From an uncultured Spirochaetia bacterium (lineage in GTDB: Bacteria; Spirochaetota; Spirochaetia; CAKZLE01), in contig CAKZLE010000036.1 of NCBI GenBank assembly GCA_937125225.1, positions 1-64,000 on the forward strand: a DNA stretch of 64,000 nt, read 5' to 3'. The position numbers were made by a program, and so were the translations under genes. Below are positions 1 to 64,000 of the stretch, piece after piece. The notes below the pieces were generated by a model, which was not told the DNA's origin, searched no databases, and saw only the letters and a program-made list of their open reading frames with translations. Numbering within the stretch: the stretch's first letter is position 1; each line of letters starts with the position of its first letter.

Positions 1-91
1 TGACTGATTAGAATATAACCGGTGCAGATGGAGAGAGTATGGGGTGTTTGTGAAGAGTAGGTGTAGTTATATCGGGAGTGTGTGTACTGCA

Positions 92-141
92 ACAAAAAAG
101 AGCTGCCCTTCTCATCACATTACGCTGAGAAAAACAGCTCT
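92..141 (-). terminator. Intrinsic terminator of nadE
   Basis: A 7-bp stem (AGAGCTG at 99-105 pairing with CAGCTCT at 135-141) is followed on the minus strand by a run of six T. The loop is long (29 bases), so the hairpin may be more complex. It lies just downstream of the nadE stop codon. Nothing else is recognisable in positions 1-90. Confidence 0.6.
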
Positions 142-164
142 CATTGTTTATGGTGAATTATATC

Positions 165-1829
165 TTATGAGGTTGTTTCGTAGATTGCTCTAGCTATTGG
201 TATTCTTCTACCAAAACCGAAGGCTTTCTCTGATACTTTTATCACGATCGCTGATTGTCGTCTCTTATATTCGCACCTTTCAACCAATCTAATAATATGT
301 CTTACGATCTCCGGATCATACCCAAGAGCAAGAATCTCATCAAACTGAAGACAATCCATAATATGGGCCTTAAGAATACCATCAAGTATCTCATAGGCAG
401 GAAGACTGTCCTCATCCTTCTGATCTGGTCTTAACTCTGCAGAAGGTGGTTTGATCAGGATATTCTCAGGAATCAGATCATAACCTGCCTTCTTGTTGAT
501 ATGTCGACATAAGGCGAAGACTTCTGTCTTGAAAAGATCCCCGATAACCGCAAGAGAACCACACATGTCTCCATAAAGGGTACAGTACCCTGTAGCGATC
601 TCCGACTTGTTTCCCGTAGTAAGAAGAAGTGAGCCTTTTTTATTTGACCAAGCCATAAGAAGGAGTCCTCGAATCCTTGCCTGCATATTCTCTTCTGTCA
701 CATCCTCAGCAAGACCGGCAAAACTCTCAGAGAGACTTTCCTTTGCAACGGTGAACATAGGCTGGATAGATATGACCTCATACCCTATGGAAAGATTCTT
801 TGCGAGTTGTTCAGCATCATTAAGACTATGGTCAGATGAGTACTGACTTGGAAGCGCATATGTATGAACATTCTCAGGACCTAGAGCCTCTGCAGCGATA
901 ACTGCGATTAGTGCAGAATCGATCCCCCCTGATAATCCAAGGTTTGCTGAAGAGAACCCTGTCTTCTTCATATATCCTCGGACACCAAGAACGAGTGCCT
1001 GATACAGATTCTCATAAGTATCTTCGATCGCATCCATATTGACTTCAGGTTCATCACTCAGACTCTCGGTATCAAATACGATCAGATCCTCTTTGAAGCC
1101 CGTACCATGGCAAACGATCCGTCCCGATGCATCGGATACGATCGAATTCCCGTCGAAGACCAATGAATCATTTGCTCCAACTGCATTCACATAGGCGGTA
1201 ATACAGTTGTTATCTTTACTGATCTGCTTGACGAGGGTACGGCGTATCTCCGTCTTTCCGCTATAGAAAGGGGATGCTGAAGGAGCGATGATTATCTGTG
1301 CCCCTGCATGACATAACTCCTTTACCGGATCGTCATGGTAGATGAGACTTGAATCACCTACATTCTCAGCCCATATATCTTCACATATAGCGAATCCGAT
1401 CTCATACCCTTTGAAAGAGAGCAAAGTCCTCTTCTCAGCAGGTTCAAAGTAACGGTCTTCATCAAAAACATCATAGGTAGGAAGTAGTGTCTTAGCCTGT
1501 TTATGGATGATCTTCTTCTGATAGATGACAGCTAGATCATTATAGAAGGACTTTCCCTTTCCTGAGGTGTTCTCATCAACGAACCCAACTGCTATGGCAA
1601 TATCTTCAGGGATATTGTTACATAACCAGGATACAGTCTCTTTATTCTTTCTTATGAATGCTGGATAGGTCAGCAGGTCCAATGGAGGATATCCACAGAC
1701 AACCAGTTCTGGGAAGACTACCAACTCAGCACCCTGTGCTTTAGCGGCTAAGGTCTTCTCTAAGATTCGTTCTCTATTACCGATAAAATCGGCAATGATC
1801 GTATCAATCTGTACTAATGCAATCTTCAT
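165..1829 (-). CDS. nadE: Glutamine-dependent NAD+ synthetase
   Basis: This 554-residue protein makes NAD+ from deamido-NAD+, ATP and glutamine in the cytoplasm. The N-terminal nitrilase-type glutaminase domain (about 1-270) shows the Glu region FPELVVCGYP, the Lys region around AKTLLPTYDVF and the nucleophile Cys in FAICEDIW. The C-terminal synthetase domain carries the PP-loop SGGIDSAL. The length fits the two-domain NadE family. The start chosen is the ATG of MKIALVQID, which has GGAG a few bases upstream; an in-frame start four codons earlier has no better support. The gene is divergent from the symporter-like gene to its right and ends at a hairpin terminator. Confidence 0.95.
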   Translation of the reverse strand: MKIALVQIDTIIADFIGNRERILEKTLAAKAQGAELVVFPELVVCGYPPLDLLTYPAFIRKNKETVSWLCNNIPEDIAIAVGFVDENTSGKGKSFYNDLAVIYQKKIIHKQAKTLLPTYDVFDEDRYFEPAEKRTLLSFKGYEIGFAICEDIWAENVGDSSLIYHDDPVKELCHAGAQIIIAPSASPFYSGKTEIRRTLVKQISKDNNCITAYVNAVGANDSLVFDGNSIVSDASGRIVCHGTGFKEDLIVFDTESLSDEPEVNMDAIEDTYENLYQALVLGVRGYMKKTGFSSANLGLSGGIDSALIAVIAAEALGPENVHTYALPSQYSSDHSLNDAEQLAKNLSIGYEVISIQPMFTVAKESLSESFAGLAEDVTEENMQARIRGLLLMAWSNKKGSLLLTTGNKSEIATGYCTLYGDMCGSLAVIGDLFKTEVFALCRHINKKAGYDLIPENILIKPPSAELRPDQKDEDSLPAYEILDGILKAHIMDCLQFDEILALGYDPEIVRHIIRLVERCEYKRRQSAIVIKVSEKAFGFGRRIPIARAIYETTS

Positions 1830-1861
1830 GTTCCACTCCAAAGCAACTCTACCACAATTGA

Positions 1862-1890
1862 TTGACTTATGTCACCTCATGAAGTACTCT
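1862..1890 (+). promoter_or_regulatory. Promoter of symporter-like gene, leaderless layout
   Basis: TTGACT (1862-1867), a 17-bp spacer and TACTCT (1885-1890) are followed by only 7 bases before the ATG at 1898. No Shine-Dalgarno sequence is present. The transcript would begin at or next to the start codon. Confidence 0.55.
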
Positions 1891-1897
1891 GTACCAT

Positions 1898-3148
1898 ATG
1901 AAGAAATGGATATTCAACCTCTTATCTGTACTGGTTGGTTTGACGGTAGCCTTCTTTTTATTAGGTAGCCCGGCCCTAGAGAAACTCTTTATCTATATAT
2001 CATCCCTACTCGTCAATCTAGTCCCATTCATTTTCTATGGGATGCTCTTTTTCCTTTCGACAGCAGGGGTCGCATCACTCAACCTCCAAAAACTAACCTA
2101 TAAGACTCTATTCTATACACTGGTCTGGGCCTGTGTCACACTGATACTGCTCATCCTTTCTAGTGGATTCTTCTCTTCTCTCATGCCATTAATAGATGTA
2201 GATTCCTTCATCAACGCTAACAAGGCATTACTTGCAGATACATCCATCCAATCAAGTGCATTCAATAAGATCTTATTGGCATTCTCGGGGCAGAACTTCC
2301 AACCGTTCTTCTTCTCATTCGGACTTTTGATGCCAATTGTCGGTATCAGTTTCTTACTGGGATATGGGATAACCCCTACCAAGGAGGTCCTTCGTCCAGC
2401 ATATTCTGTGATCAACTCTTTTTCAGAAGTCTCACTCAAATTACTACATCTGATCAGTCTATTGATGAATATCGGGCTCTCTTTCGTCACAGGTGTTTTC
2501 ATCGTCATATTGCTACGAATTTCATCGTTATCGATAATCACCTCTTTTCTGATCTATTTTGCCCTTGCGACTATTATTGTGATCTTTCTTATATTCCCAC
2601 TCCTGATTGTGATCTTCACAAAAGAGCGACATCCCTATTTTCTTTTATCAGGATTACTCTCTCCTATGTTCCATGCATTCTTTTCCGGGACTTCGACCTA
2701 TGCATTACCAGTAGTCCTGCAACACAATCGTTCCAATCTTGGAATCGCGAAGAGGATCAATTCATTATCGATTCCAGTATTATCTTTGATAGGCAGAGGT
2801 GGAAGTGCTTTTGTCAGTTCTTTTGTTCTGATTACGATGCTCTCTTCTAGAATGGGAGATACTACGTTAATATCTATGACTCTGAAGATCCTTCTGAGTT
2901 GTGGAGTTATTTCTATAGTCTCATATGCGTTCCCAGGGTTTGAAGTGCTATGTATCACTCTAGGCACAATAGCATTCCTTGGATTGGATATCTACCAAGA
3001 AGCTACCTTTCTATTCATACTGATCCTGCATCCTCTATTACAAGGTGTCGCAGCCCTCATCGATACACTTATCTGTGGTGTTGGTGCTGCTGCTTGTGGA
3101 TATAGAGTCCATGCCTATATTCCCGTAACGAAGAAAGATAGGATATAA
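1898..3148 (+). CDS. Divergent dicarboxylate/amino acid:cation symporter-like membrane protein
   Basis: A 416-residue polytopic membrane protein with about 8-10 hydrophobic segments. Around residues 265-310 a Ser/Thr-rich re-entrant-like stretch (GTSTYALPVVLQHN) precedes a segment ending SLIGRGGSAF. This resembles the HP1 and NMDGT region of the GltPh/DAACS family, with the NMDGT motif replaced by IGRGG. Substrate and coupling ion cannot be read from the sequence, and the altered motif argues against assuming aspartate or glutamate. The following membrane-protein gene starts 8 bases after the stop and is probably co-transcribed. Confidence 0.6.
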   Translation: MKKWIFNLLSVLVGLTVAFFLLGSPALEKLFIYISSLLVNLVPFIFYGMLFFLSTAGVASLNLQKLTYKTLFYTLVWACVTLILLILSSGFFSSLMPLIDVDSFINANKALLADTSIQSSAFNKILLAFSGQNFQPFFFSFGLLMPIVGISFLLGYGITPTKEVLRPAYSVINSFSEVSLKLLHLISLLMNIGLSFVTGVFIVILLRISSLSIITSFLIYFALATIIVIFLIFPLLIVIFTKERHPYFLLSGLLSPMFHAFFSGTSTYALPVVLQHNRSNLGIAKRINSLSIPVLSLIGRGGSAFVSSFVLITMLSSRMGDTTLISMTLKILLSCGVISIVSYAFPGFEVLCITLGTIAFLGLDIYQEATFLFILILHPLLQGVAALIDTLICGVGAAACGYRVHAYIPVTKKDRI

Positions 3149-3156
3149 TAGGTTCT

Positions 3157-3918
3157 ATGAATAGAGCATTGAAGATTACCTTCCTGATACTACAGATCCT
3201 CATTACCTGTGGTATTCTCACATACGCCGTATCCTTAGGAATCTCTTCCGGGCTTTCATTGACTCAAATAGTATCACTTCCACAAGGTCTCGATTATATC
3301 CCTATAGCTCTACACTCGGTTCTACTTCTAATCTTCGGGATCATTTTTTTTATCGTGTTCGGAAAAGCGACCTATCCCGAAGTAACATTCATCATGATCG
3401 CAGCATCTTTGATACTCTGTATGAATCTTCGTATCTTCCTCTACCTTCCCATTGAATTCTCAGCAATCGAAGTTATCTTGATCCAGAAGGTCTTCTATAC
3501 TTTATGGATGCTCAGTTTCGCTCTCATATTCTGTTCTGGACTCTTCCATAATGGGATCTCATATCTCAAACAGAACTTCTTCATCCTGATATCTCTCTGT
3601 ATCACTCTGATCATCATGGTTCTGACCCCTATCTCTAATCATCTTGATTCTCTGCAGAACTATTCAGATCTTCTCTCTATAAAGATCATCATAGCTTTAC
3701 TTGGTATCTTTTCGATCTTGAATTATATCACCGCCTCAGTCAGAAACAATACAAAGACTTTCTTCTTGATTGCTCTTGGAGTAGCACTGTTTCTCGCAGG
3801 GAATGTGATGTTTCTCTATTTGAACAATATTCTACAGCTTGGGATAGCATCGATTCTTTTGATCATTGGAAGTTTCTTTCTTATCAGAAAATTCTATACG
3901 CTACATCTCTGGTCTTGA
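3157..3918 (+). CDS. Hypothetical polytopic membrane protein
   Basis: 253 residues, almost entirely hydrophobic, with about eight predicted membrane segments and short polar loops. I recognise no family motif. TATAAT at 3144-3149 overlaps the stop codon of the upstream gene and lies 7 bases before this ATG, so the gene may have its own leaderless promoter as well as read-through from upstream. A weak AGG precedes the start. It converges with the kinase-like gene on the other strand with no intergenic base between the two stop codons. Confidence 0.7.
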   Translation: MNRALKITFLILQILITCGILTYAVSLGISSGLSLTQIVSLPQGLDYIPIALHSVLLLIFGIIFFIVFGKATYPEVTFIMIAASLILCMNLRIFLYLPIEFSAIEVILIQKVFYTLWMLSFALIFCSGLFHNGISYLKQNFFILISLCITLIIMVLTPISNHLDSLQNYSDLLSIKIIIALLGIFSILNYITASVRNNTKTFFLIALGVALFLAGNVMFLYLNNILQLGIASILLIIGSFFLIRKFYTLHLWS

Positions 3919-4548
3919 TCACATAAGTAGAGTTGTAGTATATCCCACGACCACTGGAATCATAAGATTATCAAAGTCACTGAAAGGTAGCGCTTCGACT
4001 AAAGTCGTAACTGAAGCTATGATGAGGGCTTTATTGATATCACCAAAGATCACATATGCTGTGATAAAAGTCGCCATGAAACAACCTATCACACCACCTA
4101 CCGATTTCTTCTTTATGAAGGGGAGTTCTCGGATCGGGTAGGCTCTTCCTAGAAGAGCAGCAGCAGTATCACCGAAGGCAAGTGCCAATATCCCCATCTT
4201 CATAGCATCAAAAGGGTAGAATACGAGGACTAGAATAGCACCTGCTGCCATAGTGATCGGGGCTTTGACAAAGGAGCGATTCTCATCGCCTCTAGCGACG
4301 AACTCGGTCACTACCATGATAGGTTGGAAGAATCTAACTATCCACTTCGTATCATAAAGATGAGATAACCTCATGAACTCACTTACGCTATAGATGATGG
4401 CTCCAGAGCCAAGAAGAGTCAATGCTACCCAGGTGTTCTCATGGACAAAGAATGGGAGAAAAGCTATGAGAACATGCAGACTCTTTCTTACGAGTTCTTT
4501 TTTCAAATCTATTATCCTCATACTCTGTTTTGAGATATTCTTGCCCAT
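3919..4548 (-). CDS. Dolichol kinase-like / phosphatidate cytidylyltransferase-like membrane enzyme
   Basis: 209 residues with six or so membrane segments. The N-terminal ELVRKSLHV signature and the later GDTAAALLGRAYP and KKSVGGVIG stretches are typical of the SEC59/DGK1/VTE5 group of CTP-dependent lipid-alcohol kinases. It probably phosphorylates an isoprenoid alcohol or diacylglycerol at the inner membrane; the substrate is not determinable. No strong Shine-Dalgarno precedes the ATG, and TTGAAA-17-TACCAT lies immediately upstream, again pointing to a very short leader. Confidence 0.75.
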   Translation of the reverse strand: MGKNISKQSMRIIDLKKELVRKSLHVLIAFLPFFVHENTWVALTLLGSGAIIYSVSEFMRLSHLYDTKWIVRFFQPIMVVTEFVARGDENRSFVKAPITMAAGAILVLVFYPFDAMKMGILALAFGDTAAALLGRAYPIRELPFIKKKSVGGVIGCFMATFITAYVIFGDINKALIIASVTTLVEALPFSDFDNLMIPVVVGYTTTLLM

Positions 4549-4644
4549 AAGTTATGGTATCTTGTTGAACCACTCATTTCAAGAAGAAATGCAGATAATG
4601 TTCTTTCCCTTGACAATTCTTACTGAAAACCTTCAATATGAGTC

Positions 4645-5919
4645 ATGTTCATACCAGTTGTCCTAAAACTCATAGTATCTCTTTTAGTCATCATTCTAAT
4701 AAATAGAGTTTCCAAGAATCTCCCTCTATCTCTTCTCTCCGGTTCTCTGTCTTTTGCTTTGTGGATCGGATTATCTTACGAAGAGATACTTGTTACTGCA
4801 TATCAACGAATCATGAATTTCAATACTGGTGGATTGATGCTTCTTGTAGGGTTAGTGATAATCCTCTCTATGATGATGAAGGAGACCGGCCTTATTGAGG
4901 AATTGGTCTCTACTATCAGAGGTTCTTTCTCCGCACGTACGTCTGTTGCCGTGTTACCAGCAATGATCGGGCTACTACCGATGCCGGGTGGCGCACTTTT
5001 TTCAGCACCTCTATTAGATCATTTTGATGATATCTCAGGTATCGATCCTAACATGAAGACTCGTATAAATTATTGGTTTCGACATGTCTGGGAATATGCA
5101 TGGCCATTATATCCTGGGATCATAGTTGCCTGTGATGTTGCCGGTATCGAATTATGGCAGATTTTCTTTCTCGGTATCCCTCTGAGTATCTCATCAATCT
5201 TCATCGGTTATTTTTACTATCTTTCTAGGATAGCTCAAGATCAAAAGGGCTATCCTCTTAAACGAGATTCACTGAATATTCGCCCCTTCATCCCAGTGAT
5301 CACCGTAGTCATCTCCTATGTTGTCATTCAGGTCTTCTTTCCAATGATTCCTAAAGCAAATCAATACCTACCCATGATCATTGGGTTAGTCATAGCAGTC
5401 TCCTCCCTACAGTTTCGTAAACCACTATCTATGGATACCTGGGGAAAGATCATGACCTCAAAGAATCTCTATAAGATGATGGTGATCATCCTTATGGTCA
5501 GGATCTATGGAGCATTTATCGATGTCTCGATTGATGGGGTTCCCCTTGTCGGTTTGATGACGCAAGAGATGCAACAACTAGGGGTCCCTTCTCTTCCTTT
5601 GATCATGCTCATTCCTTTCCTTGCAGGTATCACCATGGGGGTCTCTGTAGGTTTTGCCGGTTCTGCATTACCAGTAGTTATCGCCCTGTTGGGACCAGAT
5701 CCATCCTTCGGACTTCTTGCAGGCACTCTAGTCTTCTCATATGTATGTGGTTTCATGGGAACGATGCTCTCACCACTACATGTCTGTATGATCGTTACCT
5801 GTGAATATTATAAGACGGGATTATCCGCTTCATTCAGAGCCGTCATCATCCCGGCGATCATCCTCGCAAGTATTGCCTTCATCTACATGCAAGTACTTAT
5901 ACAACTCTTCCCAAATTGA
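4645..5919 (+). CDS. DUF401 family integral membrane protein
   Basis: 424 residues with about ten membrane segments. Features of the DUF401 family are the early segment NFNTGGLMLLVGLVIIL, the LLPMPGGALFSAPL motif near residue 110, and a C-terminal half with FVYVCG-like and LSPLHVC motifs. The arrangement is reminiscent of gluconate- or C4-dicarboxylate-type permeases, so a transport role is likely, but no substrate is established. TTGACA (4610-4615) is followed 17 bases later by a poor -10 close to the ATG. The gene ends at a bidirectional terminator shared with gpmI. Confidence 0.75.
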   Translation: MFIPVVLKLIVSLLVIILINRVSKNLPLSLLSGSLSFALWIGLSYEEILVTAYQRIMNFNTGGLMLLVGLVIILSMMMKETGLIEELVSTIRGSFSARTSVAVLPAMIGLLPMPGGALFSAPLLDHFDDISGIDPNMKTRINYWFRHVWEYAWPLYPGIIVACDVAGIELWQIFFLGIPLSISSIFIGYFYYLSRIAQDQKGYPLKRDSLNIRPFIPVITVVISYVVIQVFFPMIPKANQYLPMIIGLVIAVSSLQFRKPLSMDTWGKIMTSKNLYKMMVIILMVRIYGAFIDVSIDGVPLVGLMTQEMQQLGVPSLPLIMLIPFLAGITMGVSVGFAGSALPVVIALLGPDPSFGLLAGTLVFSYVCGFMGTMLSPLHVCMIVTCEYYKTGLSASFRAVIIPAIILASIAFIYMQVLIQLFPN

Positions 5920-5934
5920 AAGAAGAGCAATATA

Positions 5935-5969
5935 AAGGTCTATACTCCAATGAAAAGAGTATAGACCTT
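5935..5969. terminator. Bidirectional intrinsic terminator
   Basis: A perfect 13-bp stem (AAGGTCTATACTC at 5935-5947 and its complement at 5957-5969) with a 9-base loop lies between the convergent DUF401 gene and gpmI. T-rich flanks are short on both sides. Confidence 0.8.
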
Positions 5970-5994
5970 ATTCAAATAGGCTTTGACTACATGA

Positions 5995-7650
5995 CTATTC
6001 TTTGAATGTTAGGACACTCTCATCATAATCAGCAGGCGCTTCATATCCTAGCATCTCAATAGTAGTAGCCGCCAAAGAGCTGATTCCAAGCCCCTCTTTG
6101 AGCTCAAGCTCATATTCTCCATCAAAGGATGGATCGAAGACGATACAGGGTACTGGATTCAATGAGTGTGCAGTCTTCGCTGCAGGTTTCCCATTACTCT
6201 TGATCTTCACATCACCGGTCTTCTTATTATGCTCGAACATATCATCAGAGTTACCATGGTCAGCACTGATGATCATAACTCCACCTGCAGCCTCAACAGC
6301 TTTCTTTATTCTTCCAATCTGAAGATCCATCGCCTCCATAGAACAGAGGACAGCTTCGAATATCCCAGTATGGCCAACCATATCTCCATTAGGAAAGTTC
6401 AATTTGATCAGCTCATATTCATTAGCTTCGATCTCCTTGATCACTCTATCTGCAATCTCTGCACATTTCATCCAAGGTCTCTGTTCAAAGGGGAGAATAT
6501 CAGAAGGAATCTCTACATACTCTTCTAGTTCATCACTGAACTTTCCACTCTTATTACCATTGAAGAAATAGGTGATATGTCCGAATTTCTGAGTCTCACT
6601 TATTGAGAACTGCTTCACACCTGAAGCACACAGATACTCAGCCATTGTCCTATCGATAGAAGGAGGTGTTACTAGATACTGTTTTGGAACATGCAGATCT
6701 CCATCATATTCCATCATACCAGCGTATTCTACCTTAGGTACTCGGATTCTATCGAACTCTGTCAACTCGTCTGCTTCGAAAGCCTTTGTAATCTCAAGAG
6801 CTCTATCTCCTCTGAAATTGAAGAGAATCACACTATCACCATCTTGCATCGCTCCAACAGGTTTCCCATCTTCACCGATGACAAAAGGAGGTAAATCCTG
6901 GTCAATCGCTCCAGTCTCCTTCCTAAGAGTCTCAATTGCTTCATGTGCAGAGGGGAATAAACGTCCTTCACCAAGCACATGGGTATGCCATCCTCGATGT
7001 ATCATAGACCAGTTCGCATCATATCGGTCCATAGTGATGACCATTCGTCCACCACCGGATGCTATCCTAGCGTCGAAAGACTCATCATTTACCTCTTTGA
7101 GAAAGTCCTCGAAGGGATCAAAATATTCTAACGCTGAAGTCTCTCCTACATCTCTACCATCAAGAAGACCATGAACTCTTACCGCTTTCACTCCCTCTTC
7201 CTTGGCTTTGAGGATCATAGATCTGAGATGGGCGATATTCGAATGGACATTCCCATCAGACATCAATCCTATAAAATGTAATGCGCCATTTGAGTCAACA
7301 CAGTTTGCAACTAGTTTGTTCCAAACATCACCTGTATAGATATCTCCTGAATCGATTGATTGTCCTACGAGTTTTGCACCCTGTGCGAACACTCGACCAC
7401 ATCCGATCGCATTATGACCAACTTCACTGTTACCCATATCTTCATCTGAGGGCAGACCGACAGCAACACCGTGAGCCTTCATCTTTGTCCAGGGACAAGT
7501 TTCATACAAATCATCCAATGTCTCAGTATGAGCTGCAGCAACAGCATCTCCTGTATTATATTTACCAAACCCTACCCCATCCATGATCATCAAGACGACC
7601 GGACCTTTTCTACCGGGGAATGCTTTTTTCTTCTGTAAAGATTCTACCAT
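5995..7650 (-). CDS. gpmI: 2,3-bisphosphoglycerate-independent phosphoglycerate mutase
   Basis: A 551-residue Mn-dependent enzyme of the alkaline-phosphatase superfamily interconverting 3- and 2-phosphoglycerate in glycolysis. Near the N terminus VLMIMDGVGFG carries the first metal-binding Asp and MGNSEVGHNAIG carries the phosphorylated Ser. HGLLDGRDV lies in the insertion domain, and ISADHGNSDDM with KTAHSLNPVP supplies the remaining metal ligands. The length is normal. AAGGAG precedes the ATG, and the gene starts 4 bases after the cation transporter gene, so the two are translationally close in one operon with pepP. Confidence 0.96.
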   Translation of the reverse strand: MVESLQKKKAFPGRKGPVVLMIMDGVGFGKYNTGDAVAAAHTETLDDLYETCPWTKMKAHGVAVGLPSDEDMGNSEVGHNAIGCGRVFAQGAKLVGQSIDSGDIYTGDVWNKLVANCVDSNGALHFIGLMSDGNVHSNIAHLRSMILKAKEEGVKAVRVHGLLDGRDVGETSALEYFDPFEDFLKEVNDESFDARIASGGGRMVITMDRYDANWSMIHRGWHTHVLGEGRLFPSAHEAIETLRKETGAIDQDLPPFVIGEDGKPVGAMQDGDSVILFNFRGDRALEITKAFEADELTEFDRIRVPKVEYAGMMEYDGDLHVPKQYLVTPPSIDRTMAEYLCASGVKQFSISETQKFGHITYFFNGNKSGKFSDELEEYVEIPSDILPFEQRPWMKCAEIADRVIKEIEANEYELIKLNFPNGDMVGHTGIFEAVLCSMEAMDLQIGRIKKAVEAAGGVMIISADHGNSDDMFEHNKKTGDVKIKSNGKPAAKTAHSLNPVPCIVFDPSFDGEYELELKEGLGISSLAATTIEMLGYEAPADYDESVLTFKE

Positions 7651-7654
7651 CCTA

Positions 7655-8617
7655 TTACTCCTTCATAAGTAAATCTTCGGTCACACCGAAATTCTCATAT
7701 GCTTCAATATTACCTTCTGGTTCAATATGTATCGTGACATCAAAGATCTCTGGGATCGCAACTCTAAGAGCTGTCTCTATATTTATAGCGATCTCATGTC
7801 CTTGTGCCACAGTCAATGAACCGTCTACCTCAATATCCATATCAATTATATAGACATTATTCAACTTCCTGATACGTGTTTTGTGAGGATTGATCACACC
7901 TGGGACCATTCGAGTAGTCCTGAATACCTTATCATACAAATCCGGCCTATCAAGACCATCCATCAACTCTGATGAAGCCTCTGAAAAGATCTCGAAGGCA
8001 GACTTCAGGATCCAGAGACTGACCACTATAGTTGTAATGCTATCTAATATTGGCATCTTCAAGATGATCGTGAAGAAGACACCAACAAGTACACTCAAGG
8101 ATATATACACATCATTCTTCATGTTCTTCGCATCTGCGATCAACATAGAACTGTTCACCCTTTCACCGGCTCTGAATTTGTTCAGGGCTAATAGGATCTT
8201 TCCCACTATTGATATACCGATCGCTATGAATGCTATCGGAGACGGGGTCTCTCTTAACTCATGTGCTATCAACTGCTTCACTGCAGTTATCCCAAGTTCA
8301 GCTCCTGCAAAGAAGATGATGAAGGAGAGAAGCTTGGTTGCTATCGTTTCAGCCCTTGCATGGCCATAGGGATGTTCTAAATCTGGTGGTTTACTAGAGA
8401 TTGCTCCTGTGAAGAGGGTGATACTCGAGGTCAGGACATCTGTCAGAGAATCAAGCCCATCTCCTATGAGAGCGAAAGAGCCACTGATGACTCCAATAGT
8501 AATCTTCAGACCTGAAAGGATAGTATTCCCTAGGATACCGATCCAAGAGGTGCGTTTGATGATCCTTTCTCTTTGCTTTTGGTCGATTACAGGGGCATTG
8601 TCTTCTCTTTTAACCAA
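7655..8617 (-). CDS. Cation diffusion facilitator (CDF) family metal efflux transporter
   Basis: 320 residues. Six membrane segments span about residues 25-210, with the CDF metal-site motif GDGLDSLTDVL in the second and a matching polar motif (IADAKNMKNDVYIS) in the fifth. A cytoplasmic dimerisation domain follows (about 210-300; HIEPEG). It exports divalent metals such as Zn, Fe or Mn in exchange for protons; the metal is unknown. The start is TTG at 8617, supported by AGGAGG 8 bases upstream inside the 3' end of pepP, so the two genes overlap by 31 bases. Confidence 0.9.
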   Translation of the reverse strand: MVKREDNAPVIDQKQRERIIKRTSWIGILGNTILSGLKITIGVISGSFALIGDGLDSLTDVLTSSITLFTGAISSKPPDLEHPYGHARAETIATKLLSFIIFFAGAELGITAVKQLIAHELRETPSPIAFIAIGISIVGKILLALNKFRAGERVNSSMLIADAKNMKNDVYISLSVLVGVFFTIILKMPILDSITTIVVSLWILKSAFEIFSEASSELMDGLDRPDLYDKVFRTTRMVPGVINPHKTRIRKLNNVYIIDMDIEVDGSLTVAQGHEIAINIETALRVAIPEIFDVTIHIEPEGNIEAYENFGVTEDLLMKE

Positions 8618-10362
8618 TCAGCGACCTCCTCTGTGACAAGATCCTTCAACTGTGTATATACTGACTCATGATACCTGTCGATCTGAGCTTTCTGTGTATC
8701 ATCAAGTGCCGCTTTATTGATAAGACGCTTCTCATAGTGGCAGAAGGTCAAATCCCTGAATGTGAGAAAATGGCCAAATTCTGTAGACTCCGCATCATCA
8801 ACATAGACAAGATTCTCTATTCGAATACCATGGCTCCCTTCTCGATATACTCCTGGCTCATTAGAGACGACCATACCTCTTTTAAGAGGAACATTGATCG
8901 GTCTTTGATTGATCACATGAGGTCCTTCGTGGACATTGAGCATATGACCGACGCCATGCCCGGTCCCATGTCTATACTGTTTTCCCTCATTCCACAACCA
9001 CATTCGGGCTATAGCATCTAACTGATAGCCACAGGTATCATCTGGGAAGTGCTGCGACCCTAAGGAAAGGTGACCTTTGAGGACTGCAGTGTAATCATCA
9101 ATCTGTTGTTGTGTGGCTTTCCCGAAAAGAAGAGTCCTCGTTATATCTGTTGTCCCGTCTGTATACTGTCCTCCACTATCAAGGACCATGAGTCCGTCCC
9201 CAGTGATCGGATAGGCAGTCTCTGGAGTCGCAGAATAGTGGTTAAGAGCACCATGGTCTTTGAATCCTACAATAGGTGAAAAACTCTCCTCTAGGAAGGT
9301 CTTTCTCTGTTCGCGAAAAGTTAGTAGTCTCTCAGCAAAGAGGACCTCATCCAATGGTTGATTATCAGAATCCCATCCTGTATCTAGCCAATGTAGGAAG
9401 GAGACAAGAGCTGCTCCATCTTGCCGATGGGCCTGTCTCATTCCTTCAAGCTCAGTCTCATTTTTCACACACTTGAGGTCGGTGGTTATATCACGTCCCT
9501 CGATAAGAGAGACTGTAGCTGGAATAAGCGTAAAGAGCTCCATATTCACCTTATCTGGAGAGATATAGAGAGAACTCTGTCTTTCCATCTCCTCTTTCAA
9601 TTTATTGAAGATCGAACCATAGGGCATAAGCTGCACCTGATCAGCAAGTCCCTTGACTGCTGAAAGATGCCGTATATTTCCAAAAAGGAATACTGATTCT
9701 TGTGTGATAAGACAATAGGACATGAAAAGAAGATTATGATCGACATCTCCCCCACGCAAATTCATCAACCAGGCAATATCATCAAGGCTTGTCAGGAGAA
9801 CAGAACCAGAACCTTTTTTCAAAGCGATCTTTCGAACTTCTGAGATCTTTTCCTCTCTTGAGCTTCCCGTAACAGAGAGAGGGAGCTCTCTGATCGGTTC
9901 GTGTGGGATAGCAGGTCTCCCATCCCAGATGATATCAAGAAGATCTTCAGAGGGGATCAAGGAGATAACCTTCCCCTTAAGAGCCTCACTAATAGTCCTG
10001 TATAAAGAGACACTGATCTCATCTGCAGAGACTCCAACCGAAGACCCTTCAGCCAATGTAGTACTCAACCAATCTGTATAATCAAGAACACCTTCAAGTC
10101 CAACCTTGAAGACTGAGAAATCACTATCTTTTACCTGTTCGTCTGCCTGAAGGAAATACCTAGAATCAGTCCAAAGACCTGCTACCTCTCTTGTAATTAC
10201 AATGGTACCTGCTGATCCGGTAAATCCTGAGATCCACTCTCGTGATCTCCAGCGAGGTGATACATTCTCACTCTTATGCGGGTCAGTTCCAAAAATGATA
10301 AAAGCATCCAATTGCCGCTCATTCATCTCATTTCTCAGTGCTTCTAATCGTTTATTGCTCAT
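8587..10362 (-). CDS. pepP: Xaa-Pro aminopeptidase (M24B)
   Basis: 591 residues, the long three-domain form of aminopeptidase P: two creatinase-like N-terminal domains followed by a pita-bread metallopeptidase domain from about residue 305. Dimetal ligands are visible in MVLDSGGQYTDGTTDITRT, in GHGVGHMLNVHEGP, in MVVSNEPGVY and in GIRIENL. It removes N-terminal residues preceding proline, in peptide catabolism. AAGGA precedes the ATG, with a TATAAT at 10388-10393 upstream, so this gene has a normal leader. It heads the pepP-CDF-gpmI operon. Confidence 0.93.
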   Translation of the reverse strand: MSNKRLEALRNEMNERQLDAFIIFGTDPHKSENVSPRWRSREWISGFTGSAGTIVITREVAGLWTDSRYFLQADEQVKDSDFSVFKVGLEGVLDYTDWLSTTLAEGSSVGVSADEISVSLYRTISEALKGKVISLIPSEDLLDIIWDGRPAIPHEPIRELPLSVTGSSREEKISEVRKIALKKGSGSVLLTSLDDIAWLMNLRGGDVDHNLLFMSYCLITQESVFLFGNIRHLSAVKGLADQVQLMPYGSIFNKLKEEMERQSSLYISPDKVNMELFTLIPATVSLIEGRDITTDLKCVKNETELEGMRQAHRQDGAALVSFLHWLDTGWDSDNQPLDEVLFAERLLTFREQRKTFLEESFSPIVGFKDHGALNHYSATPETAYPITGDGLMVLDSGGQYTDGTTDITRTLLFGKATQQQIDDYTAVLKGHLSLGSQHFPDDTCGYQLDAIARMWLWNEGKQYRHGTGHGVGHMLNVHEGPHVINQRPINVPLKRGMVVSNEPGVYREGSHGIRIENLVYVDDAESTEFGHFLTFRDLTFCHYEKRLINKAALDDTQKAQIDRYHESVYTQLKDLVTEEVADWLKEKTMPL

Positions 10363-10433
10363 CTCATTTCCTTATATTGTTTTAGGTATTATAAACATAC
10401 TGCTTTCACTCTAAAAGGTACAGTATGAATCGG

Positions 10434-10925
10434 TCATACTCCCTGCCGGTGTAATTCTTCGAACATGAGAGCTACTGCTGGACAATGTCGACTATTCTCC
10501 ACTGTCTGATTAATATAGCGATGGATATATCGTTGGTCGGTATGAGGATATTCCCTGCAGGCTTTTGGTCGATCTGAGTAGATCAGACAACGCTTATCAC
10601 CGCAAAGAAAGGGGCAGGGATGTTCTTTGAACACATAGTCATGATCTTCATCGATCTTAAGATAACTCCCAATGACATCTCTTCTCCTCAACCGAAGAGC
10701 CTTACCAATCCTCTCAATATCCTGTTCATTTACCAATGGTCCCACAGAGGCACAGCAGTTAGCACACAAGAGACAATCGATCTCTTTGAAAGCATCATCA
10801 TGGAGCTCTTGAAAGAGTCTTGTTATCTCTTTTGGTTTCATCTTCTTAAGTCTCTTACCGATGATACGGTTCTGTTGAAATCTACTTTTTGATCGCTGGA
10901 GGATCTGTTCATATTCTTCGATCAT
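10434..10925 (-). CDS. YkgJ family zinc/iron-chelating Cys-cluster protein
   Basis: 163 residues. The CxxCxxCC-type cluster (CLLCANCCASVG) and the later CPFLCGDKRCLIYSDRPKACREYP signature, only part of which is needed for recognition, identify the YkgJ/UPF0153 family, which probably binds Zn or an Fe-S cluster. Its biochemical role is unknown. The start codon overlaps the stop of the upstream alpha-galactosidase (ATGA), so the two are translationally coupled. Confidence 0.85.
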   Translation of the reverse strand: MIEEYEQILQRSKSRFQQNRIIGKRLKKMKPKEITRLFQELHDDAFKEIDCLLCANCCASVGPLVNEQDIERIGKALRLRRRDVIGSYLKIDEDHDYVFKEHPCPFLCGDKRCLIYSDRPKACREYPHTDQRYIHRYINQTVENSRHCPAVALMFEELHRQGV

Positions 10926-13006
10926 AGAAGATGCTCCAAGGAGAACTGTGCAATAGTATGGCCTTTCTCATACATGATCTTTGCGGGTTCTCCATGAAGA
11001 TAGATGTGGGGGGTCTCTACACCTTTAGCTACAGATATGAAGAGATCACCCTTCTGAGGTAGCTGATCTTCAAATTCCAGATAGACATTGAAGGTAGTCC
11101 CATCATGTTCTTCGATCACATAATGAGAGTGAACTTCTGATACCGGAAAAAGTCTCTTTGTCGTCCCTAAAACTTCCCAAGGGCCTGTCTCACATGCATA
11201 GAAGCATCGAGTAGTATACCCATCGAGAGAGATCTCTTCCTCTGAGTCCAATAGGTTGCATTCAGGAATTTGAGTATTCTCAAACCAATATCCTGAGCAC
11301 TTTGGAAGAGAGATACTCTTATGTCTATATCCTAGATTACTGAGAAGACAATAGTGCTTCTCTCCTATCGACAATCTAATAATAGACAGATCCCCTGACC
11401 TATCTATTGAATCCACCTGTTTCCTTAAAGAGGGAAATAGAGAAAGATAGAGTTCCATCACCTCATCTGAATAATTACCGATATTATCTGAAGTGAACAC
11501 AAGTCCACCCAGAGCATTATTGAGCATGAACAGAGTCCGCTTCTGAGCATCCTGTAAGGTGGTGTTCTCATCTCTCAAGATGAACACATCAGGATCATTC
11601 AAGAAGAATCTTCCATTGATCTGTGCTCTCCCGATCGTACTGGTAAGAGAGTTGATCGTAGAGACCCTCTCCTTATATCGGAGCATTTTCAGTTTGAGGT
11701 CTTCCCAGCCAAGAGAGACATCAGAACCCACTCTGCAATAATCGACAAAGCCGAAGGAAGAGCCTAAAGGCACTCCACATCCAAGGATCTTCATCGACCC
11801 CGATATCTCTCTTAGAAATCTCATCGACTCTGACATGACCTGTCCTCTAGATCTTCCTTTTCTCGGTTGAAGTGCCGAAGCATAAAGGAAGTCGAGTTTC
11901 ACTAGATCATATCCCCAGGTATGTTCGATCGTATAGAAGACACGCTTCAGATATGATCTTACCTCTGGAAGGTAGATATCAAGGACATAGAAGTTCCCAC
12001 TCCAATTGAAGGGATTATATCCTGCAATGATGAAGTTCCCATGATCATCTCTTACTAACCAATCTGCATGTTTCTCACAGATGATCGATGATTCCTCAGC
12101 AACGAAGGGAGCCAACCAGAGACCTGGTTTGTAACCTGAATCTTTGATCTTCTGAGCGACAGCCCGCATCCCATGAGGAAAGGTATCTTTGACTAACAAC
12201 CAATCACCGACAGCCTTCTGCCAACCGTCATCGATCTGAATATAATCAATCGGGATATTTCTATCACTGAACTCCTTAACATTCTCTAAGATGATCTTTT
12301 CAGAGATCTTCTCATAATAGTTATACCAGCTTGTCCATCCTGTAGCAGGCGCACTCATAGTGAACTTATGAAGGAACTGTTCCTGCCAGACAGGGTAACA
12401 ATCTGATTCTTCACCAGACACGATACAACATCCGAGTAATTCAGTCCTTCCGGAGACCTTTGAACCTTCACACTGTTTATGTATCATTAATTGTGATGCT
12501 TTCGTATCGATGAAAAACTGTGTGAAACCCAGATCCTCAGAGGTAGAACCGAATAGAGTCTTGATCCCACTACTTTGTGTGAGGCAAGTCCAAGTATAAC
12601 TGATGAATTGCCCCTCTTTTGTGGTCACTTGCTGGAAATGCTCATCTCCATAGGCCTTAAGATGATATTTCTCGATCCAGTGTTTGAATAGACTATTCAG
12701 CTTCTTCTGAGTCTCCTTGACCAAGACTTCTCGTGTCTCACTCCAGCTTTGATACCCGTTGATATCTACACTCTTGATAGATTCAGAATAGTCAACTTCA
12801 GCAGTACAGGAATGGAGTAGGAACTCTTTATTCTTATCAGGGAGAATAGTGACCGAAAGCTGTTCTCCACCAGATCTTAGTATAGTGATACTACTGTCTA
12901 TCTTTCCAAAAGGTATGACAGAGAGGCCCTGAAGAGAGAAACTCTTATGGTAGAACACTCCATCCACATCATATGATATGATCCCTTTCGAATAGCTTTT
13001 TCTCAT
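10922..13006 (-). CDS. Alpha-galactosidase, glycoside hydrolase family 36
   Basis: 694 residues. An N-terminal beta-sandwich domain is followed by a (beta/alpha)8 catalytic domain. It shows GWTSWYNYYEKISE at its start, IDDGWQKAVGDW, the nucleophile Asp in LVKLDFLYA and the candidate acid/base Asp in RVGSDVSLGWED. It hydrolyses terminal alpha-galactosides such as raffinose or melibiose. No signal peptide is present, so the enzyme is cytoplasmic and its substrate must be imported. It sits between lgt and the ykgJ-like gene with 4-base overlaps on both sides, an unusual operon context for a glycosidase. Confidence 0.9.
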   Translation of the reverse strand: MRKSYSKGIISYDVDGVFYHKSFSLQGLSVIPFGKIDSSITILRSGGEQLSVTILPDKNKEFLLHSCTAEVDYSESIKSVDINGYQSWSETREVLVKETQKKLNSLFKHWIEKYHLKAYGDEHFQQVTTKEGQFISYTWTCLTQSSGIKTLFGSTSEDLGFTQFFIDTKASQLMIHKQCEGSKVSGRTELLGCCIVSGEESDCYPVWQEQFLHKFTMSAPATGWTSWYNYYEKISEKIILENVKEFSDRNIPIDYIQIDDGWQKAVGDWLLVKDTFPHGMRAVAQKIKDSGYKPGLWLAPFVAEESSIICEKHADWLVRDDHGNFIIAGYNPFNWSGNFYVLDIYLPEVRSYLKRVFYTIEHTWGYDLVKLDFLYASALQPRKGRSRGQVMSESMRFLREISGSMKILGCGVPLGSSFGFVDYCRVGSDVSLGWEDLKLKMLRYKERVSTINSLTSTIGRAQINGRFFLNDPDVFILRDENTTLQDAQKRTLFMLNNALGGLVFTSDNIGNYSDEVMELYLSLFPSLRKQVDSIDRSGDLSIIRLSIGEKHYCLLSNLGYRHKSISLPKCSGYWFENTQIPECNLLDSEEEISLDGYTTRCFYACETGPWEVLGTTKRLFPVSEVHSHYVIEEHDGTTFNVYLEFEDQLPQKGDLFISVAKGVETPHIYLHGEPAKIMYEKGHTIAQFSLEHLL

Positions 13007-13959
13007 CTCTTTTTCCCTTTAATCATATTTCTTCTCTTCAATAGAGGTATCATCACGATACCTATGATGATCATGATCAGACATAACAGTTGTCCCATAG
13101 AGAAGTTCAGGAAGGAAAGAAATAGAGCATCGGGATCCTGTTCCTTTCCGAGGGCTAAGATGAAACCGAGATCTGAATCAGGTTCCCTAAGATATTCGAT
13201 GAAGAACCGAACTGTCCCATACCCTATCAGATAAAGGCTCAAAAGCTGCCCGTGGAAGGTCTTACGTTTTCTGAAGATGAACCACAGGACCAACCATAGC
13301 AAGACTCCTTCAAATAGAGCCTCATACAGTTGCGAAGGATGACGAGGAAGATTCACGAGCATCCCACTTTCATAGGGGAGTCCAATCTCATCAGCGATCT
13401 CTCGTACCCATTCAAGGCGAGTTGAGAACTTCTCTGCATAGGGAAATACCATACCCCAGGAGGCCGTCGTCACTCGACCCCACAGTTCAGCATTGAAGAA
13501 GTTCCCGAGTCGACCGAACGTGTACCCTAATGGAATCCCAAGAATCACTAGATCTGCGATCTCAAAGAAGTCTCTCTTATATTTCTTTGCATAGAGGAAC
13601 CCTCCCACAGCAGCACCAATAGCGCCCCCATGATAACTCATACCCTGTAACCCTACAAAACTCCCATTTCGGAAAGGCCAGAAGATCATCCAGGGATGGG
13701 AAAGATAATAGTGGGTGGGATCATAGACAGTTGTTGCAATCAATCTTGCACCAACCAATAGCCCTATGATTCCCCAGAGAAGGAGTGTTACAACATCATC
13801 TGAAGTAAAACCCTCAATCGGCTGTTTCTTTTGTTGGTAGAGAATGACTATATAGGCCGTTACAAATGCGAACACATACATCAATCCATACCATCGAATA
13901 GGAAGGCCTGAGATGATTTCTGGTGATATCCATGTTGGATATGGTATATAAGTTATCAA
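13003..13959 (-). CDS. lgt: Prolipoprotein diacylglyceryl transferase
   Basis: 318-residue inner-membrane enzyme that transfers diacylglycerol from phosphatidylglycerol to the lipobox Cys of prolipoproteins. Seven membrane segments, YHGGAIGAAVGG and the Lgt signature GRLGNFFNAELWGR are visible. The start is TTG, strongly supported by AGGAGGGG 6 bases upstream; no ATG lies nearby. Lipoproteins are abundant in spirochaetes. It is followed with a 4-base overlap by the alpha-galactosidase gene. Confidence 0.95.
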   Translation of the reverse strand: MITYIPYPTWISPEIISGLPIRWYGLMYVFAFVTAYIVILYQQKKQPIEGFTSDDVVTLLLWGIIGLLVGARLIATTVYDPTHYYLSHPWMIFWPFRNGSFVGLQGMSYHGGAIGAAVGGFLYAKKYKRDFFEIADLVILGIPLGYTFGRLGNFFNAELWGRVTTASWGMVFPYAEKFSTRLEWVREIADEIGLPYESGMLVNLPRHPSQLYEALFEGVLLWLVLWFIFRKRKTFHGQLLSLYLIGYGTVRFFIEYLREPDSDLGFILALGKEQDPDALFLSFLNFSMGQLLCLIMIIIGIVMIPLLKRRNMIKGKKR

Positions 13960-13969
13960 GAGGCCCCTC

Positions 13970-14374
13970 CTAATGGGTTCTTCGGATTGTCAGATAGTAC
14001 TGTAGTAGACCCAGGATAGAATCTAAGAGAATCACTCCAAGAAGCATCCCCAATTCCTTTATTGTGAAAGGGATCTGATAGCTATTATATAACAGAGTGA
14101 CCAACCCTATCAAACCTAAGACTATATAAAAACACCTACTCATGAATAATACTACTCTCAAATGTTCAGCTTCAGGCTCAAACAGTAGGATCAGGTAACC
14201 TGAGATGATGGCTATGGCTGGGGAGATCAACCAAAGGAGATAAAAGGGATTTACAGATTCCAATAGTGGAGAAAGGATTCTATTGTTCACATTCCACAAG
14301 AGTCCAAGACGAGAGATCTCCCAGGTAAGAGCGATTACAATAACGATAAACTGTTTTTTTCTATGTTGTGTCAT
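13970..14374 (-). CDS. Hypothetical small membrane protein
   Basis: 134 residues with four hydrophobic segments (about 5-27, 42-64, 72-95 and 105-125). I recognise no family. The start is set at the ATG at 14374, because TTGACC-17-TACACT ends exactly 6 bases before it with no Shine-Dalgarno. An in-frame TTG two codons earlier falls directly against the -10. It leads the operon into lgt (10-base gap). Confidence 0.65.
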   Translation of the reverse strand: MTQHRKKQFIVIVIALTWEISRLGLLWNVNNRILSPLLESVNPFYLLWLISPAIAIISGYLILLFEPEAEHLRVVLFMSRCFYIVLGLIGLVTLLYNSYQIPFTIKELGMLLGVILLDSILGLLQYYLTIRRTH

Positions 14375-14438
14375 ATTCAAAGTGTAAACACCTCAAAGGT
14401 TGTGGTCAATAGGAACTCTTCTATAGTATATTGTGATT
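14375..14438. promoter_or_regulatory. Back-to-back leaderless promoters
   Basis: Minus strand: TTGACC (14404-14409), 17 bp, TACACT (14381-14386), then 6 bases to the start codon of the membrane-protein gene. Plus strand: TATATT (14427-14432), then 6 bases to the ATG of the S41 protease, with a weak TGGTCA-like -35 at 14403-14408. The two -35 elements occupy the same bases, so polymerase binding in the two directions should be mutually exclusive. Confidence 0.5.
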
Positions 14439-15848
14439 ATGAAAAAGCAAACACTCATATATATAGGTATCTTCATTGTAGTTCTAGCTGGATCTTTAGG
14501 TTTCGGGGCATCCTGTGCTACTGACACCTCATCAGTCCAGGAGAATATAACGGCAGCAGACAGCATCGACATCAATATGCAACGCCTTGAGATATTATAT
14601 CGGTCAATCGATGAGAACTTCCTCTTTGAATATGATCATGAACTCATCTATGATGAGATGGCAAAAGCACTGTTTGCAGCTCTTGATGATCCCTATTCCT
14701 CCTATATCACCGAAGAGGAGTCACAAGCTCTTACCGATCTAACCTATGGAATCTATGGTGGAATCGGGGCCTATATCTCAAAACCAAATCCCGATACTAT
14801 CGATACTGATGATCCAGAGACCTATATGGTCACTATCGTATCTCCTTTTGTAGGTTCACCTGCCTATAAAGCAGGATTACATGCAGGAGATCTCATCTCA
14901 CATATCGATGGGAATGATGTATTCGAGTTAACTGCAGAAGAGGCCTCTAGCCAATTAAGAGGGGAGCCCGGTACGGTAGTAACATTATCAGTGACTAGAG
15001 GAGGCTCCACTTTTGAGATAAACGTAGAACGTGAAGTCGTAGAGATACCTACAGTCCAATATGATATGATAGATTCTATTGGGTATATTCATATCCTTGA
15101 ATTCACTCCATATACTCCTGATAAAGTCTTCGAAGCTCTAGGGTCCTTTGCTGAGATCGGTTTCACCTCTCTCATAATCGACTTGAGAAGTAATCCTGGA
15201 GGATCTGTAGATGCAAGTCAGCAGATAGCAGATATGTTCCTTTCCAATGATACAGTCTTTACCTTAAAGACCAATGATCCAGATGATTCTTCAACAGTCA
15301 CAACCCAAAAGAAAACATCGATTCCATTGAATATACCTATAGTCTTGCTCATTGATGGTGGATCTGCCTCATCAGCAGAGATCCTTGCAGGAGCGATGAA
15401 AGATAATGGAAGAGCTGTCCTCATCGGTTCGACCTCCTTTGGAAAAGGTCTGGTCCAAGGAGTCTATCCCTATGGAAATGACTATTTCAAAATCACTACA
15501 GCACGATATCTTACCCCTGCAGGATCAGATATACACAAAATAGGGATTGAACCGGATATTCCTGTTGAGTTAGAGGAATTGACCGATGAACAAGTTGAAG
15601 AATATATCAATCTTCTCAATGATGATGTATTCGGGGAGTTCGTCATAGCAAACCCAGAGCAGGATCAGCGAGTAGTAGACGAGTTCATCCAATCGATCAT
15701 AGATGACGGTAGCTCCCTTTCTGAGAGATACCTCCAAAGGATCTTACGACTTGAGTATCAATATCTTATGGATTTCCCCCCAGTTTTTGATCTTGATTTT
15801 GACATAACATTGAATCGAGCGTTACAATACTTAACTGAGGGAGAATAA
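14439..15848 (+). CDS. C-terminal processing peptidase, S41 family
   Basis: 469 residues. An N-terminal hydrophobic anchor (about 3-24) ends near a Cys (FGASCA) that could be a relaxed spirochaetal lipobox. A PDZ domain spans about 95-180, then the catalytic domain with Ser in GGSASSAEILAGAM and the Lys partner in SFGKGLVQ. It is a periplasmic Ser/Lys protease that trims C termini of envelope proteins. The start is the ATG preceded at 6 bases by TATATT; a GTG two codons earlier touches the -10 and is less likely. yjbQ follows after 1 base. Confidence 0.9.
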   Translation: MKKQTLIYIGIFIVVLAGSLGFGASCATDTSSVQENITAADSIDINMQRLEILYRSIDENFLFEYDHELIYDEMAKALFAALDDPYSSYITEEESQALTDLTYGIYGGIGAYISKPNPDTIDTDDPETYMVTIVSPFVGSPAYKAGLHAGDLISHIDGNDVFELTAEEASSQLRGEPGTVVTLSVTRGGSTFEINVEREVVEIPTVQYDMIDSIGYIHILEFTPYTPDKVFEALGSFAEIGFTSLIIDLRSNPGGSVDASQQIADMFLSNDTVFTLKTNDPDDSSTVTTQKKTSIPLNIPIVLLIDGGSASSAEILAGAMKDNGRAVLIGSTSFGKGLVQGVYPYGNDYFKITTARYLTPAGSDIHKIGIEPDIPVELEELTDEQVEEYINLLNDDVFGEFVIANPEQDQRVVDEFIQSIIDDGSSLSERYLQRILRLEYQYLMDFPPVFDLDFDITLNRALQYLTEGE

Positions 15849-15849
15849 C

Positions 15850-16245
15850 ATGATTAAATATTTGAGTTTAAAGACTGAGAAGCGAGTCACATTCACTGAT
15901 ATAACAAATCAGGTGTCAGCTATAGTCTCTGAATATGGTATTGATGAGGGAATCTGCCTCGTCTATTCTCCTCATACTACCTGTGGAATCACGATCAATG
16001 AGAATGCCGACCCGGATGTACGACATGATATGATCAAAGAGCTCTCTCATGTCGTACCCTTTGATGATGGATATCTTCATATGGAGGGGAATTCAGCAGC
16101 ACATATCAAAGCAAGCCTTATAGGTTCAAGTGTAACAGTACCTATTTCCCAAGGGACTCTGTTACTCGGAACTTGGCAGGGAATCTATTTCTGTGATTTT
16201 GATGGTCCACGAACCCGTCATATCACCGTACAGATCCTCTCCTGA
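15850..16245 (+). CDS. YjbQ family protein (secondary thiamine-phosphate synthase type)
   Basis: 131 residues, full length for the UPF0047/YjbQ family. The conserved His/Asp-rich motifs HTTCGITINENADPDVRHDM and EGNSAAHIKASLIG are present, as is the C-terminal GTWQGIYFCDFDGPR. Family members rescue thiamine-phosphate synthase mutants at high dosage, but the physiological reaction is unknown. GAGGGAG sits 5 bases before the ATG, in contrast to the leaderless operon leader. Confidence 0.9.
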   Translation: MIKYLSLKTEKRVTFTDITNQVSAIVSEYGIDEGICLVYSPHTTCGITINENADPDVRHDMIKELSHVVPFDDGYLHMEGNSAAHIKASLIGSSVTVPISQGTLLLGTWQGIYFCDFDGPRTRHITVQILS

Positions 16246-16264
16246 CTAATAAAGAGACAACCAC

Positions 16265-17059
16265 ATGAGAGTATTTCTACTTCCTGACTCCTTCAATGGA
16301 GAAAGACAGCTACAGTTACAGAATAAACAGTATCATTATCTTATTCGAGTACTTCGTCTCAAAGAGGGCTCTCAGTTCGTTGGGAGAGATGCATCAGGGA
16401 AACTCTGGGATCTCCTATTGAACAGTATAGACACAAACCACCACTCCTGTACGATCTCCTGTACTGAGACAACATCGGTTGTACAGCAGGGAGAGAATGC
16501 TCTTCCCCCTCAATCGGAACTTCCTGAGATTCACCTCTATCAGTCTCTTTTAAAAGGAAAGAAATTCGATACCTTGATTAGACAGACCGTTGAGATTGGG
16601 GTAACGAGGATCATTCCTCTTCAAAGTGAATACTCTGTCCCTGATCTCCTGTCTAAAGATAGTAAGAAGAAGATCTCACGATGGCAGACAATAAGAGATG
16701 AGGCCTTACAGCAATGTGGATCACCTGTGAGGACAGAGATAGCCTCCCCCATACCATTCGCTTCATTACAATCTGATTGGGGCGATAGAGGACTATTGAT
16801 CTTCCTTCATCAGGAAGAACTCATCTCTAAGTCCTTGAAGGTCTCGATCGAAGAGTTTGCTTCACGATCAGAGAAAAGATTTCCTATCGCATTAGTGATC
16901 GGGCCAGAAGGGGGCCTCTCTGATTCAGAGATCGTACAATTAAAAAAAGCCGGTTTCACACCGGCTTTTCTGAAGACCAATATCCTACGTGCAGAAACTG
17001 CAGCTTTATATGCTGTATCCTGTACTCAGATGGTCCTTTCTGAGATATTCTCCCTATAG
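16265..17059 (+). CDS. rsmE: 16S rRNA (uracil1498-N3)-methyltransferase
   Basis: 264-residue SPOUT-class methyltransferase that methylates U1498 in helix 44 of 16S rRNA. An N-terminal PUA-like domain (RVLRLKEGSQFVGRDASG) is followed by the SPOUT knot with VIGPEGGLSDSEI and the C-terminal LRAETAALYA motif. It is the last gene of the S41-yjbQ-rsmE operon. Its 3' end overlaps the convergent SLBB gene by 6 bases and contains that gene's terminator hairpin within coding sequence. Confidence 0.93.
   Translation: MRVFLLPDSFNGERQLQLQNKQYHYLIRVLRLKEGSQFVGRDASGKLWDLLLNSIDTNHHSCTISCTETTSVVQQGENALPPQSELPEIHLYQSLLKGKKFDTLIRQTVEIGVTRIIPLQSEYSVPDLLSKDSKKKISRWQTIRDEALQQCGSPVRTEIASPIPFASLQSDWGDRGLLIFLHQEELISKSLKVSIEEFASRSEKRFPIALVIGPEGGLSDSEIVQLKKAGFTPAFLKTNILRAETAALYAVSCTQMVLSEIFSL
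16942..16969 (-). terminator. Terminator of the SLBB gene embedded inside rsmE
   Basis: A perfect 10-bp stem (AAAAGCCGGT at 16945-16954 and its complement at 16960-16969) with a 5-base loop is followed on the minus strand by seven consecutive T. It lies within the rsmE reading frame, about 85 bases past the SLBB stop codon. The plus-strand T run is only four bases, so rsmE transcription should mostly pass. Confidence 0.7.
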
Positions 17060-19303
17060 GACACCTAGAGTGTTTAATGAATAGATTATCTTGTAAACTG
17101 AATCAGTAACATCTGTCAAACCTTCAAGAAGTTGTGTCCCAACAGGGATATCTATCTTCTTTACAGCGATTATCACATCATCTGGATCTAAGACAAGATT
17201 CTCGATCTTACTGAATCCATAGTAGAGAGATTCCTCTTTCTCGACCTTTCCATTATGCTTTATGATCGAGATCGAATATTCTCTTGCCCGTAGCCCACCA
17301 AGTTCGAACAGATAATCTTTTACCTTCTTGGATGCTTTCCAAGGGAGAGCGATCGTAGAGTCGATATCTCCGATTACAGAGATTGAGGCTGATTCTCCAG
17401 GAATATAGATCTGATCCCCTTCATTGAGGATGATATTATCTGGAGAAGTCTTCAGACCTTCAAGATCTGCTGGGATATCCAATGCGATCCGACCTAATCT
17501 TTCACCTTGATCGACAATCGCTGATTCAAGTAACTCTCTCTGCCCTGCAATCTGAGCATTGATGATACTCTTCTCATCTGTGGAGAGATTTGACTGAATC
17601 GCTACAGATGCCTCTAAAGCATCAAGCTCACTCTCTGTTATTGCAATGGTTCTTTTCAATTGATCAAGTTGACTCTTATATACGGAGTCTCTGATCAGAA
17701 TGATAGCTTCAGGGTAGGCTTGATCAGTATAGGAACCGGAGGCCTCTATCGCATCAGATAGTTTCATCCCATAGGTATGATCATAGATCCCTGGTTTGTT
17801 CACCTGACCAAGAACCTGGATACCCATCTGAAGATTGGCGTCCTCTTTCTGTATTGCTACTAATATATCTCCTGGAACAAGGGAGATATTCTGTTTCTGA
17901 TCACCCTTCAATAGAAGTTCTCTCAAATCGATGATGTCGAAAACCTCGTCTTCACGAACCACTCTCAATTCGATCTCAGAGAAATCTTTCATAAAGGTCA
18001 CATCTTTTATGATATCGAGAATCGTAAGACCTTCTCGATAGGTCACGACCCCTGCAGTCTCAACAAGTCCTGTCAATTTGATCGGTTCTACGGTGTACTT
18101 CTTCTTTGCTGAGTAGATCTTGATAGAATCATATGGTTTCAATACGATATCCTCGTCTGAACCATCAAGAATACCCTGTGGTGAGAAGACGATCCCATCA
18201 TCTTCAAAATCAGCACTATCTCGGAAGAGTGTAGCAAAACTGAGGTCTGCATTGTATCTGAGTTCTACTCGTGCAAGTAGCTCTGACATATTCTGAGATG
18301 TATCTATATCATATATCCCTGGATAATGGACTTCACCCTCAACGGTAATAATATTAGAGGATACAGTATTGCTTGGAGTCAAAAGGATAAGATCTCCATC
18401 CGCTAGGAATCTATCCTTGATATCTCGAAGTTTAGAAGAGGCCTCAATGATCCTCACATGAGTTCCATCTTGTTGTACCAATCGTGCAGTCAAGGCAGCT
18501 CCAGCAACCTGAAGACCTCCTGCATACTCAAGTAGATCATTGACTGTCTCACCATGTATCATCTCATAGATCCCAGCTCTCTTTACCTGTCCTGTAATGG
18601 CACAAGCTTTTGCCACAGGGGGCACATAGATGATATCACCCTCTTTCATCGTGATATCAATAGAATCTCCGTTAAGAAAAAGATCATATAAGTCAACTAA
18701 GATAGTCTCATCATCACGATGTAATTCGATGCTTCGAAGAGTCCCCTCCTGTTCAATACCTCCGGCAAACCCTAGGGTATCGACAATTGACCAGAGACCA
18801 TTGACTGTCACAAGACCTGGTTGATTAACGAAGCCGCTGACGAATACAGTAAAATCTCTCAGTTTAGCAGGAGCAACATCTACAGAGACATTGTTGTATT
18901 TATAGTTCAACATCTCAGACAATGTAGTCTCGATATCGCTGATAGTCCTTCCATATGCAGGTATCCTTCCTGCTGGTGCCAAGAACAACCCTCCATCAAG
19001 ATCCACTGAGGTCTCATATAGTCCCTGAAGTGTTCCGAAGTCTACAGAATCTCCCCAGATATAGATTCTCAACTCATCTCCTGGATTTACAACATAATCC
19101 TTATCAATAAGTACTGAATGAATAGGGGCAGAGGCTTTTAGCAGATCATACCCGAATTGGCGCAATCCTATAGTCTCATCAATATCAAGATCGAGAAAGG
19201 CCTGCTCTGTTGCTGATACTTCAGTTTGAGATGAGGTCTCTGCAAAACTCACTCCGGCTGTTAGAAACATAAATATACATATAAAACTTATTATCTTTTT
19301 CAT
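17054..19303 (-). CDS. SLBB-domain polysaccharide export (Wza-like) protein
   Basis: 749 residues with a signal peptide (about 1-21, cleavage near VSFAET). A polysaccharide-export domain (about 65-140; YVVNPGDELRIYIWG) is followed by several SLBB beta-grasp repeats, each opening like VFVSGFVNQPG, ITGQVKRAGIYE or VLGQVNKPGIYD. A short coiled-coil insertion lies near 535-595. It probably forms or lines an envelope conduit for exopolysaccharide. No lipobox is apparent, unlike E. coli Wza, and no polymerase or glycosyltransferase genes are adjacent. Two regulator genes lie divergently upstream. Confidence 0.85.
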   Translation of the reverse strand: MKKIISFICIFMFLTAGVSFAETSSQTEVSATEQAFLDLDIDETIGLRQFGYDLLKASAPIHSVLIDKDYVVNPGDELRIYIWGDSVDFGTLQGLYETSVDLDGGLFLAPAGRIPAYGRTISDIETTLSEMLNYKYNNVSVDVAPAKLRDFTVFVSGFVNQPGLVTVNGLWSIVDTLGFAGGIEQEGTLRSIELHRDDETILVDLYDLFLNGDSIDITMKEGDIIYVPPVAKACAITGQVKRAGIYEMIHGETVNDLLEYAGGLQVAGAALTARLVQQDGTHVRIIEASSKLRDIKDRFLADGDLILLTPSNTVSSNIITVEGEVHYPGIYDIDTSQNMSELLARVELRYNADLSFATLFRDSADFEDDGIVFSPQGILDGSDEDIVLKPYDSIKIYSAKKKYTVEPIKLTGLVETAGVVTYREGLTILDIIKDVTFMKDFSEIELRVVREDEVFDIIDLRELLLKGDQKQNISLVPGDILVAIQKEDANLQMGIQVLGQVNKPGIYDHTYGMKLSDAIEASGSYTDQAYPEAIILIRDSVYKSQLDQLKRTIAITESELDALEASVAIQSNLSTDEKSIINAQIAGQRELLESAIVDQGERLGRIALDIPADLEGLKTSPDNIILNEGDQIYIPGESASISVIGDIDSTIALPWKASKKVKDYLFELGGLRAREYSISIIKHNGKVEKEESLYYGFSKIENLVLDPDDVIIAVKKIDIPVGTQLLEGLTDVTDSVYKIIYSLNTLGVL

Positions 19304-19311
19304 AGCATCAT

Positions 19312-19340
19312 ATTGTATATTGTAGAGTACATAGTTTCAA
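19312..19340 (-). promoter_or_regulatory. Promoter of SLBB gene, leaderless layout
   Basis: On the minus strand TTGAAA (19335-19340), a 17-bp spacer and TACAAT (19312-19317) are followed by 8 bases before the ATG, with no Shine-Dalgarno. Confidence 0.55.
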
Positions 19341-19502
19341 TAACGAATTTATGAACAAAGTCTCATATCATTACGAATGCGTGCAAATATATTGTATTTT
19401 TATGTAATTTTGTACTCATTTATGACTACCTCTTAGGTGCTATTTCAATTAGTGAAAAATAATAATAGTATACCTATACTATATTATATAGGGGTAATGC
19501 CA

Positions 19503-20633
19503 ATGCTTTCTTTGATTTCCTATGGGAGGAGTCCCCACGCTTTTGAGCATCTCTATGCAGAACAATCCTTCTCCTTTTATCACACGAACAAATGGGAGTT
19601 GGTTATACGATACTGCAAAAGAACGAAGGTGGATGGAATTCTCTTCAACGATCACACAACTATCGTTCAACCGATGATCTCTCAGTTAAAACAGATGAAC
19701 TTTACCGGATTGATCGTTCAGAATCACAAGAATACCGTCACCCTCTGTTACTACAATCAAAAGAAGACAATTATCCATAAAGAATCAAAGACCTTCAGGC
19801 TAGCTAACCAGATCTTTGTCTTTCTGCTAAACTATCAAACACCTAATCTACCTTCTGAGTGTAGCTTCAGTAAAATCCCTTTTATTGGTAGTTCAGAGAG
19901 TATTTTGGATATTAAATCAAAAATCTGTTCCTATGCAAAGAGTAAAGAGCCGGTTCTTATACTCGGAGAGACCGGTACTGGCAAGAACATCGTGGCTAAA
20001 TGCCTCCATGAGTTCTCTGATAATACCGGCGACTTTATGAATATCAATTGTTCTGCTATCAATGAGAACCTCTTTGAATCTGAACTGTTCGGCTTTAAGA
20101 GAGGTTCATTCACAGGAGCCTTCAAAGATCGTGCGGGACTCTTAGAACATGCAAAGGACGGAACCCTCTTTCTTGATGAGGTGGGAGAGATTCCAATGAC
20201 CTCACAATCTAAACTTCTCAAGGTGATCGAAGAGAAAGAATACTATCAGATAGGTAGTTATCAACAGAAGAAGACGAATGCTCGTATCATAAGTGCAACG
20301 AATAAGAATATCTTCTCAGAAGTCGGGACTTTCAGAAAAGATCTCTTATACAGAATAAATACTCTAGTAATCTGTATCCCTCCATTGAGAGAACATGTAG
20401 AGGATATACCAGAACTAGTTTATAGCTATCTTAGCAGCAACTATCCCGAATTCACCATTACTGAAGAGAGCCTAGAGATCATGAAGGCTCAATCTTGGCC
20501 GGGTAATGTCAGAGAATTATTCTCATTCCTAGCAAGATGTGCGATATTCTTTCAGAAATCAAAAAACATCTCAGTAAATTCACAAATATTTGATACACTG
20601 TATATGCAGTACAATACATTTCATACGATGTAA
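19503..20633 (+). CDS. Sigma-54-type AAA+ activator without DNA-binding domain
   Basis: 376 residues. The N-terminal 115 residues look receiver-like in size but lack the acidic pair expected after the first strand. The AAA+ domain (about 130-350) has Walker A GETGTGKN, the sigma-54 contact loop GSFTGA (usual form GAFTGA), Walker B GTLFLDEVGE and the SWPGNVREL motif. The chain stops about 40 residues later with no Fis-type helix-turn-helix, so it may act from solution or through a partner. The start is the ATG at 19503, with AGGGG 5-9 bases upstream; ATG 19497 and GTG 19437 are alternatives. Possible target: the divergent SLBB export gene (inference). Confidence 0.8.
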   Translation: MLSLISYGRSPHAFEHLYAEQSFSFYHTNKWELVIRYCKRTKVDGILFNDHTTIVQPMISQLKQMNFTGLIVQNHKNTVTLCYYNQKKTIIHKESKTFRLANQIFVFLLNYQTPNLPSECSFSKIPFIGSSESILDIKSKICSYAKSKEPVLILGETGTGKNIVAKCLHEFSDNTGDFMNINCSAINENLFESELFGFKRGSFTGAFKDRAGLLEHAKDGTLFLDEVGEIPMTSQSKLLKVIEEKEYYQIGSYQQKKTNARIISATNKNIFSEVGTFRKDLLYRINTLVICIPPLREHVEDIPELVYSYLSSNYPEFTITEESLEIMKAQSWPGNVRELFSFLARCAIFFQKSKNISVNSQIFDTLYMQYNTFHTM

Positions 20634-20645
20634 AGGATTTAAACC

Positions 20646-21308
20646 ATGACCGAATCTCAACCTAATTCTCGTATTATTCACATCAATCTCTGCAATCCTC
20701 TAGAGTGCCATGCAATTGAGAAGGCCCTCTCAGTCCATCAAGATCTTCAGCTACAATTCAATGATACATTCAACCCAGAGCTCATCTGTGATGTTAATAT
20801 ATTACCGAGTAGAAAACTATCAGGAATACCGAGAGAAGTACTGCTTCGTTGTCATTTTCCTATTATCACATTTGGATCATTAGAGCAGATCAGGCTATCG
20901 TTAGCATTCGGTGTCAATGATTTTGTACTCTATCCCTTTTCTGGGGAAGAACTCGTTGCACGAATCTATAAGAACTCTCTACGGTCATTCTGCTTTGAAG
21001 ATGAAAACTTCTTCAACTTCTCGTACAGTTATATGTTCTATCAAGGCAGGACTGTACCTATCACAAAGACAGAATTCCTCTATCTCACATTTTTTGTTAA
21101 TGCTGGAGGGAATGTCATCTCTCGTGAGATGTTAACATCAATTGCACCCAAAAAGGTCAGTGAATCAAGTCGAGCTCTTGATATGTCAGTATCAAAATTG
21201 AGAAACAAATTGAAACAATTATTGGAGATCGAAGAGGAAATCATCATTGCAGACCGTGGTTTCGGCTATAGAATGATAAAACTCTTTAAACCCCAACTAA
21301 GAAAATAA
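20646..21308 (+). CDS. OmpR-type winged-helix regulator with degenerate receiver
   Basis: 220 residues. Residues 1-110 follow the receiver fold pattern but lack the acidic pair (IIHINLCNPLE), and the conserved Lys is replaced by Tyr (LYPFSGEEL instead of the usual KPF). Phosphorylation control is therefore unlikely. The C-terminal winged helix (about 125-215) has TKTEFLYLTFFVNAGG, a recognition-helix region SSRALDMSVSKLRNKL and the terminal RGFGYRM hairpin. AAAGGA precedes the ATG, 12 bases after the AAA+ gene, so the two form an operon. Confidence 0.85.
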   Translation: MTESQPNSRIIHINLCNPLECHAIEKALSVHQDLQLQFNDTFNPELICDVNILPSRKLSGIPREVLLRCHFPIITFGSLEQIRLSLAFGVNDFVLYPFSGEELVARIYKNSLRSFCFEDENFFNFSYSYMFYQGRTVPITKTEFLYLTFFVNAGGNVISREMLTSIAPKKVSESSRALDMSVSKLRNKLKQLLEIEEEIIIADRGFGYRMIKLFKPQLRK

Positions 21309-21584
21309 TAACTTGTGGATAACTTGTGAAGAACTTTAATTGTTTAATAAAAAAATCAGTAATAAAAAGCATTAGATTCCCAATTAAATACACCTGTTAA
21401 GGAGAATTTTTTAATTACTTATATTGTATGCATTTATTATAGTACTAATATTATTTTAAAAAAATTGTACAAAAAGTCTTGACAAATATTTCCAACTACC
21501 TTTATCCACAAGTTTCTAACAGCTTGTGGATAACTTGTTCACAAGTCTTAAAAACTTGTGTAAAACGTCTTTTGATGCGGTTAA
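21309..21584. other. AT-rich DnaA-box cluster between convergent genes
   Basis: Three perfect DnaA boxes (TTATCCACA or complement) lie at 21314-21322, 21502-21510 and 21525-21533. The last two form an 11-bp perfect inverted repeat (21502-21512 and 21523-21533). A 16-bp direct repeat, CTTGTGGATAACTTGT, occurs at 21312-21327 and 21523-21538, and further CTTGTG/CACAAG motifs fill 21534-21560. The interval is very AT-rich. Both flanking genes end here, so the boxes are not promoter elements of either. Possible roles are DnaA titration or timing, or an alternative unwinding region. Confidence 0.75.
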
Positions 21585-22868
21585 TTAGCTGTTTTTCTTT
21601 GTGATATCAGCACCGATCGATTGGAGTTTCCCACAGAGGTCTTCATACCCACGTTCTATCTGATAAACATTTTGTATTTCACTATTTCCTTTTGCAGATA
21701 TCGCAGCAATGACTAGGGCCATACCAGCACGTACGTCAGGTGAGGTGACGAGAGCACCGCGTAGTGGGGAGGGACCTGATACAACAGCTCTATGGGGATC
21801 ACATAAGACAATGTTCGCCCCCATTCTTATAAGCATATCTACAAAGTACATACGAGATTCGAACATCTTCTCATGAACGAGGATAGTACCTTGCATCTGT
21901 GTGGCTACTACCGTGATGATACTTAAAAGGTCAGCAGGGAACCCGGGCCATGGAGCATCATCGAGCTTCGCCATCATACCACTTACATCCTGGGTTATAC
22001 GTCTTTCCTGGTTTTTTGGTACATAGATCGAGGATCCGCTTGTTACCCATGTAATACCGAGTTTTTTATACCCTAGCCTTATCATGGGAAGATGTTCTAA
22101 TTGGATATTCTTAATCTCAATATCACCATAATTAGCAGCCGCTAATCCTATGAATGAGCCTATCTCCATATAATCAGAACCTATTCGATATTCTGTTTCA
22201 TGAAGTCTCTTCACTCCTGTGATCCTCAACAGATTGGATCCAATCCCCTCGATTCTCGCTCCCATAGAACTTAGCAGGTTACACAGATCCTGAACATGTG
22301 GTTCACTTGCAGCATTCTTGATACAGGTCTTTCCTGGTGTCAATACAGAGACCATGATAGCATTCTCTGTTGCCGTCACAGATGCCTCATCCAAGAATAT
22401 CGTATTACCAATCAATCCTTGTGTAGATATCCTGATGAATTGGTCCTCATCTATCTCTGAGATACCACCTAAAGCTTCAAAGGCGAGAAAGTGCGTATCA
22501 AGTCTTCTCATTCCAATGACATCTCCACCAGGAGGGGCGAGCTTCACAAATCCGATCCTACTTAGTAGAGGCCCTGCAAAAAGGATAGAGGCACGTATAC
22601 GATCTGCTAGTTCAGGGCTGATCGATCCTTGAATATCGTTAGTCTGAAAACTATAGACACCCTTACTCAGATGCTCCACGGTCGAACCGATCTCTTCCAA
22701 GATCTGAATCATGATCTTGATATCTTCGATCTCAGGAATATTCTTGAGGACGACCTTCTCGTCAGAAAGGAGTGTTGCCGCGATACAGGGTAGTGCTGCA
22801 TTCTTATTCCCGCTTGCCGTGATACTCCCTGATAAGGTATGTCCGCCTGATATACAATATGATCCCAT
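21585..22868 (-). CDS. murA: UDP-N-acetylglucosamine 1-carboxyvinyltransferase, Asp variant
   Basis: A 427-residue EPSP-synthase-fold enzyme catalysing the first committed step of peptidoglycan synthesis (enolpyruvyl transfer from PEP to UDP-GlcNAc). SGNKNAALP near the N terminus carries the catalytic Lys-Asn. The loop residue that is Cys115 in E. coli is Asp116 here (PPGGDVIGMRRLD), the substitution known from Mycobacterium, Chlamydia and Borrelia that makes the enzyme insensitive to fosfomycin. The start ATG is 6 bases downstream of a -10. Confidence 0.95.
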   Translation of the reverse strand: MGSYCISGGHTLSGSITASGNKNAALPCIAATLLSDEKVVLKNIPEIEDIKIMIQILEEIGSTVEHLSKGVYSFQTNDIQGSISPELADRIRASILFAGPLLSRIGFVKLAPPGGDVIGMRRLDTHFLAFEALGGISEIDEDQFIRISTQGLIGNTIFLDEASVTATENAIMVSVLTPGKTCIKNAASEPHVQDLCNLLSSMGARIEGIGSNLLRITGVKRLHETEYRIGSDYMEIGSFIGLAAANYGDIEIKNIQLEHLPMIRLGYKKLGITWVTSGSSIYVPKNQERRITQDVSGMMAKLDDAPWPGFPADLLSIITVVATQMQGTILVHEKMFESRMYFVDMLIRMGANIVLCDPHRAVVSGPSPLRGALVTSPDVRAGMALVIAAISAKGNSEIQNVYQIERGYEDLCGKLQSIGADITKKNS

Positions 22869-22874
22869 ATCACT

Positions 22875-22903
22875 ACTCTACTTGCTATTGATTCATGATT
22901 CAA
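22875..22903 (-). promoter_or_regulatory. Promoter of murA, leaderless layout
   Basis: On the minus strand TTGAAT (22898-22903), 17 bp and TAGAGT (22875-22880) are followed by 6 bases to the murA ATG. No Shine-Dalgarno is present. Confidence 0.5.
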
Positions 22904-22985
22904 GAAGTTTATTCAAATTGAACTTTTTTATAATTCTTCTTATGGTAAGGATTCCTTTTTTTCTTCAGGAACTTTCGAAAAGGGT

Positions 22986-23022
22986 CATATAGAAGTATAA
23001 TAGAGATTCATACTTCTATATG
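22986..23022. repeat. Perfect 13-bp inverted repeat in intergenic region
   Basis: CATATAGAAGTAT (22986-22998) pairs perfectly with 23010-23022 around an 11-base loop. No T tract follows on either strand, so it is not a typical terminator. A 10-bp palindrome GTAATATTAC follows at 23028-23037. It lies in the 326-base gap between murA and the TPR gene, where the only other item is a 20-codon open frame at 23059-23121 (start MKLDCLPNYE) without a ribosome binding site. Confidence 0.6.
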
Positions 23023-23194
23023 AGAAGGTAATATTACAGCGAAAGGGTTCCCTCTGTTATGAAATTGGATTGCTTACCAAACTACGAGAGCATTACCCTT
23101 GATATAACTGAATATCGATAAAGTATGATTTCAGACAGCTCATTCCAGATGAAAAGCCTTACATTCCTATCAATTCATACGTTATAATCAAAGG

Positions 23195-23971
23195 ATGAAT
23201 AGAAGTAGCCTATCGTATAAGTCTATCATTCTCACCATTGTACTTTTGATTAGTCCAGCTTTTGTTCTTATTGCTGGCCCCTATCCAGAAAGTGAGATTC
23301 AAGATATTTACAGCTCTGGAGCATACTCCAGATTCTTTGGAACAATCTATAATGCAAGCCCTCTCCACGAGATCGAAACACAACTCAGTAGTCTGAAAAA
23401 CTGGATCTCTGAATCAGACTATTCGAGTACATCACAATATATTTCAGTAGTCCGTGCAGAGATGATCTATGCAAAACATCTGATCCTCGAAGATTATTGT
23501 AAGGATCTCTATAAGGCTGAGGAGGTTCTCAGACAAGGTCTTTCAGTCTTATCTCAAATTCCTGAGACCGATAGAGATATTGAGTTCCTTCTTGTTGAAG
23601 GAGAGCTCAACGGTTCCTACTATCTCCTCGATCAGGGAAAGTATCTATTCTCCTATGGAGTGAAGTCAAACAACCTCACAAAAAAAATCTGGGACCTTAA
23701 TAAAGAGAATCCGAGATCCATAATCCTTAAATGTAACCAACTGATATATACTCCTCCTCTCTTTGGTGGGAGTATAAAAAAAGCTCGCGCATTGTTGAAG
23801 GGAATTGTAGATGAACCATTATTAGCAGTAGATGAGTATACCGTCTACTCCTGTCTAGGATTTATCGAGGCTAAACTTAAGCATAAAGAAACGGCATTTA
23901 GCTACTATCAAAAAGCTCTAAAGATATATCCACATAACCTGTATATACAGAGCTTAATAGCTGAATTATGA
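23195..23971 (+). CDS. Exported TPR-like protein of unknown function
   Basis: 258 residues with an N-terminal signal sequence (about 10-28). The rest is helical. The C-terminal part (AVDEYTVYSCLGFIEAKLKHKETAFSY and on, about 205-250) resembles tetratricopeptide repeats, and the region around PPLFGGSIKKA is typical of TPR lipoproteins and exported TPR proteins. A scaffold or binding role in the envelope is likely; the partner is unknown. TATAAT ends 6 bases before the ATG. A glycosyltransferase gene follows 38 bases later. Confidence 0.65.
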   Translation: MNRSSLSYKSIILTIVLLISPAFVLIAGPYPESEIQDIYSSGAYSRFFGTIYNASPLHEIETQLSSLKNWISESDYSSTSQYISVVRAEMIYAKHLILEDYCKDLYKAEEVLRQGLSVLSQIPETDRDIEFLLVEGELNGSYYLLDQGKYLFSYGVKSNNLTKKIWDLNKENPRSIILKCNQLIYTPPLFGGSIKKARALLKGIVDEPLLAVDEYTVYSCLGFIEAKLKHKETAFSYYQKALKIYPHNLYIQSLIAEL

Positions 23972-24009
23972 TTGACCTCACAATCGCAATTAGATAAGCT
24001 GTTATTATC

Positions 24010-25134
24010 ATGTGGGATATATATTCACTCATAATTATAATCATTGGGCTGTATGCTCTAATCTTCTCCTCCTTGAATATTCTCTTCATGTATCGAAATA
24101 CCAGAAAAGCAACTATAATCGATGGGCCTCTCATATCGATCCTCATCCCAGCAAGAGATGAAGAGTCCTCGATTGGGGCTTGTCTAAGATCCTTGAGCTC
24201 TCAATCCTATAAGAATATTGAGATCCTAGTCTTAGATGATCATTCAAGTGACAGCACCTGGGACATTATCAATTCCTATGCCCGTAAGGACGTCAGGATT
24301 AGAGCGCTTAAAGGAGCTTCTCTCCCTGATGGGTGGAATGGTAAGAACTATGCTTTGCAACAGCTCTCAGAGTCTGCAAAAGGGGAATACTATCTTCTCA
24401 CAGATGCGGATACCGAGCATTCAGTAGACAGTGTATCCTTTGCATATACAAATATCATCTATCATGATACCGATATGATCTCCGGCTATCCTAGGCAGAC
24501 TGCACCTTCGTTTTCCAATCTAGCAGTCGTAACGGCAATGCATTTCAATATCCTATTCATAAATCCTCTCTGGATTCAAAAAAAATCAAAGAATCCTTTA
24601 TTCGGATTGGCTATCGGTCAATATATATTCATTCGCTCCTCTTGTTTGCATGATATCGGAGGATTCTACCCTATTCGAGATTCCATAACTGACGATATCC
24701 ATCTTGCTCGAAATCTCTTATCTCATGGGTACCATCAGATATTCCTCGACCTCGGAACAGTCGTATCATGCAATATGTTCGACTCCTTTTCCGCTGCCTT
24801 AAAAGGTATCACTCGAAGTGTCATCGATTTCTTCGATAAGAAGATTATCCTTCCCCTTTTTGCTGTTCCGATCATCATAGCCTTCATGATCGCTCCTACA
24901 TTCATACTCTTCTATGAATTTTTTTTCAGCGGCATATTATTGATACCTGTCTTATTAGGCGTCATACTCTTTCTCCTTGCATGGATGCAGACTATGGTCT
25001 TTCTCAGATACTCACTTAAGACTATCCTCTTATTCACTCCAACAATGACTCTCGTAGTTGCTATGTTTCTGTATGGCTGCTTCATCACTATGACAGGGAA
25101 AGGGTATATATGGAAAAACAGAGTCGTGAAATAG
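24010..25134 (+). CDS. Membrane-bound family 2 glycosyltransferase
   Basis: 374 residues. One N-terminal membrane helix precedes a GT-A domain with PLISILIPARDEESSIG, the nucleotide-sugar DDHSSDST motif, WNGKNYALQQ, the metal-binding TDADTEH and a later DDIHLARN acceptor motif. Three or four membrane helices follow from about residue 275. The layout resembles CrtQ/HpnB-type enzymes that glycosylate lipids at the membrane. TTGACC-17-TAAGCT lies upstream, 9 bases before the ATG. Its 3' end overlaps the acyltransferase gene by 25 bases, which suggests linked functions. Confidence 0.85.
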   Translation: MWDIYSLIIIIIGLYALIFSSLNILFMYRNTRKATIIDGPLISILIPARDEESSIGACLRSLSSQSYKNIEILVLDDHSSDSTWDIINSYARKDVRIRALKGASLPDGWNGKNYALQQLSESAKGEYYLLTDADTEHSVDSVSFAYTNIIYHDTDMISGYPRQTAPSFSNLAVVTAMHFNILFINPLWIQKKSKNPLFGLAIGQYIFIRSSCLHDIGGFYPIRDSITDDIHLARNLLSHGYHQIFLDLGTVVSCNMFDSFSAALKGITRSVIDFFDKKIILPLFAVPIIIAFMIAPTFILFYEFFFSGILLIPVLLGVILFLLAWMQTMVFLRYSLKTILLFTPTMTLVVAMFLYGCFITMTGKGYIWKNRVVK

Positions 25135-25787
25135 AAATCCTCAATACTTCATTATTATTCAAGATACTCTCTGAGATTCTCTTTCATATAGTCTTCTTTG
25201 TTCAGAGCATCGTCTATCTTCTGGTCTATCAGATCAAGATCGAGGGAAGGAAAAATCTAACATCAGTTGATAAAGGAATCCTTATTGCGAATCATCTCCA
25301 TTATCTTGATCCTGGTTTTGCAGCACAGGCCGTTTGGCCACGCAGGACCTATTTCACAGGATTAGAGGATACTTTCACAAATAATCGCTTCTTCTCCTAT
25401 TTCATAAGAGCACTTGGCGGCCTTCCAATTCCAAAGAAAAATCCTGGTAGGATAGTCAAAGTGATTGGTTCGATTCTTGATAACTCAAACAGATTCATCC
25501 ATATATTCCCTGAGGGTGAGTTACTCATAGCTAATAGAGAACTCCAATCTTTTCAGAAGGGGGCCTTTTCATTAGCATATTTCTTTGAGGTCCCAATTAT
25601 CCCTATAGTAGAGGTCCAACAGAAAAGACGTTTCTGGCCTGCTCCAAAGATTATTATGATCATTGGGAGCCCTATCTATCCTTCAGCCTATCATGAACTA
25701 TGTGATTCAAAAGAAGAACGTATCAAAAAGATGAAGAGGGACGCTAGAAGTTTTATGCAAGACACCATTAACTTGTATTTCGATTGA
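25110..25787 (+). CDS. PlsC-type 1-acylglycerol-3-phosphate O-acyltransferase family protein
   Basis: 225 residues with an N-terminal hydrophobic stretch and the acyltransferase motifs NHLHYLDPGF (the HX4D catalytic dyad) and FPEGEL (acceptor binding). It transfers a fatty acyl chain to a phospholipid precursor or, given the coupled glycosyltransferase, possibly to a glycolipid. A CrtQ/CrtO-like glycosylation-acylation pair is an analogy only. AAAGGG lies upstream of the ATG, inside the previous gene. Confidence 0.85.
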   Translation: MEKQSREIEILNTSLLFKILSEILFHIVFFVQSIVYLLVYQIKIEGRKNLTSVDKGILIANHLHYLDPGFAAQAVWPRRTYFTGLEDTFTNNRFFSYFIRALGGLPIPKKNPGRIVKVIGSILDNSNRFIHIFPEGELLIANRELQSFQKGAFSLAYFFEVPIIPIVEVQQKRRFWPAPKIIMIIGSPIYPSAYHELCDSKEERIKKMKRDARSFMQDTINLYFD

Positions 25788-25801
25788 ATTACCGCTAGTA
25801 T
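25773..25801 (+). promoter_or_regulatory. Promoter of PfkB kinase gene, leaderless layout
   Basis: TTGTAT (25773-25778), 17 bp and TAGTAT (25796-25801) are followed by 6 bases to the ATG. The -35 lies inside the end of the acyltransferase gene. Confidence 0.55.
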
Positions 25802-25807
25802 AGATAC

Positions 25808-26797
25808 ATGCAAGCATCTGTTTACGGAGTGGGAAACCCTCTCATAGATATTATCGTACCCATCTCGGATGAAGATCTCTCTTGGCTTGGTATCCATAAG
25901 GGGACTATGCACCTCATCACCGCTAATAAACGGGCAGAACTGATAGAGTTCATATCGAATAAAGAGGTCTCCTATAGTAGTGGGGGCTCCTGTCCCAACA
26001 CTATAATAACGTTGAGCGCGTTAGGAATTACCGGAGCTCTCGGGGGGATGGTCGGTACTGATACGTATGGCCCAATCTATAAGAAAGCTATTGTTGAAAG
26101 TGGTGCTCTTGATGAGATTCGAGAGACATCATCAAAGACAGGTTCTAGCATTATCCTCGTGACTCCTGATTCAGAGAGGACAATGAATACATTCTTAGGA
26201 GCAAATAGAGATTTCGGACCTGAGGATCTTGCAGCTGATAGGGTAAAAGAGGCAGAATTCTTTCATTTTACCGGATATATGTGGGATACCGACTCTCAGA
26301 AGAAGGCCATATTAAAGGCCCTAGATATATCTAAAGCCAATGGTACAAGAATATCATTCGATATTGCGGATCCTTTTGCCGTCAGTAGAAACCGTGAGAC
26401 TTTTCTCAAGATTATTCAAGATTATGCAGATATCGTTTTTGCCAATAATGAAGAGGCAAGAATCCTCTTCAACAACTATGATGCCTTTGAATGTGCTAAG
26501 AGTATGGGTAAGATCTGCCCCCTTTCTATAGTCAAGAATGGCAAACATGGCTCCTTTGTGAATGATCACGGTAATATAGAATCAATCCCCGTTCAGGGGG
26601 GAGAACCCACAGATACCACCGGTGCCGGTGATAACTATGCTGCAGGTTTTCTCTATGGATTATGTGCTGGTAGGTCCTCAACCGATGCAGGTCATTGTGC
26701 ATCATATCTAGCTGGAGAGATCATTGATCAGGTCGGTGCTCAGTTCAGTAGGGATAAAATCAACGAGATCAGGGCCCATCTGGAATCGACCACTTAG
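25808..26797 (+). CDS. PfkB/ribokinase-family sugar or nucleoside kinase
   Basis: A 329-residue ribokinase-fold kinase. The N-terminal GNPLIDIIVPI, the substrate-side SSGGSCPNTI and the catalytic anion-hole DTTGAGDNYAAGF (catalytic Asp in GAGD) are clear. The overall pattern, including the early GGSCPNT, is closest to adenosine-kinase-like members, but the substrate cannot be fixed from sequence. It has its own leaderless-type promoter. Confidence 0.85.
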   Translation: MQASVYGVGNPLIDIIVPISDEDLSWLGIHKGTMHLITANKRAELIEFISNKEVSYSSGGSCPNTIITLSALGITGALGGMVGTDTYGPIYKKAIVESGALDEIRETSSKTGSSIILVTPDSERTMNTFLGANRDFGPEDLAADRVKEAEFFHFTGYMWDTDSQKKAILKALDISKANGTRISFDIADPFAVSRNRETFLKIIQDYADIVFANNEEARILFNNYDAFECAKSMGKICPLSIVKNGKHGSFVNDHGNIESIPVQGGEPTDTTGAGDNYAAGFLYGLCAGRSSTDAGHCASYLAGEIIDQVGAQFSRDKINEIRAHLESTT

Positions 26798-26830
26798 ATC
26801 ATCTCTATGGAATATATCTCATTTTTCCAT

Positions 26831-27373
26831 CTACTGAAGAGCTTCTGCTTTTAACTTCCTGATATGTATCAATAATCTCACTATTGCATAAGCTATCCCA
26901 AATTCGACCAATACGAAGAGTGAAAGTATAATAATGTTGATAGCAGCCGGCATAGCCATAGTAAAAGAAGAATGCATAATCACAAGAAAATAGACAGTCG
27001 GCCCATTAATAATAACAAGAAAAGAAATAATACGTTTAAACATCTCTATCAATGATTGTTTATCGGTATATATCGTTTGTGTCTCTCCCTCTTTCTTGGG
27101 TTTCCCGAAGTAGTTCCATCCACCCATCTTCCCGATAAGCCCCCATCCAGCCTCAGCATAGATAGAATGGTATTCTTCCTGGTCCTTAATCTTGTGTGTG
27201 GAGAAATCCAATTGATAACACATCTCACATGGTTCTGCTTTTTTGAAGGTATAGTTGAACAACCCAACAGATTCAAGGATCCACCCCTCTCTTGCCATCT
27301 CCACGAGCCAATTCACCTCTTTCTCTAGATTCCAGGCTCCAAATATCTTCCATTTCCGCATGGTCTCTTTCAT
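26831..27373 (-). CDS. DUF2812 domain membrane protein
   Basis: 180 residues. The DUF2812 domain (about 1-110) shows the Trp-rich pattern MRKWKIFGAWNLEKEVNWL, WILESVGLFNYTF and GGWNYFGK. Two membrane helices follow (about 115-140 and 145-168). DUF2812 genes are typically downstream of PadR regulators, as here with a 4-base overlap. The function is unknown; an envelope-stress or drug-response accessory role is possible. Confidence 0.85.
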   Translation of the reverse strand: MKETMRKWKIFGAWNLEKEVNWLVEMAREGWILESVGLFNYTFKKAEPCEMCYQLDFSTHKIKDQEEYHSIYAEAGWGLIGKMGGWNYFGKPKKEGETQTIYTDKQSLIEMFKRIISFLVIINGPTVYFLVIMHSSFTMAMPAAINIIILSLFVLVEFGIAYAIVRLLIHIRKLKAEALQ

Positions 27374-27687
27374 ATTTCTTCTCTCCCTAAAGACTTCTTT
27401 CCGATGATAACTAGCATCTCTAATCGGGTGGTCTCCCTTTTCATGACTTCTACACCTTTATCGGTGATCACATACATACGCCTTCTTGGATCACTACTGC
27501 TTTGCTCAATGATCAACTCTTTCTTCACCATACTCTTCAACACGCCATAAAGGGTACCAGGACCTAATTGAACAGTACCGCCTGTCAGATCCTCAACCTC
27601 TTTCATGATGGCGTATCCATGTTTTGGAGTTGTGAGGGTGGCAAGAATTAGATAGGTACTCTCCGTTAATGGTTGTTCTGCAGGCAT
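27370..27687 (-). CDS. PadR family transcriptional regulator
   Basis: 105 residues. Winged helix with the PadR signature LTESTYLILATLTTPKHGYA, LGPGTLYGVLKSM and the wing DPRRRMYVITDKG, plus a short C-terminal dimerisation helix. It probably represses its own operon with the DUF2812 gene. AAGGAG precedes the ATG. Operator-like inverted repeats overlap the promoter. Confidence 0.92.
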   Translation of the reverse strand: MPAEQPLTESTYLILATLTTPKHGYAIMKEVEDLTGGTVQLGPGTLYGVLKSMVKKELIIEQSSSDPRRRMYVITDKGVEVMKRETTRLEMLVIIGKKSLGREEI

Positions 27688-27701
27688 ATTGGTACTCCTT
27701 T

Positions 27702-27759
27702 ATATATCGTTGGTCGCTATATCTGTATTCAATATATCGTATCTCGATATATTTGTCAA
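27702..27759 (-). promoter_or_regulatory. padR promoter with overlapping operators
   Basis: On the minus strand TTGACA (27754-27759), 17 bp and TATATT (27731-27736) form a near-consensus promoter. The inverted repeat AATATATCG-N5-CGATATATT (27731-27753) covers exactly the -10 and the spacer. A second, imperfect copy with the same 5-base spacer (27702-27722) lies over the early transcribed region. This fits autorepression by PadR. Confidence 0.75.
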
Positions 27760-27760
27760 T

Positions 27761-27793
27761 AAAAAAAACCTGAATCACTATTCAGGTCTTTTT
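27761..27793. terminator. Bidirectional terminator after metK
   Basis: An 8-bp stem ACCTGAAT/ATTCAGGT (27768-27775 and 27780-27787) with a 4-base loop and A/T tracts on both sides (seven T on the minus strand). It ends metK transcription just before the padR promoter. Confidence 0.85.
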
Positions 27794-27808
27794 AACTAAA
27801 TTATTGGT

Positions 27809-28969
27809 TTAGAATGCTCTTTTGAACTCATCCAATCTATTGAGTTGCTCCCAGGTGAACTCCTCTCTACCAAAGTGGCCATATCGAGAAGTCTCACGAT
27901 ATATAGGTTTCAATAGATCCAAGGCATTGATGATACCAGCTGGTGTCAGATCGAATACTTTTCTCACAACCTCTGTAATGATTTCTTCAGGAACATTTCC
28001 TGTTCCAAATGTATCAACCATCACACTTACAGGTTCTGGATACCCGATAGCATATGCAAGCTGTACTTCACATCTTGAACAGAGCCCTGCTGCTACAACA
28101 TGCTTAGCAACATATCGAGCCATATAGGCTGCAGATCTATCTACTTTTGATGGATCCTTACCACTGAAGGCTCCACCACCATGTCTTCCCATACCACCAT
28201 AGGTATCTACAATGATCTTTCGTCCTGTAAGACCGGAATCACCATGAGGTCCACCTATAACGAATCTTCCTGTTGGATTGATAAGAACCTTGACCTCATC
28301 TGAATACATACCTGTTGGTTCTAGAACTGGTTTGATCACCTGTTCAGTCACATCATTGACGATCGTATCATAATCGATATCAGGATCATGTTGGTGAGAA
28401 ATGACGACAGTATCGATTGCAACTGGAGATCCATTCTCATACTTCATGGTAACTTGACTCTTTGAATCAGGTCGCATCCATGATATTTGCCCACTTTTTC
28501 TTAACTGAGCAGCTCTCTGTAACAGTTTATGACTATACATGATCGCTGCAGGCATCAATTCAGGTGTCTCATTACAGGCATAACCGAACATCATTCCTTG
28601 ATCTCCTGCTCCCTGCCCCTGGAACATTCCCTCTCCGACAGAAACACCCTGTGATATATCCTTCGATTGTCTATGGATAGTGTTCAAGATAGACATAGAC
28701 TGATAGTCGAGTCCATAATCAGGATTGGTGTATCCAATCTCCTTGACTACATCTCTTACTAGGTCCTGTAAATATACATAGGTTGATGTGGTGATCTCTC
28801 CTCCAACAAGGACCATGCCCGTTGTAGCGAAAGTCTCACATGCAACTCTCGAGCTTGCATCCTCTTTTAAACATTCATCAAGTACCGCATCAGAGATCTG
28901 ATCACACAGCTTATCTGGATGTCCTTCACTGACTGACTCAGACGTGAAGAGAAATGATCCTTTATTCAT
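27809..28969 (-). CDS. metK: S-adenosylmethionine synthetase
   Basis: A 386-residue enzyme making S-adenosylmethionine from methionine and ATP. Typical motifs are [29 protein letters not shown] (hexapeptide region) and [19 protein letters not shown]. The start chosen is the ATG of MNKGSFLF, preceded by GAGGTGG at the right distance. A GTG three codons upstream overlaps that ribosome-binding site and is unlikely. No SAM-riboswitch-like element was recognised in the upstream gap. Confidence 0.96.
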
Positions 28970-29061
28970 CTTATCCACCTCAAAAATTCAATTCTTTCCA
29001 TTTCAATATACTGAATTCTATTCACTATAACAACCGTTTTGGTTTTTCTCAAATACTATTG

Positions 29062-29091
29062 AAAAAAAAGCTGCATAATAATTATGCAGCT
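29062..29091 (-). terminator. Terminator after jag
   Basis: A perfect 10-bp stem (AGCTGCATAA at 29069-29078 and its complement at 29082-29091) with a 3-base loop, followed on the minus strand by seven T. It ends the yidC-jag transcript ahead of metK. Confidence 0.88.
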
Positions 29092-29114
29092 CGTTCTTAA
29101 TCTCATATCTGAGT

Positions 29115-29810
29115 CTAGAGCAGGTCGCTCCTTCTTGTACTCTTATGTACGATTCTCACACGTTTATACAGACCTTCACCTTCGCTTTTAGTCTCTACAT
29201 CAACTATATCATTCAATGCCGTATGTATGAGTCTTCTCTCAAATGGGTTCATTGGTTCAAGAAGCTTTGATTTCTTAGTTTTCTTAACCTGTACAGCCGT
29301 TCTATATGCCATTCTTACAAGCTGTTCTTCATGTCTAATTCTATAATTCTCAGTATCAACAACAATCTTCTTTGTATTATCGATCTGACCTGCATAAACA
29401 TTTGCTAAGAGTTGTAACGCATCAAGATTCTTCCCTTTCTTACCGATCATGATCGCTGAATGTTCAGAAACAATATTAAGACCGATCTTATTATCTTTTC
29501 TATAGGCAATCATCACCTTTGAGGAATATCCCATCTTTGTGATCACCTGAGAAACGAATTCCAGAACTTTCTCTTCAAAATCAGAATTAGTTGCTATCTC
29601 GGTAGTATTACTATTCTTTGTATCTATCGTTGTCTCTTCAGCTCGATCTTCATGCATATGAATCTTGATCTTAACATTGGTTTTTTTAAAAAACCCTTTT
29701 TTTCCAGCATCGAGTATCTCGACATCAAATTTTTCTCTATCAAGGTTGAGCGCTGCAACTGCTTTATCTATTGCCTCTTGCTCGGTTTTTCCTTCAAATT
29801 CTTTTATCAT
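29115..29810 (-). CDS. jag: Jag/KhpB-type RNA-binding protein (SpoIIIJ-associated)
   Basis: 231 residues. An N-terminal Jag_N domain (about 1-50; EGKTEQEAIDKAVAAL, ending KKGFFKK), a linker, a KH domain with the loop IGKKGKNLDALQLL, and a C-terminal R3H domain (NPFERRLIHTALND) together match Jag. It binds RNA and is associated with cell-division and envelope control in other bacteria. AAGGAG precedes the ATG. It follows yidC, the classic rpmH-rnpA-yidC-jag order. Confidence 0.93.
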   Translation of the reverse strand: MIKEFEGKTEQEAIDKAVAALNLDREKFDVEILDAGKKGFFKKTNVKIKIHMHEDRAEETTIDTKNSNTTEIATNSDFEEKVLEFVSQVITKMGYSSKVMIAYRKDNKIGLNIVSEHSAIMIGKKGKNLDALQLLANVYAGQIDNTKKIVVDTENYRIRHEEQLVRMAYRTAVQVKKTKKSKLLEPMNPFERRLIHTALNDIVDVETKSEGEGLYKRVRIVHKSTRRSDLL

Positions 29811-29853
29811 ATATTATCTCCTTAGAGTCAAAGTCATTTATATCTTGAGATAT

Positions 29854-31692
29854 CTACTTCTTCTTTTTGGGTGCTACCTTATTATTTCCTTTGGTTTTTT
29901 TCACCAACTTCAATTCAGGATGAGCTATCTCTTCCTCAATCTGATGAGCCTTTACCCTATTCGTGATTTTCTGTTGTAAAATAGTTATGAGGTTCATAAC
30001 AAACCAATAGAGGATAAGTCCTGATGGTGCATTGTACAATACGAAGAAGAACATGATCGGCATGAAGTAGATCATCATTTTGTTCATACTCTGAGACTGC
30101 GCGTTGTTTGCGGTAGCAGACTGACTCTGTCTCATAGAGAAAATCATAGAGGCTACATAGAGCATTGGAAGCAGTCTAATAGCATCTCCGATGAATGGGA
30201 TAGAGAAGGGTAAAGTGAATATTGATTCAGGTAATGAGAGGTCGGTGATCCAACCAGGGATGAATATAGCCCCTCTAAGCTCAAAATGTTTATTCAAAAG
30301 TCCATAAAGTGCAATAAATACTGGGAACTGGAATAACATTGGAAGACATCCACCCATAGGATTTATCTTCTCTCGTTTATATAGGTCTGCAGTTTCAGCG
30401 TTAAGTTTATTAGGATTGTCTTTATACTTTTCTTTCAACTCAGCGATCTGAGGTGATAATGCTGACATCTTAGCCGTCGATTCATAACTTTTCTTTGTAA
30501 AGGGATATAAGACTACCTTGATAAGGATCGTTAATAAGATGATCGCAACACCATAGTTAGGTATCAGGTTATAAAAGAATGAAAGTAACCATTTCAGTGC
30601 AGTCTCTAACCAACCCAGCCAAGAACTGGAATCAACTGCTTTTTCAAGCTGAAGATCTGACAGTCCAAACCCATTGTCTTCTGCATCATTATAAATTGAG
30701 AGATTACTACTTAAGATAGGTCCTACATAGAATCTAAACACATCAGTGTTGGCAGAACTTCTAATTACCGGTCGTGAGAAATACATCTGTGAGCCTAATG
30801 GAATACCTTCGACAGTATTCTCAGTAAGGGTCACGGTATAAGGGGTAGAATCAGGAACTCCGATGACCGTGAAATATTTTCCAGTTAAGGAGGCCCATGA
30901 AATGAAATCATTAGTTATATATTCATTATTTTTCAGTTTAGCCTGATCTTTCTTACCATCCTGGTAGGTATAGAATCTTCTAAACGTATATCTACCATCT
31001 AGTTCTTCAAAAAATTCAGGCCCAATCTGAGGTTCATAAGCTAACGTATAGGCATATCCGTCATAGTTTAGAGGAATGACTTTATTAACACTGTTCTCAA
31101 AGGATATATAGATCTCAAACATATAATCAGTTTGGTTGAAGACAAACTTCTTTTTTAACGTAAAAGTTTCTTCTGAAGCTTTCCCATCCTCTCCGATGAT
31201 CGAGAAATCCCTATAGAATTCAATTGTATAATCATCAATCACATTCATGTTGAAAGTACAATCAACGGGGTTCTGTCTATCATTTCCTATATAGAGATAG
31301 AATGCAGCTTGATCTTCAGATCCTTTGAAAATCATCTCTACAGGTATGCCATCATCAAGGTGATTCTTCATCTTAATACTCTTGATTGCTGCTCCTGCAG
31401 TATCAAAAGTAGCAATGAAGACATCATTCTCTATTGAATAATCCTGATCTTTTGGATCTTCTCCTAATGGAACGACGGATCCTTCAACACCAGATTCATA
31501 TACTAATGATGAGGGAGTGCTTAGTTGTTCAGTTGGGATGGAATTATTATCAGACGCAGTGGGGTTTACTACTTCTTCCGTAACAGTAGAAGCCTCTGCT
31601 ACCTCGGGCATGAAGAATACACTTTGAATGGTAAATCCAACAGTAATGATTATGACTGATAATACAACAGCCAGTATTGTTCTTTTATCCAT
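29854..31692 (-). CDS. yidC: Membrane protein insertase YidC
   Basis: 612 residues, the long Gram-negative form. One N-terminal membrane anchor precedes a large periplasmic beta-domain (about 70-350) and a conserved C-terminal five-helix core from about 370 (YGVAIILLTILIKVVLYPF, NPMGGCLPMLFQFPVFIALY). It inserts and folds inner-membrane proteins, alone or with Sec. The C-terminal tail is strongly basic. TAGGAG precedes the ATG. An attenuating hairpin separates it from rnpA. Confidence 0.96.
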   Translation of the reverse strand: MDKRTILAVVLSVIIITVGFTIQSVFFMPEVAEASTVTEEVVNPTASDNNSIPTEQLSTPSSLVYESGVEGSVVPLGEDPKDQDYSIENDVFIATFDTAGAAIKSIKMKNHLDDGIPVEMIFKGSEDQAAFYLYIGNDRQNPVDCTFNMNVIDDYTIEFYRDFSIIGEDGKASEETFTLKKKFVFNQTDYMFEIYISFENSVNKVIPLNYDGYAYTLAYEPQIGPEFFEELDGRYTFRRFYTYQDGKKDQAKLKNNEYITNDFISWASLTGKYFTVIGVPDSTPYTVTLTENTVEGIPLGSQMYFSRPVIRSSANTDVFRFYVGPILSSNLSIYNDAEDNGFGLSDLQLEKAVDSSSWLGWLETALKWLLSFFYNLIPNYGVAIILLTILIKVVLYPFTKKSYESTAKMSALSPQIAELKEKYKDNPNKLNAETADLYKREKINPMGGCLPMLFQFPVFIALYGLLNKHFELRGAIFIPGWITDLSLPESIFTLPFSIPFIGDAIRLLPMLYVASMIFSMRQSQSATANNAQSQSMNKMMIYFMPIMFFFVLYNAPSGLILYWFVMNLITILQQKITNRVKAHQIEEEIAHPELKLVKKTKGNNKVAPKKKK

Positions 31693-31766
31693 AAATTTCT
31701 CCTAGTTAATACTTAGTGAGAAGTCTGAATACGTTTTTTATAGGAACGAAAGTATAGATAAAAAAT

Positions 31767-31798
31767 AAGCGGGTCTATCTATATGAATAGACCTGCTT
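31767..31798 (-). terminator. Terminator/attenuator between rnpA and yidC
   Basis: A 12-bp stem with one G-U pair (31767-31778 and 31787-31798) and an 8-base loop overlaps the last codons of rnpA. On the minus strand it is followed by TTATTTTTTAT. It probably lowers read-through into yidC. Confidence 0.7.
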
Positions 31799-32123
31799 TT
31801 TCTACGAGTTTACAAAATTGCTTTTTACATATTGTGTAATCATATTCATTACCTGGATAGATAATAAAAGCTATATCATAGCCATGCCCAAGAAAGGAAT
31901 ACCCCTTTCGGAAGATCTCTTTGCATCTTCTTCTAACAGTATTCCTCTGAACAGCATTGCCAAATTTCTTAGCTGGTATGATAATGATTCTTGGAAAATC
32001 CAGTCCATTTTGTACACAGACTAATTTATATCCTCGAACCGATACTATCTTTCCTTCCTTGAAAATACGACTAATATCAGACTTTTTTCTAACAATCTGA
32101 TGTTTAGTAAGGTTTTTTCTCAT
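31779..32123 (-). CDS. rnpA: Ribonuclease P protein component
   Basis: A 114-residue basic protein that binds the RNase P RNA for tRNA 5' maturation. The signature is partly divergent: [20 protein letters not shown] corresponds to the RNR motif. The start is the ATG of [11 protein letters not shown], which lies inside the 3' end of rpmH (20-base overlap in another frame). A longer frame starting upstream would merely re-read rpmH. Confidence 0.92.
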
Positions 32124-32259
32124 CACAGACTGAGAGTTTCTTTCGACCCTTTTTTCTTCTTCTTGCAAGAACAAGGCGTCCACCTTTAGTCTTCATTCGC
32201 GCTCTGAAACCGAATTTTCTATTTCTCTTTACTTTACTTGGTTGATACGTTCTTTTCAT
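32104..32259 (-). CDS. rpmH: 50S ribosomal protein L34
   Basis: 51 residues beginning [18 protein letters not shown] and continuing through the canonical Arg/Lys-rich L34 helix. The C terminus carries an extra acidic-polar tail (VCDEKKPY) beyond the usual end, produced by the overlap with rnpA. It leads the rpmH-rnpA-yidC-jag cluster. Confidence 0.95.
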
Positions 32260-32339
32260 CCTAGGATATTCTCCATTATATCATCGCTTACGCGGAATTT
32301 TTCTCTTATACTTACTAAGTACACATCATCGAGTGAGGA

Positions 32340-32368
32340 AGTATACTTTTCATAAATAATTTTGTCAA
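32340..32368 (-). promoter_or_regulatory. rpmH promoter
   Basis: On the minus strand TTGACA (32363-32368), 17 bp and TATACT (32340-32345) form a near-perfect sigma-70 promoter with a leader of about 70-75 bases to rpmH. The promoter lies within the duplicated block, and only about 20 bases beyond the predicted start belong to it. Confidence 0.8.
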
Positions 32369-32421
32369 CCCAACAAACATGCACATACCTGGACAGAAAC
32401 AATCAGTATATATCCATACTA

Positions 32422-32703
32422 TTAAACAACATAGGTTACAATTCTTTCAATATTCAACTCAGGGTATTTTTGATTCAATACACGTAATAACATTCTTTTC
32501 TTCAAGTCAATCATCTGCACCCAACCTGGATGATCCACATGAATAATTAATGAAGAGCCATCTAAATCATATATTATGGAGTGAGAAGCTATATTAGAAC
32601 CAGCTATCTCTTCCCAACTGTTGAAAAGAGAAATGACTTCATTATGTTCATTGATAGATATTGAAGAGAATATCTGTTCAATAAAATCTGCAGCTTTTTT
32701 CAT
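32422..32703 (-). CDS. dciA: DciA-like (DUF721) protein, left copy
   Basis: 93 residues. The DUF721 pattern WEEIAG-5-ASHS, the strand LIIHVDHPGWVQMIDLKK and the C-terminal helix match DciA, the ancestral loader of the DnaB replicative helicase. It is identical to the copy at 35222-35503. This copy follows a truncated recF fragment rather than an intact recF, so its expression depends on read-through from the IS side or on the hybrid upstream junction. Confidence 0.8.
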   Translation of the reverse strand: MKKAADFIEQIFSSISINEHNEVISLFNSWEEIAGSNIASHSIIYDLDGSSLIIHVDHPGWVQMIDLKKRMLLRVLNQKYPELNIERIVTYVV

Positions 32704-33016
32704 ATACTCTCCAATACTCCATCGGAAACCTTGAACGTTATATTATCAGTATTCTTCTCTTTGAAATATGATTCTTTTGGAAGAAATGTAAAAAAGGCTT
32801 GATCATAATCATATATATTCTCTAAGAATCTTTCTCTTTTGCTTATATCAAGTTCAAGTAGAACATCATCGAGAAGTAGAATAGGTCTATTTTTCATCAA
32901 ATTACCATATAAAACAGATTGAACTAATTTCATCACGATAGCAGTAAGTCTAATCTGTCCAGTAGAAGCGGTAGATATGAAATCTCTTTCATCTTGTATG
33001 AACATGAATTTATCTC
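32700..33016 (-). pseudogene. recF 3' fragment left by the IS insertion
   Basis: Encodes the C-terminal 101 residues of RecF from MFIQDERDF onward, including the signature/Walker B region (GQIRLTAIVMKL, LLLDDVLLELD), plus a few upstream codons up to the IS edge. It is identical to the intact gene further right. The IS junction creates AGGGAG eight bases before an internal ATG, so a RecF tail could be translated by chance. It still overlaps dciA by 4 bases. Confidence 0.85.
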
Positions 33017-33130
33017 CCTAATTTTGCAGCACGAAACAGCAGTACCAAGGAATAAGATTCTACTCTGGAATGAGTTAGAACTTTTTTTTGCACTTTTTGA
33101 AAACATATAACTGTCGTGGCATGTTGCGTA

Positions 33131-33159
33131 TTGTGCATCATTCTCTTTTATGGTATACT
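33131..33159 (+). promoter_or_regulatory. Transposase promoter
   Basis: TTGTGC (33131-33136), 17 bp and TATACT (33154-33159) precede the AGGAGG ribosome-binding site (33172-33177) of the transposase. Confidence 0.5.
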
Positions 33160-33183
33160 TTTAACTCATACAGGAGGGGTGCG

Positions 33184-35016
33184 GTGTACTTGAAAAAAAC
33201 TCAGCATAAGTCTGGTGACTTCTATCTTTCAATCGTTGAAGGGTATCGGGATGATCAGGGAAAATCTAAACAACGGACAATCCAGTCTATCGGCTACCTC
33301 TCACAGCTATCTCTGCAATACCAAGATCCTATTGCTCATTTCACCATGGTCGCTAAACAGATGACGGCCAAGAAACAGAAAGATACGGCTCCGGTTGTGC
33401 TGAAGTTCGACCCCTATCAGAAGCTTGATGCACAGAAGTCTCTTGAAACAGGACCAAACAGGAAGAATCTTGGTGCTCTTGCCCTCTCTACGGTCTACCA
33501 CCAGCTTGAACTTGACTACTTTATCAATAACCGCCGCAGGTATACCAAGGCCAGTTTCAACCATAACGCTATCCTGAGGCTCCTGACGTATGAACGGGTC
33601 CTCTTCCCCGGTTCAAAACGGTCAAACTGGCTCTCTCGAGGTCGGTACTTCGAGAAAATGGATTTCTCTCTTGATGATGTCTATCGGTCCTTACCGTTCT
33701 TCAACAGTCATCGTGATGCCCTGCTCTCACATCTGAATACCAAGATCACCGAACAGTATGGAAGAGACAACTCCATGCTTTTCTATGATGTGACAAATTA
33801 CTATTTCGAGATTGATGAAGAGGATGATCTCAGGAAGAAGGGCTTCTCAAAAGAACATCGTCCTGAGCCCATCATACAGATGGGGCTATTCATGGATGAA
33901 CAGGGAATTCCTGTCACCTATGATCTCTTTCCCGGGAATACTACTGACTGTAAGACCCTGAGACCTGTGATGAAAACGACCACAGAACAGTTCGGGATGA
34001 AGGACATGATCATCATCGCAGATATGGGGATGATGACCGGGGATAATAAGGGGCAGATCATCCTGGACCACAATGGCTACATCATCAGCTATTCGATCAG
34101 AAAGTCCACTGATGAGTTCAAGCAATGGGTACTCGGTCAAGATGATTACCAGTTCTCAGAAGATGCTCATACAGGAAAGGTGCTAAAGTTCAAGGAACGA
34201 TTGATTCCTAAAACTATCGCATTCAGTCCCTATACAGAAACGGGGGCATCTCATGCGAAGCGAAGAATCACCGTCAATGAACGACAGATCGTCTTCTACA
34301 GTGAGAAGTATGCGAGGAAGGCGAGAGCAGCACGGGAGAAGACCATCCTAAAGGCGAGAGAGCTGATCACTGATTCGACCAAACGGGGAAAACTCTATTC
34401 CCAGGGAGCTCGGAAGTATATCTCTGAAGTGTGTTTCGATGAGCAGGGAGAGGTGAAGGAAGACTTTTTGAGCGAATTACTCTTTGATGAAGAGAAACTC
34501 GCAGAAGAAGAACGATTTGATGGCTACTATGCCATCACGACTAATGTCTACGGAACATCCAAAGATCAACGTTCATTCAAAGGTCGTAGTAGATGGGAGG
34601 ATGGGAACTTTCTTGTGCTTAATCGGGAAGTGACAGCACGAGACATCATTGGGATGTATCGTGGGTTATGGGAGATCGAAGAGACCTTTAAGATCACTAA
34701 GAGTGTACTGCAATCCCGTCCAGTGTATGTGAGTAAATATGAACATATTCAAGCACATTTTCTTACGTGTTTTCTCGCACTCACCATCACTCGATTGCTT
34801 GATCATCAATTGTCTGGGAAGTACTATCCGGGACAGATTGCGGAGAGCCTTCGCAAGGCCTCGGGATCATATGTGGAGAATGGATATTATGTATTTGATT
34901 ACTATGACCAGATATTAGCAGATCTCGATAAGCAGCTTGGAACTGATTTCAGCCGAAAGTACCTCAAGCTTGGAGAAATTCGCTCTATGATAGGAAAAAC
35001 GAAAAAAGGTTGCTGA
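33184..35016 (+). CDS. IS1634-family DDE transposase
   Basis: 610 residues. It begins with the family-typical YLKKTQHKSGDFYLSIVEGY segment. The DDE triad is recognisable as Asp in FYDVTNYYF, Asp in IIIADMGM and Glu in GLWEIEETFKITKS. The start is the GTG 6 bases after AGGAGG; a longer frame to 33088 has no ribosome-binding site. The gene appears intact, so the element may still be mobile. Confidence 0.93.
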   Translation: MYLKKTQHKSGDFYLSIVEGYRDDQGKSKQRTIQSIGYLSQLSLQYQDPIAHFTMVAKQMTAKKQKDTAPVVLKFDPYQKLDAQKSLETGPNRKNLGALALSTVYHQLELDYFINNRRRYTKASFNHNAILRLLTYERVLFPGSKRSNWLSRGRYFEKMDFSLDDVYRSLPFFNSHRDALLSHLNTKITEQYGRDNSMLFYDVTNYYFEIDEEDDLRKKGFSKEHRPEPIIQMGLFMDEQGIPVTYDLFPGNTTDCKTLRPVMKTTTEQFGMKDMIIIADMGMMTGDNKGQIILDHNGYIISYSIRKSTDEFKQWVLGQDDYQFSEDAHTGKVLKFKERLIPKTIAFSPYTETGASHAKRRITVNERQIVFYSEKYARKARAAREKTILKARELITDSTKRGKLYSQGARKYISEVCFDEQGEVKEDFLSELLFDEEKLAEEERFDGYYAITTNVYGTSKDQRSFKGRSRWEDGNFLVLNREVTARDIIGMYRGLWEIEETFKITKSVLQSRPVYVSKYEHIQAHFLTCFLALTITRLLDHQLSGKYYPGQIAESLRKASGSYVENGYYVFDYYDQILADLDKQLGTDFSRKYLKLGEIRSMIGKTKKGC

Positions 35017-35139
35017 ACCACTACAGAAATATGTTTTCTTGATTACGCTATTATTCTTTTTCTGATATATAGTTGCATCCATTTTTTGTTGTTCTAACTG
35101 CAAAAGTCGAGTTACTAAGTACACATCATCGAGTGAGGA

Positions 35140-35168
35140 AGTATACTTTTCATAAATAATTTTGTCAA
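35140..35168 (-). promoter_or_regulatory. Orphan copy of the rpmH promoter facing the IS
   Basis: The same TTGACA-17-TATACT as at 32340-32368. Here the downstream gene is the transposase on the opposite strand, so the transcript would run antisense to it from its 3' end. Confidence 0.65.
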
Positions 35169-35221
35169 CCCAACAAACATGCACATACCTGGACAGAAAC
35201 AATCAGTATATATCCATACTA

Positions 35222-35503
35222 TTAAACAACATAGGTTACAATTCTTTCAATATTCAACTCAGGGTATTTTTGATTCAATACACGTAATAACATTCTTTTC
35301 TTCAAGTCAATCATCTGCACCCAACCTGGATGATCCACATGAATAATTAATGAAGAGCCATCTAAATCATATATTATGGAGTGAGAAGCTATATTAGAAC
35401 CAGCTATCTCTTCCCAACTGTTGAAAAGAGAAATGACTTCATTATGTTCATTGATAGATATTGAAGAGAATATCTGTTCAATAAAATCTGCAGCTTTTTT
35501 CAT
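35222..35503 (-). CDS. dciA: DciA-like (DUF721) protein, right copy in the recF operon
   Basis: 93 residues, identical to the left copy. Its start overlaps the recF stop by 4 bases (ATGA), the normal coupled arrangement dnaN-recF-dciA. It probably works with DnaA and the replicative helicase at oriC. Family assignment rests on the W-G-A-H pattern and genomic position. Confidence 0.85.
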   Translation of the reverse strand: MKKAADFIEQIFSSISINEHNEVISLFNSWEEIAGSNIASHSIIYDLDGSSLIIHVDHPGWVQMIDLKKRMLLRVLNQKYPELNIERIVTYVV

Positions 35504-36579
35504 ATACTCTCCAATACTCCATCGGAAACCTTGAACGTTATATTATCAGTATTCTTCTCTTTGAAATATGATTCTTTTGGAAGAAATGTAAAAAAGGCTT
35601 GATCATAATCATATATATTCTCTAAGAATCTTTCTCTTTTGCTTATATCAAGTTCAAGTAGAACATCATCGAGAAGTAGAATAGGTCTATTTTTCATCAA
35701 ATTACCATATAAAACAGATTGAACTAATTTCATCACGATAGCAGTAAGTCTAATCTGTCCAGTAGAAGCGGTAGATATGAAATCTCTTTCATCTTGTATG
35801 AACATGAATTTATCTCTATGAGGTCCTGAAGTCGTCATTTCATATTTTTTATCACGATTATAACTATTCTCAAGTATTCTAATGATATCTTCACTACAAT
35901 TTGTTGCCTTCCAAGAAGGATTATAGATTATAGTCACTGGTAAAGGATTTTCAGAAATCTTTTCATAAAGGGTTGGAAAAATCTCATTACATTTTTCTGT
36001 TATCCAAGTTCTCTGTCTTTGTATCTCCAATCCTATATCAGCAAGTTTTTTATTATAAATACCAATAAGAGATTCATCACCATTCTTGAGAAGAGCATTT
36101 CTTTGTTTGATAACAGCATTATATAATCTCATGCTATCTATATAGGGATTATTCAAAAGGGATATGGTTTGATCAAAGAATTTTCGTTGCATCATAGGAG
36201 ATCCATTCACATATTCCATATCCTCATGAGAGAATACAATACAGGTACAGATAGATAGCAACTCTTTTCTATCTTTTATTTCATTATCATTTATGTAAGT
36301 CTTTCTCTTACCATCTTTGAAAATGACTTTGATCTTATAAGTATTATCCCCATTCTTAATAGAGGCTATTACCGATAAATCATTTTTAGAAAATCTTGTT
36401 ATCTGCTTTTGAAGACGAGTTCTAAAAGATGACCCATAACAGGCAAAGTATATAGCTTCTATAAAATTTGATTTACCTTGTCCATTATCACCTACAAGGA
36501 GAACATGTTTATTAGAGGTATCAATGGTAGAATCAGATAGATTACGAAAATTATATGTTCTTAATGATTCAATGATCAT
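35500..36579 (-). CDS. recF: DNA replication and repair protein RecF
   Basis: A 359-residue SMC-like ATPase that helps load RecA at single-strand gaps. It shows Walker A GDNGQGKSN, the signature region TSTGQI-like (STASTGQIRL) and Walker B RPILLLDDVLLELD. It is intact despite the IS that carried away a copy of its last 101 codons. It starts 5 bases after the dnaN stop, in the same operon. Confidence 0.95.
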   Translation of the reverse strand: MIIESLRTYNFRNLSDSTIDTSNKHVLLVGDNGQGKSNFIEAIYFACYGSSFRTRLQKQITRFSKNDLSVIASIKNGDNTYKIKVIFKDGKRKTYINDNEIKDRKELLSICTCIVFSHEDMEYVNGSPMMQRKFFDQTISLLNNPYIDSMRLYNAVIKQRNALLKNGDESLIGIYNKKLADIGLEIQRQRTWITEKCNEIFPTLYEKISENPLPVTIIYNPSWKATNCSEDIIRILENSYNRDKKYEMTTSGPHRDKFMFIQDERDFISTASTGQIRLTAIVMKLVQSVLYGNLMKNRPILLLDDVLLELDISKRERFLENIYDYDQAFFTFLPKESYFKEKNTDNITFKVSDGVLESI

Positions 36580-36584
36580 ATATT

Positions 36585-37688
36585 CTAATCAAGCTGCATA
36601 GGCATAACAATATGAAAGAAATCTTTCTCAGGATATGGAGCAATACTAATAGCTCTATTAGCTTCTGAAAAACTGATACTGATCTTTTCACCAGGCATAA
36701 CTTTTAAAGGATTGACCACATACATAGAATTTACTGCTATACGAGTTTTTTCTCCAAAGAATTCACAAGGAATCTCCTCTTTGGCTTTTCCAATATCACT
36801 TTCTTCTGAAGATAGAGTAAGAGATTCAATATCTATATCTATGAATAATCTCTTTGATTTTTGGTCAACAAGAAGAGATACTCTCTTTAAAGCATCATAG
36901 AACATATCTTTATCTATAATGCATTGAAAATTCTGTTTTTCAGGAATTACTCTCTTATAATTTGGAAATTGTCCATCTATGAGTGTAGAAGATATCTTAT
37001 GTGAATCAAATTTAGCGAATATATAGTTATCATGGATAGCTAATTCTATGATACCTTCTCGAGAACTCAATTTTTTAATCAATCCAAGAAACTTAGGAGG
37101 AATTATTATAGGTTTAAAAGTTGGAATCTCTTGCTCAATGATTCTGTTCATATACGATAGTCTTCTACCATCTGTAGCTACCATAACTAGACCATCTCCA
37201 CCATTTTCCATGTATACACCATTCAAAAAATATCTAGTTGAATCATCTGATACAGAGAATATTGTCTGGTCAATCATAGAGATAAAATCATTACTAGTAA
37301 TTGAAAAGTAGAGTTGATCATCACATACTCTCATCTCTGGATATTTTTCAGAGGTTATACTTCTTAATCTGAAATCAATCTTTTGAAATAATGGCCTTAT
37401 TACGACTTTATCATCTAATTGTTCAACTTCAATCTCTCCATCAGGTAGAGACCTAAGTATTCCAAGTAATTTATCACAATAGATAGTGGTAGAACCTGGG
37501 TCAATTGTATCAACAGGAATTTGAGTCTCAAAACCTACATTAAGATCTGTTGCTTTTATAGTTAATAGATTATTAGCGGTCTCAATAAGTACATTTGAAA
37601 GTATAGATAGAGCATTTCGTGAAGCTATAATATCCTGTGCGATCATTATCTCTTTTAACAAAGAATTTTTAGCTGAAGTAAATTTCAT
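36585..37688 (-). CDS. dnaN: DNA polymerase III beta subunit (sliding clamp)
   Basis: A 367-residue protein of three clamp domains, beginning MKFTSAKNSLLKEI and ending with the conserved VMPMQL tail. It encircles DNA and tethers polymerase III. AAGGAG precedes the ATG. Because a terminator separates it from dnaA, it needs its own promoter in the intergenic region. Confidence 0.96.
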   Translation of the reverse strand: MKFTSAKNSLLKEIMIAQDIIASRNALSILSNVLIETANNLLTIKATDLNVGFETQIPVDTIDPGSTTIYCDKLLGILRSLPDGEIEVEQLDDKVVIRPLFQKIDFRLRSITSEKYPEMRVCDDQLYFSITSNDFISMIDQTIFSVSDDSTRYFLNGVYMENGGDGLVMVATDGRRLSYMNRIIEQEIPTFKPIIIPPKFLGLIKKLSSREGIIELAIHDNYIFAKFDSHKISSTLIDGQFPNYKRVIPEKQNFQCIIDKDMFYDALKRVSLLVDQKSKRLFIDIDIESLTLSSEESDIGKAKEEIPCEFFGEKTRIAVNSMYVVNPLKVMPGEKISISFSEANRAISIAPYPEKDFFHIVMPMQLD

Positions 37689-37942
37689 AATGGCTCCTTA
37701 CTATGGTCTATATATTATTAATTAGTAGTAGTAGTAATAGGGTCTGTGGACAATGTGTATAAACATACTATTTTCTACTAATATAATAAAATATAATAGA
37801 AAATTTTTGTGTATAACTCTGTTTTTTTATCCACATTCTATACACTTATTAACAACTATATCATATTATCCACATTTTATTGATAAAAATCCACAACTTA
37901 TCCTAATGTTATTAAGAAGATATCAACAGGCCCTTTAACGAT
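37689..37942. other. oriC: Candidate oriC: DnaA boxes between dnaN and dnaA
   Basis: Perfect TTATCCACA boxes occur at 37827-37835 and 37866-37874. One-mismatch boxes occur at 37745-37753 (TGTGGACAA), 37754-37762 and 37808-37816 (both TGTGTATAA), and a weaker AAATCCACA lies at 37887-37895. The interval is very AT-rich (TATAATAAAATATAATAG around 37780-37800), suitable for unwinding. It lies at the switch of gene polarity in the window. The dnaN promoter must also be here. Confidence 0.75.
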
Positions 37943-37969
37943 AAAAAAAGGCCAGCATAAACTGACCTT
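37943..37969 (-). terminator. Terminator of dnaA
   Basis: An 8-bp stem with one G-U pair (37948-37955 and 37962-37969), a 6-base loop and seven T on the minus strand. It lies 20 bases past the dnaA stop, so dnaA and dnaN are separate transcripts. Confidence 0.75.
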
Positions 37970-37988
37970 AATTGTATACTACATAATA

Positions 37989-39356
37989 TTATGTTTCTCT
38001 CTTATACTCTTTGATGTTTCTCATGAGTTTCTGTATGGTATTATCCATTGAAGAATCTGCCTGGATAAGAGATTCAATCTTTTGACAAGCATGCATGACA
38101 GTTGTATGATCTCTTCCTCCGAAGTCATAGCCAATCTCAGTAGTTGAGAAATCAGTCATATTACGTGATATATACATGGCAATCTGACGGGGGACAGCTA
38201 TAGCTCTGGTTCTTTTCTTAGATCGTAATTCTATATAGGAGAGATTGAAATAATCTGCAACTGCTTTCTGGATTGTTTCAATAGCAATACTATGATCTCG
38301 ATTCAATGAATAGGAGTCTTTAAGCTGTTCTTGTGCAATTTTTATGGTTATATCTTTATTCAATAGCTTTGAATAGGCAATCAGTTTAGTTAGTGATGCC
38401 TCTAAGTCCCTTACATTGGTGTTGATGTTCTTACTGATGAAATCAAGTACATCATCTGAAATGACATAATTATGATTGATACATTTCTTTCTCAGAATAG
38501 CTAGTCGGGTCTCATAGTTTGGAGGTTGAAGATCAACATTCAACCCTCTTTCAAATCGGCTTCTGAGACGAGCAGTGAGTTTTTTCAACTCAGAAACTGG
38601 TCTATCGCAGGTAAATATCATTTGTTTGTTTGAATCATATAAGTCATTGAAAGTGTGGAATAACTCTTCCTGAGTTGATTCTTTACCCTGAAGAAAATGT
38701 ATATCGTCAATAAGTAGTATATCAACCTTTCTGTACTTATTCTTAAAAGGGGTAGTCTTAGATTGACCTATTGCCTGAATAAATTCGTTAGTGAAAGCTT
38801 CAGCTGTGACATAAACCACCTTCAGTTCTGAAAGGTTACCTTTTATATAACTCCTTACTGCTTGTATTAGATGTGTCTTTCCGAGGCCGACTCCACCATA
38901 TATAAGACAGGGGTTATAGGAGGTGCCAGGATTCTTCGCTATAGCCATACAGGCATTGAAAGCAAAGGAACTGTTATCACCAACAACAAAGGAATCAAAA
39001 GAATATGAGTTCGTCTCATTTGGCTTTCTCTTTTTTGCAATGGATCTACTTTGTTTTATTGGTGTGTCTTCAACTTCATGTTGTTCTTTCATCGTTTTCT
39101 TTATGACAATGAAATCTAGAGTAAGTATAGTTCCGGCAATATCATGAAGAGTATTCTTTATCAGAGTACTATATCGTTGTGATATTTGATCCTTAATGAA
39201 CTTAGATGGAACAGAGAGTATTATTGTATCTTCTTTTGCTGAATTATAGTCTATTCTGGAAAACCAGGTAGCAAACTCCTGACTGCTTAATTCTATCTTG
39301 ATCTGAGATAGAGCTTCTTTCCAAAAATCATAGTAATCATAGTTAGGTTGACTCAT
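37989..39356 (-). CDS. dnaA: Chromosomal replication initiator DnaA
   Basis: 455 residues. Domain I starts at FWKEALSQIKIELS; the AAA+ domain has Walker A YGGVGLGKTHL and Walker B ILLIDDIHFLQGKE; the C-terminal DNA-binding domain has GGRDHTTVMHACQKI. It binds DnaA boxes to open oriC. The start is set at the ATG of MSQPNYDYY, because TAGAAT of a 17-spaced promoter ends 7 bases before it. A TTG twelve codons earlier falls in the -35. Confidence 0.95.
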   Translation of the reverse strand: MSQPNYDYYDFWKEALSQIKIELSSQEFATWFSRIDYNSAKEDTIILSVPSKFIKDQISQRYSTLIKNTLHDIAGTILTLDFIVIKKTMKEQHEVEDTPIKQSRSIAKKRKPNETNSYSFDSFVVGDNSSFAFNACMAIAKNPGTSYNPCLIYGGVGLGKTHLIQAVRSYIKGNLSELKVVYVTAEAFTNEFIQAIGQSKTTPFKNKYRKVDILLIDDIHFLQGKESTQEELFHTFNDLYDSNKQMIFTCDRPVSELKKLTARLRSRFERGLNVDLQPPNYETRLAILRKKCINHNYVISDDVLDFISKNINTNVRDLEASLTKLIAYSKLLNKDITIKIAQEQLKDSYSLNRDHSIAIETIQKAVADYFNLSYIELRSKKRTRAIAVPRQIAMYISRNMTDFSTTEIGYDFGGRDHTTVMHACQKIESLIQADSSMDNTIQKLMRNIKEYKRET

Positions 39357-39363
39357 GAAATGT

Positions 39364-39392
39364 ATTCTATATGAGGTAGCTAGAATTGACAA
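39364..39392 (-). promoter_or_regulatory. dnaA promoter, leaderless layout
   Basis: On the minus strand TTGTCA (39387-39392), 17 bp and TAGAAT (39364-39369) are followed by 7 bases to the dnaA ATG. No Shine-Dalgarno is present. Confidence 0.55.
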
Positions 39393-39570
39393 GAATCAAG
39401 ACAGAAAAGAGGGTAATAATCAGAGTTAAATAATAAACAGTAAAAGCTCATAAAAGGAAAAATTATTAAAGTTTGAATGATTTATCAAGAAAGTCTATTT
39501 AAAAAGGCTCACAGTCTGTTTTTATCAAGCTGAAATAGTAAAAAAAAGATATTCGAATTAAGCATATTTA

Positions 39571-39599
39571 TTTACTTTTATATGGTAAAAATGTATACT
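39571..39599 (+). promoter_or_regulatory. gyrB promoter
   Basis: TTTACT (39571-39576), 17 bp and TATACT (39594-39599) precede gyrB by about 34 bases, with AAGG near the ATG. The rest of the dnaA-gyrB gap is AT-rich without perfect DnaA boxes. Confidence 0.5.
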
Positions 39600-39618
39600 T
39601 CAGTGATTCAAATAATAG

Positions 39619-41547
<1,929 letters not shown>

Positions 41548-41571
41548 ATCTAGTATAAAGGTAACTATTTA

Positions 41572-44022
41572 ATGGATAACGAAATAAAACAAAAAATCAT
41601 ACCAATAGCTATTGAAGATGAGATGAAGGAATCGTATTTGAATTATGCGATGTCCGTAATCGTCAGTAGAGCTTTACCGGATGTAAGAGATGGATTGAAA
41701 CCGGTCCATAGAAGAATCCTCTATTCAATGCAGGAGATGGGATTACGACACGATAAGGCTTTCAAGAAATGTGGTCGTATTGTCGGAGACGTACTAGGTA
41801 AGTATCACCCTCATGGGGATCAATCAATCTATGATGCTCTAGTACGATTGGCTCAGGACTTCTCAATGAGATATCCAGTTGTAAGACCTCAGGGTAACTT
41901 TGGATCTGTTGATGGTGATCCACCAGCAGCGATGAGATATACAGAAGCTAAAATGAATCGTATTACTGAGGAAATGCTCAGAGATATAAATAAAAATACG
42001 ATTGATTATGGTCCAAACTATGACGATTCACTTGAAGAGCCACTAGTACTACCTGCAGCAATTCCTTATCTATTAGTAAATGGTGGTAGTGGTATCGCTG
42101 TTGGTATGGCTACGAACATGGCTCCTCATAACCTAATCGAATCATGTAATGCTGTATCTGCTTATATAGCAAATCCTGATATAACCTTCGATGAGTTGAC
42201 AACGATCGTGAAAGGGCCAGATTTTCCTACCCAGGGTATCATCTATGGTAGACGAGGAATACTGAATGCCTATAGAACGGGTAAAGGTAAGGTCGTTGTT
42301 CGTGCAAGGTATAATCTTGATACGATAAAATCGGGTAGAGATGCTATCATAATCACAGAACTTCCATACCAGGTTAATAAGGCAAATCTTCTTAAGAAAA
42401 TTGCAGATCTTGTTCGAGATAAACGTGTCGAAGGTATCGCAGATATCAGAGATGAATCAGACCGAGATGGAATGAGAGTCGTGATTGAGTTGAAGCGAAC
42501 TGCTGTACCGAAAGTGCTTCTTAATCAGCTTTTCCTTCATACTCAGATGCAGTCAAATTTTAATATTAATAATCTAGCACTAGTAGATGGTAGCCCAAAA
42601 CTCCTATCTCTTAAAGAGATGCTTCATTATTATGTAGAACATAGAAAAGAAGTAGTAATCCGACGTACTCAATTTGATCTGAAAAAAGCAGAAGAACGTG
42701 CTCATATCTTAGAAGGTTTGAGAATAGCTTTGGATAATATTGATGAAGTCATTAAGATCATCAAAGAATCCAAGAATGTTGAAGATGCTAAACTAAACCT
42801 TATGCAGCGATTTGGTCTTTCAGAGCTACAGTCAAAAGCAATTCTGGAGATGAGACTACAGAAGCTGACTAGTCTTGAAACCCTAAAGATCGTAGACGAG
42901 TTAGAAGAATTAAGGACAAAGATAGAGTATTTTAAAGATTTATTAAGTAGTGAAATAAAGATACTTGCTGTCGTTGATAAAGAGATCAAAGAGGTCTCTG
43001 AGAAATATGGAGATGAAAGACGAACTGAGATAATCCAAGAAGAAATCGGTGAGATGAATATGGAAGATCTTATTAAAGAGGAGAACGTTGTAGTTGTAGT
43101 CTCTAATAAGGGATTTATCAAACGAGTTCCTTCTGCTGCTTATAGAAGCCAGGGTCGTGGAGGAAAAGGTTCAAAAGCCGCAAAACTTCGGGATTCTGAT
43201 TTCGTAGAACATCTATTCATAACATCGACTCATGATCATATCATGTTCGTGACATCGGCAGGTAAAGCGTATTGGATCAAGACCTATGAGATTCCTGAAG
43301 GAACAAGAACTTCCAAGGGTTCTCACCTTAAGGCAATCTTGGCTATATCACCGGATGAAGATGTTACTGCAATTGTTTCTTTCAGAGATTTTGAAGAAGG
43401 AACCTTTGTTTTCATGGGAACTCAAAGAGGGGTCGTGAAAAAGGTAGAACTACCATTATTCAAGAATGCTAAGACTCGTGGTATTGCTGCCATTAATCTC
43501 GATGAAGGCGATACTCTTGTCAGTGCTCTTCTTACTAATGGTGAGAATGAGGTTATGTTGATCTCTCGAAGGGGTCTTGGTTTAAGATTTGATGAGAAAA
43601 TGGTCAGAGCGATGGGAAGAGCTACTCGAGGTGTTACTGGTATCAAACTTGCACCAAGAGATGAAGTTGCTAGTATCTTACTTGTTAATCATGAAGAACA
43701 AATCATGGTATTGACCCAGAATGGTTATGGCAAGAGAGTTGAGTTCGATAGTTTTTCTCCACATTCAAGAGCAACAAAAGGGCAAATCTGCTATAAACTG
43801 TTTGATAAGACTGGTGAAGTTGCTGGAGCTCTAAGTGTGAATGATGCACATGATTTCATGTGTGTAACACTTATGGGACAATCGGTCAGAGTAGATTCGT
43901 CGACTATTCCTGTTCAGGGGCGAAATACTGGCGGTGTTATCATCGCAAATATTAAGAAGCCGGATAGGATTGTATCTGTAGCTAGAACTGAACAAGAAGA
44001 AGAAATTGAAGAACTCGAATAA
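41572..44022 (+). CDS. gyrA: DNA gyrase subunit A
   Basis: 816 residues. The catalytic Tyr is Tyr123 ([10 protein letters not shown]). The breakage-reunion domain is followed by a C-terminal beta-pinwheel whose GyrA-box core GRGGKGSKA distinguishes it from topoisomerase IV. In the quinolone-determining loop the residue equivalent to E. coli Ser83 is Gln84 ([10 protein letters not shown]). A parS site begins at the base after the stop codon. Confidence 0.97.
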
Positions 44023-44038
44023 TGTTTCACGTGAAACA
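44023..44038. other. parS: parS centromere site 1
   Basis: TGTTTCACGTGAAACA is a perfect 16-bp palindrome matching the bacterial parS consensus; the symmetry extends to 20 bp (44021-44040) and into the gyrA stop codon. ParB encoded about 1 kb downstream should bind it. Confidence 0.92.
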
Positions 44039-44060
44039 TTAACTAATCAATATCAATAAA

Positions 44061-44093
44061 AAAGAGGTTGTTCTGTAATAGAACAACCTCTTT
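44061..44093. terminator. Bidirectional terminator between gyrA and the NifU-like gene
   Basis: A perfect 14-bp stem (44061-44074 and 44080-44093) with a 5-base loop and A/T tracts at its base. It is bracketed by the two parS sites. Confidence 0.9.
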
Positions 44094-44109
44094 TGTTTCA
44101 CGTGAAACA
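44094..44109. other. parS: parS centromere site 2
   Basis: A second copy of TGTTTCACGTGAAACA, immediately after the terminator stem and 71 bases from site 1 (centre to centre). It ends 7 bases before the stop codon of the NifU-like gene. Confidence 0.92.
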
Positions 44110-44116
44110 ATGAGAA

Positions 44117-44338
44117 TTAGTTTTCTGAGACTACAGTCAATGTAGGTGCTACTTTTTCTCTTAGATATCTTTCTACACCTTGTTTCAGTGTCATCTGTGA
44201 CATGGGACATCCTGCACATGCGCCAACAAGTCTGACATTTACAATGTCTCCTACTAGGCTGATAAATTCGATATCTCCACCATCATTCTGTAATGAAGGT
44301 CTAATGTCATTAATTGCGCTTTTTACCTGTTCTTCCAT
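44117..44338 (-). CDS. NifU C-terminal domain (Nfu-type) Fe-S carrier protein
   Basis: 73 residues consisting of a single Nfu domain: ALNDIRP-like start (AINDIRPSLQNDGGDIEFI) and the cluster-binding CAGCPMSQMTLKQGVE (CxxC). Two monomers are expected to hold a 4Fe-4S cluster for delivery to apoproteins. It converges on gyrA across the shared terminator. Confidence 0.93.
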   Translation of the reverse strand: MEEQVKSAINDIRPSLQNDGGDIEFISLVGDIVNVRLVGACAGCPMSQMTLKQGVERYLREKVAPTLTVVSEN

Positions 44339-44397
44339 ATTCTGCTCCTTGTCTTTGAAAAATACATGAAGATTTGATAATCGTCAAGAATAATATG

Positions 44398-44426
44398 CTG
44401 ACATCTGTATCTATTTCGTCTATACT
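44398..44426 (+). promoter_or_regulatory. parAB promoter, leaderless layout
   Basis: CTGACA (44398-44403), 17 bp and TATACT (44421-44426) are followed by 7 bases to the ATG of parA, without a Shine-Dalgarno. Confidence 0.6.
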
Positions 44427-44433
44427 GATTTTT

Positions 44434-45192
44434 ATGATAGCTAAGAAAATTGTATTCGCAAATCAAAAAGGTGGTGTGGGCAAGACAACAACTGCCGTCA
44501 ATGTTGGAGCCTATCTTGCTAAAGCAGGAAAAAAAGTACTTCTTGTTGATTTTGATCCACAGGGGAATATGTCTAGTTCGGTAAGTGTGGATGATTCTTT
44601 ACCTGGGATCTATGAAGTAATAAGTGAAAAAGCAACTCTTTTTGAGGCAGTACAACGCACACCGGTCGAAAACTTGTTTATCGTTAGTTCAGATATCAAT
44701 CTGACTGGAGCAAGCATCGAGTTAGCCAAACTTGAGAATAATCAATTCATACTAAAAGAACAGTTGGATAAGGTGAACCATGAATGGGATTTCATTCTTA
44801 TAGATTGTCCACCTTCTTTAGGCTTGCTCACTCTAAATGGCATGGTAGCCTCGGATTATGTATTAGTACCACTTCAATGTGAGTATTTTGCATTAGAAGG
44901 ATTATCAATGCTGTTGAGGACAATACATACGATTCAAAAGAGTCTGAATAAAGATTTAGCGTTATTAGGCGTAGCCTTTACAATGTTTGATTCTCGAACA
45001 AGATTGGCCAATGAAGTCGTTAAAGATGTTTCAGCATATTTTAAGGATAAGACTTTTAGAAGTAAGATTCCAAGAAATGTGCGGCTTTCAGAGGCTCCAT
45101 CGCACGGGTTGCCTATTGTAGAATATGATGCAAAATGTGCCGGAGCTGTGGCTTACAAAAATTTAGCAAAAGAGGTGATTGAACGTGTCTAA
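44434..45192 (+). CDS. parA: Chromosome-partitioning ATPase ParA (Soj)
   Basis: 252 residues. Deviant Walker A KGGVGKTTTAVN, Walker A' region VDFDPQGN and Walker B LIDCPPSLGLLTLN. It has no N-terminal DNA-binding extension, so it is a chromosomal Soj type. It moves ParB-parS complexes and may influence DnaA. The start is the ATG of MIAKKIVFANQ; a frame extending 20 codons upstream crosses the promoter and adds no conserved sequence. Confidence 0.94.
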   Translation: MIAKKIVFANQKGGVGKTTTAVNVGAYLAKAGKKVLLVDFDPQGNMSSSVSVDDSLPGIYEVISEKATLFEAVQRTPVENLFIVSSDINLTGASIELAKLENNQFILKEQLDKVNHEWDFILIDCPPSLGLLTLNGMVASDYVLVPLQCEYFALEGLSMLLRTIHTIQKSLNKDLALLGVAFTMFDSRTRLANEVVKDVSAYFKDKTFRSKIPRNVRLSEAPSHGLPIVEYDAKCAGAVAYKNLAKEVIERV

Positions 45193-46087
45193 GCATGGAT
45201 TAGGAAAAGGAATCAATTCACTGATTGGTGATTATACATTCGACGATATAGTTGAAAAAAGCTCTAATAAGAAGACTGGGGAACAGATAGAGATGGTCTC
45301 TTTGACTGAAATCAAGACCGATTCTAATCAACCCAGAAAAAACTTTGACCCTGAAAGCATGAGTGAGCTTGCTGCTTCCGTTAAAGAGCAGGGTGTCATA
45401 CAACCAATAATCGTTGAAAAGAGAAAGAATGGATATTACATTGTAGCAGGTGAAAGACGTTTTAGAGCTTCTAAGATTGCTGGTATGGATAAGATTCCGG
45501 TAATAGTTAAGTCTTTTACCGAGGGACAAAGGTTAGAGGTAGCTTTGATTGAGAATATTCAAAGAGAAAATTTGAATGCTATCGAAGAGGCTAAAGCTTT
45601 CAAATTCTTAATGGATCGTTCGAAACTCAGTCAAGAAGAACTTGCTAGCAGAGTAGGGAAAAAGAGGTCAACAATTGCAAATAGTGTAAGACTTTTAAAA
45701 TTACCTAAGCAGGTGCAGAATGCTCTTATCAGTAAGGCGATAACTGCAGGGCATGCGAGAGCTATCATGTCAGTAGTGAATCCAGCTGAACAGACTATTC
45801 TTTTGAATAAAATCATAACAGAGCATCTGTCAGTTAGACAGTCTGAAGATCTTGCACAAGAATTGAATAATGGTTCTAGAGCAAGTAAGACCAGGAAAAA
45901 GAAGAAGATCATTCAACGCCCGGTTGAGATAACCTCTGTCGAGGAGAAGTTTGTCGAGGTGTGTGGATCAAAAGTAAAGATAAAAGGGACTTTGCAAAAA
46001 GGTTCATTAGAGATATCCTACTATTCAACAGATGATCTAGAACGTATTTATTCTTTGATAGCAAAGAAATCAGATTTATATAAATAG
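45185..46087 (+). CDS. parB: Chromosome-partitioning protein ParB
   Basis: 300 residues. N-terminal [11 protein letters not shown]; CTPase/ParB-N domain with [12 protein letters not shown] and [15 protein letters not shown]; a helix-turn-helix domain ([20 protein letters not shown]); and a C-terminal dimerisation domain after a basic linker. It loads at the two parS sites upstream of parA and slides as a CTP clamp. The start is the GTG overlapping parA's end by 8 bases, with AGAGG upstream. Confidence 0.95.
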
Positions 46088-46104
46088 TTAAGAGGAAACA
46101 AATT

Positions 46105-47049
46105 ATGGAAAATTTAGAAAACGGGATCTATGCACGAATAACTACAGAGAAAGGAAATATCCTTTTATCTTTGACCTATAAGAAGACTCCTATGACAGTT
46201 ACGAATTTCATTGGATTAGCAGAAGGTTCGTTGAATCATGATAATCCCGAAGAGCCATTCTATGATGGTTTAAACTTTCATAGAGTCATTGCAGATTTTA
46301 TGGTACAAGGGGGATGTCCGAAGGGTACTGGTACTGGTGGCCCGGGTTACTCTTTCCCAGACGAGTTTGACGATTCCCTCAAACATGTAGGTCCTGGCGT
46401 ATTATCAATGGCTAATAGCGGACCGAATACCAATGGTAGTCAGTTCTTCATTACCCATGTAGCAACACCTTGGTTGAATAATAAACATACTGTCTTTGGC
46501 AATGTAGTCGAAGGTATGGATATAGTGAATAGTATTGAGCAGGGTGATAGGATCAATAAAATTGAGATCATTCGAAAGGGTTCAGAGGCAGAAGCTTTTA
46601 CTGTCACACAGGATATTTTTACAAAAAGGGTTTCTGAATCAATGTCAGTAGCCCAAGATAAGATTAAGAATGGCCAAAAGAATATGATGAAAGACATTGA
46701 AAACCGTTGGCCTGCAGCTGTTGTTTCTTCAACCGGGCTTCGATACGTCGTCAATCAAGCTGGTAATGGAGCTGTTTCTCCAAAGATGGGGCAGACTGTG
46801 ACTGTACATTATACCGGATCTTTATTGAATGGGCAGGTCTTTGATAGTTCTGTTAAACGAGGTGAACCTGCACAGTTCGCTATTGGGCAGGTGATTGAAG
46901 GATGGAATGAGGCATTACAACAGATGACTAAAGGTGAGAAGAGAACTCTTATTATTCCTCCCCAATTGGGCTACGGAGAGAGAGGTTATCCTGGAGTTAT
47001 TCCTCCAAACAGTTTTTTGATCTTTGAAGTTGAACTGATAGATTTCTAG
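46105..47049 (+). CDS. Dual peptidyl-prolyl isomerase: cyclophilin-FKBP fusion
   Basis: 314 residues. The N-terminal cyclophilin domain (about 8-160) shows [29 protein letters not shown] and the [11 protein letters not shown] end. A helical linker leads to a C-terminal FKBP domain (about 215-314; [29 protein letters not shown]). No signal peptide, so a cytoplasmic folding helper. Dual-family immunophilins are known but uncommon. It probably belongs to the parAB-radA transcript. Confidence 0.92.
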
Positions 47050-47053
47050 GAAT

Positions 47054-48424
47054 ATGCCGGCAAAGAAGAATAAAACAATATTTAAATGTTCCTCCTGCAG
47101 TCACGAAGAAACTAAGTGGCTGGGGAGGTGCCCCTCTTGTGGCTCTTGGAATAGTTTTGAAGAGGAGCAAGTAACTGTTAAGAAGAAGACGACCTCAGCA
47201 GAAAAGAAAAAATCTGCTGAGGCAATAAATCTGACAGAGGTAGATACGTTAGCGGATTATAGATTTACTTCTGGTATCACGGAACTTGATAGGGTTCTTG
47301 GTGGTGGTATCATGAAAGGTGGTGCGGTACTCCTCGGAGGAGAGCCAGGAATCGGTAAATCTACCCTTATGCTACAGCTGCTCAGTTCTTCACCAGTAGC
47401 AAAATGTCTCTATATCTCAGGTGAAGAATCTCCAACCCAAATTCGAATGAGAGCCGATAGATTAAAATTAAAACTCAACAAGATATTTCTATTACATGAT
47501 GCCGAACTCGAACATATTGAGAGGGTCTTAAATAAGAATAAACCTCAATTAGTGATCGTTGATTCTGTTCAGACACTTTTCAGTCAAGAGGTTGGATTAG
47601 TACCTGGTACAACATCTCAGATCAAATATTCCTGTATGGAGTTGATCAACTGGGCTAAATTGCAAGGAACAGCAATATTTTTTATTGGCCACGTCACAAA
47701 AGATGGATCTCTCGCTGGACCCAAAGTTATAGAGCATATGGTAGATACTGTGATTAATTTTGAGCAGGCTGCTTCAGGTATCAGAATCATACGAGCTAGT
47801 AAGAATAGGTTCGGTTCTGTAGATGAATTAGGTGTGTTCACAATGGGGGGAAAGGGACTACTTCCTGTTGCGGATCCTGCGACGTTCTTTATTGGACAAC
47901 GAAGAGAACCGATACCTTCAGGAAGTGTCATCTCTGCAGTATTTGAGGGGTCAAGAACTTTCATGGTTGAAATTCAGGCACTGACGATCCCTGCAAAGAG
48001 CGGGTACAGCAGAGTCTACTCAGATCGTATTGATAGTGCAAGAGTCTCTCGTATATCAGCTGTATTGGAAAAACATTTTGGCTTATCGTTATCCGCGAAT
48101 GATATCTATATCAATGTTGCTGGTGGGATGAGATTGAGTGAAGTTGGTATAGAATTAGCTTTAGCGATGGCAATATACACATCTATAACAGGTAAAAAAC
48201 TCAGTAATAATATAGTACTGGTTGGTGAGTTAAGTCTAGCCGGAGAATTAAGAACTGTCCAACACCTTGATAAGCGAATCAAGACGGCAAGAGAGATGGG
48301 CTTCACGGTAATGGTTGGACCTGATATAGGGACTAAGTCAAAAGTGATTCATAAGAATCATGATGGTTTGACTTTCGTCCCCTGTAGGACGATAGAGGAT
48401 GCCGTTCTAGCTCTAACCCAATAA
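47054..48424 (+). CDS. radA: DNA repair protein RadA/Sms
   Basis: 456 residues. N-terminal four-Cys zinc finger (CSSC and CPSC), RecA-like ATPase with Walker A GGEPGIGKST, the RadA-specific KNRFGSVDELGVF motif, and a C-terminal Lon-like domain. It drives branch migration in recombinational repair. It starts 4 bases after the isomerase gene. Its last 12 bases overlap the convergent TraB-family gene. Confidence 0.95.
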   Translation: MPAKKNKTIFKCSSCSHEETKWLGRCPSCGSWNSFEEEQVTVKKKTTSAEKKKSAEAINLTEVDTLADYRFTSGITELDRVLGGGIMKGGAVLLGGEPGIGKSTLMLQLLSSSPVAKCLYISGEESPTQIRMRADRLKLKLNKIFLLHDAELEHIERVLNKNKPQLVIVDSVQTLFSQEVGLVPGTTSQIKYSCMELINWAKLQGTAIFFIGHVTKDGSLAGPKVIEHMVDTVINFEQAASGIRIIRASKNRFGSVDELGVFTMGGKGLLPVADPATFFIGQRREPIPSGSVISAVFEGSRTFMVEIQALTIPAKSGYSRVYSDRIDSARVSRISAVLEKHFGLSLSANDIYINVAGGMRLSEVGIELALAMAIYTSITGKKLSNNIVLVGELSLAGELRTVQHLDKRIKTAREMGFTVMVGPDIGTKSKVIHKNHDGLTFVPCRTIEDAVLALTQ

Positions 48425-49600
48425 TGATATAAGAAATGGGAAGGCTATGAATGTCCCTATAGTGCTTCCTAAACTTGTGAGAAAGAATACGATCAAGGCA
48501 TGGGTAACTCTATTTCTGTAGAAGCCTCTAATAGATAGAATATCATCATTAATACTCTTAAAATCTTTTACTCTTGGCTTCCTTACCATCGTTTCAACCA
48601 CACCAACGACGATTCCCACTCCAATTGTCGGATTCAAAGAGGTGAATGGGGCTAGAAGTATTGATAATATGATAGTTAATGGGTGTGCTAGTGCTATGAT
48701 AGCTCCGATTCCAGATAATACACCATTGACTGCAAACCAATAGACGAACATCTTGAGACCTTGAGACCACCCTGCATTTATGAATCCTGTTACCAATAAT
48801 CCAACAACTAAAGCAGGAATCAGCCATGGAAGGAATTTTGAGATTTTTGATGATTTTGGGATGGTCTCTATATCTTTTAAATCTGTAGAGATCTTCTTTT
48901 CAGAAAGGTTTTCGATTGTTTCAGCGATACCGTTAGCATGTCCGGCACCGATAGCTGCAACGATTTTCGACCCTTTTGCCTCAAAGATCTTTGTTGCGAG
49001 ATATCTGTCTCTTTCATCAATAAGGACTTTTTTAGCGGTGGGTAGCTCTTTTGCCAACTCTTCCATCATTCCACTGAGAGCACTTCTCTCTTTCAGTGCC
49101 TCAATATCTTCTTCTGATAGTTTCTCATTGGAGAATGCTGCTGAAACAAGGACTCCAAGCATTTTAACCTTATTCCAAAGAGAGGATTTCTTCCATGCTC
49201 TTCTTAATGTGACTTGAATGTCACGATCACATAATGAGTAGGGTATTCCTGCTGCTTTTGCTGCATTCGCAGCTATATGCATCTCCTCACCAGGTGTGAC
49301 TCCAGTCTGTTGTCCCATTTTTCTCTGAAAGGAGGAAAGAGCAAGGTTAGCAAGTAGAAAGAACCCTCTACCCTGTTTGATGATATTCTGAATATTGACG
49401 TTTTCCCAGGAAGCCCCTTCCATCATGGACTTATAGCGACCTGGATCTAGTTCGAGACAGACTCGATCAGGAGCTTCATTCTGAATGAAATCCTCAACCT
49501 CTTTAACGCTGTCTGAAGATACATGGGCTGTTCCTATGAGAAAAATCTCTCTATCATCAACGGTGATCTTTGTTAACGTATCACTAATCTGCTCGATCAT
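48413..49600 (-). CDS. TraB-domain membrane protein (PrgY/TraB family)
   Basis: 395 residues. An N-terminal TraB domain (about 10-225; GTAHVSSDSV, CLELDPGRY, and AIGAGHANGIAETIE with the second His) is followed by four or five membrane helices. The family is related to Tiki/GumN putative metalloproteases; PrgY limits pheromone activity in Enterococcus. Its role here is unknown. AAGGAG precedes the ATG. Confidence 0.85.
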   Translation of the reverse strand: MIEQISDTLTKITVDDREIFLIGTAHVSSDSVKEVEDFIQNEAPDRVCLELDPGRYKSMMEGASWENVNIQNIIKQGRGFFLLANLALSSFQRKMGQQTGVTPGEEMHIAANAAKAAGIPYSLCDRDIQVTLRRAWKKSSLWNKVKMLGVLVSAAFSNEKLSEEDIEALKERSALSGMMEELAKELPTAKKVLIDERDRYLATKIFEAKGSKIVAAIGAGHANGIAETIENLSEKKISTDLKDIETIPKSSKISKFLPWLIPALVVGLLVTGFINAGWSQGLKMFVYWFAVNGVLSGIGAIIALAHPLTIILSILLAPFTSLNPTIGVGIVVGVVETMVRKPRVKDFKSINDDILSIRGFYRNRVTHALIVFFLTSLGSTIGTFIAFPFLISLLG

Positions 49601-49665
49601 TTGTGTGGCTCCTTGGTTGGTTCCATAAAAATATACTCATGATTGATAAAATGAACAAGAGTATG

Positions 49666-49694
49666 TTGCTCAAGAGTCTACTATCATATACATT
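49666..49694 (+). promoter_or_regulatory. Promoter of lysO-like gene, leaderless layout
   Basis: TTGCTC (49666-49671), 17 bp and TACATT (49689-49694) are followed by 7 bases to the ATG at 49702. Confidence 0.45.
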
Positions 49695-49701
49695 CTTTTG
49701 T

Positions 49702-50652
49702 ATGGAAACAATACTCTACCTTATAACCCTTTTTGCATTCTTAGCTGTCGGGATGGTAAGTGCGAGATTCATCATACCCGGAACATGGAATATGTTGGTG
49801 GATAAGCTCTTGAATATCTCATTATATCTACTCCTATTCTTTATGGGTGTTCGTACGGGTTTGATTGATGATATAGCTGAAAAACTATCTTTGATAGGTG
49901 GCTTAGCTCTTTTTTTTGCGGTTCTCACCACTTTTGGGAGTGTGTTTGTAGTATTGATACTTAAAAAGATATTCCATCATGAACAGATTGAGACTCCCAA
50001 TATGCCTGTTAAAGAGAAAGAAAACTCCTCTAATATCAAAGAACTTCTTTCTCATTTCAAGGATCCATTACAGCTTTTCCTTTGTGTTGTTACCGGTGCA
50101 CTTCTAGCTTATTACACCCCTCTGTTCTCTTGGTTCTCTGATTCTGTAACGAATATCCTGCTTTATATGCTCTTGTTCTTTGTGGGTGTACAGATGGTTC
50201 AGAATAATACTGATGTGATCAGTGTCTTGAAAAATCCTATATCGATACTATTACCCCTTGCTACTTTGATAGGCACCTTGCTTGCATCCTCCTTAATCCC
50301 GATATTCACTGATATCAAGATGTTCGAGGCACTTGCTATCGGATCAGGGCTAGGATGGTATTCTTTATCTGGTGTTCTTATCACAGAGTTGGGTGATCCC
50401 GTTCTGGGATCTATAGCATTCTTGAGTAATCTCTTTAGAGAGAGTATCGCCTTTTTAATGATACCGCTACTCGCTAGCTATTACAAACCGCATGCTTCGA
50501 TCAGTATAGCTGGGGCAACTAGCATGGATGTGACACTTCCGATCATAGAGAAATCTAATGGTACGGCTTATGTACCATTGTCGATTGCACACGGGGTCAT
50601 TCTTACGCTGATTATCCCTTTTCTTGTACCCTTCTTCTATGCTTTCGGTTAG
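49702..50652 (+). CDS. LysO-type (DUF340) lysine exporter family protein
   Basis: 316 residues with about eight membrane helices. The two halves each contain a similar LLYLLLFFMGVRTG-like / LLYMLLFFVGVQM segment, typical of LysO/YbjE, and the C-terminal half has the conserved GLGWYSLSGVLI and GATSMDVTLPII motifs. It probably exports lysine or its toxic analogues. The start METILYL is preferred over an upstream frame from 49603, because that frame runs through a promoter-like sequence. Confidence 0.85.
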   Translation: METILYLITLFAFLAVGMVSARFIIPGTWNMLVDKLLNISLYLLLFFMGVRTGLIDDIAEKLSLIGGLALFFAVLTTFGSVFVVLILKKIFHHEQIETPNMPVKEKENSSNIKELLSHFKDPLQLFLCVVTGALLAYYTPLFSWFSDSVTNILLYMLLFFVGVQMVQNNTDVISVLKNPISILLPLATLIGTLLASSLIPIFTDIKMFEALAIGSGLGWYSLSGVLITELGDPVLGSIAFLSNLFRESIAFLMIPLLASYYKPHASISIAGATSMDVTLPIIEKSNGTAYVPLSIAHGVILTLIIPFLVPFFYAFG

Positions 50653-51095
50653 AGCACTGGAATAATGATCTGATATACATAAAATCCGACCTCTTTTACA
50701 CCTCGAAGAATAACTTCATCAGAGGCACTCTTCATATTCTTAGTCTTCATTGATTGAATACTGTATTGTAATGCTGAAGTGATACCTTCTGGAGAGCTGT
50801 CAGCGAATTGATAGAAGAAGAAGGTTCCCTCTGGAATAGATCTTAGTTGATAATGTTCATTTGGTAACTCTTCAGTAAAGGGACCTGCTCCAATCGCAAT
50901 ACTGTTTTGGCTTCCTTCAAAGATCTTATCTCTTGTAGTGAATATCGCTATTTCATCATCAATCAATGTGATATTATGTTGTTCAGCATCTGTTCTGAGT
51001 TGTTTTAAACCTTTGTCAGGGGTGTAGAGTATATTTTCCTGATTGATACAGAGAAAAGGTGTTGACTGGTATAGATATAATTTCATTGTTTTCAT
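50649..51095 (-). CDS. Hypothetical protein
   Basis: 148 residues of mixed alpha/beta character with no signal peptide or membrane segment and no motif I recognise. The start MKTMKLYLY is chosen because TACTAT ends 6 bases upstream. A frame nine codons longer would overlap the beginning of the divergent metallopeptidase gene. Its stop overlaps the lysO-like gene by 4 bases. Confidence 0.6.
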   Translation of the reverse strand: MKTMKLYLYQSTPFLCINQENILYTPDKGLKQLRTDAEQHNITLIDDEIAIFTTRDKIFEGSQNSIAIGAGPFTEELPNEHYQLRSIPEGTFFFYQFADSSPEGITSALQYSIQSMKTKNMKSASDEVILRGVKEVGFYVYQIIIPVL

Positions 51096-51107
51096 ACGAG
51101 GATAGTA

Positions 51108-51827
51108 GTGAATTTGGATCATAAAGTACAGTATACGCTGTATAAAAGCAGAAAAAGATCATCTATTCGTATCAAGATATCCATAGCAGGAGTTGTAGAG
51201 GTCTATGCGCCCTCTTGGTGCTCAAAGAACTATATCGATGAGATCGTAGCGAAGAAATATGACTGGATCAGGAAAAAACTAGAGATCTATGATGCGTATG
51301 AACCGAAATTAGTACATCGGTATTGTGATGGGGATATCTTCTATTTGTATGGGAACAGATATACTCTGAAGACTCATATAGGTGATTTATTCTCCTTGAA
51401 GTGGGAGGATGGTATACTCAAGATCGCTATTCCCTCCAGTATCTCTTCGGATCCTCAAGTCTATATTCGAAAGAAGGTATTAAACTGGTATCGGAAAGAG
51501 GCATTGATCTATCTTCAAAAACGGGTTGAATACTGGACTACTATACATGAAGAACTTATTGCTGGTTCAGTTAAGGATAAGATTACTGTGCGTTTGATGC
51601 GTAGACGTTGGGGAAGTTGTGATAAACAGGGTAGTTTGCGATTCAACACACAGATTCTTTGTGCTCCTAAAAGGTTTATTGATTGTATTATCATCCATGA
51701 ACTCTCACATAGGCTCGTATTTAATCATAGCAGAGAATTTAAAGCATTAGTACATTCCTATATTCCCGATTATTCAGAATATATGAACGATCAGGTCAAA
51801 CGGTCAGGTTTATGGAATATAATATAA
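51108..51827 (+). CDS. YgjP/DUF45-type zinc metallopeptidase
   Basis: 239 residues. The DUF45 pattern is clear: an N-terminal RKRSSIRIKI segment, AKKYDWIRKK, the conserved RRRWGSCDKQGSLRFN and the zinc site IIHELSHRLVFNHS (HExxH variant HELSH plus a downstream His). A role in restriction-linked or general proteolysis has been suggested for relatives; the function here is unknown. The start is GTG with GAGGA upstream. Confidence 0.87.
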   Translation: MNLDHKVQYTLYKSRKRSSIRIKISIAGVVEVYAPSWCSKNYIDEIVAKKYDWIRKKLEIYDAYEPKLVHRYCDGDIFYLYGNRYTLKTHIGDLFSLKWEDGILKIAIPSSISSDPQVYIRKKVLNWYRKEALIYLQKRVEYWTTIHEELIAGSVKDKITVRLMRRRWGSCDKQGSLRFNTQILCAPKRFIDCIIIHELSHRLVFNHSREFKALVHSYIPDYSEYMNDQVKRSGLWNII

Positions 51828-51857
51828 GGAAGATGGGATTTTCCCATTATAGATGGA

Positions 51858-51887
51858 TTGACTCATAGGCCGTTAGCTTAGTATATG
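51858..51887 (+). promoter_or_regulatory. Promoter of flavodiiron gene
   Basis: TTGACT (51858-51863), an 18-bp spacer and TATATG (51882-51887) precede the gene, with a leader of about 45 bases containing GAGGAG. A small hairpin ATGGGA/TCCCAT (about 51833-51848) just before it may end the metallopeptidase transcript. Confidence 0.45.
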
Positions 51888-51939
51888 TATAGTTAATAGA
51901 TAAGCTCATAGCAATCTACTTCATGAGGAGATATGACAT

Positions 51940-53154
51940 ATGAAAGCAATAGAAATTGCTCCCGATATTTTTAGTGTGATGGCAAACATCAGTAATCAGG
52001 ATCTTTTTGAGGGGATCTGGCCGATACCCCAGGGTGTCTCACTGAACTCATATGTAGTAAGAGGTGAGAAAGTCGCTTTAATAGATCTTGTCAAAGACTG
52101 GGAACATGCTATTGAAGAGATCTCAGAGCAGCTTGGGACTCTAGGACTGACTCTTGAATCAATTGACTATCTGATTATTAATCATATGGAGCCTGATCAT
52201 ACCGGTTGGCTAAAAGAGATGAAAGAGAAGAATCCTGGATTACAGATACTCTGCAGTAAAAAAGCAGTACCGCTAATATCAGCATTCTATGGGATCGAAG
52301 ATGGGGTGACCGCTGTCGGATCCGGTGATGAATTAGATCTTGGAGGTAAGAAGCTACTCTTCGAAGATACACCGAATATTCACTGGCCAGAAACTATGAT
52401 GACCTATGAGCCGGAGTCGGGAGTCCTTTTCTCCTGTGATGCTTTTGGTTCCTTTGGACAGGTTGGAGAGCATGTTTTTGACGACCAACTCACTGAAGAG
52501 GAGATGTCTTTCTATGAAAGTGAGACTGAACGTTATTATGCGAACATCGTTTCGACCTTCTCTGCCTTTGTTGAGAGAGGGATAAAGAAGCTAGCACATT
52601 TCGATATTAAATTGATTGCTCCAAGTCATGGAATCCTCTGGAGAGAGAATCCAAAGAAGATCATAGACCATTATTTGAAACTGGCCTCTTATAAGAGTGG
52701 ACCTGCGGAAAAAGAGGTTACCGTTGTTTGGAGTTCTATGTATGGGAATACTCAGCAGTTACTGGATTCTATCCTTTCCGGTCTCGAGTCTGAAGGTGTC
52801 AAAGCACATGTTCACAGAGTCCCTCAAGAACATGTCTCATTTGTTCTAGCTTCTGCTTGGAGATCTTCAGGGATTATCATCGGTACACCAACTTATGAAT
52901 ATAAGATGTTCCCTCCTATGTATGCTGTCTTAGATGTAATGGAAAGATCACATGTCCTAAACCGTAAAGCTTTCCGATTCGGATCTTTCGGTTGGTCAGG
53001 TGGAGCTCAGAAGCAATATGAAGAATTTATCAAAGCCATGAAATGGGACTGTAGTGGCTCCGTAGAGTATCAGGGCGCTCCCACTGAAGAAGATAAACGG
53101 AGAGGATATGATATGGCCGTAGAAGTTGCCAAGAAGGTCAAGGCCTGGGTGTAG
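51940..53154 (+). CDS. Flavodiiron protein (A-type flavoprotein, O2/NO reductase)
   Basis: 404 residues. The N-terminal metallo-beta-lactamase-like diiron domain has NHMEPDHTGW (HxExDH), SCDAFGSFG and the later IAPSHGILW. The C-terminal flavodoxin domain (about 250-400) has VVWSSMYGNTQQL for FMN. It reduces O2 to water or NO to N2O, protecting anaerobes. No fused rubredoxin, so it needs a separate electron donor. GAGGAG precedes the ATG. Confidence 0.95.
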   Translation: MKAIEIAPDIFSVMANISNQDLFEGIWPIPQGVSLNSYVVRGEKVALIDLVKDWEHAIEEISEQLGTLGLTLESIDYLIINHMEPDHTGWLKEMKEKNPGLQILCSKKAVPLISAFYGIEDGVTAVGSGDELDLGGKKLLFEDTPNIHWPETMMTYEPESGVLFSCDAFGSFGQVGEHVFDDQLTEEEMSFYESETERYYANIVSTFSAFVERGIKKLAHFDIKLIAPSHGILWRENPKKIIDHYLKLASYKSGPAEKEVTVVWSSMYGNTQQLLDSILSGLESEGVKAHVHRVPQEHVSFVLASAWRSSGIIIGTPTYEYKMFPPMYAVLDVMERSHVLNRKAFRFGSFGWSGGAQKQYEEFIKAMKWDCSGSVEYQGAPTEEDKRRGYDMAVEVAKKVKAWV

Positions 53155-53875
53155 CAGCTGAAATAAAAGATTCAAACAGTGGTCGCATAGAATCAGAATG
53201 TACCATCATCATCTCAGGATGCCACTGTACACCAATTATGAATTGATAAGATCCCTTATATTCAATGGCTTCTGGTATATCATCAGAAGCCATTGCTGTT
53301 ATTCGAAAGGATTCAGGACAGTCTCTCATACAGCAATGATGATAACTGTTTGTCATGATCTCTGAACCGAAATTCTTTGCCAGGATGCTGCTAGGTGAGA
53401 TAGTTACGTTATGTGTAGCTTCCCATCTTTTTGCATTTTGAAAGTGCTGAATGGGGTTTTTCTGTGCTAAGGAGATGTCTTGATATAAGGTTCCACCACC
53501 TGCAATGGTTAGAAGCTGAAGTCCTCGACAGACTCCCAGGATCGGTTTCTTTATAGAGATTGCATATTGTACTAGTGCTAATTGGACGATATCAATACCT
53601 TTGTCGGCATATTGAAGTAGGGGGTGAGGAGCCTCGCCATAGATCGAAGGATGAATATCATAACCCCCGGATAATAATAGACCATCGATCCTATCGATGA
53701 AAGGGATGAGAAGTTCAGGGTCCTTAGTGATTGGAAGGATCACAGGGATTCCTCCGCACTCTTCGATCGCATGAATATAGTCATGATTCACATAGTCTCG
53801 TTCCATACCTTGGAAAAGAGGGTCTCTATTTGGGATCCTGTTTCCCATCACCCCTATAAGTGGTTTCATCTTCAT
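53138..53875 (-). CDS. Class-I glutamine amidotransferase-like hydrolase (peptidase C26, PuuD-like)
   Basis: 245 residues. Nucleophile Cys in LGVCRGLQLLTIAGGG, with the His/Glu pair in GVQWHPE. The family hydrolyses gamma-glutamyl amides such as gamma-glutamyl-GABA, releasing glutamate. The gene lies 4 bases after pepD and overlaps the flavodiiron gene's 3' end by 17 bases. Next to a peptidase and a glutamate-fermentation operon, a role in supplying glutamate is plausible (inference). Confidence 0.9.
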   Translation of the reverse strand: MKMKPLIGVMGNRIPNRDPLFQGMERDYVNHDYIHAIEECGGIPVILPITKDPELLIPFIDRIDGLLLSGGYDIHPSIYGEAPHPLLQYADKGIDIVQLALVQYAISIKKPILGVCRGLQLLTIAGGGTLYQDISLAQKNPIQHFQNAKRWEATHNVTISPSSILAKNFGSEIMTNSYHHCCMRDCPESFRITAMASDDIPEAIEYKGSYQFIIGVQWHPEMMMVHSDSMRPLFESFISAATPRP

Positions 53876-53879
53876 CCTA

Positions 53880-55343
53880 TTAAGCTTTTACCATATAGGT
53901 GAGCAATGCCAACAGATAATCATATATTCTTTTTGCTGAAGAGAGGCTCATCTGTTCATCAGTTGAATGAACACCACTTAAATCTGGACCAAAGGATATT
54001 GAATCCATATCTTTTGCCTTGCTGTTTATCACTCCACATTCAAGACCTGCATGAATGGCAGTAATAACAGGTTCCTTACCGGTAAACTCCTGATAGAAGT
54101 CTGCACAGAGTTTTGCCATAGCAGAAGCAGGATCAGGTGTCCATGCAGGATACTTGTTTTCGATCCTAGCGGTAGCTCCACAGGTTTCAAAAGCAGTAGC
54201 GGTCCTGTCTTCGATCTCATCTCTAGCTGAGGTGATTGAAGAACGTTGACTAGCAGTGAAAGAGAAAGCTTTATCATCTAATTTTGTGATGGCTAGATTG
54301 TTTGAGGTCTCAACAAGCCCCTCAATCGTTTTGCTCATGGCATCTATACCATGAGGAGTGACTGTCAAAGCACTGAGAACAGCACTACTTTGCTTCTTCG
54401 AGATGACTTTGTTTGGCATGTTAGTCTTTTCTACTGAGATAGTTGCATTTGGATCACCGGAAGAAAGTTCTGCATTCATTGCCTCTTGAAGTTTAAGCGA
54501 AAATTGTTCAATAAGCTCTTCGGATTCTTCAGGTATGAGGAAAGTACTGTAGAAGGTACTAGGAATGACATTTCTCTTGGTTCCACTATTGAGGGATGCG
54601 ATATGTAAGGGAGTCTTTCTGCTGATATCTTTTAAGAATCTGACACCTGATTTTATAGCATTTCCTCGACCAGTATGGATCTCAGCACCTGAATGGCCCC
54701 CAAGGAATCCTGAAAGAGTAAGATCCCATGCAGAATATCCTTTTGGAACAGGTTGCCAATCTGCTTCTAAAGTTCCTACGACCTCTCCACCACCGGCGCA
54801 ACCTATATAGAATATTCCCTCTTCCTCGGAATCGAGGTTGATAAGTCTTCTACTATCTACTTTGGAGATATCAAGACCAAAAGCACCATCTAGGCCTGTC
54901 TCTTCAGATATGGTGAATATTCCTTCTAAAGGTCCATGAACTAAAGTATCATCTTCAAAGATGGCAAGAACCATGGCAAGAGCTATCCCGTTGTCTGCTC
55001 CAAGTGTTGTCCCTTCTGCAGTAAGGATATCCCCATCGATCTTGAGTTTTATCGGATCAGTCAGGAAATCATGAATATAGTCATCGTCTTTGACACAGAC
55101 CATATCCATATGACCCTGCATTGCTACCGACGGTACTTGCTCATTACCAGCTGATGCTGGTTTCTTGATGATTACATTACCTATTGAATCAACAGCATAG
55201 TTAAGTGAATGTATTTTTGCAAATTCGATTAGGTATTCTTGTACTCCTGCCTCGTTACCCGATTCTCTAGGAATCTGTGAAAGTTCATAGAAATATCGTA
55301 ATACCGCTTCTGGTTCATATGTTGAAATATCATTTTTTGTCAT
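53880..55343 (-). CDS. pepD: Aminoacyl-histidine dipeptidase (cytosol non-specific dipeptidase)
   Basis: 487-residue M20 di-zinc peptidase. Metal and catalytic residues lie in AMQGHMDMVCVKD, TTLGADNGIALAM and ISEETGLDGAFGL, and in the C-terminal HAGLECGVI and FGPDLSGVHS. It cleaves Xaa-His and a wide range of dipeptides. AAAGGA precedes the ATG. It is divergent from the GntR regulator gene, and a GTATATAC palindrome shared with that gene's operator lies at 55378-55385. Confidence 0.95.
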   Translation of the reverse strand: MTKNDISTYEPEAVLRYFYELSQIPRESGNEAGVQEYLIEFAKIHSLNYAVDSIGNVIIKKPASAGNEQVPSVAMQGHMDMVCVKDDDYIHDFLTDPIKLKIDGDILTAEGTTLGADNGIALAMVLAIFEDDTLVHGPLEGIFTISEETGLDGAFGLDISKVDSRRLINLDSEEEGIFYIGCAGGGEVVGTLEADWQPVPKGYSAWDLTLSGFLGGHSGAEIHTGRGNAIKSGVRFLKDISRKTPLHIASLNSGTKRNVIPSTFYSTFLIPEESEELIEQFSLKLQEAMNAELSSGDPNATISVEKTNMPNKVISKKQSSAVLSALTVTPHGIDAMSKTIEGLVETSNNLAITKLDDKAFSFTASQRSSITSARDEIEDRTATAFETCGATARIENKYPAWTPDPASAMAKLCADFYQEFTGKEPVITAIHAGLECGVINSKAKDMDSISFGPDLSGVHSTDEQMSLSSAKRIYDYLLALLTYMVKA

Positions 55344-55433
55344 GAGATACGTCCTTTTACTCTTTGTCTAAGAATGAGTATATACCCTCAGATTAAAAAA
55401 TCCATACTTTCTCAAAAAGAATAGATAAAAATG

Positions 55434-55475
55434 TTGACATGACCTCCTAATGATGGTACATAATGGTATATACCA
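55434..55475 (+). promoter_or_regulatory. Promoter and operator of the GntR-methylaspartate operon
   Basis: TTGACA (55434-55439), 17 bp and TACATA (55457-55462) are followed by the palindrome TGGTATATACCA (55464-55475) at the expected transcription start. A half-site TGGTA lies 10-11 bases upstream inside the promoter. A repressor bound here would block initiation, most simply the GntR protein encoded next. Confidence 0.7.
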
Positions 55476-55498
55476 ATTAAGACATTTAAGGAAAAAAG

Positions 55499-56485
55499 AT
55501 GGAATTAAAGGTTGAAAAAGAGAGTAGCACACCAATTTATCGGCAAATAACGATGCAGATTACTAAAATGGTACAGGATGGTACATTGAATCCTGGAGAT
55601 AAACTGCCTCCTGAACGGTCATTGTCCGATTCTCTTGGTATTGCGAGGGGAACGATCAAGAAAGCCTATATGGAATTAGCTCAGAATAAGATCATTGAGA
55701 TGACACAGGGAAGAGGAAGTTTCATCTCCTCTATTCATATGGTCCAACCTGAGAATCGTAAAGAACAGGCAGTAAAAATATTAGATAAAGCTCTGACTAA
55801 ACTAGAAAGTCTTAAATTCGGGGAGAAAGAGATCAGTAATCTGATTCATATCATGATGATGGAGAGGCGATATCGCCAACTTGATCTATCGATAGCTACA
55901 GTAGATTGTAATCCTGAATCATTAGAACTCTTTCATAGACAATTGAGTTACCTCTCTAAGATCACGATAAAAGACTATCTTCTTGATGATATCATGAGTA
56001 ATCCGAATGCTAATGAGGTGCTTCAAAACTATGACCTCATTCTAACCACTACGACACACTTCACAGAACTCGTTGGTCAGGTCCCGGATTTACAGGATAA
56101 GATACTCCAAGCTGCAGTTGCGCCAAGCCATCAGACAATCATCGATCTTGCATCGATAAATGAGATGACAAGAGGTGGGATTATCTGTGACAGTAAGATC
56201 TTTGATAGGATCATCAGAACCAGACTACGGTCTCTCGGAATTCTCACGAAAGATATTAAGACTTTGAGATTTTCCAAACAACAGAACTTACGGGAGTTCT
56301 TAGCAGACAAGGATCTATTGATCATTCCCCCGAATGGAGAGATGAGATTATCAGATCAGGCTAAGGTCTTAGAGGAGTTTACCACGAGAGGTGGCTCTAT
56401 CAGACATTTTGAGTATCAGATAGAACGAGGGTCAATGATACATATCGAAGAACAGATCACAAAGCTGATGGAGAAAAGAGGTTGA
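55499..56485 (+). CDS. GntR family transcriptional regulator of the methylaspartate operon
   Basis: 328 residues. N-terminal winged helix with IYRQITMQITKMVQDG, LPPERSLSDSLGIARGTIKKAY and TQGRGSFI. The C-terminal 230 residues are not an aminotransferase (no MocR PLP-Lys motif) and do not match the standard FadR or UTRA pattern that I can see; they may sense a pathway metabolite. AAGG lies upstream of the ATG. glmS follows immediately (2-base gap). Confidence 0.88.
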   Translation: MELKVEKESSTPIYRQITMQITKMVQDGTLNPGDKLPPERSLSDSLGIARGTIKKAYMELAQNKIIEMTQGRGSFISSIHMVQPENRKEQAVKILDKALTKLESLKFGEKEISNLIHIMMMERRYRQLDLSIATVDCNPESLELFHRQLSYLSKITIKDYLLDDIMSNPNANEVLQNYDLILTTTTHFTELVGQVPDLQDKILQAAVAPSHQTIIDLASINEMTRGGIICDSKIFDRIIRTRLRSLGILTKDIKTLRFSKQQNLREFLADKDLLIIPPNGEMRLSDQAKVLEEFTTRGGSIRHFEYQIERGSMIHIEEQITKLMEKRG

Positions 56486-56487
56486 TC

Positions 56488-56928
56488 ATGGATAAAATGC
56501 AGGTTGTACTCGGTGTGATAGGCTCTGATTGTCATGCTGTAGGGAATAAGATCTTAGATAGATTCTTCTCAGATAATGGCTACTCTGTCACTAACCTAGG
56601 TGTTATGGTCAGTCAGGATGAGTTCATTGATGCAGCGATAGAGACTGGTGCTGAAGCGATACTCGTATCCTCTCTTTACGGTCATGCAGAGATCGATTGT
56701 GAAGGCTTTAGGGAACGGTGTATCGAGAGAGGCCTTGATCCCATCGTCCTCTATATAGGTGGGAATCTAGTAGTCGGTAAGAATGATAGAGCTATCGTTG
56801 AAAAGCAGTTCTTGGATATGGGATTCGATCGAGTCTTTGTTCCTCCAAATACTGAATTGATTGATCAGGCTGAAATCCTTCAGGAAGATATTCTGAAGAA
56901 TCGAGATCTCTCAACAAGAGCTATATAA
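56488..56928 (+). CDS. glmS: Glutamate mutase (methylaspartate mutase) S subunit
   Basis: A 146-residue cobalamin-binding subunit. The adenosylcobalamin motif DxHxxG appears as GSDCHAVGNKIL (here Asp-Cys-His-Ala-Val-Gly), with downstream ILVSSLYGHA and YIGGNLVVGK. With GlmE it interconverts L-glutamate and threo-3-methylaspartate. The start is the ATG with GAGG upstream, not the in-frame TTG two codons earlier. Confidence 0.96.
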   Translation: MDKMQVVLGVIGSDCHAVGNKILDRFFSDNGYSVTNLGVMVSQDEFIDAAIETGAEAILVSSLYGHAEIDCEGFRERCIERGLDPIVLYIGGNLVVGKNDRAIVEKQFLDMGFDRVFVPPNTELIDQAEILQEDILKNRDLSTRAI

Positions 56929-56945
56929 AGAAGGAATGAGAAAGA

Positions 56946-58307
56946 ATGTCCTTTAGTGAGCATATTGGCATAGATATTGGATCCACATTTACCAAAGGGG
57001 CCCTGTTTACCGTTCATGATGATCATCTGGAATTGACCGAGCGTCTTGAATATCCAACAGATAGAGGTGATGTCTCTGCCGCCTGTGTGAGTATCTTTCA
57101 TCGACTCTCAGAGAGTGCTCAGGGAGACTCTCCTGAGATTGCATTCTCATCCTCTGCCCACGGTGGCCTGAATATGGTGGCTATTGGGATAGTACCAAGA
57201 TACACGGAGAAGTTAGCACGTGAAGCTGCACTCTCAGCCGGTGCTAAACTCTGTGGTAGTTTTGGGTATTATCTGACTGAAGAGGATTGCAGGACCATAG
57301 AAAATATCAATCCCGATATAATCCTTCTAACGGGAGGTACTGATGGTGGGAATATGGAGTATGTTCTAAAGAACGCTCACATGCTCTCACAATCTGAGAT
57401 CTCTAGTGTTGTTGTGTATGCAGGGAATAGATCTGCTAAGAGTGAGGTTGAAAAGATCCTGTCCTCAAGTGAACAGTTTACCCTCTATATGTGTGAGAAC
57501 ATCCTTCCTCAGATAGATGAGCCATCTATCAAAGAGGTTCGATCAGTGATCAAAGAGGTGTTCATGAACCAGATCATGAAAGGTAAAGGGCTCTCTAGGG
57601 CAAGAGATATTCTAGGGTGTGAACCGATCCCTACACCAGGGAGTCTGTTCTCCTTTATAGAGAGGATCTCCACCTTCGATGAATATGAACATGATTGGGC
57701 TCTCGTCGATATCGGAGGAGCTACGACCGATTGCTATTCAGTGGTCAAAGAGCCCTTAAGATCTCTATATGATGGGGTCCCTGTCTTTGGAAGTGGTGTG
57801 AAGGAGTTGCAGATAACCCGGAGTGTCGAAGGAGATATCGGATTACGACTGAACTCGTTGAATCTCTGTGAACTAATTGATGATGATACTGGTTTGAAAG
57901 ATTATGCAGAACTCGTCACGGAACATATAGAACATATTCCCCAAAATGCTGAACAGCATAGATTCGAGAACCTCTTGGCGTCTTCAGCACTCTCCTTAGC
58001 TGTGAAGAGACATTCAGGCCTTCTTAGCCCTATCTATTCCGTAGATGGACAGTTTTATAGACAGCTTGGAAAAGATCTTTCCACTATAGAGTTCCTACTA
58101 GTAAGTGGAGGGGTTGCAAGAAGAGCAGAAATGGAGGTGTTTTTCGATACAGGTAAGAAACAGATTCGGCTCGTTCCAGATTCCCCTGTAATAAAATTCG
58201 ATAAGGACTATCAACTTCCTCTACTCTCAGTGATTCAGGGAGTATCAGACAAAGTCTTAGCAGAATATTTCTGGAATCAGATATTATCAAAAGAAAAGGG
58301 AGCATAG
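56946..58307 (+). CDS. glmL: Glutamate mutase reactivase MutL/GlmL
   Basis: A 453-residue ASKHA-type ATPase. Phosphate loop GIDIGSTFTKGALF, LLTGGTDGGN, and the second phosphate motif VDIGGATTDCYSV. It reactivates the mutase by exchanging damaged cobalamin. Unrelated to mismatch-repair MutL. It lies between the S and E subunits, the common order in clostridial and fusobacterial clusters. Confidence 0.94.
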   Translation: MSFSEHIGIDIGSTFTKGALFTVHDDHLELTERLEYPTDRGDVSAACVSIFHRLSESAQGDSPEIAFSSSAHGGLNMVAIGIVPRYTEKLAREAALSAGAKLCGSFGYYLTEEDCRTIENINPDIILLTGGTDGGNMEYVLKNAHMLSQSEISSVVVYAGNRSAKSEVEKILSSSEQFTLYMCENILPQIDEPSIKEVRSVIKEVFMNQIMKGKGLSRARDILGCEPIPTPGSLFSFIERISTFDEYEHDWALVDIGGATTDCYSVVKEPLRSLYDGVPVFGSGVKELQITRSVEGDIGLRLNSLNLCELIDDDTGLKDYAELVTEHIEHIPQNAEQHRFENLLASSALSLAVKRHSGLLSPIYSVDGQFYRQLGKDLSTIEFLLVSGGVARRAEMEVFFDTGKKQIRLVPDSPVIKFDKDYQLPLLSVIQGVSDKVLAEYFWNQILSKEKGA

Positions 58308-58311
58308 ACTC

Positions 58312-59736
58312 ATGGATAAAGATATATTTGAAAAAGAACGTCAACAGGTCCTACAGAGTTGGCCTACAGGAAAAGATGTCGATTTCAATGAAGCGGTTGA
58401 TTTTCATCAGAACCTACCGAGTGAGAAGGTCTTCTCGAAACAACTACAGAAGGCCTTGGATAGTGGTACTATCCTGTTGCAACCAAGAGCCGGTGTAGCT
58501 CTTGTTGATGAGCATATCAGGTTACTCTCTTTTCTTGAGGATTATGCTGATCTGTTACCGACAACCATTGATGCCTATACCAGACAGAATCGTTATGAGG
58601 ATGCCCAAAAGGGGATCGAAAGATCTACTCAAGCACAGCGATCACTGCTCAATGGATTCCCTGCTGTCAACCATGGAGTCTCCGCCTGCAGGAAGATCAT
58701 AGAATCCCTTGATAAGCCAGTTGAGGTCCGGCATGGTACCCCAGATGCAAGATTACTAGCTGAGATATCACTCGCAGGAGGTTTTACCTCTTATGAGGGA
58801 GGAGGGATCTCCTACAACATACCCTATACTAAGAGCGTCCCTCTAGAAAGATCGATCAGAGATTGGCAGTATGTTGATGCTTTAGTCGGAAAATATGAGG
58901 AACAGGGTTGTAGTATAAATCGAGAACCCTTTGGGCCTCTTTCTGGCACCTTGGTACCTCCTTGTATCAGTAATGCTATAGCTGTCATTGAAGGTATCCT
59001 TGCCCTTGAACAAGGGGTAAAGTCCCTTACTCTTGGGTATGGGCAGGCAGGTAATCTGATTCAGGATATTGCAGCGATCAGAGCTTTGAAAGAGAGTGCT
59101 ACAACCTATTTTGGCCAGTTTGGTTATACTGATTATCAATTGAGTACAGTATTCCACCAGTGGATGGGAGGCTTTCCGGAGAATGAGGCTCAGGCCTTCT
59201 CTGTTATCTCCTGGGGTGGCGTAGTTGCTGTCATGTCTGGAGCGACCAAGGTCATCGTGAAGACCCCCCATGAGGCGATGGGTATTCCGACGAAAGAGGC
59301 AAATAGAGATGGACTTCTGACTACAAGACAGAGTATTCGGATGGTGTCTGATCTCAAACCTTTGGCTTTAAAAGATATAGACCTTGAACAGGAGATCATC
59401 AAAGAGGAGACGAAAGCTCTGATTGATTCTGTTATCTCACTTGGACAAGGTGATCTGGCTAAGGGAGCTGTACTTGCCTTCAAGGCGGGGTTTTTGGATG
59501 TACCTTTTGCTCCCTCACAGAATAATGTTGGTAAGGTATTACCCATCAGAGATAATAACGGAGCTGTACGACTGTTTGATACAGGGAATATGCCATTGAG
59601 TGATGATATCAAGACATATCATAGAGATAGAATCGCAGAGCGTGCGGCCTATGAGAGAAGAGAAGCCAGTTTTCAGATGGTCATTGATGATATCTATGCC
59701 ATAAGTAAGGGAAAATTGGTAGGGAGACCAAAATGA
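58312..59736 (+). CDS. glmE: Glutamate mutase (methylaspartate mutase) epsilon subunit
   Basis: A 474-residue TIM-barrel catalytic subunit. Substrate-binding arginines and active-site segments are visible in VEVRHGTPDARLLAEI, EGGGISYNIPYTK and VFHQWMGGFPENEAQAF. It forms the radical-generating interface with GlmS and adenosylcobalamin. GGGAG precedes the ATG, and it overlaps the ammonia-lyase gene by 4 bases. Confidence 0.96.
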   Translation: MDKDIFEKERQQVLQSWPTGKDVDFNEAVDFHQNLPSEKVFSKQLQKALDSGTILLQPRAGVALVDEHIRLLSFLEDYADLLPTTIDAYTRQNRYEDAQKGIERSTQAQRSLLNGFPAVNHGVSACRKIIESLDKPVEVRHGTPDARLLAEISLAGGFTSYEGGGISYNIPYTKSVPLERSIRDWQYVDALVGKYEEQGCSINREPFGPLSGTLVPPCISNAIAVIEGILALEQGVKSLTLGYGQAGNLIQDIAAIRALKESATTYFGQFGYTDYQLSTVFHQWMGGFPENEAQAFSVISWGGVVAVMSGATKVIVKTPHEAMGIPTKEANRDGLLTTRQSIRMVSDLKPLALKDIDLEQEIIKEETKALIDSVISLGQGDLAKGAVLAFKAGFLDVPFAPSQNNVGKVLPIRDNNGAVRLFDTGNMPLSDDIKTYHRDRIAERAAYERREASFQMVIDDIYAISKGKLVGRPK

Positions 59737-60989
59737 AGATACAAGATGTGATCTGTGTAGCTGGTTATTCAGGGTTTTACTTTGATGATCAGCTAGCTAT
59801 AAAAAATGGAGCTGAACACGATGGATTCTTCTATACAGGAGATACAAAGACAAAAGGTTTTGATTCTATCAGGAAAGCTGGTGAGACGATCTCAGTGATG
59901 ATCATGACCTCTGATGGATTAGCAGGGATCGGAGACTGTGCCGCGGTTCAGTATTCAGGTGCCGGGGGAAGAGATCCCCTTTTCAGTGCAGAGGAGTATA
60001 TCCCTTTCATACAGAAGAAGATCCTTCCGAAACTGATAGGAAGAGAGCTTGATTCCTTCAGAGAATTAGCATCAATGATAGATTCTATGATAGTTGATGG
60101 ACGAAGGGTCCATACTGCAATCAGATATGGTTTCTCTCAGGCTCTGATGAACTCCGTAGCAAAGGTCCATGGCCGTCTTCCCGTTGAACAACTATGCTAT
60201 GAATATGATCTTCCTCTTATCCCGGAACCTCTGCAACTGTTCGGACAGAGTGGTGATGATCGTTATACTGGTGTTGATAAGATGATCATCAAGGGTGTCG
60301 ATGTAATGCCTCATGGGTTGATCAATGAGATCAATACAAAACTTGGAAGAGAGGGAGAACTTCTCAACGAGTATATCAGCTGGTTACACGACCGAGTCAT
60401 CGCTAAACGAACCGATAGCACCTACTCACCAGATCTTCATCTTGATGTATACGGTACTATCGGCCAGATCTTCGATTATGATATCGTGAAGATGTGTGAC
60501 TATATTGCTGGATTACAGAGTACTGCAGGTGAGTTCGATCTCTATATCGAAGGGCCTGTTGATATGGGTGAGAGACCACGACAGATAGAAGTGATGAAAC
60601 AGATGACCGACCAGTTGGCTGTCATTGGTTCTCCAGTAAAACTCGTAGCGGATGAATGGTGCAATACCTTTGAAGATATTAAAGCTTTTACCGATGCCAA
60701 GGCCTGTGCGATGGTCCAGATCAAGACCCCAGATCTTGGTTCTATACATAATACCATCGAAAGCGTGCTCTACTGTAAAGAACACAATATGGAGGCCTAT
60801 CAGGGAGGTACCTGTAACGAGACAAACATCTCGGCGATTGCATGTGTTCATGCAGGACTTGCAACGAGACCTGACAGGATGTTGATCAAACCGGGAATGG
60901 GCTTCGATGAGGGGTATACCATTGTAAAGAATGAGATGCTAAGAACGATCGCTATAGTGGATCGGCTTTTAGAACAGAGAGGTAGATAG
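59733..60989 (+). CDS. mal: Methylaspartate ammonia-lyase
   Basis: A 418-residue enolase-superfamily enzyme converting 3-methylaspartate to mesaconate and ammonia. A C-terminal barrel contains the catalytic Lys in VQIKTPDLGSIHN, metal ligands in LYIEGPVDMG and LVADEWCNTFED, and YQGGTCNETNISA. The N-terminal capping domain contains VQYSGAGGRDPLF. It is the second step of the methylaspartate route. Confidence 0.96.
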   Translation: MKIQDVICVAGYSGFYFDDQLAIKNGAEHDGFFYTGDTKTKGFDSIRKAGETISVMIMTSDGLAGIGDCAAVQYSGAGGRDPLFSAEEYIPFIQKKILPKLIGRELDSFRELASMIDSMIVDGRRVHTAIRYGFSQALMNSVAKVHGRLPVEQLCYEYDLPLIPEPLQLFGQSGDDRYTGVDKMIIKGVDVMPHGLINEINTKLGREGELLNEYISWLHDRVIAKRTDSTYSPDLHLDVYGTIGQIFDYDIVKMCDYIAGLQSTAGEFDLYIEGPVDMGERPRQIEVMKQMTDQLAVIGSPVKLVADEWCNTFEDIKAFTDAKACAMVQIKTPDLGSIHNTIESVLYCKEHNMEAYQGGTCNETNISAIACVHAGLATRPDRMLIKPGMGFDEGYTIVKNEMLRTIAIVDRLLEQRGR

Positions 60990-60991
60990 TG

Positions 60992-62359
60992 ATGAGTGAG
61001 AGACGACGATGTACGATATTATCACCGACTGCGATCTTAGGTTATGGGTTCCCCGAAGAGTCTTTTAAAAGAGGCCTCAAAATGAGACCTGATGTGATCG
61101 CTGTCGATGGAGGTTCAACAGATCCTGGCCCCTACTATCTTGGAGCAGGAAAACCCTTCACGAATAGAGAGGGAGTGAAAAGAGATCTTAAGTTCATGAT
61201 TGCTGCTGGACTTGATCTGCAGATTCCTGTGATTGTCGGAACTGCAGGAGGAAGTGGTGCTAAAGCACATGTGGACTGGGCTCTTGATATCGTGAGAGAG
61301 ATCTCAGAAGAGTTAGGGAAGTCCTTCTCTGTTGGAGTGATCTATGCAGACATTCCTAAGGAATTGGTCAAAAAGAAATTTGTTGAAAAGAAGATAGAGG
61401 CATTAGCAGGTGTACCTAATCTTACATTCGAGATGATCGAAGGGTCAACGAATATTGTAGCTCAGATGGGTTATGAACCAATGATTGATGCTCTGGACAA
61501 GGGGTGTGACGTGGTATTAGCTGGTCGAGCCTATGATCCAGCATGTTTTGCCGCAGTTCCTATCAGAATGGGATTTGACCCCGGACTAGCTATGCATGCC
61601 GGAAAGATCCTTGAATGTGCAGCGATCGCTTCATCTCCAGGTTCTGGTTCTGACTCAGTGATTGGAATCATAGAGGCAGATCATTTCTCACTCATGACCC
61701 TGAATGAGGAAAGGCGGTTCACCAAAGAATCAACTTGCGCTCATACCTTGTATGAGAAATCTGATCCCTACCATCTACCAGGACCTGGTGGGATGATAAA
61801 TCTAGATGAGGTGGCGTTCACAGAATTCCCCGAGACAGTCGAGGTCTCAGGTTCTAAGTTTATCCCATCTGATCCCTATACAGTAAAACTAGAAGCTGCC
61901 ACCTGTGTGGGCTTTAGAACGATTTCCATAGCAGCTACACACGATCCCATCATGATGGGACAGATAGATAGCATCATCGAAGAGGTAAAGAATCGAGTCT
62001 CAAAACTGATTCCAGATATCTTCGATAAAGTGAAGATCCATATCCACGAATATGGTAAGAATGGTGTCATGGGACCTTGGGAACCTGAACAGTCTGTAGG
62101 GGGGCATGAATTGGTACTCCTTATTGATGTACTTGGTCCAGATCAGAAGACTGCCGATTCAGTATGCAGTCTGTTAAGATCTTCACTCCTTCACTTCGGT
62201 TATGATGGTAGGGTCTCTACTGCAGGGAATCTAGCATTTCCCTTCTCTCCATCAGATATCTCTGTTGGGGAGGTCTATGAGTTCTCCCTGTACCATATCA
62301 TGGAGCTCGATGAGAGTGAGATCACAGGATTGTTTCCGGTAAAGGAGGTACAGATATGA
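60992..62359 (+). CDS. AtuA/DUF1446 family protein
   Basis: 455 residues related to the DUF1446 part of AtuA (acyclic terpene utilisation): DVIAVDGGSTDPGPYYLG, VGTAGGSGAKAHVDW, AGRAYDPACFAA and the LPGPGGMINLDE signature. No biochemical activity is established to my knowledge. Conserved coupling to methylaspartate ammonia-lyase suggests action on mesaconate or citramalate, or their CoA esters (inference). The start is the ATG next to the mal stop. Confidence 0.88.
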   Translation: MSERRRCTILSPTAILGYGFPEESFKRGLKMRPDVIAVDGGSTDPGPYYLGAGKPFTNREGVKRDLKFMIAAGLDLQIPVIVGTAGGSGAKAHVDWALDIVREISEELGKSFSVGVIYADIPKELVKKKFVEKKIEALAGVPNLTFEMIEGSTNIVAQMGYEPMIDALDKGCDVVLAGRAYDPACFAAVPIRMGFDPGLAMHAGKILECAAIASSPGSGSDSVIGIIEADHFSLMTLNEERRFTKESTCAHTLYEKSDPYHLPGPGGMINLDEVAFTEFPETVEVSGSKFIPSDPYTVKLEAATCVGFRTISIAATHDPIMMGQIDSIIEEVKNRVSKLIPDIFDKVKIHIHEYGKNGVMGPWEPEQSVGGHELVLLIDVLGPDQKTADSVCSLLRSSLLHFGYDGRVSTAGNLAFPFSPSDISVGEVYEFSLYHIMELDESEITGLFPVKEVQI

Positions 62360-62679
62360 GAGTGAGATTGATTGATGTAGCGAAAGTAATTCGTTCTAAG
62401 AATGCAGGACCCTTTGAACTGACCTTAGATATTATCCTCAAGGATGAGGAGATCTTCCAAAAGATCAAAGAGGCTCGAATTATTACCCCCGAGTTGATTT
62501 CCCATATGTATCATACCTCGATTGATGATATACTAGGCATTATCTACTTTGATCCTGCCTATGCAGTGAAGATTACTTTGAAGAGAAGGATCCCCTCCGG
62601 GTCCTTTGGAGAGACCGATATCTATGGTGCTCAACAGCATGCACCATTAGCAGCAATGGAGTTCGAACTACGTGTATAA
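62356..62679 (+). CDS. DUF4387 family protein
   Basis: 107 residues: VAKVIRSKNAGPFELTLDII near the N terminus and a C-terminal FGETDIYGAQQHAPL segment, the DUF4387 pattern that usually accompanies DUF1446 proteins. It overlaps that gene by 4 bases and carries GGAGG upstream of its ATG. Probably a subunit of a two-protein enzyme with the AtuA-like partner; activity unknown. Confidence 0.88.
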   Translation: MRVRLIDVAKVIRSKNAGPFELTLDIILKDEEIFQKIKEARIITPELISHMYHTSIDDILGIIYFDPAYAVKITLKRRIPSGSFGETDIYGAQQHAPLAAMEFELRV

Positions 62680-63610
62680 AAGACCGATACCAGTAAAAGA
62701 GAATCTGATCTACTCAACCTATTATGCGCCTAGGGGAAGGCAGAGGCTATATGCTCTCGGACGTGAACTAGCACAACGGTACCTTGCCCCCTCAGATCTC
62801 CTTATCGGTATCATTGGGAAAGCTGGCTCTGGTAAATCAACATTGATCAAAGGGCTGTTCCCGGGATTAGAATTGACAAATGATGATACTGGGGTGAATG
62901 TGAGAAGTACTCCTCTGTTCACCTTCTCAGAAGATGATTTCTTCTCTGGTCATACGTTCCATATCGATTATAGCTATGAGACAGCCTTCCATCAGAGATT
63001 TGAGATCATTGAATCGATCAATAGAGCTATCGACAATAATAGAAGGGTGATCGTAGAACACTTCGATCTACTCTATCCTCACCTTGGATATAATGCCCAG
63101 ATCCTGTTCGGGATCGGAGAAGAGGTCATCGTCGCGAGGCCGACAGTATTCGGTCCTAATCCGGGGAGTATCAAGAAAGTTGTTGATAAGACTATCAGAT
63201 ATCGTCTAATGGCACATTCTGCAGAAGATATCACAAGTATGGTACTCAAAGATGATTATGATTATCACAATCCAGTACTCCATTCGGATGTGAAACATGG
63301 GTTCGTGATCAGCTTTCCTGATAAACCGGATATATCCATACCTGAGTTGGAGAAGAAGATACTCGCATTTATACAAGAGGATATCCCTATCAAACCATGT
63401 GGAGAGAGTCACATTCAGATAGGTGAGGAAAAGGTATTCTGTACCGGGATCAGGACCCATGTATCAAGGACTTCAGATATTGAAGGATTTCATTTCAAAA
63501 AGAGTTTCATATACGATCCAATCTCAAAACAGTATCTATTGGTTGGGGTCGTCGGTTCGAAAGAAGATGCCGGTTTTGATGACATCCTCTCTAGTCCAGA
63601 TGAAGACTGA
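62672..63610 (+). CDS. P-loop ATPase with AlaRS-like additional domain, methylaspartate-operon type
   Basis: 312 residues. Walker A IIGKAGSGKSTLI near residue 50 and a Walker B-like RRVIVEHFDLLYP around 130. The region HSAEDITSMVLKDDYDYHN resembles the alanyl-tRNA synthetase second additional domain, so the family has been named from that similarity. It is not a tRNA synthetase. GTG start with GGAG upstream, overlapping DUF4387 by 8 bases, makes it the last gene of the operon. Role unknown; a regulatory or cofactor-handling kinase is possible. Confidence 0.7.
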   Translation: MYKRPIPVKENLIYSTYYAPRGRQRLYALGRELAQRYLAPSDLLIGIIGKAGSGKSTLIKGLFPGLELTNDDTGVNVRSTPLFTFSEDDFFSGHTFHIDYSYETAFHQRFEIIESINRAIDNNRRVIVEHFDLLYPHLGYNAQILFGIGEEVIVARPTVFGPNPGSIKKVVDKTIRYRLMAHSAEDITSMVLKDDYDYHNPVLHSDVKHGFVISFPDKPDISIPELEKKILAFIQEDIPIKPCGESHIQIGEEKVFCTGIRTHVSRTSDIEGFHFKKSFIYDPISKQYLLVGVVGSKEDAGFDDILSSPDED

Positions 63611-63633
63611 TAGATTCCGACTAATAAGAAAGA

Positions 63634-64000
63634 TCAAGCTTTCTTTGGTAGAAGAACCTTGCATTGGACCATATTGTATTCAGTATTCCTGATCGATACG
63701 GTTCCTCCAAGAAGGGTAGTGATTCTCTTGACTACCGATAACCCGAGTCCTGCACCGGACTTACCACGGGAGAAGTCATCTTTGATCAATTCATGGAAGA
63801 TCTGAGGTAAGATCTCTGGTGAGATCATTCCTGTGTTCTCTACGGTGAACAGAATCCCCTCTGGTACATCTTTCCCATAGATGTGGATGTCACCACCTTC
63901 CGGTGTATAGTTGAAGGCATTATCAAGAATCGCTCCGAATGCTTTTGTGATCAAGCTTAGGTCAGTAGAGAAATCGAATTTTTCGATCTCTTGAAGTACT
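63634..64000 (-). CDS. Histidine kinase, C-terminal part (runs off the window)
   Basis: The open frame continues through the right edge, so only the last 121 residues are seen. The HATPase domain has the N box LDNAFNYTPEGG, the G1 box VENTGMI and the G2 box GAGLGLSVVKRI. Sensor and phosphoacceptor regions lie outside the window. It converges with the methylaspartate operon, 23 bases away, with no clear terminator between. Confidence 0.9.
   Translation of the reverse strand, partial: VLQEIEKFDFSTDLSLITKAFGAILDNAFNYTPEGGDIHIYGKDVPEGILFTVENTGMISPEILPQIFHELIKDDFSRGKSGAGLGLSVVKRITTLLGGTVSIRNTEYNMVQCKVLLPKKA

Follow-up and report, generated by a model that had tools for sequence, protein, structure and literature searches.

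Long direct repeats flanking an IS1634-family insertion sequence in a spirochaete and its relatives, probably formed by target site duplication

DDE transposases are taught to duplicate a short stretch of target DNA of fixed length, set by the geometry of the transposition complex. According to the family descriptions in a 2008 review, members of the IS1634 family possess the DDE triad and a YREK-like motif that is usually without the arginine, carry inverted repeats with ends of the consensus C-----YT, and are typically flanked by direct repeats of 5–6 bp (PMC2266710). Their size is typically 1500–2000 bp, with no rule of exclusion. ISPfe2 of Paracoccus (PMC3281130) and ISGka5 of Geobacillus (PMC8024623), which share the family name, the DDE residues and a similar size with the element described here, each made a 6-bp duplication in transposition experiments. 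This typical length is matched neither by the present element nor by the name-giving elements. IS1549 from Mycobacterium smegmatis (Plikaytis et al. 1998) and IS1634 from Mycoplasma mycoides (Vilei et al. 1999) have variable repeats of 8–514 bp, and the same review states that their long variable duplications had yet to be given a mechanistic model (PMC2266710).

The window analysed here is a stretch of 64,000 nucleotides from an uncultured Spirochaetia bacterium (assembly GCA_937125225.1, contig CAKZLE010000036.1, positions 1 to 64,000). The region around its IS1634-family element contains the following features:

32104–32259, minus strand: rpmH with its original upstream sequence (open reading frame; order conserved in five relatives)
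32312–33016, no strand: direct repeat, left copy, the probable target duplication (identity to 35112–35816; 704 bp if the element begins at 33016)
32340–32368, minus strand: promoter-like site TTGACA-17-TATACT upstream of rpmH, inside the duplication, with a second copy at 35140–35168 (consensus match only)
32422–32703, minus strand: dciA, second intact copy, joined to rpmH (open reading frame within the repeat, identical to the right copy)
32700–33016, minus strand: recF 3' remnant in the left repeat copy (open reading frame 32700–33005 identical to the recF C-terminus)
33016–33033, plus strand: left inverted end (CCCTAATTTTGCAGC...), aligned to the right end via the TTTTGCAG core
33017–35111, plus strand: IS1634-family insertion sequence, 2095 bp, or 2096 if it starts at 33016 (edges from the repeats, NF033559 and the inverted ends)
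33088–35016, plus strand: transposase open reading frame (homology from about 33193; DDE catalytic residues intact; model matches Tn5 transposase)
35094–35111, minus strand: right inverted end (reverse complement CTCGACTTTTGCAG...), from the inverted-end alignment
35112–35816, no strand: direct repeat, right copy (identity to 32312–33016)
35222–35503, minus strand: dciA, intact, joined to recF (Pfam DciA, E 6e-14)
35500–36579, minus strand: recF, intact (TIGR00611, E 1e-87), its 3' part within the right repeat copy

An earlier note on this DNA had described identical 705-bp repeats abutting a 2095-bp element of IS1634 type, and both parts of this description hold. Aligned base by base, 32312–33016 and 35112–35816 are identical at 705/705 positions with 0 mismatches, and the identity goes no further, by even a single base, in either direction; the copies are offset by 2800, leave a segment of 2095 bp between them and end exactly at the edges of the element. 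A 705-bp identical repeat cannot have originated by chance. The imperfect inverted ends of the element read CCTAATTTTGCAG / CTCGACTTTTGCAG, and alignment of the core TTTTGCAG of both ends puts the first base of the element one base earlier, at 33016, so that the duplication proper may measure 704 bp, with one coincidental C at 33016 where the first base of the element equals the target base.

The transposase open reading frame matches the NCBIfam IS1634 transposase model NF033559 with an E-value of 2e-101 and 340 bits, where the cut-off is 100. Residues D223, D301, E520 and K527 are conserved in the alignment, both in relatives with long and in relatives with short duplications, and L516 replaces the arginine of the YREK motif, which gives the combination of DDE triad and arginine-less YREK-like motif seen in the IS1634 family. 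The C-----YT form fits both element ends, CCTAATTT and CTCGACTT. The element is slightly larger than is typical, and the relatives measured here are about 1.7–2.3 kb in size. The complete YREK motif and the 7–13 bp direct repeats of the IS4 family sensu stricto were not found, the arginine being replaced by leucine and the repeat being 704/705 bp long.

A structure model of the transposase made from aligned sequences (pLDDT 70), which replaces a single-sequence model of pLDDT 36, has as its best Foldseek match the Tn5 transposase (1MUH, E 1e-5, TM about 0.3–0.4). Tn5/IS50, of the IS4 family, is thus the best structural match at about 10% sequence identity, but the review gives 8–9 bp duplications for it (PMC2266710), as opposed to 704/705 bp here, and its YREK arginine is a leucine in the present transposase. 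Because the DDE residues are invariant and the model best matches the Tn5 transposase, the cut-and-join chemistry of the enzyme is likely to be ordinary. A sequence search of the PDB found no relative, and neither did a scan of viral contigs.

In five related spirochaete genomes, of the same class as the host but not the same species, the order dnaA-dnaN-recF-dciA-rpmH-rnpA-yidC-jag is single-copy and uninterrupted; this comparison bears on the empty site that the earlier note had suggested looking for in sister strains. Candidatus Ornithospirochaeta (Spirochaetia) is among the first matches. The open reading frames and family matches bear out the earlier note's statement that the insertion left one recF-dciA pair and one dciA-promoter-rpmH series intact, the promoter being a consensus match: TTGACA-17-TATACT, with 11/12 consensus bases, is the region's best match to a promoter and lies 80–110 bp upstream of rpmH. 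No Rfam families were found within the window. The rnpA open reading frame overlaps rpmH out of frame (31779–32259), and RnpA similarity extends into rpmH in 5/5 relatives (L275–L279), which may reflect a conserved gene overlap.

Long repeats are also found around other copies and relatives of the element. The 65 independent insertions of relatives, sampled from Spirochaetota, Bacillota, Actinomycetota, Campylobacterota, Mycoplasmatota and one phage, have flanking repeats of 14–1018 bp with a median of 109. Repeats of at least 500 bp occur in 6/65 events, of which the window is the fourth longest, and the five events besides it that exceed 500 bp (582–1018 bp) all lie on complete or single-contig replicons. 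The earlier note, which had proposed measuring the repeats around other copies, presented this element as a very long case outside Mycoplasma; long duplications are in fact usual in much of the family, reach 1018 bp and extend over several phyla.

In its own genome the window element is present once, together with two relatives of 42–43% protein identity. The relative on contig C24 has an exact 73-bp flanking repeat, and the one on contig C26 (L004:6862–9000), 81% identical to the C24 copy in DNA, has intact ends with no flanking repeat found. Genome G327, a single contig, holds four near-identical copies with repeats of 84, 111, 227 and 324 bp (one mismatch in the 324), and in the single contig G543 one element is flanked by repeats of 63, 105, 148, 854 and 1018 bp. 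Mycoplasmopsis has a 400-bp repeat around a copy on a complete plasmid and 44–256 bp around further copies, and a copy in a Streptococcus phage has 47 bp. A copy on the complete plasmid pCNAC48 of Aliarcobacter cryaerophilus (L113:1893–4991) is flanked by a 682-bp repeat with one mismatch; the duplication covers part of a gene and yields two annotated Crp/Fnr regulator genes. For several long-type copies elsewhere no flanking repeat was found.

Five copies are present in G282 (single contig). Repeats of 88, 118 and 237 bp flank three of them, and the other two (L057 and L087, at C1:273791 and C1:1542439) lack a repeat of their own. Between these two, the left flank of one shares 312 bp with the right flank of its counterpart, and the reverse pairing shares 178–179 bp, as left by a past inversion between the two copies that exchanged duplications already in place. 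Since copies of one element differ in repeat length and the inverted G282 copies bear each other's repeats, the repeats are evidently made upon insertion.

Some family members were seen in other forms. A nested insert of ~115 bp with a 10-bp repeat, apparently a small non-autonomous element, lies in one copy of a 309-bp duplication on a Carnobacterium maltaromaticum megaplasmid (L109:2534–2668). A divergent member in G841 (L211:2790–5287) has end segments of ~87 bp, three in tandem at both ends. G756 (single contig, 3.26 Mb) contains 85 family matches, mostly decayed fragments, which are traces of a burst of an IS1634-type element.

Relatives in two other genomes and on plasmids of Rhodococcus, Dietzia and Acidiphilium have duplications of 5–7 bp. 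In the transposase tree seven short-type rows stand apart from all 47 long-type rows with support 99/99; a called long duplication was the ground for including the long-type rows, so selection in part explains how cleanly the two groups divide. The split is taken from a smaller tree without the very divergent L257 and L267, whose long branches are unsafe. The short-type relatives measured here thus form a separate transposase branch, unlike the window element. Both kinds coexist in genome G597, where duplications of 147, 225 and 234 bp flank a long-type element and ones of about 6 bp flank copies of a divergent family member. It follows that the element rather than the host sets the duplication length. 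None of the long-type copies with clear ends but without a long repeat shows a 5–6 bp duplication. Since related elements in several bacterial groups do likewise, the habit of long duplication belongs to the element and not to the site in the window.

The 704/705-bp repeat is accordingly best read as the target site duplication of a single IS1634-family insertion, to which a probability of about 85% is given. The earlier note had proposed the same, and both the long repeats around other copies and relatives and the single-copy order in the five related genomes support it. The C26 copy and the several long-type copies that have no flanking repeat count against it.

Two other routes to the same structure are each very improbable. 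In one, two insertions in the same orientation, 705 bp apart on sister chromosomes, recombined unequally through the element to leave segment, element and segment. The product would be identical, and recombination between copies does occur, as in the inverted pair of G282, but two nearby insertions of equal orientation would be required every time. In G282, G327, G446 and G543 almost every copy has such flanking repeats, and of differing lengths; repeats of 28–60 bp would need insertions that close to each other, and the junctions keep bases specific to each end. The other, about equally improbable, is an assembly artefact, in which a short-read assembler doubled one repeat copy or merged two insertion variants present in a mixed population. 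The 16S gene of the source genome breaks at a contig edge, as is typical of short-read assemblies, which suggests an assembly of this type, and 705 bp is longer than short reads. Against this stand the 73-bp repeat around another copy in the same genome and the comparable lengths of 582–1018 bp in single-contig genomes and a complete plasmid. The structure at 32312–35816 is known from assembled sequence alone, and the general result on the relatives is independent of it. Least credible is a tandem duplication of the dciA region that came first, with the element then inserting at the seam: tandem duplications are common, with nothing specific in favour of one here, and the insertion would have to hit the exact base of the seam between copies without mismatch, in a region that is single-copy in five related genomes, with the identical coincidence needed in 65 cases. 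A repeat older than the element was rejected on the gene order of the relatives.

The two ends of the elements are joined to different target bases. The target next to the right end begins with A (42/65) followed by T (42/65), and the target next to the left end has C as its final base (38/65), often with T before it. The symmetric counterparts of these preferences are rare (Fisher p 2e-5 and 2e-6, 50 events), and the preferences persist after weighting by element and correction for the ambiguous terminal C; they are less clear in the longest events. That the right joint merely lies in more AT-rich DNA is unsupported, no difference in local AT content having been found between the joints (p 0.29). 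No helical phasing of 10–11 bp was found in the duplication lengths (p 0.15–0.59). The transposase gene opposes the replication fork in 30/43 closed-genome cases, with the origin taken from dnaA (p 0.014, post hoc), and this weak 30:13 bias against the direction of replication is at most a hint of fork association.

On the reading as a target site duplication, the transposase of this large part of the family, with its RNase-H/DDE, Tn5-like fold, would act without a fixed stagger of 5–6 bp. On one target strand, the right end of the element would be joined immediately 5' of an A/T-rich site (|AT); on the opposite strand, at a distance of tens to about 1000 bp, the left end would be joined beside a C (TC|). 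Filling-in by repair synthesis would then copy the entire stretch between the joints and leave an exact duplication; in the window the two joints would fall within recF and within the rpmH leader, so that recF, dciA and the rpmH promoter survive. Separately aimed strand transfers are inferred because the lengths are unphased over nearly two orders of magnitude, differ greatly for one and the same element, and are accompanied by different base preferences at the two ends. That the two transfers are sequential or uncoupled in this way is put at about even odds. Insertion at replication forks is suggested only, and the fuller picture, in which the ends integrate independently with their own preferences (|AT right, TC| left) into opposite strands of the opened DNA at moving forks, with no fixed stagger, is tentative.

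The effect on genes was evaluated at 57 reconstructed sites. In 29 of them a joint lies in an open reading frame of at least 100 codons of which an intact copy is kept, 17 lie between open reading frames, and 11 disrupt one; if duplications of these lengths are placed at random within their own regions, with mechanically called open reading frames, 12.8, 7.2 and 37 are expected, respectively. Chance would therefore give roughly three times as many disruptions as were observed (37 vs 11). Of the two joints, the one at the right end falls between open reading frames more frequently (18:7 among discordant pairs, p 0.04). The deficit is compatible with selection against disruption and with site preference alike. 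It had been proposed that a long duplication lets insertions into essential operons survive; this fits the disruption statistics, as a consequence of duplication length together with selection or site preference rather than as a demonstrated function.

The window element is an extreme case of a long-duplication type already known since 1998–99. It shares the transposase family of IS1634 and IS1549, and their long variable repeats, differing between copies, have their counterpart in the 705 bp found here and in the variation of 14–1018 bp among the relatives. The reported maximum was 514 bp and the hosts belong to other phyla; IS1634 and IS1549 are likened by description, and the Mycoplasmopsis relatives were compared directly. 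No report of repeats >514 bp, of the spread across the family or of asymmetric target bases was found in a literature search that left most subscription papers, including the originals of 1998–99, outside. The novelty of these three points is unproven; the asymmetric end preferences and the deficit of gene disruption look new.

With these data, what were two exceptions, IS1549 and IS1634, come to represent the normal behaviour of a large part of the family, and the reported maximum length is doubled. The ends are shown to see different target bases, and the idea that long duplications spare genes is backed by statistics. The mechanism is directly testable with the multi-copy elements of closed genomes, where long duplications also make inversions between element copies readable from one genome. 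Long duplications yield gene duplicates in one step, dciA here and part of a Crp/Fnr-type gene in Aliarcobacter. If the ends do integrate independently at forks, insertions into dense essential operons would become survivable.
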